The notes beneath the pieces are model-generated. The model ran no database searches, was not told where the DNA came from, and saw only the letters and a list, made by a program, of their open reading frames with translations. Positions 1 to 25,802 of a DNA stretch of 25,802 bases are shown here, piece after piece. How positions within the stretch are numbered: position 1 is the stretch's first letter; each line of letters starts with the position of its first letter. The stretch is from a virus, in IMG/VR virus record IMGVR_UViG_3300034418_002094, positions 1 to 25,802 of that record. One strand, 5' to 3'. The position numbers and the translations under genes were made by a program.

Positions 1-126
1 TATTCCTGCAATCCTACCTACCTGCTCACGATAACTAGCATAATCCGAACTTGCTCCATATGCAAGGGAATTTTTTATATTTTCTATTTCTTTTTGTAAT
101 TCTTTTTGTAATTCTTCGTATAACAA
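1..126 (-). CDS. Hypothetical small phage protein, N-terminal part, TTG start, runs off the left edge
   Basis: The minus strand is open for 42 codons from a TTG at 126-124 to the window edge. The TTG follows directly on the TAA of the upstream gene, and an AAGGA Shine-Dalgarno lies 8 bases before it, which supports this non-ATG start. The peptide opens with a charged amphipathic helix (repeated ELQKE units) and continues with a YASYREQVGRIAGI segment. Small proteins of this look sit beside portal genes in many phages as I recall, but their role is unknown. It is probably co-translated with the portal and the 333-residue protein. Confidence 0.6.
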   Translation of the reverse strand, partial: MLYEELQKELQKEIENIKNSLAYGASSDYASYREQVGRIAGI

Positions 127-1128
127 TTATATCATCCTTTGATAGTTAGTTCCATATGGGTTTCTCTCTATACTACCTCCAGATTTAAACGTAAAATCTG
201 CCATATTTCCCATTACTGGCTTTCGCGCTAATACTAATGGACCTACTTGAATTAATTCATCAGCATATAAAACAGGGTCACCAGTAGCTTTATCATAAAA
301 ATAACTGTGTCTTCCTGGATTTAATCCTACTTGTATCCATTCAGAATCAGGATTGTTAAGTTCCCTTCCAGCTAATGCCATAGCTTTATCTGTAGATAAA
401 TTAACAAAGTCGCCTTCCATTGCAGCATAAGGTGTTTTAGCTCCTCCTTGTGCAATCTTTAATCCTTTTGTTTGTTTACCTACTTCTTCTGGCAAATGAA
501 ATTTAACATTTTTTAATGCGGCTGTTTGACCATATCCAAATACTTTCCCTGCATTAGGCTCGTGAAAAGTAACAACCCATGTATCGTAGTCATTGTAAGC
601 TGGTATATCTAAACGTGTAGAAACTCTTTGCCCAACCAAATCTTCTGGGTTTATTGTTTTTCCTACTACTCCTTTTTCTATTGCTTTGTTTCCAGCTATA
701 ATTGCTTCAATTCTTTTAAATGAAGGAACTTCTGGAAGTTCTGTAATAGGTATAATTGGATTGTATTCTTTAGATAGTTTATTAAATTCTTCTTTTGTAA
801 TATTACCTTCGTCTAAATCTTTGGCAGCTTGTTTTAATATATCAGGTTGTTCTTTTCTTTGACTAGGTACTTTATAAGCTTTTCTAAGTTCGTCAAGGTC
901 AAGACCTTCTTCATCAATTTGTCTTCCTAATGTTCCTGTTTTAGAAATAGGTGCTTGTTTAGCAACAGCACCTGCAGGTAAATTTTCAAGTTCTCTAAGA
1001 GCCGAAGGTTTTGTAGATGCTTCTTCAGCTAACTCACTAATTCCTTTTTTAGAGATAGCAGACTTAGCAGCATCTTTAGATAATGTTTTAGCTACGGTAG
1101 TTCCTATCTTACCTAAAATACCAGACAT
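127..1128 (-). CDS. Conserved phage virion-module protein of unknown function (333 aa)
   Basis: The gene follows the portal with only 3 bases between stop and start, so it belongs to the leftward structural operon. Residues 1-130 are Lys/Glu/Ala-rich and look like low-complexity helix. Residues 135-320 look like a folded domain, with a conserved-looking stretch around 272-304 (GRHSYFYD, then DELIQVGPLVLARKP). I have the impression of similar C-terminal modules in other phage virion or polyvalent proteins, but I cannot assign a named family. No signal peptide, membrane segment or catalytic motif is visible. The position next to the portal suggests an internal virion or ejected protein; that is inference. 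Confidence 0.75.
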   Translation of the reverse strand: MSGILGKIGTTVAKTLSKDAAKSAISKKGISELAEEASTKPSALRELENLPAGAVAKQAPISKTGTLGRQIDEEGLDLDELRKAYKVPSQRKEQPDILKQAAKDLDEGNITKEEFNKLSKEYNPIIPITELPEVPSFKRIEAIIAGNKAIEKGVVGKTINPEDLVGQRVSTRLDIPAYNDYDTWVVTFHEPNAGKVFGYGQTAALKNVKFHLPEEVGKQTKGLKIAQGGAKTPYAAMEGDFVNLSTDKAMALAGRELNNPDSEWIQVGLNPGRHSYFYDKATGDPVLYADELIQVGPLVLARKPVMGNMADFTFKSGGSIERNPYGTNYQRMI

Positions 1129-1131
1129 TAA

Positions 1132-3636
1132 TTAAACCCCAGGATTATCTTCTTTCATAAGCTGCATTAAAAGATTAGCTGTAGCTTTAGACTCATCAAG
1201 GTCATTAGCTTCTTGTGACTTAATAAGACTACCAAGCAGTTTCATTGCTTCAATGGCTCGTTTATTACTGCGGTCTTCATCTTTCTGAATAGCCCTCATT
1301 TGTTCTGATGTACCTTTTTGTTGCGCATCAATAGCTATTTTCATTTCTTTAAGGTCTTGGTCACGCATCTTAACTGCGGCATTGACCTGTTCTTTAGCAG
1401 CCAGAGTTTGATTCTTCTGTTGTTCAAGCTGAAGTTTCTGTGCTTCTAGCTGAAGCATTTGTTGTTCTGGCGTAACTGGACCGCCCTGTGCAACTTGTTG
1501 TGCAGCTTGAAGCAGCTGCTGTGCAGCCTGTAGTTGTAGTGCTGATTCTGGGTCAGGCATTTGAGCAAGCTGCTCTGCAATTTGAGGATTGTCAATAGCC
1601 ATCCTCATCATGCCTTCCATTTGTTCTTGATAACCAAGGATACTATGTTCAGCAATATTGGCTTGCAATGCTGCAGCAATTTGAGGCAAAGCAGGATTCT
1701 GTTGGTTCAATGGGTTTTGAATAAACGCCATCTTAACATTGATATGTGCATTATGGTCTTGACCTTTGAAAGCTTTAATAGGCTTGCCTTGAGATACAGT
1801 CATAATGTCTGATAGTGGGTCTTGTGGTACAGCCTCTTCTTTACGTGGCATAAGTTTTTCTACATCTGGAACATTGGCTGATTCAAGAAGCATACGGTTA
1901 ATTGCTTCCATATCAAACATACCTGGAGGAGACTGCGAAGCAATCTGCTGTACCATTTGAATCAACATCATACGCTGTGCATTAGAAGGAATATTCGGGT
2001 CAGACACAGGAATAACATCTACACGTCCATCAAAGTCTGACTTTAATACTTTCTCGCAGCATCCTGGAAGGTCGTAAGGATACTCGTCTGGTAGATATTC
2101 GTAGTCTACACGTGCCAGAATTTTAAACTCGTCACGTTGTGCTTTGTGTAGCCGCTTGTGAATAGCAGAGAAGAACTTGCTTGAAGCTTCTAGCAATGCC
2201 ATCGTTGTACCGACAGGACCATAGCCCCCACTATCTGCAATGACTTGCTCTGTACTGTCGGCAAACTTCTGACCAACACCAGTGACATAGGTCAACATGT
2301 TGAATAGAGTTTGTGATGGTTCTTTAAATGGTAGTGGCACAATGGCCTTCGATAGGTCTACCCCTGTCGATTCTACTTCTTTAAATTCCCCTGGTGCGAT
2401 TGGGTCGTTGTCCCCGACAATTCTAACGCCTTTTGCCTTAAAGCCACCAGGAAGGTTAGCGAACTGACCTGCATCAAGTAGTGACCGCATTGCTGCAGTG
2501 GCGGACATTGTGAGGTTACCAAGGAAGTGGATAAGTCCAAGACCATAAAATCCAAAGCCAGGTACATAACGATAATGCGTGAAGTGAAGTTTCTTAGTAT
2601 ATTTTTCATCTCCCTCGTTCCAGTTTCTTCTAATAGACAGAACCTGTCCCGACCTTTCCTCAACCGTAACAATGTACGGACAAGCAACGCCCTCTCCACG
2701 AGCCATCTTGTCTTCAGGAATTTCTAAATAACAGTGCTGCTCAAGCAACACATACTGTGGGTCATTGTCACCTGCTGGTGATAAACCCAATACAGTGTCC
2801 ATCTTCTCTGCCATACCTGACAGATTAGGAACACCTGCATCTGGTAATTCTACATCGGCATACATACCTGCGTCAATCTGACGGAACAATTCGTTAGGGC
2901 TACGATAGATTACGTGTGTATATCTATCTGCCCGTAGCAGGTCGGTAGCATAGTAGGACACATAAAACTGGTCGATAGGAACAAACTCACTGACTGGGCG
3001 ACCAAGACTTGCGTCATAATAAATCTTTTTAATAGATGAACCGATAAGCGGTAGATGGAACAGCATACGTTCAAACTCATCGAAGTATTCAGGCATTTGT
3101 TCTGTAACCTGATAATTCATAAATGTTCTGACGCGCTCTGCCTGTGCAATTTTCTCTGCCGTTTGCTCTCCAAGTACTTGTGTTTTAATTGGACCTTTGG
3201 CAGGAAATAATTCTTGTGAAGCTTTAGACTGAAACTTAACAGCCGACTCAATCAGTAGTGGATGAACAGCTGTGGCTGCTCCTTCAAATGGTTCGCTTGT
3301 GTCTTCAAGCTTCAGACCTAATAGGTCAAAGCCTCTTTCAAACATGCTTTCCCATTCACCACGAGAATCTTTGTCTGCTTCAAACTTATCAATAACTGTA
3401 TGACCAATATCTTTTAAGTCGTCTTCATCAAGCAGGTCAACTAGGTTTTCATAAAAACCTGTATCAACACCAACCTCAATTTCAATGGATTCTTCTACTG
3501 GTTCAAAGTCTACAATAACTTCACCAGTTTCAGGGTCTACTTCAATCGAAGCACCGCCTTCCATTTCTCTTTCCATTGATAGTTGAATTACATTATCGCC
3601 TTCGATGCGGTCATAAGGATTACGTTCTGTAGCCAT
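1132..3636 (-). CDS. Portal (head-tail connector) protein
   Basis: The 834-residue protein has the size and composition of the large P22/T7-like portal group: an acidic N-terminus, a long alpha/beta body containing an FGFYGLGLIHFLGN segment and a TTMALLEASSKFFSAIHKRL helix, and a Gln-rich C-terminal coiled-coil (about residues 690-790, many LQLEQQ-like runs) as in extended portal barrels. A portal forms the dodecameric ring through which DNA is packaged and ejected. The gene lies directly downstream of the large terminase, the usual order. The ATG has an AAGGGA Shine-Dalgarno 5 bases upstream. A candidate promoter lies just upstream (3668-3696). The family assignment is from general features, not a search. 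Confidence 0.85.
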   Translation of the reverse strand: MATERNPYDRIEGDNVIQLSMEREMEGGASIEVDPETGEVIVDFEPVEESIEIEVGVDTGFYENLVDLLDEDDLKDIGHTVIDKFEADKDSRGEWESMFERGFDLLGLKLEDTSEPFEGAATAVHPLLIESAVKFQSKASQELFPAKGPIKTQVLGEQTAEKIAQAERVRTFMNYQVTEQMPEYFDEFERMLFHLPLIGSSIKKIYYDASLGRPVSEFVPIDQFYVSYYATDLLRADRYTHVIYRSPNELFRQIDAGMYADVELPDAGVPNLSGMAEKMDTVLGLSPAGDNDPQYVLLEQHCYLEIPEDKMARGEGVACPYIVTVEERSGQVLSIRRNWNEGDEKYTKKLHFTHYRYVPGFGFYGLGLIHFLGNLTMSATAAMRSLLDAGQFANLPGGFKAKGVRIVGDNDPIAPGEFKEVESTGVDLSKAIVPLPFKEPSQTLFNMLTYVTGVGQKFADSTEQVIADSGGYGPVGTTMALLEASSKFFSAIHKRLHKAQRDEFKILARVDYEYLPDEYPYDLPGCCEKVLKSDFDGRVDVIPVSDPNIPSNAQRMMLIQMVQQIASQSPPGMFDMEAINRMLLESANVPDVEKLMPRKEEAVPQDPLSDIMTVSQGKPIKAFKGQDHNAHINVKMAFIQNPLNQQNPALPQIAAALQANIAEHSILGYQEQMEGMMRMAIDNPQIAEQLAQMPDPESALQLQAAQQLLQAAQQVAQGGPVTPEQQMLQLEAQKLQLEQQKNQTLAAKEQVNAAVKMRDQDLKEMKIAIDAQQKGTSEQMRAIQKDEDRSNKRAIEAMKLLGSLIKSQEANDLDESKATANLLMQLMKEDNPGV

Positions 3637-3667
3637 ATTAGTCCCTTGTTAAAATACTGTAGCCTAT

Positions 3668-3696
3668 ATTATACACCTAAGTGCGCCAATATCCAA
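3668..3696 (-). promoter_or_regulatory. Candidate sigma70 promoter for the portal operon
   Basis: On the minus strand TTGGAT (3696-3691) and a perfect TATAAT (3673-3668) are separated by 17 bases. The predicted start would lie about 25 bases before the portal ATG. It overlaps the 3' end of the terminase gene. The -35 is weak (3 of 6), so confidence rests on the -10 and spacing. Confidence 0.45.
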
Positions 3697-5215
3697 CCCT
3701 CTTTTGTCTTCTTGGGTTATAATCATCTTCCCAGTTAGGGTCGTCTGGGTGTGTAATATTCCAGCTGTCCTTCATATATTGAATAGCCATAGTCATAGCA
3801 TCCACTTGGTCATCATGTGCGCCATTGGGAAAGGCCAATGCTTCGTCATACAAATCACCAGCCCACTCCTTTCCACGTGGTATAAACAATCTACCTGCTT
3901 CCATAATTGGAGTAGAAGCATATACCCTGCTTACCTTGTCTCTGTCAGGCAGATACTCTAACACAGGCAGACCTGCTCTACGCATGTCCTGTATCAATGA
4001 CTGCCCTGAAGCTTTTTTCTCCACGATACACACATCTGGTCTGTGTTTCTGGAAAAGATGCTGCGCTACTCTACGAAGTTCTGGATATTCAAACCTGTCC
4101 TTGACATTCCCCAGTAGTATCAGACATGGCACGGCTGACTCAACACCATACTCATTACGTTCCATCTGGTAGAATATACCCCATGTCTGTATAACACTAT
4201 AGTCAGCAGTCTTACTGGTGGAGAATGCTGTGTCATAGGTTTGTATTAACATTTCACAACTAGGTGGGTCTTCATACTCCCACCATTGGAACCATTTCTT
4301 TTTAATAATGCCGCCTTCTTCTGGCGATGGGTTTTGCATATACAGTGCATCCCAGTAGCGGCTACCATTGCTTGAGCGTATCTCTTGCTCATCAACTCTA
4401 AGAACACTGTCAGGCTTCCACTCTGGAAAGTAGCTAGTACCTTCTGGTAAACCTAACAGATTGGCAGCTGTCTCATCTAGCCAAGCAGGAATACTAATTA
4501 CTTCCCACTTGTTCTCTGTCAGTTCATTCTCCTGCTTCAGCAGCCAGCCACACAGGTCATCGAAGTGATAGCGAGTATTAATAATGATAATAGCCCCATT
4601 AGGCATAAGACGAGTACGTAGACCAGAAGGCCACCATTCTTTAATATAACGTCTACCAGCTTCACTGAAACTATCCTCCTCTGACATTACATCATCCAGC
4701 AAGGCTAGGTGCGCACCACGACCTGCAATCTGTGACCTTACACCTGCAGCATAGTATGAGCCATTGTGGTTCGTCTTCCACTTACCTGCAGCCTTAACGT
4801 CACTGCGTAGCTGAACACCCTTGAACACACGCTGAAAGTCTTCTGTGTTTACCAAGTCCCTTACACTACGACCAAAGTCACTAGCCAGCTGGTCACTGTG
4901 TGACACAGACATAATTTCATGGTTAGGGTTACGCCCTATATACCACGCAGGAAAGAGCTTACTGGTTACCAGACTCTTAGAGCTACGTGGTGGTAGAAAC
5001 ACCATAAGCCTTTTAATCTCACCATCGGCTACCTTCTGCAGCCTGTCACACAATAACTCTATGTGTCTACCCATGTGAAAGTCAGACACAAGAGTAGGAG
5101 CAAACTTCCTGACATATGTTAGAAAGTCTTCCTTACACTTAGCAGTAATATAATTACCCAGTGCCTCATCAAACCCTATATAATTTTTAAAGTCTTCTAC
5201 TTGTTCTTGTATCAT
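3677..5215 (-). CDS. terL: Terminase large subunit (packaging ATPase-nuclease)
   Basis: The 512-residue protein shows both TerL domains. The ATPase has a Walker A-like loop PPRSSKS (75-81), a Walker B ALLDD (171-175) and a coupling motif NTR (213-215). The RNase H-like nuclease has three acidic clusters: D328 in QTYDTA, E399 in CIVEKK, and D468/D469 in GAHDDQVDAM. It docks on the portal, pumps DNA into the prohead and cuts concatemers. No small terminase is recognisable in the window. The ATG at 5215 has no clear Shine-Dalgarno, but the reading frame has no better in-frame start before residue 48. It is the first gene of the leftward arm, with a leader of about 150 bases if the promoter at 5372-5400 is used. 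Confidence 0.95.
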   Translation of the reverse strand: MIQEQVEDFKNYIGFDEALGNYITAKCKEDFLTYVRKFAPTLVSDFHMGRHIELLCDRLQKVADGEIKRLMVFLPPRSSKSLVTSKLFPAWYIGRNPNHEIMSVSHSDQLASDFGRSVRDLVNTEDFQRVFKGVQLRSDVKAAGKWKTNHNGSYYAAGVRSQIAGRGAHLALLDDVMSEEDSFSEAGRRYIKEWWPSGLRTRLMPNGAIIIINTRYHFDDLCGWLLKQENELTENKWEVISIPAWLDETAANLLGLPEGTSYFPEWKPDSVLRVDEQEIRSSNGSRYWDALYMQNPSPEEGGIIKKKWFQWWEYEDPPSCEMLIQTYDTAFSTSKTADYSVIQTWGIFYQMERNEYGVESAVPCLILLGNVKDRFEYPELRRVAQHLFQKHRPDVCIVEKKASGQSLIQDMRRAGLPVLEYLPDRDKVSRVYASTPIMEAGRLFIPRGKEWAGDLYDEALAFPNGAHDDQVDAMTMAIQYMKDSWNITHPDDPNWEDDYNPRRQKRVGYWRT

Positions 5216-5244
5216 ATTGTAACATTTCGTGATGTATCTGGGTA

Positions 5245-5273
5245 TTGTATGTTTGGAAAATCCATGCTATACT
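5245..5273 (+). promoter_or_regulatory. Rightward sigma70 promoter with extended -10
   Basis: TTGTAT (5245-5250) and TATACT (5268-5273) are 17 bases apart, and a TGC triplet just before the -10 makes an extended -10 element. It points away from the terminase gene. No gene with a ribosome site follows before the terminator at 5425-5487, so it may drive a short untranslated RNA. Confidence 0.55.
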
Positions 5274-5279
5274 AACTTT

Positions 5280-5486
5280 ACTTTAAAGTTGGAAGAAGAT
5301 ATATAGAACCTCGATAGCCCCGCCCCAGTTAATTATTATTATTACTATTATTACTTCCTACCATTAATGTAATTATACTTTATAATAATATTATATACAA
5401 CACAAAATACTATATACTACATACAACCTAGGCTGCCCCGCCGTTGATTGATAAATCAACAACGACAGTGGCCTGGGTTTTATTTT
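5280..5486 (+). ncRNA. Candidate short untranslated RNA, partly antisense to the terminase leader
   Basis: The stretch lies between a good promoter (5245-5273) and a hairpin-plus-T-run terminator (5425-5487), giving a predicted transcript of about 205 nt. It contains no open frame with a ribosome site; an ATG near 5368 is followed at once by TAA. The first part is AT-rich with TTA/TTATT repeats, and a GCCCCGCC motif occurs twice (near 5320 and 5435). The leftward terminase promoter at 5372-5400 lies inside it, so about 85 nt of the RNA would be antisense to the terminase leader. Only sequence logic supports it. Confidence 0.35.
5372..5400 (-). promoter_or_regulatory. Leftward sigma70 promoter for the terminase-portal arm
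   Basis: On the minus strand TTGTAT (5400-5395) and a perfect TATAAT (5377-5372) are 17 bases apart. The same TTGTAT -35 is used by the rightward promoter at 5245. It would start the structural transcript about 150 bases before terL. The surroundings are AT-rich, which raises the chance of a false match. Confidence 0.5.
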
Positions 5487-5487
5487 T
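5425..5487 (+). terminator. Compound hairpin with T-run, rightward terminator
   Basis: An outer 9-bp stem pairs AACCTAGGC (5425-5433) with GCCTGGGTT (5471-5479), with one G-T pair. Inside it a 7-bp stem pairs GTTGATT (5443-5449) with AATCAAC (5454-5460) around a GATA loop. A run of mostly T follows (5478-5490). On the opposite strand no T-run follows, so it should act rightward only. Confidence 0.6.
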
Positions 5488-5705
5488 TTTATACCCTGAT
5501 ATACCCTCTTATTTTTTTCTACTAATAGAACTACCTCTATTTCATTTTTATTTTGACCTACTAATTCCTGCACAAAAAATAGGCAATTACTTCCCAGAAT
5601 TTTGGAATATGATAAAGTTCCTTAATTTGGTCGGTATGTGTCAGGCACTATTTATATATACATATACACGCAGTTTTTTTGGGGTACCCTCTCAAACACC
5701 TCTAC

Positions 5706-5722
5706 TTGAGAATGATTCTCAA
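5706..5722. promoter_or_regulatory. Fur-box-like perfect palindrome
   Basis: TTGAGAATGATTCTCAA is a perfect 17-bp palindrome around G5714. Its inner 15 bases match the classical 7-1-7 Fur site TGATAATGATTATCA at 13 positions. It lies upstream of the gene at 5924 and 33 bp from a related palindrome at 5740-5754. Fur-family regulators (Fur, Mur, Irr) are the natural candidates from established knowledge; binding by a host protein is inference. Confidence 0.5.
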
Positions 5723-5739
5723 TAGCAAAAGGATGCTTT

Positions 5740-5754
5740 TTAGAACGATTCTAA
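5740..5754. promoter_or_regulatory. Irr/ICE-like palindrome
   Basis: TTAGAA-CGA-TTCTAA is a perfect inverted repeat with a 3-base centre. Including one flanking base on each side it matches the alphaproteobacterial iron control element TTTAGAA-N3-TTCTAAA, as I recall it, at 13 of 14 defined positions. It also matches the neighbouring palindrome at 5706-5722 at 13 of 17 positions, so the two may be paired operators of one regulator. Confidence 0.45.
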
Positions 5755-5776
5755 TTTGCATTTGCGCTTGTCCCAT

Positions 5777-5792
5777 TGTTTCACGTGAAACA
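5777..5792. promoter_or_regulatory. parS: parS, consensus ParB-binding site
   Basis: TGTTTCACGTGAAACA is a perfect 16-bp palindrome and exactly fits the conserved bacterial chromosomal parS consensus TGTTNCACGTGAAACA, which also holds in alphaproteobacteria. No ParA or ParB gene is present in the window, so any binding would depend on the host ParB or a phage gene elsewhere. It lies in the control region, 140 bp before the gene at 5924. A 7-bp inverted pair, ATTTGCA (5754-5760) and TGCAAAT (5802-5808), flanks it. The sequence match is certain; the function in the phage is inferred. Confidence 0.8.
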
Positions 5793-5885
5793 TTGTAGTG
5801 TTGCAAATATGTCACACAATAAAAATAATTTATGCCCCATGCTTTTTTCTATTGACTATGACCCCAACCTATGCCCCTATGTACT

Positions 5886-5908
5886 TAGGCGATGTTGCCT
5901 AGTTTTTT
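5886..5908 (+). terminator. Weak hairpin plus T-run just before a gene (attenuator-like)
   Basis: TAGGC (5886-5890) pairs with GCCTA (5897-5901) around a GATGTT loop and is followed by six T. The Shine-Dalgarno of the gene at 5924 starts within 3 bases of the T-run. It could end transcripts from upstream or attenuate entry into that gene. A 5-bp stem makes this a weak terminator. Confidence 0.35.
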
Positions 5909-5923
5909 GAAAGGAAATTGACC

Positions 5924-6136
5924 ATGACTATCGAATTGACCAACCCTACCCGCGCTGTTGCCATTGTAGATATAAGCGACCAACACCGCGAGTATTGCCG
6001 CGAGCAAGGCATACGCTTCGAGTTTGATTATGGGGCTATGCTCGATTCTTTATATCCCGCGCTTAAAGAGGAATATCCCCAAGAACGCGCTAAAATTTTA
6101 GGCTATGTTTATAAATTGCTGAATAAATACGCATAA
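5924..6136 (+). CDS. Hypothetical 70-aa protein of the control region
   Basis: The ATG at 5924 is chosen over an in-frame TTG at 5918 because AAGGA ends 8 bases before it. The product is a soluble, acidic-to-neutral protein with a C-terminal helix-rich half (EEYPQERAKILGYVYKLLNKYA) and no recognised motif. It stands alone between an attenuator-like hairpin and a good terminator, inside the repeat-rich control region. Its codons use CGC and GCG noticeably more than the genes further right. A regulator of the nearby repeats is a natural guess, but no helix-turn-helix is evident. Confidence 0.75.
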   Translation: MTIELTNPTRAVAIVDISDQHREYCREQGIRFEFDYGAMLDSLYPALKEEYPQERAKILGYVYKLLNKYA

Positions 6137-6145
6137 ATGAGAGAG

Positions 6146-6173
6146 AACCCGCCATTAGTGCGGGTTTTCTTTT
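6146..6173 (+). terminator. Rho-independent terminator
   Basis: AACCCGC (6146-6152) pairs perfectly with GCGGGTT (6160-6166) around a 7-base loop, followed by TTTTCTTTT. It lies 9 bases after the stop of the 70-aa gene and isolates it from the repeats downstream. Confidence 0.85.
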
Positions 6174-6194
6174 GCCTAAAATTAGAACAAAAAG

Positions 6195-6238
6195 AGAACA
6201 AAACGTAAACAAAACAAGAACATAACGTGAACAAACAG
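6195..6238 (+). repeat. Two tandem 22-bp repeats rich in GAACA
   Basis: Unit 1 (6195-6216) begins AGAACAAAACGTAAACAAA and unit 2 (6217-6238) begins AGAACATAACGTGAACAAA. They follow each other without a gap and differ at only a few positions. Partial copies flank them (TTAGAACA at 6182, GTGAACATC at 6238). Direct repeats of about two helical turns next to other repeat families are typical of replication origins; this is inference. Confidence 0.6.
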
Positions 6239-6250
6239 TGAACATCGGGC

Positions 6251-6312
6251 TGCCTAAAAAGTAGGCATATGCTCATTATTTAGGCATTCAAAATATGATT
6301 AAAAAATAGGCA
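6251..6312. repeat. Cluster of TAGGCA / TGCCTA elements
   Basis: TGCCTA (6251-6256) and TAGGCA (6262-6267) form an inverted pair around AAAAG, and TAGGCA recurs at 6281-6286 and 6307-6312. Further copies in the control region lie at 5580-5585, 6173-6178 (inverted), 6671-6683 (head to head) and 6813-6818, and the hairpin at 5886-5901 is built from the same core. The density in about 1.2 kb of intergenic DNA looks non-random, but I cannot compute it. Confidence 0.45.
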
Positions 6313-6330
6313 AAATATGAGCCGCCAGAG

Positions 6331-6553
6331 TGTCAAAATTATGACACTTCATGCCTTCATCAGTCCGTCAAAATCTTGACAGTGTCAGAAAATTGACAGG
6401 GTAAATCCTGCTGGTTGTGTCAAATTATTGACATTGACAATGGGCATAAAATCATGCTAATCTAAAAGATTAAAAATAATTTACTGTCAAAAAATTGACA
6501 TGTCAAAATACTGACGCGTCAAAAAATTGACTGTCAAATTATTGGCATTGACA
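6331..6553. repeat. Array of eight 16-bp palindromes, TGTCAAA-N3-TTGACA type
   Basis: Sites of 16 bp lie at 6331-6346, 6366-6381, 6383-6398, 6418-6433, 6485-6500, 6501-6516, 6517-6532 and 6532-6547. Each is a perfect or nearly perfect inverted repeat (for example TGTCAAAAAATTGACA at 6485). Sites 5-7 are head to tail with a 16-bp period and site 8 shares one base with site 7. Sites 4 and 8 are each followed by the extra half-site TTGACAATG, so 6418-6442 and 6532-6556 are a 24/25-match direct repeat. An AT-rich spacer (6446-6484) with the palindrome TAATCTAAAAGATTA (6458-6472) separates the two groups. This fits origin iterons or a multi-operator repressor site; the binding protein is unknown. 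Confidence 0.8.
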
Positions 6554-6570
6554 ATGTGGGCAGAATATGC

Positions 6571-6594
6571 AACGCGTGCGCACGTTCTTTTTTT
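6571..6594 (+). other. GC-rich palindrome followed by T-run
   Basis: The run around CGTGCGCACG (6574-6583, a perfect 10-bp palindrome) is preceded by AACG, can pair with the following CGTT, and is followed by CTTTTTTT. It may be a weak rightward terminator closing the repeat array, or a protein-binding site. Its GC-rich core stands out in very AT-rich DNA. Confidence 0.3.
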
Positions 6595-6622
6595 ATATTT
6601 TAGAAAAAGAAAAACCTATCCT

Positions 6623-6639
6623 AAAAGATAGTATCTTTT
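6623..6639. other. Perfect 17-bp palindrome
   Basis: AAAAGATAGTATCTTTT is perfectly symmetric around G6631. It lies between the repeat array and the early promoter. A binding site or small RNA hairpin is possible; nothing else identifies it. Confidence 0.4.
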
Positions 6640-6670
6640 TAAAATTGGTTCGGGTATATTCAAAAAACGA

Positions 6671-6683
6671 TAGGCAATGCCTA
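6671..6683. repeat. Head-to-head TAGGCA palindrome
   Basis: TAGGCAATGCCTA is a perfect 13-bp palindrome made of two copies of the TAGGCA element. It lies about 50 bp upstream of the early promoter, where an operator or activator site would act. Confidence 0.4.
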
Positions 6684-6696
6684 ACCGAAAACGCCA

Positions 6697-6758
6697 ATAA
6701 AAAAAAATAAAAAAAAGTTAAAAAAAGTGTTGACTAGGGTTTTAGGTTTTGCTATAGT
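6697..6758 (+). promoter_or_regulatory. Strong early promoter with upstream A-tracts
   Basis: TTGACT (6730-6735) and TATAGT (6753-6758) are exactly 17 bases apart. The 30 bases upstream are almost all A in phased tracts (6697-6727), as in an UP element or bent promoter DNA. It would start the rightward early transcript near 6765, about 60 bases before the gene at 6823. It reads as a host sigma70 promoter. Confidence 0.85.
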
Positions 6759-6822
6759 CGGAACATAAAGAAAAGCGAAGCAGTCACGAATTGAGTCGCT
6801 AGCATAGAAAGGTAGGCAAGAT

Positions 6823-7026
6823 ATGGCTAATAAACGCCAACGCGCCAAGGCAAGGCAAGTCCGTATTGCGGCAAGCGATGCACTGGCACAACATTGGACA
6901 GGCTGTCAAACTATTGACAGTATCGAGATACTAGAACGCAATATGTCGCGGGCTAGTGAGGTACAACGCAAGTATCACCGAATATCGCATATTTCATATA
7001 CGAAAAATCGGTTTTCGACAATATAA
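6823..7026 (+). CDS. Small basic early protein (67 aa)
   Basis: This is the first gene after the strong early promoter. An AAAGG lies about 10 bases before the ATG. The N-terminus is very basic (KRQRAKARQVR at residues 4-14) and the protein is Arg/Lys-rich throughout, so it probably binds nucleic acid. No known fold is recognisable. The coding sequence contains a perfect copy of the TGTCAA palindrome found in the control region (6904-6919). A strong terminator follows 8 bases after the stop, so the gene may be its own transcription unit. Immediate-early host takeover or autoregulation would fit, without proof. Confidence 0.75.
   Translation: MANKRQRAKARQVRIAASDALAQHWTGCQTIDSIEILERNMSRASEVQRKYHRISHISYTKNRFSTI
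6904..6919. repeat. Ninth TGTCAA palindrome, inside a coding sequence
   Basis: TGTCAAACTATTGACA has perfect 6-bp arms around ACTA and the same 16-bp length as the intergenic sites. It lies about 150 bp downstream of the early promoter, inside the first early gene. It may act as a downstream operator or roadblock for the factor that binds the array. Confidence 0.65.
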
Positions 7027-7033
7027 AAAAATT

Positions 7034-7062
7034 GGCTGGCCATTATTGGCTAGCCTTTTTTT
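7034..7062 (+). terminator. Strong rho-independent terminator
   Basis: GGCTGGCCA (7034-7042) pairs with TGGCTAGCC (7047-7055), 9 bp with one G-T pair, around a TTAT loop, followed by seven T. It ends the transcript of the 67-aa gene. Confidence 0.9.
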
Positions 7063-7106
7063 ATCCTATATCAAACGCAAGCTAGTCTGTAGGGGCTGGC
7101 TTGCGC

Positions 7107-7134
7107 TTGCTATGTGGCAAGGCTAGTGTAACTA
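7107..7134 (+). promoter_or_regulatory. Weak promoter sharing a 15-bp block with the next promoter
   Basis: TTGCTA (7107-7112) and TAACTA (7129-7134) are 16 bases apart. The spacer and -10 start with GGCAAGGCTAGTGTA (7116-7130), identical to 7362-7376 in the promoter before the glycosylase-like gene. It sits between a strong terminator and the gene at 7151, where a promoter is needed. Confidence 0.45.
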
Positions 7135-7150
7135 ACGAATAGGTGAAACT

Positions 7151-7348
7151 ATGATTTACAAAACACGCAATGAATGGGACGGACAATTTGTGGACGGGCT
7201 GTTTTTCTATAAGAAAACTGTAACACGCGAGAAGTACTTCAATCCGATGCCAAAGCTATACCGCACACGCATGGGGCTGGTATTCGACTGGGGCTATAAG
7301 CAAGTCGTGTTCAAGAAAGCCTTTGGCTATAAGCTAGGCAAAAAATAA
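7151..7348 (+). CDS. Hypothetical basic early protein (65 aa)
   Basis: The ATG has AGGTGA about 5 bases upstream. The product is basic and rich in aromatic residues (FVDGLFFYKK, FDWGYKQVVF, FGYKLGKK) and ends in Lys-Lys. No membrane segment or family is recognised. It seems to be transcribed from its own weak promoter, with another promoter starting right after its stop, so the early genes here are separately controlled. Confidence 0.7.
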   Translation: MIYKTRNEWDGQFVDGLFFYKKTVTREKYFNPMPKLYRTRMGLVFDWGYKQVVFKKAFGYKLGKK

Positions 7349-7351
7349 GCA

Positions 7352-7380
7352 TTGACTGTAGGGCAAGGCTAGTGTATACC
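7352..7380 (+). promoter_or_regulatory. Sigma70 promoter
   Basis: TTGACT (7352-7357) and TATACC (7375-7380) are 17 bases apart. It starts 3 bases after the stop of the 65-aa gene and about 70 bases before the gene at 7428. Confidence 0.7.
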
Positions 7381-7427
7381 TAGTCTTGCCTTATGGTGAG
7401 TGTTTAACATAGAGAGAGGAGCAGTTT

Positions 7428-8027
7428 ATGTATAAAACACATCAACCGCGCATCGGTAAGTATGCGCTTAAATCGGCAGACAATATGGCTAAAGTTATCT
7501 ATATGGTCAGTCTGTCTATTCAGCAACCATGGCATTCTGTAGGCAATCAACTTGCAGATGTTATGACTGTGGGACGCAAGTCTCGCTTTCTGTGGGGCAG
7601 TAAAGGCAAGCTTTTTGACTATGTACAAAAGCATAAGCATGAGTTATTCCTTGCCCTAAATGACTACAAAAAAGGCAGAATTGACCTAGCAGATTTGCTA
7701 GTCCGCTTTGCAGAAGTGGACGGGCTGGGGCTGGTTAAGGCTGGTTTTGTGTTGCAGTTATGCTTGGGTGAAGTGGGCTGTCTCGACATTCATAATCTGC
7801 GGATGTATGGTGTTAATGCGGCAGATTTCAAATACACCAAGAATGCAACGCCAGAGTTGAAAAAGCGCAAGGCAGAATTGTATATTGGCATGTGCGAGAA
7901 ACTTGGCGGCAGTGAGAAACTGTGGGATACTTGGTGCGACAATCTGGCAAACAATCCCCGTTGCCGTAAGTATTTCACAAGCAAGCACCATGTGTCACGG
8001 GTGCATTGTGAATTCTTGGAGGCATAA
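7428..8027 (+). CDS. HhH-GPD-like DNA glycosylase-related protein
   Basis: The 199-residue product has, at residues 97-128, a helix-hairpin-helix-like stretch: GLGLVKAGFV followed by VGCLDIHNLRMYG. This resembles the GVGRKTA hairpin and the VDTH catalytic-aspartate region of endonuclease III/HhH-GPD glycosylases, which remove damaged or modified bases. K104 and D120 would be the lysine and aspartate, though the lysine is one residue off the classical spacing. The protein is short for the family and no Fe-S cysteine cluster is evident. GAGAGGAG precedes the ATG. It is an early gene with its own promoter, so a role in attacking or protecting DNA early in infection is possible. Confidence 0.55.
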   Translation: MYKTHQPRIGKYALKSADNMAKVIYMVSLSIQQPWHSVGNQLADVMTVGRKSRFLWGSKGKLFDYVQKHKHELFLALNDYKKGRIDLADLLVRFAEVDGLGLVKAGFVLQLCLGEVGCLDIHNLRMYGVNAADFKYTKNATPELKKRKAELYIGMCEKLGGSEKLWDTWCDNLANNPRCRKYFTSKHHVSRVHCEFLEA

Positions 8028-8030
8028 GTT

Positions 8031-8189
8031 ATGGGACTACTGATGAACTTTATACTACTACTAATGTCTAGTATTCTGGTCATTGGTAGTGCCATTACTA
8101 GCGATGCAGTGGTTGCCTTTGCTTGTGCAGTTAGTGGCTGCATTGGGCTGTTTGTTAGTGTATTTATATTACAAACGAAAGGGTATTGA
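8031..8189 (+). CDS. Small two-helix membrane protein (52 aa)
   Basis: GGAGG ends 8 bases before the ATG at 8031, overlapping the end of the preceding gene. The product has two hydrophobic stretches, about residues 3-22 (LLMNFILLLMSSILVIGSA) and 26-47, with only a short loop and a small basic tail, so it should be an inner-membrane hairpin. The function is unknown; small early phage membrane proteins often act on host envelope or defence. The ATG of the next gene lies 1 base after its stop. Confidence 0.7.
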   Translation: MGLLMNFILLLMSSILVIGSAITSDAVVAFACAVSGCIGLFVSVFILQTKGY

Positions 8190-8190
8190 T

Positions 8191-8451
8191 ATGCAAAAGT
8201 ATTGTGCAGATATTGATGATTACATTGACGACACGGAAGCGATGGCAGTGTTTGATGCACTGGTGCAAGTGACGGGATATGATAGCTTTGCACTAGCTGG
8301 TGACATGTACGGCCTAGAGGCTCGATTTGGTGATGACTACGAGTATGTCGTAACGCAAGACATGCTGGAAGAAGTAGGGTATATTGCCAATTTGAAATGG
8401 TGGTTCGCTAGGGATGTAATGCTAGACAGGTGTTGTGAGCATACACTGTAA
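8191..8451 (+). CDS. Hypothetical acidic protein (86 aa)
   Basis: The start at 8191 is chosen because AAAGGG lies 8 bases upstream; a longer frame from a GTG at 8083 would overlap the membrane protein almost entirely. The product is strongly acidic (DIDDYIDDTE near the N-terminus, FGDDYEYV in the middle) and soluble. DNA-mimic or anti-host proteins in phages often have this composition, but there is no specific match. Confidence 0.75.
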   Translation: MQKYCADIDDYIDDTEAMAVFDALVQVTGYDSFALAGDMYGLEARFGDDYEYVVTQDMLEEVGYIANLKWWFARDVMLDRCCEHTL

Positions 8452-8472
8452 CAATTTGTAACAATTCGTGAT

Positions 8473-8501
8473 TAGACATGCGGCAAATAGTTTGGTATTG
8501 A
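8473..8501 (+). promoter_or_regulatory. Possible promoter
   Basis: TAGACA (8473-8478) and TATTGA (8496-8501) are 17 bases apart in the 76-base gap before the gene at 8528. The spacing is right but both boxes have mismatches. Confidence 0.4.
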
Positions 8502-8527
8502 TAGGACACTAACGAAAGAGGCAGAAA

Positions 8528-8710
8528 ATGTTTGCAGAATTTAAGATAGTATCAGGTGCAACAGGCAAAGTGTTGGGCTATGCCTACACGAAAGCAGGTG
8601 CAGAAAACTTTGCAGAACACTGCATCACTAACGATGGCGAGGTAGTCGTAAAGATTATGTCTTGCCTTGACAATGAGGCAGAACTATCATATACATTTAT
8701 TACAAACTAA
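8528..8710 (+). CDS. Hypothetical protein (60 aa)
   Basis: AAAGAGG precedes the ATG by about 7 bases. The product is small, soluble and acidic, with the look of a short alpha/beta fold (FKIVSGATGKVLGYAYTK, then AGAENFAEHC). It is followed 11 bases later by another small gene in what appears to be a tightly packed operon. No family is recognised. Confidence 0.7.
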   Translation: MFAEFKIVSGATGKVLGYAYTKAGAENFAEHCITNDGEVVVKIMSCLDNEAELSYTFITN

Positions 8711-8721
8711 AGAGGTATAAA

Positions 8722-8994
8722 ATGAGTGACGCATTTGAAATTGCACTACAAAAAGAAAACATGATGGACGAACTATTAGCAACCACATGGTATGCCTTCG
8801 AGAAAAACGGGGGCATGTATGAGATTGGCGGCAAGTATAAGACCGAAGCTGAAGCGGCAAGGGCAACCAAAAATCCGCTTGCTGACCCAGACTACTTCGC
8901 ATTCGTCATTAGCGCACAAGAGTTTCTTGACTTGGCTGATGGCATACGCAAGGACATGGACAAGAAACTACAAACAGAACTATTGGGGTATTAG
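8722..8994 (+). CDS. Hypothetical acidic helical protein (90 aa)
   Basis: AAAGAGG lies about 7 bases before the ATG. The product is acidic, predicted largely helical (EAARATKNPL, FLDLADGIRKDMDKKLQTELL), and has no membrane segment. It belongs to the run of early small genes. Confidence 0.7.
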   Translation: MSDAFEIALQKENMMDELLATTWYAFEKNGGMYEIGGKYKTEAEAARATKNPLADPDYFAFVISAQEFLDLADGIRKDMDKKLQTELLGY

Positions 8995-8996
8995 AC

Positions 8997-9296
8997 ATGA
9001 TGAAAAACTTTGAAATTGTAGATGGCGCAGTGAAAGGCACTGCCTCTGCCGTTATTGATATATCATTTGATATAAATCTGGCAGACCTTGAGTGCAGTCT
9101 GGAAGGCGAGGCACTTGACGCAGAGGATTTTCTTGATATAATCAAGGACAACATAGAAGCAGAAGTAAGCAGGTATATTGAAGGCAGATGGATAGGTGGG
9201 TATGTAGGAGGTGGCCTATCCTTAGACTGTAACAAAACCGATGTGCATGAACTAGAAATTGAAGCAGAGGTAGAGGAAGTAGAAGATGACGACTAA
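8997..9296 (+). CDS. Hypothetical highly acidic protein (99 aa)
   Basis: The frame begins ATGATG 2 bases after the preceding stop. The product is very acidic and ends in a tail dominated by Glu/Asp (EIEAEVEEVEDDD). The middle has a Gly-rich turn (GRWIGGYVGGGLSLD). Acid tails can mimic nucleic acid or bind basic partners. The next gene overlaps its 3' end by 11 bases. Confidence 0.7.
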   Translation: MMKNFEIVDGAVKGTASAVIDISFDINLADLECSLEGEALDAEDFLDIIKDNIEAEVSRYIEGRWIGGYVGGGLSLDCNKTDVHELEIEAEVEEVEDDD

Positions 9297-9462
9297 GATT
9301 GTACAGATAGACCACGATGTATTGTCTGACTTACTATTGGCAAGCCATTCAGCTACGACTGTAGCTATGTCAGAGGAATACCCTACGCTATACAAAGATT
9401 ATGTGAAGGCACAAGACAAGGCACGACAAGCCTTAAAGTGGGGTGAGTATGGCGAAGAATGA
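9286..9462 (+). CDS. Hypothetical protein (58 aa)
   Basis: The ATG at 9286 lies inside the end of the preceding gene, with GAGGAAG about 8 bases upstream, an arrangement typical of translational coupling. The product is mostly helical and soluble (VLSDLLLASHSATT, then YVKAQDKARQALKWGEYGEE). Its end overlaps the next gene by 14 bases. Confidence 0.6.
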   Translation: MTTKIVQIDHDVLSDLLLASHSATTVAMSEEYPTLYKDYVKAQDKARQALKWGEYGEE

Positions 9463-9655
9463 AACTAAAATAAAGAACTTTGTCCACGAGTTTCTCAATG
9501 AAACTCAATGGGATAAGTACGACCAGATGATTAACTATAATCAAAACACTGCACTACATGTGTACACAGACTGGGACGGAACTGTTAGGTGTTCTGTGTT
9601 TGATGTAGACAATGGGCGCAGAGTTAAAAACTACTGGACAGAGATAGCGTTATAA
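9449..9655 (+). CDS. Hypothetical protein (68 aa)
   Basis: The ATG at 9449 has GGGGTGAG just upstream; a GTG at 9443 in the same frame is an alternative start. The product is soluble and contains an alternating hydrophobic segment (ALHVYTDWDGTVRCSVFDVDNG) that suggests a small beta sheet. No family is recognised. Confidence 0.65.
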   Translation: MAKNETKIKNFVHEFLNETQWDKYDQMINYNQNTALHVYTDWDGTVRCSVFDVDNGRRVKNYWTEIAL

Positions 9656-9658
9656 TAT

Positions 9659-9829
9659 ATGGTACGAAAACCTGAAGATATAAAGGCTGATGTAGCTAGG
9701 CTACGCCAGCTATACCCTGAACTTAACTGGCAAAGAAAGGATATTGACAATGCCAAACTGGTGCAGAAACGAAGTGATAATCCGCTCAACGGATTACGCA
9801 AATCTAAAAAGACTACTAGCGGCGGCTGA
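9659..9829 (+). CDS. Possible small gene (56 aa), overlapping the next one
   Basis: An open frame from the ATG at 9659 fills the gap before the YubB-like gene and then overlaps it by 80 bases. The first 30 residues look protein-like (KPEDIKADVARLRQLYPELNW), the rest may be shadow. No good Shine-Dalgarno is present. It is uncertain whether this is translated. Confidence 0.3.
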   Translation: MVRKPEDIKADVARLRQLYPELNWQRKDIDNAKLVQKRSDNPLNGLRKSKKTTSGG

Positions 9830-10298
9830 AGAAGGCAAGATGTTGGAACTACTACGCCCATACACCAAGGACACGAACTACGAATGGGACTGGGACTGGT
9901 GTGTAAATAACTGGGGTACGAAGTGGGACACTGGCGAGATAATCTATGCCTCTCTGGAACCTTCACCCCCTTCACCCACAGCAGAAGATGTATGGGAACT
10001 GTGTATAGACTTTGAGACTGCATGGTCGCCACCTATTGCCGCATTCGTACATGGTGCAGACGCTATGGGATTTGAGTTTGACCTGTACTATATGGAAGAA
10101 GGTGTAGGGTTTGTAGGCTGTGCGCAGTACACGAAGGACACAGGTTTGAATGACGAGTGCTACGAACTGTATGAATATGGTGACGAACTACCAAGCGAAG
10201 AAATATATCTTGACAAATTCCCATACCATATAGTAGAACATTTCAACATGGAAAAACTATACGAAGACCTGAAGGAATACGAGGAAGAAAATGCCTGA
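9750..10298 (+). CDS. YubB-like (DUF1281-type) ferredoxin-fold protein
   Basis: The 182-residue product carries the hallmarks of this plasmid and phage family: MPNWCRNEV at the N-terminus, NWGTKWD (54-60) and FETAWSPP (88-95), followed by a predicted alpha/beta domain rich in Glu and Tyr. AAGGA ends 8 bases before the ATG at 9750. Its molecular role is unknown; homologues are common in accessory DNA of mobile elements. The following gene overlaps its end by 8 bases. Confidence 0.8.
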   Translation: MPNWCRNEVIIRSTDYANLKRLLAAAEEGKMLELLRPYTKDTNYEWDWDWCVNNWGTKWDTGEIIYASLEPSPPSPTAEDVWELCIDFETAWSPPIAAFVHGADAMGFEFDLYYMEEGVGFVGCAQYTKDTGLNDECYELYEYGDELPSEEIYLDKFPYHIVEHFNMEKLYEDLKEYEEENA

Positions 10299-10440
10299 AG
10301 AACTAGAACTAAAAGTTAGAGAGTGGTTGAGTAGTTGCCCCTACGCAGAGTATGCAGACATTGATGCTGTGTATGACGATGGTCATGTGTATGTGGTGAC
10401 TGTATCACTAGCGATTGAGAAGGAACTAGAGAATGCCTGA
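10291..10440 (+). CDS. Hypothetical acidic protein (49 aa)
   Basis: The ATG overlaps the end of the YubB-like gene, with GAGGAAG just upstream. The product is acidic, with VREWLSSCPYAEYADIDAVYDDG and a C-terminal beta-like stretch (HVYVVTVSLAIE). It starts with MPEE and the next gene starts with MPDE, but no longer similarity is obvious. Confidence 0.6.
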   Translation: MPEELELKVREWLSSCPYAEYADIDAVYDDGHVYVVTVSLAIEKELENA

Positions 10441-10594
10441 TGAATTTGCCGAAGACTTTTACCACCTACTTACCAAGTATTGTGGCAGTAAGTTTGACTA
10501 CAACTGGGATGAATGGGCAGAAGGCAAGATATATTTACGCTTGACAATGCAATTCAAACCGAAGTATAAACAAGATACAGACGCAGAGGAGTAA
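10433..10594 (+). CDS. Hypothetical protein (53 aa)
   Basis: The ATG overlaps the preceding gene by 8 bases, repeating the spacing seen between the two genes before it. The product is aromatic-rich and acidic (DEFAEDFYHLLTKYC, FDYNWDEWAEGK). An AAGGA lies upstream. No family is recognised. Confidence 0.6.
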   Translation: MPDEFAEDFYHLLTKYCGSKFDYNWDEWAEGKIYLRLTMQFKPKYKQDTDAEE

Positions 10595-10597
10595 GAC

Positions 10598-10777
10598 ATG
10601 TATCGAAGTGAAGCAATAGATTTTCTGAACAACCTACTAGCAGTAGATGTGATGGAAATTATTGACAACTACCAAGACAGTGATGCTACAGACATGCAAC
10701 AGGTAATGCTATCAGGCTACGACCTGTTTCATATACTGGAAGCACTTATTACAAGTGAGGATGAAGACAATGAGTAA
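10598..10777 (+). CDS. Hypothetical acidic helical protein (59 aa)
   Basis: AGAGGAG lies 7 bases before the ATG. The product is acidic and predicted helical (AIDFLNNLLAVDVMEIIDNY, YDLFHILEALITSEDED). It sits in the same tightly packed early operon. Confidence 0.65.
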   Translation: MYRSEAIDFLNNLLAVDVMEIIDNYQDSDATDMQQVMLSGYDLFHILEALITSEDEDNE

Positions 10778-10796
10778 GGAAGTAAGGGAGAGTAAT

Positions 10797-11195
10797 ATGA
10801 AAGCGATTTTGATTGACCCGTTTGCACAAGAGATTGTGGAAGTAGATTATTCTGGTGACTGGAGAGACATTAAAAAGTTTTTACAGTGTGACTTATTTAC
10901 AACAGTCTACATGCCAGACACAACAGATAGTATCTTTGTGGATGACGAAGGACTATATGTAGATAACCAGAGGTACTTTAAGTTTGCCTCTTACCCACAG
11001 CCATTAGCAGGTATGGGCTTAGTATTGGGTTGCAACACAGAAGGCGATAGTGTATCATGTGAGTCTACCCTTGAGCAAGTGAAGACCATGGTCGAGTGGT
11101 GTGACGAAGGCACAAGTGTAGAACCTATGATGACCTTCATTGCATTTGATGAAGACGATACAAAAACTTTATTACATAAACTATGTGGAGACTAG
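10797..11195 (+). CDS. Conserved-looking phage protein of unknown function (132 aa)
   Basis: The start at 10797 has AAGGGAG upstream; a longer frame from 10755 lacks such a site and overlaps the previous gene. The product begins MKAILIDPFAQ, then has IFVDDEGLYVD and QPLAGMGLVLG, a pattern I recall from hypothetical proteins of many phages. It looks like a small alpha/beta protein. The function is unknown. Confidence 0.75.
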   Translation: MKAILIDPFAQEIVEVDYSGDWRDIKKFLQCDLFTTVYMPDTTDSIFVDDEGLYVDNQRYFKFASYPQPLAGMGLVLGCNTEGDSVSCESTLEQVKTMVEWCDEGTSVEPMMTFIAFDEDDTKTLLHKLCGD

Positions 11196-11381
11196 ATGAC
11201 AAAGAAAGTTAGTGAGAAGGACTACGAAAAACTCTACGAGTTTCTACTGACTGACCAGCTTGACCATAGTCAGGCTGTGCAGTTTGTAAATAGACGACCA
11301 GAGTTTAAGGCGTGGTTGAAAAAATACTTTGAGAAAAAGTACGGAAGCGAGTATAATGCCGATAACAATATCAATCGTTGA
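11196..11381 (+). CDS. Hypothetical protein (61 aa)
   Basis: The ATG follows the preceding stop directly, with GGAG just upstream. The product is charged and helical (EKDYEKLYEFLLTDQLDHSQAV, EFKAWLKKYFEKKYG). No motif is recognised. Its 3' end overlaps the first of two tiny membrane peptides. Confidence 0.65.
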   Translation: MTKKVSEKDYEKLYEFLLTDQLDHSQAVQFVNRRPEFKAWLKKYFEKKYGSEYNADNNINR

Positions 11382-11454
11382 GTGTCTCATCCTTGTAGGT
11401 GTGTGGCTCAACACAACAATCAATGTTTATAAATTTATAAAGGAAAGTAAATGA
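11356..11454 (+). CDS. Tiny membrane peptide (32 aa)
   Basis: The ATG at 11356 opens a 32-codon frame whose product is one hydrophobic helix (TISIVECLILVGVWL, about residues 4-18) followed by a short basic tail (YKFIKESK). It overlaps the previous gene by 26 bases and the next by the ATGA motif at 11451-11454, suggesting coupled translation. The Shine-Dalgarno (AGCGAG) is weak. Confidence 0.5.
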   Translation: MPITISIVECLILVGVWLNTTINVYKFIKESK

Positions 11455-11537
11455 TTAACAAATACTTTAACTATATTTTCTATGCTCAACTGACAGCAAT
11501 CGTTGTGCTTTGTTTCTTAATTCTAGTGGCGGTGTAG
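11451..11537 (+). CDS. Tiny membrane peptide (28 aa)
   Basis: AAGGAAAG precedes the ATG at 11451 at a good distance. Almost the whole product is one hydrophobic helix (YAQLTAIVVLCFLILVAV) after a short polar N-terminus. Two adjacent single-span peptides joined by ATGA are unusual and may act together in the inner membrane. The next gene begins 1 base after the stop. Confidence 0.5.
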   Translation: MINKYFNYIFYAQLTAIVVLCFLILVAV

Positions 11538-11538
11538 C

Positions 11539-11892
11539 ATGGCACGATATGAAATTGTATTCGTGGTGGAAGCACCTGACGAACTGGCGCACGAGCCAGA
11601 GGATGTAGTGAAGCTACCTTGGTGGCCTTTCATTGGCGAAGACCCAATGTCACCTGAATGGCTGGAGTATATACTTGTGCGTGAGTTAATTGAAGACGAG
11701 AATATGTTTGACTTTATCGACCCTGATGGGATTAATGTAATCTTTGAAGACAGGGACGAGGAGAAACAATACTTTGACGCAAGGCGACAACAACAACAAC
11801 AAAAGAAAGAGCCACCTGAATGGCTCAAGTTAGTGGTGAATAACGATGACCAAAAAGATACGCAAGAGGACGACAGCAAGGCGCAGGAATAA
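11539..11892 (+). CDS. Hypothetical acidic protein (117 aa)
   Basis: The product is acidic with many Pro and Trp residues in the first half (VKLPWWPFIGEDPMSPEWLEYI) and a glutamine run, QQQQQ, near residue 84-88. The C-terminal tail is charged (DDQKDTQEDDSKAQE). The ATG lies 1 base after the preceding stop with only a weak GGCGG upstream. No family is recognised. Confidence 0.7.
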   Translation: MARYEIVFVVEAPDELAHEPEDVVKLPWWPFIGEDPMSPEWLEYILVRELIEDENMFDFIDPDGINVIFEDRDEEKQYFDARRQQQQQKKEPPEWLKLVVNNDDQKDTQEDDSKAQE

Positions 11893-12007
11893 CTACGCTC
11901 AAGCATTAGAGGATACGAAGTATCATGGCAAGAAAATCGAAAGTGGAAAGACCTACAATCGGCAAGCGCAAAAAGAAGTGGCGTGTCGAGATATGGATGG
12001 AGAGTGA
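11846..12007 (+). CDS. Small basic protein (53 aa) overlapping its neighbours
   Basis: An ATG at 11846 inside the previous gene opens a basic frame: KKIRKRTTARRRNNYAQAL, then KYHGKKIESGKTYNRQAQK. This R/K-N-x-x-A-x-x-L ... KK...YxR pattern resembles short basic proteins I have seen in many phages, so I think it is real although no strong ribosome site is visible. It overlaps the previous gene by 47 bases and the next by 83. Confidence 0.5.
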   Translation: MTKKIRKRTTARRRNNYAQALEDTKYHGKKIESGKTYNRQAQKEVACRDMDGE

Positions 12008-12125
12008 TAACGAACCGCATCCTATCAAGTGGGACTGGGAAAACTTTATCGGAACTGAACCGAACCTAATTGTGTTTGAAGAAACACCAACAGACAAGTG
12101 GAGTGAAAGAATAGATGGCAACTAA
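11925..12125 (+). CDS. Hypothetical protein (66 aa)
   Basis: The frame starts at ATG 11925; a second ATG at 11997 would remove most of the overlap with the preceding basic gene. The longer version contains KKKWRVEIWMESD leading into HPIKWDWENFIG, which reads as one beta strand plus helix and favours the longer start. Neither start has a good Shine-Dalgarno. The product is rich in Trp, Lys and Glu. Confidence 0.55.
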   Translation: MARKSKVERPTIGKRKKKWRVEIWMESDNEPHPIKWDWENFIGTEPNLIVFEETPTDKWSERIDGN

Positions 12126-12327
12126 GCATCGCAATATGTATAAGAAATGGCATGAAGATTGGCTTGCAAGTGACTGGCATGTAAAGAAAAAACCAAGTGC
12201 CTTCCTATGTGAAGGACAGGTACAGACAGACGAGTACACAGTGACACACAAGACACACAACAAACAGTGGAGCAGGGTAAAGCTTGGGCAGGAGTGGCAA
12301 CATGAACGAATCTGGGATGATGTATGA
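12115..12327 (+). CDS. Hypothetical basic protein (70 aa)
   Basis: The product is rich in Trp, His and Lys (RNMYKKWHEDWLASDWHVKKKP; KQWSRVKLGQEWQHERIW), soluble, with no recognised fold. It starts 11 bases inside the preceding gene and its stop overlaps the start of the hydrolase gene (ATGATTGA region at 12324), so it is probably translationally coupled to it. Confidence 0.65.
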   Translation: MATKHRNMYKKWHEDWLASDWHVKKKPSAFLCEGQVQTDEYTVTHKTHNKQWSRVKLGQEWQHERIWDDV

Positions 12328-12737
12328 TTGAGACAGCATTACTATGCCTCGCACTTAATGTGTATCACGAGGCTCGCAACCAACCAACAGTGGGACAGCT
12401 TGCCGTGGCGCAGGTGGTGATGAACAGAGTAAAGGACAGTCGCTACCCCAACACTGTATGTGGTGTGGTGCGGCAAGGCAAACACTACACAGGAGGCGAA
12501 CCTATTCGCAATCGTTGCCAGTTTAGCTGGTATTGCGATGGCAAGTCTGACCAGATGCGTAACCTAGATGCGGCAGACAAGGCAATCACCATTGCTAAGT
12601 ATGTACTCGCTGGTAACACAGACGGAATGTTTGATGGTGCTACGCACTACCACACTGACCAAGTGTTTCCAAACTGGGCAAGCTACAAAACTTTTATCGT
12701 TAAGATTAACGACCACATATTTTATAGATGGGATTAA
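12324..12737 (+). CDS. SleB/CwlJ-type cell wall hydrolase, probable endolysin
   Basis: The 137-residue product is essentially one Hydrolase_2 (SleB) domain. It begins with CLALNVYHEARNQ, where E16 is the conserved catalytic glutamate, followed by VGQLAVAQVVMNRV, then CQFSW (about 68-72) and ATHYHT near the C-terminus. These enzymes cleave peptidoglycan glycan strands. There is no clear signal peptide, although the first 14 residues are hydrophobic, so release may need a holin. The small membrane peptide directly downstream is the best holin candidate in the window. The position among early genes rather than with structural genes is notable. Confidence 0.85.
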   Translation: MIETALLCLALNVYHEARNQPTVGQLAVAQVVMNRVKDSRYPNTVCGVVRQGKHYTGGEPIRNRCQFSWYCDGKSDQMRNLDAADKAITIAKYVLAGNTDGMFDGATHYHTDQVFPNWASYKTFIVKINDHIFYRWD

Positions 12738-12742
12738 CATTA

Positions 12743-12850
12743 ATGATAATTAAGTTTAAGTATAATGGAGAAATATATACTATAGACTTAGAAGATACTT
12801 TATTTACTATGGTTGTAGTTATATTATTTATATTAGTATTTACTTTATAA
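12743..12850 (+). CDS. Tail-anchored membrane peptide (35 aa), possible holin-like protein
   Basis: The frame from ATG 12743 encodes a polar N-terminus (KFKYNGEIYTIDLEDT) and one C-terminal hydrophobic helix (LFTMVVVILFILVFTL) that ends the protein. It starts 5 bases after the hydrolase stop. Its codons are far more AT-rich (TTA, ATA, TAT) than those of its neighbours. The ribosome site is weak. A lysis or anti-host membrane role is inferred from position and shape only. Confidence 0.5.
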   Translation: MIIKFKYNGEIYTIDLEDTLFTMVVVILFILVFTL

Positions 12851-12860
12851 GGATTAGTCA

Positions 12861-13367
12861 ATGAACATATTTGTATTACATACTAGCCCACGCATTGCGG
12901 CAGAGATGCACTGCGACAAGCATGTACCCAAGATGGTACTTGAGTTGGCACAGATGCTGACGACTGCCCATCATGTGTACGAGAGTGAGCCGTGGGAAGG
13001 CATGTACAAACAGGCACACCTCAACCACCCTTGTACTAAGTGGGTGCGTGAGAATGCAGCTAACTATACTTGGGCGGCACGACACTTTGAAGAACTAGCA
13101 GGGCAGTATATGCTACGCTTCGGCAAGGTTCACAAGACTTGGAAAGAACAAGCTAAGTATCTGACCAAGCGACCAGTCAATATGAAGTACACGAGTTTGT
13201 GTTCACCATTTGCACAGGCTATGCCTGACGAGTACAAGAATGAAGATGCAGTGACAGCATACCGAACATATTACATTAACGACAAGCAACGCTTTGCTAA
13301 GTGGGAGCGTGGTGTAGATGCACCTGATTGGTGGAAGGAAAAAGTAAATGAAATTCACAGAGCGTAA
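12861..13367 (+). CDS. Conserved phage protein of unknown function (168 aa)
   Basis: The product begins MNIFVLHTSPRIAAEMHCDKHVPKM and continues with ELAQMLTTAHHV, LNHPCTKWVRENAANY and RFGKVHKT. I recognise this overall pattern from proteins found in many tailed phages and some bacteria. Several conserved His, Cys and Asp residues (HCDKHV, TAHH, NHPC) could form a metal or active site. The N-terminal ATG follows AAGGATT. The 3' end overlaps the methyltransferase gene by 20 bases. Confidence 0.8.
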   Translation: MNIFVLHTSPRIAAEMHCDKHVPKMVLELAQMLTTAHHVYESEPWEGMYKQAHLNHPCTKWVRENAANYTWAARHFEELAGQYMLRFGKVHKTWKEQAKYLTKRPVNMKYTSLCSPFAQAMPDEYKNEDAVTAYRTYYINDKQRFAKWERGVDAPDWWKEKVNEIHRA

Positions 13368-13908
13368 GCAAGCCATAATGACAAAACAATACGAGGAGAT
13401 TCACAGTAGACAGCTCCCTCACATGATAGGTGGTATGGTTATGTATCATGTGTGGGATATACAAAACCTGTGCATGAAATATAAACCAGCTACAATGCTA
13501 GACTATGGATGTGGTAAAGCGTATGGGTACAGGACTAGAAAGATACACAGGTTATGGAATGTGACTATGAACCTGTATGATATAGGTATACCTGAATACA
13601 ATAAATTACCTGCGCCTGATGTGCAAATTGACAGCATTATTTGTTGTGATGTATTGGAGCATATTCCAGAGGAAGAAATTGACAGCGTGTTAGAGTATTG
13701 GTACTCACTCAATCCCAAGTTTGTGTATGCAACTGTTGCCCAGTACCCAGCCGTTGCTAAGTTGGAAGACGGACGCAACGCTCATGTGACGCTTAAAGAA
13801 ACAGACTGGTGGGAAGAAAAGTTTTTTAAGTTTCTTAACTGTCCTACCTATGTTCTTTATTATCCATCAGCTAAAAATTATATCAAGCATGTATATAAGA
13901 AAGGATAA
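13348..13908 (+). CDS. Class I SAM-dependent methyltransferase
   Basis: The 186-residue product has a Rossmann methyltransferase core: motif I MLDYGCGKA (50-58), an acidic end of strand 2 (LYD, 77-79) and motif IV-like CCDVLEHIPEEE (99-110). The target is unknown; the form is that of small-molecule or RNA/protein methyltransferases rather than DNA enzymes, as no DPPY-type motif is present. The start at 13348 has GGAAGGA upstream, whereas the later ATG at 13378 has none. Context among accessory genes suggests host or phage molecule modification. Confidence 0.75.
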   Translation: MKFTERKQAIMTKQYEEIHSRQLPHMIGGMVMYHVWDIQNLCMKYKPATMLDYGCGKAYGYRTRKIHRLWNVTMNLYDIGIPEYNKLPAPDVQIDSIICCDVLEHIPEEEIDSVLEYWYSLNPKFVYATVAQYPAVAKLEDGRNAHVTLKETDWWEEKFFKFLNCPTYVLYYPSAKNYIKHVYKKG

Positions 13909-13914
13909 ATAATC

Positions 13915-14202
13915 ATGTGGGCTAAATCTAAAGCAATACTTGTGGCCTTTGATGACAAGCGAGATAAGCCTACATACAACATCGCTGAAGCGTTCATTGG
14001 GTCTAAGCCTATCTGCATACCCCTGAATGCAGAGGAGCAACTGGTGGTAGGCTCTGGGCGTTCTACGCTAGGTGTAAATGAGGAGGCTACCCTGCTCTAC
14101 GAAGACAGGTGTGACATGCCAGTGGTGGCTAAGATATTCTATGGCAATGCCATACTACTAGAAGGTGAAGCAAGGTGGGACGATGAAGATTATAAGGCGT
14201 AG
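13915..14202 (+). CDS. Hypothetical protein (95 aa)
   Basis: AAAGGA lies about 10 bases before the ATG, 6 bases after the methyltransferase stop. The product has a beta-rich look (AILVAFDDK, ICIPLNAEEQLVVGSG, PVVAKIFYGNAILLEGEARW). No family is recognised. Its last 20 bases overlap the next gene. Confidence 0.7.
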   Translation: MWAKSKAILVAFDDKRDKPTYNIAEAFIGSKPICIPLNAEEQLVVGSGRSTLGVNEEATLLYEDRCDMPVVAKIFYGNAILLEGEARWDDEDYKA

Positions 14203-14407
14203 CATATACTCAAACGACATACACAGTATGGACTTGCCCATTACGCTTGAGCATATCAGGCAGTGGCAAGCAGGTAAGTCAATCCAGTTTGTGTTTAAGG
14301 ACTTGACATTTTCTGAACGAGAATTTATTTTAAATGGAACAGTGGCTGACGAGCAGATTGAGTTAGCCATGATGGAAAAAGAACTAACAGAGGCACAGAT
14401 ACACTAA
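14183..14407 (+). CDS. Hypothetical protein (74 aa)
   Basis: The ATG at 14183 has AAGGTGGG just upstream and is preferred to a GTG at 14165. The product reads KIIRRSIYSNDIHSMDLPIT then HIRQWQAGKSIQFVF, followed by a helical acidic end; the pattern suggests a small alpha/beta protein. A possible internal promoter (14303-14331) lies within the gene. Confidence 0.65.
   Translation: MKIIRRSIYSNDIHSMDLPITLEHIRQWQAGKSIQFVFKDLTFSEREFILNGTVADEQIELAMMEKELTEAQIH
14303..14331 (+). promoter_or_regulatory. Possible internal promoter before the replication genes
   Basis: A perfect TTGACA (14303-14308) and TATTTT (14326-14331) are 17 bases apart, inside a coding sequence. It could boost transcription of the replication module that starts at 14995, but coding sequence can produce such a match by chance. 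Confidence 0.35.
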
Positions 14408-14592
14408 TGACAAACAATCTATGGGACAAAGATAAAAAGACAATCTTTCGTGAACTGTATCACCAATACCTAGACGAGGGGTACAATCAGAAGGACGCAA
14501 AGAAACTGGCAAAGGAAGAGGCAGACGAGATGTATGCAGAACAGATTGGCTTTGCCTTTGGCGTGGTTGAAAAGGAATACGAGAATGAATAG
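14407..14592 (+). CDS. Hypothetical charged helical protein (61 aa)
   Basis: The start overlaps the previous stop by one base (TAATG). The product is highly charged and helical (FRELYHQYLDEGYNQKDAKKLAKEEADEMYAEQ). No family is recognised. Translation is probably coupled to its neighbours. Confidence 0.65.
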   Translation: MTNNLWDKDKKTIFRELYHQYLDEGYNQKDAKKLAKEEADEMYAEQIGFAFGVVEKEYENE

Positions 14593-14746
14593 AAACATAG
14601 ACCTTGACCCAGCCAAGCGGTCATGGTATTACGATGACACAGGAATTAAGCGTGACAAGAAAACAGGAAAGGCAGTAGATGAAAGTATCACCAGAGAAAC
14701 GCAAGCTTCGGAAGAAAGCAATCAAACATCAGAACAGAACCGATAA
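14585..14746 (+). CDS. Hypothetical hydrophilic protein (53 aa)
   Basis: The ATG at 14585 has AAAAGGA 9 bases upstream; a longer frame from 14534 has no such site and would lie inside the previous gene. The product is polar and apparently disordered at the C-terminus (Glu/Ser/Thr/Gln-rich), with a DPAKRSWYYDDTGIKRDKK segment near the N-terminus. Confidence 0.6.
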   Translation: MNRNIDLDPAKRSWYYDDTGIKRDKKTGKAVDESITRETQASEESNQTSEQNR

Positions 14747-14810
14747 GAAGATTACATTTAGCGAGGCACTTAAACATGTACAAAATGTTTTATCAAGCGA
14801 AGGGAAGTGA
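14679..14810 (+). CDS. Small basic protein (43 aa)
   Basis: GGAAAGG lies about 8 bases before the ATG at 14679, better than for many neighbours. The product is basic (KVSPEKRKLRKKAIKHQNR) with a helical C-terminus (FSEALKHVQNVL). It overlaps the previous gene by 68 bases and the next by 35, so at least one of the three is compressed or spurious. Confidence 0.45.
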   Translation: MKVSPEKRKLRKKAIKHQNRTDKKITFSEALKHVQNVLSSEGK

Positions 14811-14994
14811 GCCGAAGCTAGTTGAGACTGTCCACAACAGGACTGCGATGCACGAGTTTCTTGACCTGCGTGAGCAGCTTGCAAAGGCTATGGACTTTTA
14901 CACAAAAAGAGAAGGCGACAAACTAATACTGCTTGACAACACCAAAGAAGTTGGTGTATACTATGCAACGCAGACGAGACAGAAAGAGGATTAG
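14776..14994 (+). CDS. Hypothetical protein (72 aa)
   Basis: The product is a soluble alpha/beta protein (MYKMFYQAKGSEPKLVET; MHEFLDLREQLAKAMDFY; LILLDNTKEVGVYYA). Its stop directly precedes the primase-helicase ATG. A GAGG lies about 10 bases before the start. Confidence 0.65.
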   Translation: MYKMFYQAKGSEPKLVETVHNRTAMHEFLDLREQLAKAMDFYTKREGDKLILLDNTKEVGVYYATQTRQKED

Positions 14995-16629
14995 ATGACA
15001 GCAGAAAAGAAAGTTATTAGCAGAGGTGAGTGTGACAAGTGCAACTCCTCTGACGGAAACGTATTGTATGCAGATGGTAGTAAGTATTGTTTTGTTTGTA
15101 ATACTTATTCACATTCTGACAATAGCAACAGTCACACCGACAGAAAGATTTATAGCATGACTACTTCAACACAGCTTAGTCGTGGCAATGTATTACCTAT
15201 TACTGACCGCAACATAAGCCAAGCTACGGCACAGCAGTATGGTGTAACACAGACAGAGGGCAAGCACTTCTATCCTTACTACGATGTTAATGGTAGTCAG
15301 GTAGCAAACAAGGTACGACATACTGCAAACAAATCTTTTATGGCTGAAGGCTCTATGTCTAAGGCTACACTATTCGGTCAACAGTTGTTCAATCAAGGCG
15401 GTAAGTATATCACCATCTGCGAAGGTGAGATTGACGCTATGTCTGCCTACGAGATGACGGGTAGCAAGTGGCCTGTTGTGTCCATTCGTAATGGCGCACA
15501 GTCAGCAGTCAAGGATTGCAAGGAACAGTTTGAATACCTTAATAAGTTTGAGCAGATTGTTATTTGCTTTGACAATGATGAGCATGGCATTGCGGCGGCA
15601 CAGAAGGTGGCTCAAATCTTCGAGCCTAACAAAGCTAAGATTATGCACATGACATTGAAGGATGCTAACGAATACTTGATGAAGGGTAAGCGTGAAGAAT
15701 TTGTCAAGGCTTTCTGGGAAGCACGACCATACACACCAGCAGGTATTGTGAACCTCGCACACTACGAAGGATTGTATGACGAGGAAGACAAGCTGTCTGT
15801 TCCATACCCATACGAAGGACTTAACAAGATGTTATATGGTATGCGTACTGGTGAGTTGATTACATTCACAGCAGGCACAGGCGCAGGTAAGTCCAGCATC
15901 ATTCGTGAGTTGGAACACCACATCCTTAACAACACCAAGGATAACATAGGCATTATATCTTTGGAAGAAAATGTCAAGCAGACTATCTTCCATCTCATGT
16001 CAGTAGAAGCAAGCAAGCGTTTGTATATCAAAGAGGTTCGTCAATACGAGAGCCAAGAGCAGCTTGATGCTTGGTACAAAGCTACAGCAGGGACAGGTAG
16101 AGTGTTTGCCTTTGACCACTTCGGTTCTATCCAGACGGATGAGATACTGGCACGTGTTCGCTACATGGTGAAGGCACTTGACTGTCGCTTCATTATCATT
16201 GACCACTTGTCCATCCTTGTGTCTGGCTTGGAAGGCGAAGATGAACGGCGTAACATTGACAAGATGATGACACAGTTGCGTAGCCTTGTGGAAGAAACAC
16301 AGTGCTGTATGCTACTTGTGTCCCACCTACGGCGAGCCAGTGGTGACAAGGGACAGGAGCAAGGCGCACAGATTAGTCTGTCTATGCTTCGTGGTTCACA
16401 TAGCATTGCGCAGATTAGTGATGCAGTCATTGCACTTGAGCGTGACCAGCAAGCCACCGACCCTGTGGTTGCCAACACTACAACAGTACGTGTGTTGAAG
16501 AATCGCTATGCAGGTGAGACAGGTGTTGGTGCATACCTATTGTATGACCGTGACACTGGACGCATGACAGAGATTGACGACCCTAATGCAGAAGACTTTG
16601 ACACAGTAGACATAGAGGAATATCTGTGA
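14995..16629 (+). CDS. T7 gp4-type primase-helicase
   Basis: The 544-residue protein joins both replication functions. Residues 11-37 form a CXXC...CXXC zinc ribbon (C13, C16, C32, C35). A TOPRIM primase core follows, with EGEID (143-147) and FDND (192-195). The DnaB-like hexameric helicase has a linker and Walker A AGTGAGKS (293-300), a conserved acidic SLEE (322-325), Walker B-like FIIIDHL (399-405) and LLVSHLRR (440-447). It unwinds DNA and lays primers for the polymerase encoded further right. AAAGAGG precedes the ATG. The length is close to T7 gp4 (566). Confidence 0.95.
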   Translation: MTAEKKVISRGECDKCNSSDGNVLYADGSKYCFVCNTYSHSDNSNSHTDRKIYSMTTSTQLSRGNVLPITDRNISQATAQQYGVTQTEGKHFYPYYDVNGSQVANKVRHTANKSFMAEGSMSKATLFGQQLFNQGGKYITICEGEIDAMSAYEMTGSKWPVVSIRNGAQSAVKDCKEQFEYLNKFEQIVICFDNDEHGIAAAQKVAQIFEPNKAKIMHMTLKDANEYLMKGKREEFVKAFWEARPYTPAGIVNLAHYEGLYDEEDKLSVPYPYEGLNKMLYGMRTGELITFTAGTGAGKSSIIRELEHHILNNTKDNIGIISLEENVKQTIFHLMSVEASKRLYIKEVRQYESQEQLDAWYKATAGTGRVFAFDHFGSIQTDEILARVRYMVKALDCRFIIIDHLSILVSGLEGEDERRNIDKMMTQLRSLVEETQCCMLLVSHLRRASGDKGQEQGAQISLSMLRGSHSIAQISDAVIALERDQQATDPVVANTTTVRVLKNRYAGETGVGAYLLYDRDTGRMTEIDDPNAEDFDTVDIEEYL

Positions 16630-17117
16630 TGCAACTGGATTTATTTCCAGAACAAATCAAACAGATATACAGAGATGGAGATTGCTTTGACTTATCAAAG
16701 CCTCCACTCTCTGCTCCTACATCCGATAAGTTCTGGGCTAAAACAAATCGAGATAGAATAAATTTTTTACTTGACTTACCAGAAGATTTATATTACATTT
16801 TCAGAAATGTTGATGGCAAGCCAGCTGTTCTAAATAAGAACACAGGCAAATATGTCAAAGCTAATTATAGCAGGGACGTTTATCCTGCTGTTCAGATTAA
16901 TAAGAAACTTCTTTATATACATACACTGGTAGCTATATTCTTTTTAGAGAATGATTCTCCAGAATTAAAATGTATTGTTGACCATATAAACCACGACCCG
17001 TGGGATTACAGAGTAGAGAATCTTGAATGGGTAACAGCCTCTGAAAATATTAAGAGAGGAAGGACATCAGACAAACCTCATCATGGGTTTAACAGACACA
17101 CGGGAGAGACATTATGA
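16629..17117 (+). CDS. Free-standing HNH endonuclease
   Basis: The 162-residue product has a C-terminal HNH motif: CIVDHINHDPWDYRVENLEWVT (about 115-136), with D118-H119, N121-H122 and N131 as the catalytic and metal residues. An N-terminal domain (FWAKTNRDR, GKYVKANYSRDVYPAVQINKK) resembles DNA-binding regions of HNH homing enzymes. The coding sequence is visibly more AT-rich than its neighbours, with many AAA and TTA codons. It sits between helicase and nuclease/polymerase genes, a classic site for mobile endonucleases. An ATG follows a GTG; the ATG at 16629 is chosen. It ends in an ATGA overlap with the next gene. Confidence 0.85.
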   Translation: MQLDLFPEQIKQIYRDGDCFDLSKPPLSAPTSDKFWAKTNRDRINFLLDLPEDLYYIFRNVDGKPAVLNKNTGKYVKANYSRDVYPAVQINKKLLYIHTLVAIFFLENDSPELKCIVDHINHDPWDYRVENLEWVTASENIKRGRTSDKPHHGFNRHTGETL

Positions 17118-17536
17118 GTTTAAAACCTTCAGTAGAAGACAGAAAGAAGTTTGACATTGACCTTGAGTATGGTCAGGTTCGTGAAGACATTGTGGCTGAC
17201 ATGCTACAAGATAAAAAGATTGAGGTTAAATCAGAGCGTGATGTGTGGCAACGAACAGGTAACATTGCTATCGAGTACCAAAGCTATGGCAAACCATCAG
17301 GAATTGCAGCAACAGAGGCTGACTACTGGTTCCATAACCTATGTGTTGGTGAAGATATTTATGCCACTGTTGTTTTTAGGGTTGACATTCTAAAGAAAAT
17401 CATAGATAATCTTGACAGTGTTCGCAGTGTTAGTGGTGGAGACAACAACGCATCACGAATGTATCTGCTTAACCTACAGAAAATTTTTACAACAGATTTC
17501 GTAAAGGCATATAAACATGAAGAGGTTAGTAGTTGA
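17114..17536 (+). CDS. PD-(D/E)XK nuclease, resolvase-like
   Basis: The 140-residue product carries a PD-(D/E)XK core: an early acidic helix (QVREDIVADML, E24), then IEVKSE with E37 and K39, then a conserved GNIAIEYQSYGKPSGIAATEADYWFHN stretch (49-75). This combination is familiar from small phage nucleases beside the polymerase gene, probably cutting branched or host DNA. It is distinct from the T7-type endonuclease I at 21177. Start overlaps the HNH gene (ATGA) and its end overlaps the polymerase by 20 bases, so all three genes may be coupled. Confidence 0.75.
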   Translation: MSLKPSVEDRKKFDIDLEYGQVREDIVADMLQDKKIEVKSERDVWQRTGNIAIEYQSYGKPSGIAATEADYWFHNLCVGEDIYATVVFRVDILKKIIDNLDSVRSVSGGDNNASRMYLLNLQKIFTTDFVKAYKHEEVSS

Positions 17537-19169
17537 TATTGAAACAGATAGTCTTGACGCTACAAAGATTTACTGTATCGTAGCTAAAGATTTAGATAGC
17601 AAAAGGATATATACATATGATGAAAATAATCTCAACCATTTTAAATCCCTCCTTTCTGAAGGAGACATTGTTGTTATGCACAACGGCGTTAGTTTTGATG
17701 CACCTGTACTATCACGATTACTGGGTGTTAAAATCCCTCTCAAAAATATCAGAGACACTTTAATCCTATCACAAATGGTTGACCCTATGCGTGAAGGCGG
17801 TCACTCGCTGGAAGCATGGGGCAACTCACTTGGCTTTAAGAAGATAGAGTTTGAAGACTTCAGTCACTACAGTGCAGAGATGTTGAAGTATTGTATTCGA
17901 GATGTAGAACTTACAGCTAAAGTTTATGAGACGCTTGTACCAGACCTAAAGAAGTTTAGTCCACGCAGTATTAAGCTTGAGCATCAGATACGTGCCATCA
18001 TAGACCAGCAGGAACGTAATGGCTTTACACTGGATGTGCCACAGGCTATGCAGTTGGTAGCTAAACTGAAGGATGAATCGGAAGCAATCAAGCTACAGCT
18101 TCAGGAAGTTTTCCCACCTATCATTGAGGAGCGGTATTCAGAGAAGACAGGCAAGCGGCTGAAGGATAAGGTGACAGAGTTTAATCCATCATCACGACAG
18201 CAGATTGCAGACAGGCTTATGGGCTTGGGCTGGCAACCAAAGAAGCACACAGACAAAGGTCATGTGGTTGTTGGTGAAGAAATACTTGAGACGATTGACT
18301 TGGAAGAAGCAAGGCTACTGTCTCGCTACTTACTACTAGAGAAACGTGCTACACAAATCCAGTCATGGGTTGATGCAGTACAAGATGATGGTAAGGTACA
18401 TGGTAAGGTATTGACATTGCGTACTATTTCAGGACGCATGGCACATACTTCACCTAACATGGCACAAGTACCTGCTGTGTATTCACCTTACGGAAAGGAG
18501 TGCAGAAGTGTTTGGACTACTTCTAATTCTAGGTATACTCTATTGGGTTGTGATGCTTCAGGTTTAGAACTACGTATGCTGGCACACTACATGGATGACG
18601 AGGCGTTTACTCGTGAGGTTGTGGATGGTGATGTGCATACAGCTAACCAGAAGGCGGCAGGTCTACCTACCCGTGACAATGCCAAAACATTTATTTATGC
18701 GTTCATCTATGGCGCAGGTGCTAGTAAGATTGGACAGATTGTTAACGGCACATACAAAGATGGACAGAAACTTATTGATAACTTCCTAACCAACATGCCA
18801 GCACTAAAAACTTTGCGGCATAGGGTTGACAAATTAGCCAGCAGAGGTTATCTTATGGGACTTGATGGCAGGATGTTGAAGGTTCGTTCAACACATGCCG
18901 CAATGAATCTGCTACTACAAGGAGCAGGTGCAATCGTATGCAAAGAATGGTTGAAGTTTATAATCATCGAAGCTACGAAACGTAACTTAGACTTTAAACT
19001 TGTCGCAAGTATACACGATGAATACCAGATTGAGGTACGTAAGGAACATGCGCAGGAACTAGGTGAGGTTACGAAGTGGGCAATGAAACAAGCAGAGCAA
19101 TCGCTTGGTGTTAAGTGTCCACTTGACAGTGAGTTTAAGCTTGGAAACAATTGGGCAGAGACACACTAA
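17517..19169 (+). CDS. Family A DNA polymerase with 3'-5' exonuclease
   Basis: The 550-residue protein has an N-terminal exonuclease: DIET with D7 and E9, HNGVSFDAP with D61, and YCIRD with D129. The polymerase part has motif A GCDASGLELRM (D346), motif B RDNAKTFIYAFIYG (R386, K390, Y394) and motif C ASIHDEY (D501, E502). It is shorter than T7 polymerase (704 aa), so the thumb/thioredoxin-binding parts are probably reduced. The residue equivalent to E. coli Phe762 is Tyr394, as in T7. It replicates the phage DNA with the primase-helicase and SSB. AAAGG lies upstream of the ATG; overlap with the preceding gene is 20 bases. Confidence 0.95.
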   Translation: MKRLVVDIETDSLDATKIYCIVAKDLDSKRIYTYDENNLNHFKSLLSEGDIVVMHNGVSFDAPVLSRLLGVKIPLKNIRDTLILSQMVDPMREGGHSLEAWGNSLGFKKIEFEDFSHYSAEMLKYCIRDVELTAKVYETLVPDLKKFSPRSIKLEHQIRAIIDQQERNGFTLDVPQAMQLVAKLKDESEAIKLQLQEVFPPIIEERYSEKTGKRLKDKVTEFNPSSRQQIADRLMGLGWQPKKHTDKGHVVVGEEILETIDLEEARLLSRYLLLEKRATQIQSWVDAVQDDGKVHGKVLTLRTISGRMAHTSPNMAQVPAVYSPYGKECRSVWTTSNSRYTLLGCDASGLELRMLAHYMDDEAFTREVVDGDVHTANQKAAGLPTRDNAKTFIYAFIYGAGASKIGQIVNGTYKDGQKLIDNFLTNMPALKTLRHRVDKLASRGYLMGLDGRMLKVRSTHAAMNLLLQGAGAIVCKEWLKFIIIEATKRNLDFKLVASIHDEYQIEVRKEHAQELGEVTKWAMKQAEQSLGVKCPLDSEFKLGNNWAETH

Positions 19170-19174
19170 AATAA

Positions 19175-19261
19175 ATGCTTGACTTTATATTTAAGGTATG
19201 GCATACTATTATCGTTGTTGGCATGGTGCTGACAACACGGAAACTAAAACGAAAGGTATAA
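19175..19261 (+). CDS. Possible tiny membrane peptide (28 aa)
   Basis: The frame from ATG 19175 encodes a hydrophobic helix (FIFKVWHTIIVVGMVL) with a strongly basic tail (TRKLKRKV). No Shine-Dalgarno precedes it, and a good promoter overlaps its start (19179-19207), whose transcript would lack the ATG. It may be read only from upstream transcripts, or not at all. Confidence 0.25.
   Translation: MLDFIFKVWHTIIVVGMVLTTRKLKRKV
19179..19207 (+). promoter_or_regulatory. Sigma70 promoter for the SSB unit
   Basis: TTGACT (19179-19184) and CATACT (19202-19207) are 17 bases apart, in the gap between polymerase and SSB genes. The predicted start is about 55 bases before the SSB ATG. Confidence 0.6.
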
Positions 19262-19267
19262 ACGAAG

Positions 19268-19729
19268 ATGACTGTTATTACAGGTAAATGCTATTGGGCA
19301 AAAGTACACGCACCAGATACAAATTTTGAACCAGTATGGAGCATCGACATTTGTGTTGATGACAACAACCGCGAAGCCATTATGAAAGATGGATTGGCTA
19401 TTAAGAATAAAGGCGACGAGCGTGGTGACTTTGTTCAGATTAAGCAAAAGGTGAGCCGCCGTGACGGTTCAGAGAACACTGCACCTGTTGTTCTTGATGC
19501 ACAGAAACAACCTATGACTAAGTTGATTGGCAATGGTAGTATTGTCAATGTCATGTATACTCCATACGAGTGGAGCATGAATGGTAAGTCTGGTGTATCA
19601 CCACTACTAAAGAAAGTTCAGGTTGTTAACCTAGTTTCTTATGGTGAAGACTTCGATGTTGTCGAAGGTGGTTATGTAGAAGGAGCAGGTAACGCATCTT
19701 CTATTACTGAAGACGAAGTTCCATTCTAA
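19268..19729 (+). CDS. Single-stranded DNA-binding protein
   Basis: The 153-residue protein has the beta-rich look of an OB fold (VITGKCYWAKVHAP, VWSIDICVDDNN, VNVMYTPYEW, KVQVVNLVSYGEDF) and ends in the hallmark acidic tail with terminal aromatic residue, EDEVPF, used by SSBs to recruit partners. The size and position next to the polymerase fit T7 gp2.5-like proteins. It protects ssDNA and coordinates replication. A 6-bp inverted repeat around the stop codon (CTAATC and GATTAG, 19726-19740) could form a small 3' hairpin. The Shine-Dalgarno is weak (CGAAG). Confidence 0.85.
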   Translation: MTVITGKCYWAKVHAPDTNFEPVWSIDICVDDNNREAIMKDGLAIKNKGDERGDFVQIKQKVSRRDGSENTAPVVLDAQKQPMTKLIGNGSIVNVMYTPYEWSMNGKSGVSPLLKKVQVVNLVSYGEDFDVVEGGYVEGAGNASSITEDEVPF

Positions 19730-19750
19730 TCTCTGATTAGATAAACACAC

Positions 19751-19807
19751 GGGGGCGACACTGGATTTGGTTGCCGAAGGCAGATAGGGTGGGATGGGTA
19801 CTCTGCC
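19751..19807 (+). ncRNA. Structured leader RNA with tmRNA-5'-end-like sequence
   Basis: GGGGGCGACACTGGATTTGG (19751-19770) resembles the 5' end of bacterial tmRNA (GGGGCTGATTCTGGATTCG in E. coli). After it, TGCC (19772-19775) can pair with GGCA (19779-19782), or alternatively GGCAGA (19779-19784) can pair with TCTGCC (19802-19807); the two structures exclude each other. A good ribosome site and a membrane protein gene follow. No tag-coding segment or matching CCA-end is seen nearby, so a complete tmRNA is not present. It may be a tmRNA-derived fragment or a cis-regulatory leader. Confidence 0.35.
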
Positions 19808-19827
19808 ACTTATTTCAGGAGATTAGT

Positions 19828-20034
19828 ATGTTAGACTTACCAGATTACATTGTAGTGTTCTACTTCTCTGTGCTTACCTTTATTATTGGGTGGGCTATGC
19901 CACGAGGTAAATACTTGAAGGCGATACAGCTTCGCTTCTTCAAAACACTACACAACTTCTTCGCTGACGAAGAAGAATATATTCAAAACAAAGTTGAGCG
20001 TGTGCGTAAGATTACGACACGGCGTAAGAAATAG
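19828..20034 (+). CDS. Single-span membrane protein with basic tail (68 aa)
   Basis: The ATG at 19828 has CAGGAG 6 bases upstream; a longer frame would run into the structured leader. The product has one N-terminal membrane helix (YIVVFYFSVLTFIIGWAM, about 7-24) followed by an amphipathic cytoplasmic domain (QLRFFKTLHNFFADEEEYIQ) and a basic end (RVRKITTRRKK). Similar small membrane proteins are common in phages, with unknown role. The tRNA begins right after its stop codon, so they share a transcript. Confidence 0.7.
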   Translation: MLDLPDYIVVFYFSVLTFIIGWAMPRGKYLKAIQLRFFKTLHNFFADEEEYIQNKVERVRKITTRRKK

Positions 20035-20111
20035 GGACACGTAGCTCAACTGGATAGAGCAACAGCCTTCTAAGCTGTAGGTTGCAGGTTCAAGTCCTGC
20101 CGTGTTCGCCA
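20035..20111 (+). tRNA. tRNA-Arg(TCT) with encoded CCA
   Basis: A full cloverleaf is visible: acceptor GGACACG (20035-20041) pairs with CGTGTTC (20101-20107), D-arm GCTC...GAGC, anticodon arm ACAGC-CTTCTAA-GCTGT with anticodon TCT, and T-arm GCAGG-TTCAAGT-CCTGC. The discriminator is G and the CCA is encoded (20109-20111). It reads AGA and AGG, codons that are rare in GC-rich alphaproteobacterial hosts but used by this AT-richer phage. It lies in an operon between two protein genes. Confidence 0.97.
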
Positions 20112-20125
20112 ATAAGGAGAAGATT

Positions 20126-20314
20126 ATGAATAAAAAAATTACGAAGGAAGTGGACTACGTTCAGATTAACTTTGCAGACAATGGATTTATTGTAGAGTAT
20201 TCTGGACAGAATGAAGACAGCGACTATCGCAACGCTAAGATTTTAGTTTCATCAGTAGATGAAATGATTGAACAAATCAAAGTAGCCGTAGAAGCTAGTA
20301 GTTTTAAGGAGTAA
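20126..20314 (+). CDS. Hypothetical acidic protein (62 aa)
   Basis: AAGGAG lies 7 bases before the ATG at 20126, 14 bases after the tRNA. The product is a small acidic protein with beta and helix segments (YVQINFADNGFIVEYSG; VDEMIEQIKVAVEAS). It immediately precedes the exonuclease gene and may be co-expressed with it. No family is recognised. Confidence 0.7.
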   Translation: MNKKITKEVDYVQINFADNGFIVEYSGQNEDSDYRNAKILVSSVDEMIEQIKVAVEASSFKE

Positions 20315-20316
20315 TT

Positions 20317-21171
20317 ATGAAAACAATCGACACTCTAATTCAAGACATATACAGCACACTTGAGCAGGGTGTTGATGTGAGTCGAGCAGACATAGCCAAA
20401 GCACTTGATGTGTTTGCACAGGATGCTAAGTCTGCCGTAGCCACGATACTCCAAGAGGGACAGCGTAAAGGCGAAGGCCGCCTACGCTTATCTCAAATCG
20501 GTAAGCCAGACCGTCAAATCTGGTATGGTGTACGTGGTACAGAAGGAGAGCCTCTTGATGGGCAGACTAGGATTAAGTTCCTTATGGGTCATCTACTTGA
20601 GGCTCTCCTGATTGTATTAACTCAAGCTGCTGGACACACAGTAGAAGGACAGCAGGATGAGGTAGAGGTAGAGGGTGTGCTTGGTCACCAAGACTGCCGC
20701 ATTGATGGTGTGCTTACAGATATTAAGTCTGCCAGCAGCTTTGCGTTTAAGAAGTTTAAGGATGGCACGTTGTCAGACGATGACCCATTCGGCTATCTGT
20801 CACAGCTATCAGCATATGCAACTAAGAATGGTGATAAGGAAGCGGCTTTCTTTGCCATTGACAAGAACAGTTCAGAGTTAGCCATACTTAAAGTACACGA
20901 CATGGAAATGATTGATGCACCTTCAAGAGTTAGAGTGCTGAAGGATGTGGTGAAAATGGAAACACCACCAGAGAAGTGTTATACTGACACAGCAGATGGT
21001 ACGTCAGGCAATCGTAAGCTGGTGATTGGTTGTGTGTTCTGTGCCTACAAGAAAGAGTGTTGGAAGGACGCTAATAATGGAGAGGGTTTAAGAGCATTTA
21101 AATATTCTAATGGTGTACGCTACCTCACTAACGTAGCAAGAACACCTGATGTGGAGGAGATTAAACTCTAA
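20317..21171 (+). CDS. RecB/Cas4-like PD-(D/E)XK exonuclease with four-cysteine cluster
   Basis: The 284-residue protein has the RecB-family nuclease pattern: GHLLEAL (91-97), RIDG with D130, D135-I-K137, and QLSAY (163-167, the QxxxY motif). Four cysteines near the C-terminus (C221, C239, C242, C248) probably bind an iron-sulfur cluster, as in Cas4 and AddB, though in those families one cysteine lies at the N-terminus. It is likely the phage exonuclease that degrades host DNA and makes recombination ends, in the place of T7 gp6. It starts 2 bases after the previous stop. Confidence 0.8.
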   Translation: MKTIDTLIQDIYSTLEQGVDVSRADIAKALDVFAQDAKSAVATILQEGQRKGEGRLRLSQIGKPDRQIWYGVRGTEGEPLDGQTRIKFLMGHLLEALLIVLTQAAGHTVEGQQDEVEVEGVLGHQDCRIDGVLTDIKSASSFAFKKFKDGTLSDDDPFGYLSQLSAYATKNGDKEAAFFAIDKNSSELAILKVHDMEMIDAPSRVRVLKDVVKMETPPEKCYTDTADGTSGNRKLVIGCVFCAYKKECWKDANNGEGLRAFKYSNGVRYLTNVARTPDVEEIKL

Positions 21172-21176
21172 TAATA

Positions 21177-21578
21177 ATGAAAAGAAAAAAATATAAACAT
21201 CAATATAAATCTAATTCAGAATATGACGCAGCCCAACAGCTACACAAATTAAAGATTAACTTCGACTACGAAAAAGAAAAGCTTGCGTATGAGTGGCGAG
21301 AGGATAAGAATTATATCCCAGACTTTTTCCTAAACAACGGGGTTATTCTTGAGGTGAAGGGACGCTTCCTTCCAGAGGATAGAAAGAAACATCTGTTCAT
21401 CAAGGCGCAATACCCTGACCTTGATATTCGTTTTGTGTTTGACAATCCATACAGAACATTGTATAAAGGTGGGAAGATGACCTATGCAGACTGGTGTGAG
21501 AAGCATGGCTATCACTACTGCAAGTTGAGGGATGGCATACCAGAGGATTGGTTAGCCAGAGATGCTTATGGTAAGTAG
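21177..21578 (+). CDS. T7 endonuclease I-like Holliday junction resolvase
   Basis: The 133-residue protein matches the T7 gp3 layout: E15 in NSEYDAAQ, D49 in YIPDFFL, and E59-V-K61, the residues corresponding to T7 E20, D55, E65 and K67. Downstream, KGGKMTYADWCEKHG fits the C-terminal part of the family. It cuts branched DNA, debranching replication intermediates before packaging and helping degrade host DNA. The length is nearly that of T7 (149). The ribosome site is a distant GGAGGAG within the end of the preceding gene. Confidence 0.9.
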   Translation: MKRKKYKHQYKSNSEYDAAQQLHKLKINFDYEKEKLAYEWREDKNYIPDFFLNNGVILEVKGRFLPEDRKKHLFIKAQYPDLDIRFVFDNPYRTLYKGGKMTYADWCEKHGYHYCKLRDGIPEDWLARDAYGK

Positions 21579-21903
21579 CACAGGCATATCAATTATACTG
21601 GATGAGTTTCGTCCAGAAGAGTCATCACCAGAACGCACATTATTCTTGTGTGTTATTTTACAAGCGTTGCTTGATGCAACCAAAGAGGAGTACGAAGGAG
21701 AGCCAGTTGAGGTGCGGATTGACAGAGACAGGGCGAAGGCTTGGTTCTTTGCATCAGTAGGTACAACGGCAGAAGACTTTAATGAAGTATGTATATGCGC
21801 AGGTGTTGACCCTAATTACATGCGAGACTTTGCATACAAAGTTTTAAAATCAGGAGAGATAGATTATGTCAGACGTAGAATCAACGCAGTCCTTGGACAT
21901 TAA
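21562..21903 (+). CDS. Hypothetical, possible helix-turn-helix protein (113 aa)
   Basis: The frame begins ATGCTTATG, so starts at 21562 or 21568 are both possible. Residues 70-95 read RAKAWFFASVGTTAEDFNEVCICAGVDPNYMRDFAYKVL (in part), a pattern seen in small phage proteins with two helices before a conserved GVDPNYMR; I read it as a DNA-binding-like domain, without certainty. It overlaps the endonuclease gene by 17 bases and the DUF3310 gene by 38. Confidence 0.65.
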   Translation: MLMVSSTGISIILDEFRPEESSPERTLFLCVILQALLDATKEEYEGEPVEVRIDRDRAKAWFFASVGTTAEDFNEVCICAGVDPNYMRDFAYKVLKSGEIDYVRRRINAVLGH

Positions 21904-22153
21904 CCCTTTTGAGGATGTATACTTTGAAAAGGTAAGCGACCCAGTAAATAGTCCTGCACACTACAATCACAAGGGAGTGGAAGCTATCGAGGCTATCGAG
22001 GCTAGTATGTCGCAGGAAGAATATCAGGGCTACCTTAAGGGTAACTGTATGAAATATCTATGGAGATATAAATACAAGGGCAAACCTGTGGAAGACTTAA
22101 AAAAATGTCAGTGGTATTTGCAAAAGCTTATTGCATCCCACGAGCAACTGTAG
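21866..22153 (+). CDS. DUF3310 family protein
   Basis: The 95-residue product carries the family signature: DPVNSPAHYNHKGVEAIE (25-42), then LKGNCMKYLWRYKYKG and DLKKCQWYL in two helices. DUF3310 proteins are widespread in phages and are sometimes called nucleotide kinase-like, without proof. AGGAG lies 8 bases before the ATG. An EAIEAIEA stretch comes from a short tandem repeat of the gene. A promoter for thyX overlaps its end. The neighbours are nucleotide metabolism genes. Confidence 0.85.
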   Translation: MSDVESTQSLDINPFEDVYFEKVSDPVNSPAHYNHKGVEAIEAIEASMSQEEYQGYLKGNCMKYLWRYKYKGKPVEDLKKCQWYLQKLIASHEQL

Positions 22154-22159
22154 TATAAT
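22131..22159 (+). promoter_or_regulatory. Sigma70 promoter before thyX
   Basis: TTGCAT (22131-22136) and a perfect TATAAT (22154-22159) are 17 bases apart. It overlaps the end of the DUF3310 gene and would start transcription about 17 bases before the thyX ATG. Confidence 0.65.
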
Positions 22160-22181
22160 TCAAACTCTTGGACACTTGAAA

Positions 22182-22856
22182 ATGAACGTAACTTATTTAG
22201 ACCACATGGGCAGTGACTTGACAGTAGTCAACGCTGCAAGAGTATCATTCAATAAAGAAAGCAAACTAGAACACAATGGACGCTATGCTTACCTATCTGA
22301 TAAAGATGTTAAACTTATCAACTACTTGGCAGAGCATGGTCATTGGTCACCTTTCTCTCACTGCTTCGTTCAATTCAGAATTGAAGCACCCATCTTTGTC
22401 GCAAGACAACTTATCAAACACCAAGTAGGGTTGGCATGGAACGAGGTAAGCCGCAGGTATGTGGACTACACGCCTAAGTTCTATTGTCCTAAAGAGTGGA
22501 GGCTACGAGCCGACAATGTTAAGCAGGGCAGTTCAGATGATACTGTCAACTATAACATTACACAGCTATCCCTTGAGTGTTTGAACGAGTATAATCATAT
22601 GCTAGAGCAGGGCATTGCACCAGAGATGGCTCGCATGGTACTGCCACAAAACATGTACACAGAATGGTACTGGTCTGGTTCGCTATACGCTTTTGCTCGT
22701 GTTGTTAATCAACGCACTGATGACACAGCACAGGAGGAGACACGCTGGATAGCTGAACAGATTAGTCAGGAGTGTGCCAAGATTTTTAAACATAGCTGGA
22801 AAGCACTAACAGGAGAGGAGTACGAGGATAAGTATGACACAGAATACTACGACTAA
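22182..22856 (+). CDS. thyX: FAD-dependent thymidylate synthase ThyX
   Basis: The 224-residue product shows the ThyX signature region VARQLIKHQVGLAWNEVSRRY (73-93), a variant of RHR-x7-S with KHQ and one extra residue. Typical flanking segments are EHGHWSPFSHCF (51-62) and PEMARMVLPQNMYTEWYW near 150-170. The enzyme methylates dUMP to dTMP with methylene-tetrahydrofolate and NADPH/FAD. A frame extending to 22131 overlaps the promoter and lacks a ribosome site, so ATG 22182 is chosen, though its Shine-Dalgarno is poor. It feeds dTMP to replication with the reductase two genes on. Confidence 0.95.
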   Translation: MNVTYLDHMGSDLTVVNAARVSFNKESKLEHNGRYAYLSDKDVKLINYLAEHGHWSPFSHCFVQFRIEAPIFVARQLIKHQVGLAWNEVSRRYVDYTPKFYCPKEWRLRADNVKQGSSDDTVNYNITQLSLECLNEYNHMLEQGIAPEMARMVLPQNMYTEWYWSGSLYAFARVVNQRTDDTAQEETRWIAEQISQECAKIFKHSWKALTGEEYEDKYDTEYYD

Positions 22857-23535
22857 CATTTCCTATGCACAAAACAAAGAAGACATTATACTAGAACAGA
22901 TACATCAGGCTGTGTGTGATGAGCAGACAGGATACTTCTTTGAGATAGGTGCTGGTGTGAGTGGACAACACATAGAGTGCAACACATATCTACTCAAGCT
23001 TAGAGGATGGGACGGTGTTATCATTGACAGGATTGGCGACCATCCATTAATTAAGAATGCTTTCGTCACTACTGACAACATACTAGACTTGATGAGCGAG
23101 TGTCCCAAACATATAAACATCTTTTCGATTGACATAGATAGTTATGACTGGTATATTGTTAAGAAAGTTTTGGACAGCAACATGTACGACATTGATATTA
23201 TTTGCACAGAAATAAATTCTTATCACGATTATAAGTATGCAGACCTGATACAACATAGAGATTATGTCAGGGAAGGTAAGTCAAACTGCTTTGGTGCTAC
23301 CTTGTATGCTTATAAGAACTTACTTAATAAATATGGGTACTCGCTTATTTATGTTGAAGACAGAGGCGTTAATGCTTTCTGGGTTAAGAATGATAAGGCA
23401 CATCTGTTCGATAATGCTGATGACTTTGAACATCACTACAAGAAAACAAATATAAAGAATAGCTGGTCAAGACCAGACCCTAATCCAAGATACTTAACAT
23501 CAGAGGAACTACTAAAGGAGGACAATAATGAATAA
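22834..23535 (+). CDS. FkbM-like methyltransferase
   Basis: The 233-residue product follows the FkbM pattern: YAQNKEDIILEQI (11-23), GYFFEIGAG (33-41), NTYLLKLRGWDGVIID (50-65) and FSIDIDSYDWYIV (97-109), where the acidic residues end strands of a SAM-binding Rossmann fold. FkbM-family enzymes methylate sugars, polysaccharides or small molecules. Its place between thyX and the ribonucleotide reductase is odd. GAGG lies 6 bases before the ATG; it overlaps thyX by 23 bases and the reductase by 8. Substrate unknown; the many AT-rich codons hint at separate acquisition. Confidence 0.75.
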   Translation: MTQNTTTNISYAQNKEDIILEQIHQAVCDEQTGYFFEIGAGVSGQHIECNTYLLKLRGWDGVIIDRIGDHPLIKNAFVTTDNILDLMSECPKHINIFSIDIDSYDWYIVKKVLDSNMYDIDIICTEINSYHDYKYADLIQHRDYVREGKSNCFGATLYAYKNLLNKYGYSLIYVEDRGVNAFWVKNDKAHLFDNADDFEHHYKKTNIKNSWSRPDPNPRYLTSEELLKEDNNE

Positions 23536-25429
23536 CTATTTACCGTCTGACTACCAGACGTTTATTGCAACGTCACGTTATGCAAGATGGATTGAAGAGG
23601 AGAATCGCCGTGAGACATGGGCTGAAACTGTGGGTCGCTTTATGGATAATATTGTACGTCCTTCTGGCGTAAGCGAACAAGACATTGCAGAGATACACGA
23701 AGCCATTCTAGGTCTACAAGTTATGCCTAGTATGCGAGCCTTGATGACAGCAGGTGCTGCGGCAGAGCGTGACAACACATGCGTATACAACTGTAGCTAC
23801 TTGCCTGTTGACCATCCTCGTGCCTTTGACGAAGCAATGTTCATCTTGTTGTGCGGTACAGGCGTAGGCTTTAGCGTTGAGCGTCAAGCCATCAGCAAGC
23901 TGCCTACAGTACCTAATGAGTTGCACGATAATGGCGACACGATTGTTGTAGCTGACAGCAAAGAAGGCTGGGCTAAAGGGCTACGTAAACTTATCTCTCT
24001 CCTGTACACAGGGGATGTACCTAAGTGGGACTTGTCTAAGATTCGTCCTGCTGGTGCAAGGCTTAAAACCTTTGGCGGTCGTGCCTCTGGTCCAGAGCCT
24101 CTTAACGATTTGTTTAAGTTTGTTGTGGCTAAGTTTAAGGGTGCGGCTGGTCGTAAGCTGAACAGCATTGAATGCCACGACATTATGTGTAAGATTGGTG
24201 AGGTAGTTGTGGTAGGTGGTGTACGCCGTAGTGCTATGATTAGTTTGTCCAACCTATCTGATGACCGCATGCGCCATGCTAAGTCTGGTCAGTGGTGGGA
24301 GAACGAAGGACAACGAGCCTTGGCTAACAACTCTGTAGCCTACACAGAAAAGCCTGACATGGAAACATTCCTACGTGAGTGGACTGCGCTAGTAGAAAGC
24401 AAGTCTGGTGAGCGTGGTATCTTCAGCCGTGAAGCAGCAGACAAACATGTTGCTCGCAACGGCAGACGTAAGACTGGACAGGAGTGGGGTACTAATCCTT
24501 GCAGTGAAATTATCCTACGACCCTACCAGTTCTGTAACCTGACTGAAGTTGTTATTCGTGCAACCGATACAATCAAGTCGCTTGAACGTAAGGTTAGACT
24601 GGCTACCATCCTTGGTACTATTCAATCTACTTACACTAACTTCCCATATCTTCGCCCCATCTGGCAGAAGAATACAGAAGAAGAAAGGCTGTTGGGTGTA
24701 AGCCTGACAGGTATTATGGACAATGAACTTACTTATAAAGCAGATGCAAAAACATTACAGAAGCTTCGTGACGTTGCTGTACAGACAAACAGGGATTATG
24801 CTAAGTCGTTTGGAATTGATGAGTCTGCGGCCATCACTTGTGTTAAGCCTTCAGGTACTGTGTCGCAGCTTGTTGATAGTGCTTCTGGCATTCATGCTCG
24901 TCACAATGCGTATTACATCCGCACTGTACGGGGCGATAACAAAGACCCTCTCACGCAGTTCCTAAAAGAATCTGGCATTCCTGCAGAGCCTTGTGTGATG
25001 AAGCCTGACAGTACTACAGTGTTCAGCTTTCCTACCAAGTCACCTGCTGGAGCAGTCACACGTAACGACATGGATGCTATTGAGCAGTTGGAGTTATGGA
25101 AACTGTACGCACTTAACTGGTGTGAACACAAACCATCTGTCACCATTACAGTGCGTGAGAATGAATGGCTGAAGGTAGGAGCATGGGTGTATGATAACTT
25201 TGACATCTGCTCTGGTGTGTCTTTCCTGCCACACAGCGACCACACATATGCACAAGCACCATACCAAGATTGCGATAAGGCTGAATACCAAGCGGCCTTG
25301 GCTAAGATGCCTAAGAAGATTGACTGGTCTAAGCTGTCTGACTACGAGAAGGAAGACACAACAACTGGTATGCAGACACTGGCCTGTGCCTCTGGTGCAT
25401 GTGAGATTGTAGACCTAACAGCTAACTAA
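23528..25429 (+). CDS. nrdJ: Adenosylcobalamin-dependent (class II) ribonucleotide reductase
   Basis: The 633-residue protein shows class II reductase motifs: NTCVYNCSY (83-91) with the first substrate-site cysteine, probably C89, GTGVGFSVE (110-118), GGVRRSAMISL (230-240), NPCSEI (323-328) with the catalytic-radical C325 and E327, and the C-terminal redox pair C620 and C625 spaced as in Lactobacillus leichmannii NrdJ. It reduces ribonucleotides to deoxyribonucleotides with coenzyme B12 and needs no oxygen or NrdB subunit. It is slightly shorter than the 739-residue prototype. A near-perfect AAAGGAGG precedes the ATG. A strong terminator follows, ending the operon. Confidence 0.93.
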   Translation: MNNYLPSDYQTFIATSRYARWIEEENRRETWAETVGRFMDNIVRPSGVSEQDIAEIHEAILGLQVMPSMRALMTAGAAAERDNTCVYNCSYLPVDHPRAFDEAMFILLCGTGVGFSVERQAISKLPTVPNELHDNGDTIVVADSKEGWAKGLRKLISLLYTGDVPKWDLSKIRPAGARLKTFGGRASGPEPLNDLFKFVVAKFKGAAGRKLNSIECHDIMCKIGEVVVVGGVRRSAMISLSNLSDDRMRHAKSGQWWENEGQRALANNSVAYTEKPDMETFLREWTALVESKSGERGIFSREAADKHVARNGRRKTGQEWGTNPCSEIILRPYQFCNLTEVVIRATDTIKSLERKVRLATILGTIQSTYTNFPYLRPIWQKNTEEERLLGVSLTGIMDNELTYKADAKTLQKLRDVAVQTNRDYAKSFGIDESAAITCVKPSGTVSQLVDSASGIHARHNAYYIRTVRGDNKDPLTQFLKESGIPAEPCVMKPDSTTVFSFPTKSPAGAVTRNDMDAIEQLELWKLYALNWCEHKPSVTITVRENEWLKVGAWVYDNFDICSGVSFLPHSDHTYAQAPYQDCDKAEYQAALAKMPKKIDWSKLSDYEKEDTTTGMQTLACASGACEIVDLTAN

Positions 25430-25452
25430 GTGACAGTAGCTAGTCCTTGCAG

Positions 25453-25497
25453 AGCCGCTTGTCGTCTTAACGATGACAGGCGGTTTTGTGTTTCTTG
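25453..25497 (+). terminator. Strong rho-independent terminator
   Basis: A 14-bp stem pairs 25453-25466 with 25472-25485 around a 5-base loop (with a few G-T pairs), followed by a T-rich tail to about 25497. It ends the nucleotide metabolism operon 24 bases after nrdJ. Confidence 0.9.
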
Positions 25498-25507
25498 TGG
25501 TAGGCTA

Positions 25508-25536
25508 TTGACACATATAGTTAATTGGAGTACAAT
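25508..25536 (+). promoter_or_regulatory. Sigma70 promoter
   Basis: A perfect TTGACA (25508-25513) and TACAAT (25531-25536) are 17 bases apart, 11 bases after the terminator. It starts a new rightward transcription unit near 25543. Confidence 0.75.
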
Positions 25537-25600
25537 GTCTGATTATGAAAAGAAAGCTGCTAAAAAAATAGCAGAAGATAACCTAGGAGATTTACGATGA
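25535..25600 (+). CDS. Possible leader peptide (21 aa)
   Basis: A frame from ATG 25535 encodes a charged 21-residue peptide (SDYEKKAAKKIAEDNL core) with GGAG only 4 bases upstream. Its start overlaps the -10 box of the promoter above, so a transcript from that promoter would not contain it. It ends in an ATGA overlap with the next gene. It may be translated only by read-through transcription, or not at all. Confidence 0.3.
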   Translation: MSDYEKKAAKKIAEDNLGDLR

Positions 25601-25755
25601 AAAGACCTTATCAATTTAATTTTTCTGAAGAAGAAATGTCAACCATTATGTACTGTCTTGGCGAGCAGCCAGCTAGAATATCTATGAATTTAATACAGCG
25701 GCTTAATGAAGAAGGAGCAGTTCAAAAAGAAAAATTACAAGAAGAAGAAAAATAA
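25597..25755 (+). CDS. Hypothetical protein (52 aa)
   Basis: AGGAG lies 8 bases before the ATG at 25597. The product is acidic at the C-terminus (EKLQEEEK) and has a compact helical middle (EEEMSTIMYCLGEQPARISMNLIQRLNEEG). This suggests a small helical bundle with one cysteine. It is the first gene clearly served by the promoter at 25508. Confidence 0.65.
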   Translation: MKRPYQFNFSEEEMSTIMYCLGEQPARISMNLIQRLNEEGAVQKEKLQEEEK

Positions 25756-25756
25756 A

Positions 25757-25802
25757 ATGATGCAAATGTTTTGCAACAACAAACACGTACTATTGGTTGG
25801 TA
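25757..25802 (+). CDS. Possible start of a further gene, cut by the right edge
   Basis: An ATGATG at 25757, just after the previous stop, opens a frame to the window end (MMQMFCNNKHVLLVG). The ribosome site is weak, so whether this is a gene cannot be decided here. Confidence 0.3.
   Translation, partial: MMQMFCNNKHVLLVG

Follow-up and report, generated by a model that had tools for sequence, protein, structure and literature searches.

A conserved array of two-fold palindromes in the divergent control region of a T7-like phage genome fragment

The single divergent intergenic region of a marine phage genome fragment of 25,802 bases, a virus record from IMG/VR that was analysed at full length and is referred to here as the window, holds a dense array of 16-bp two-fold palindromes. 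Several of these conserved two-fold sites are clustered in the early control region, the same cluster is kept at the same place in related phages, and direct repeats that look like sites for host LexA lie just upstream. We hypothesize that the array is a cluster of cooperative operators that governs early transcription through a dimeric binding protein, host LexA being a second input, a proposal to which we give about an even chance of being correct. More generally, the early genes of the phage are probably switched at this control region by DNA-binding proteins, and the array is best read as a member of the phage operator regions, which are a kind of element already known.

The palindrome array and its conservation

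The gene set of the window is T7-like and lytic-looking. Its leftward genes are a portal-type gene and the gene for the terminase large subunit (terL, 3677–5215, minus strand, in the leftward late module), while the rightward genes form the early and replication module, which includes primase-helicase, PolA, a gp2.5-like SSB, an endonuclease, ThyX and ribonucleotide reductase. Most of the non-coding DNA of the window sits between these two modules, in the intergenic region that holds the array. The phage also carries a tRNA-Arg gene with the anticodon TCT at 20035–20111. Its host is probably an alphaproteobacterium, because the best-matching cultured phages and the LexA-type boxes both indicate one, and on the same grounds of sequence the host order is most likely Rhodobacterales.

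Eight sites with at most two mismatches to TGTCAANNNNTTGACA start at 6331, 6366, 6383, 6418, 6485, 6501, 6517 and 6532 and span 6331–6547, confirming the eight palindromes that an initial annotation of this DNA had placed at 6331–6553; 3000 dinucleotide shuffles of 6137–6822 contained 0–2 such sites. The first three (TGTCAAAATTATGACA, 6331–6346; CGTCAAAATCTTGACA, 6366–6381; TGTCAGAAAATTGACA, 6383–6398) have one mismatch each, and the fourth (TGTCAAATTATTGACA, 6418–6433) is perfect and is directly followed by an extra half-site, TTGACAATG, that runs to 6442. The packed group is opened by another perfect site (TGTCAAAAAATTGACA, 6485–6500) and continues with two sites of two mismatches each (TGTCAAAATACTGACG, 6501–6516; CGTCAAAAAATTGACT, 6517–6532) and a last one with a single mismatch (TGTCAAATTATTGGCA, 6532–6547), behind which the extra half-site TTGACAATG again follows directly, to 6556. 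An exact TTGACATTGACAA junction of this site-plus-half-site type also occurs at palindromes in contigs L010/L049 and L058/L309.

The details given in the initial annotation need some revision. The near-perfect symmetry described there holds as symmetry, but is perfect in just two of the eight sites (6418 and 6485); the packed group comprises four sites instead of three; and the 16-bp period reported for 6485–6532 consists of steps of 16, 16 and then 15 bp, with the last two sites sharing one base. The consensus is better written as TGTCAA-N4-TTGACA than as TGTCAAA-N3-TTGACA, because the seventh base is A in just 55% of 85 sites from relatives. A ninth, perfect palindrome (TGTCAAACTATTGACA, 6904–6919), which lies beyond the span first described and had been missed, brings the total for the control region to nine; it is located 3' of the early promoter, inside a 67-aa ORF without a family match (6823–7026, plus strand), the first ORF 3' of that promoter, and is a candidate auxiliary operator. 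Over the whole window, and with up to three mismatches allowed, 33 sites were counted, whereas shuffles averaged 14 and never exceeded 25.

The small palindrome attributed to the AT-rich spacer is present (AATCT-AAA-AGATT, about 6459–6471). The array has no unique spacers of constant length, in agreement with the earlier view that it is unlike a CRISPR, and we rejected the CRISPR reading on this ground. Single-stranded folding of the array beats that of shuffles (z = −4.9), a score that carries little weight because palindromes yield such folding by construction, and a search of 5000–7500 for structured RNA gave no Rfam match. TGCCTA/TAGGCA elements, some of which form small palindromes such as TGCCTAAAAAGTAGGCA, recur at 6173–6312 and 6671–6683, and their count across the whole window is within chance.

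Relatives were gathered by terL protein alone. The same palindrome was found at the same location in L187 and L196 (terL 84–86% identical), in L229, L235, L239 and L241 (74–76%), and in L259 and L261 (70%); L182–L184 are the same species and do not count as independent. Across 1.52 Mb of loci that had been collected through protein homology alone, TGTCAA and TTGACA are separated by N4 in 24 cases, near-duplicate contigs included, versus 0–7 cases at any other gap. Between L187 and L196, the core bases are 98.3% identical and the spacers and remaining bases 77.3% (Fisher p = 1.6e-5); between L229 and L239/L235, the values are 98.2% for the core and 91.3% for the rest (p = 1e-3). The L058/L309 pair is too similar to tell, and the same comparison was not significant there (p = 0.22). 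The palindrome sites are under purifying selection. The initial annotation had named a lack of conservation in relatives among the outcomes that would argue against an origin; the motif is conserved, and that outcome did not occur.

Each genome has one cluster of sites; for example, all seven sites of a 37.5-kb relative fall within about 620 bp. Scans of virus collections with the motif only, without homology, returned many contigs in which the same terL family adjoins the array, and also unrelated phages (L301, L302, L307, L311, L312, L314 and L315). The palindrome is absent from other close relatives (L194/L195, L208), and some of these bear other repeats there; the palindrome-less relative L248 has nine copies of a 12-bp repeat of the CATGCAAAGATA type at 9133–9340, in the same place upstream of terL. 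The array was not found in the 13 cultured phages checked, a DNA similarity search of the control region against cultured phages gave chance-level matches only, and we found no description of the motif in phages in the literature.

The early promoter and neighbouring sites

The best sigma70-like promoter of the region lies on the plus strand at 6730–6758, has an extended TG in addition to its TTGACT-17-TATAGT elements and points into the early genes. The array lies about 180–400 bp upstream of this promoter and not over it, and with the ninth site downstream, palindromes flank the promoter on both sides without overlap. An early-direction promoter is found about 180–275 bp beyond the array in the window, in L058/L309 and in L229/L239.

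Just upstream of the array, at 6185–6245 (plus strand), are 11-bp tandem repeats of the form GAAC-N7-GAAC, or GTTC-N7-GTTC on the other strand, iteron-like or LexA-like elements that the initial annotation overlooked. They are direct repeats with strict spacing: near palindrome clusters, GTTC-N7-GTTC was counted 35 times (near-duplicate contigs included), versus 14 times for N18, which is a harmonic of N7, and at most 7 times for every other spacing. The alphaproteobacterial LexA box is GTTC-N7-GTTC and that of Caulobacter is GTTCttgttatGTTC (PMC12700426); the 11-bp repeats match this box, but in the phages of the lineage the half-sites continue as tandem arrays. One copy, in phage contig L010/L049, is identical to the Caulobacter GTTCttgttatGTTC. 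The LexA-type pattern derived from the phages, TTTGTTCNNNNTTTGTTC, has eight matches in a 4.6-Mb Shinella replicon, compared with none for a reversed-pattern control, and two of the eight adjoin SOS-type genes, namely uvrA and an imuB/uvrD-like pair. All five LexA-type boxes of the complete relative G004 (56,368 bp, with an end overlap of 141 bp) lie inside its control region. Two boxes of this kind are also present near the record end of the cultured Rhodobacteraceae phage CRP-9, where they adjoin the homologue of the 199-aa gene described below. These repeats are more widely kept in the lineage than the palindromes, and those at 6185–6245 are predicted to be host LexA sites.

The control region has further sites that resemble those of host proteins. 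A perfect 16-bp parS sequence, TGTTTCACGTGAAACA, is located at 5777–5792; it is present in three same-species contigs and absent from the other relatives. Two Irr/ICE-like palindromes at 5706–5756 (TGAGAATGATTCTCA at 5707 and TTAGAACGATTCTAA at 5740) also occur in relatives, and lineage loci totalling 736 kb have 10 instances of TTAGAA-N3-TTCTAA, versus 0–1 at other spacings. Both the parS and the Irr-type assignments are candidates, made by likeness of sequence only.

Taken together, we infer from these sites that a protein binds the array, and likewise which promoter it targets, with what sign, and what kind of protein it might be. Each 16-bp two-fold site would take one dimer of a sequence-specific DNA-binding protein, and adjacent dimers, 15–17 bp apart in the packed group, would load cooperatively. 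The lone perfect ninth site, about 146 bp 3' of the −10 box of the early promoter, might then act through looping or as a roadblock. The likeliest output would be repression or timing of the rightward 6730–6758 promoter, and host LexA may provide a second input at the tandem GAAC-N7-GAAC boxes. The array binder would probably be a host regulator, because the scanned phage ORFs yielded no regulator, or else a phage protein without a recognised family. It is conceivable that host regulators run the early switch altogether, with LexA (DNA damage), an Irr-like iron regulator, ParB at parS and a further host factor at the array, so that a phage without its own repressor would have the start, pause or persistence of infection set by the state of the host, but this larger scheme strikes us as doubtful.

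Candidate binding proteins and comparable systems

Scans of 59 early ORFs from the window and from G004 with Pfam and PHROG, the latter judged on the 25 most frequent of 58 families, found no regulator (repressor, LexA or other HTH protein), and the usual arrangement of autoregulation by a repressor encoded nearby is, as judged from these scans, absent. No integrase was found in 24 records, and neither the window nor the early ORFs of G004 yielded a recognisable initiator gene, many ORFs having no family. The Crp-type HTH (PF13545) was present only in two unrelated array phages and not in the window or the terL-lineage records searched; the unrelated array phages scanned have no regulator family in common.

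Small phage proteins without a family could be the array binder. We considered the 199-aa protein encoded at 7428–8027 (plus strand), whose gene is the early gene most widely common to array-bearing relatives and which has no Pfam or PHROG match. Its predicted model (pLDDT 94) is HhH DNA-glycosylase-like, with Ogg-type DNA glycosylases as the nearest folds at weak E-values (0.07 at best), and K104 and D120 are invariant. The protein was rejected as array binder on account of this glycosylase-like predicted fold and the presence of its gene in the array-less phages L208 and L222 as well.

Among bacterial genomes, TGTCAA-N4-TTGACA had no perfect match in 5.5 Mb of alphaproteobacterial replicons, and a widespread host regulator is unlikely, because the palindrome is not common in the replicons tested. 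Elsewhere, 24 Paenibacillus/Cohnella-type loci (within L324–L363) have a pair of the identical palindrome, abutting or nearly so, flanked by the genes for a sugar-binding lipoprotein and a LacI-family regulator, and Demequina has the identical palindrome beside a MarR gene, the families of these neighbours having been read from protein sequences. These palindromes support the operator reading, because they are located where operators are expected. They share all 12 fixed bases with the phage sites and likewise form adjacent pairs, 16–18 bp apart for the LacI type and 22–23 bp apart for the MarR type, but many LacI-type sites have CG at the centre where the phage sites have A/T, and a regulator gene adjoins the bacterial sites whereas none adjoins the phage array. 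An attempt to name the binder from the motif failed, the neighbours being LacI in one group and MarR in the other.

Control regions of the lambda OL/OR type have clustered two-fold operators of about 16–17 bp beside an early promoter and an outlying operator elsewhere. The phage likewise has close-set two-fold sites by an early promoter and one outlying site, but unlike in lambda no repressor gene was found beside the sites and, in the records searched, no integrase, and the phage sites are more numerous and more tightly packed. Sites of the CRP/FNR family have the form TGTGA-N6-TCACA, or TGTCA-N6-CGACA for CooA. The phage TGTCA-N6-TGACA equals them in length and two-fold geometry; however, no Crp-type HTH was found in the phage or the terL relatives searched, and the phage sites abut at 15–17 bp, which is tight for a CRP dimer. 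GIL01 of Bacillus thuringiensis, a phage that is temperate without integrating and has a Gram-positive host, is controlled through host LexA. The window resembles it in the putative host-LexA sites of its control region, but differs in its T7-like gene set, the lack of a recognised repressor and the alphaproteobacterial type of its boxes. GIL01 and LexA are the stated subject of PMC9700832.

Alternative explanations and implications

Several alternatives to an operator cluster have to be weighed, and those grouped under ALTERNATIVES are a replication origin, a packaging start and a bank of −35 boxes. In an origin, the array, and perhaps also the 11-bp repeats, would be initiator-binding sites beside AT-rich melting DNA, which is possible though unlikely. 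The DNA beside the array is about 68–72% AT, and the cumulative GC-skew minimum of the 37.5-kb relative (33581) falls within its array (33417–34037); the window has its minimum at 5987, and G004 has its minimum at 6371 and its maximum at the convergent end, 39760. However, the skew flips with gene orientation, so that replication and transcription are inseparable and transcription alone would explain the minimum. The different repeats at the same place in other lineage members (the 12-bp repeat in L248) would be expected if iterons and initiator change together, but close relatives with the same replication genes are without palindromes. Moreover, the sites are two-fold palindromes without a common orientation rather than direct repeats in one orientation, as iterons would be; the 11-bp repeats beside them do run directly, but they fit the LexA box; and neither a DnaA box nor, in the window and the early ORFs of G004, an initiator gene was found. 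The initial annotation had proposed dense sites for a DNA-binding protein, a reading that the sequence supports, and had left iterons and cooperative repressor sites side by side; the latter are the better option, given the palindromic sites, the failure to find an initiator gene and the array-less close relatives.

It is improbable that the array serves titration, with its copies on many phage genomes acting as decoys for a host regulator and the LexA-type boxes doing likewise for LexA. Such a role would suit the many sites lying together with no promoter directly underneath, and the co-location of elements similar to host LexA, Irr and ParB sites, but the alphaproteobacterial replicons tested yielded no host regulon with the palindrome, and decoys would be free to sit anywhere, yet the lineage keeps the array in the control region. 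The proximity of the array to terL, and to a terS gene in L092, L310, L302 and L307, might instead suggest a pac site, at which the small terminase would bind to start packaging. This is highly improbable: no terS was found beside the array of the window, terS of G004, at 41.1–41.6 kb, is separated from both terL and the control region by roughly 20 kb, the array of L317, L320 and L322 is at the 3' side of terL, and the contigs continue through the array, which argues against a fixed cut end. A bank of −35 boxes, in which the TTGACA arms would form multiple promoters, is likewise highly improbable. A suitably spaced −10 accompanies few of the arms, and the −35 mimicry suggested at the outset is not supported, as promoter-like matches show no excess (8, versus a shuffle mean of 9.0), even though every arm is a consensus −35 hexamer and a promoter-like match in L229/L239 has its −35 overlapped by the outlying site. 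Such a bank would also leave unexplained why the two-fold symmetry is conserved and the N4 gap fixed.

The operator cluster remains our preferred and most economical reading, and it concerns the control regions of uncultured marine phages, which have received little study. Should host LexA and a second factor indeed gate the early genes, the outcome of infection would depend on host stress. The array offers a direct bait for finding its binding factor, and close relatives, among which the type of site at this one position changes fast, provide a natural experiment on the regulatory rewiring of phages.
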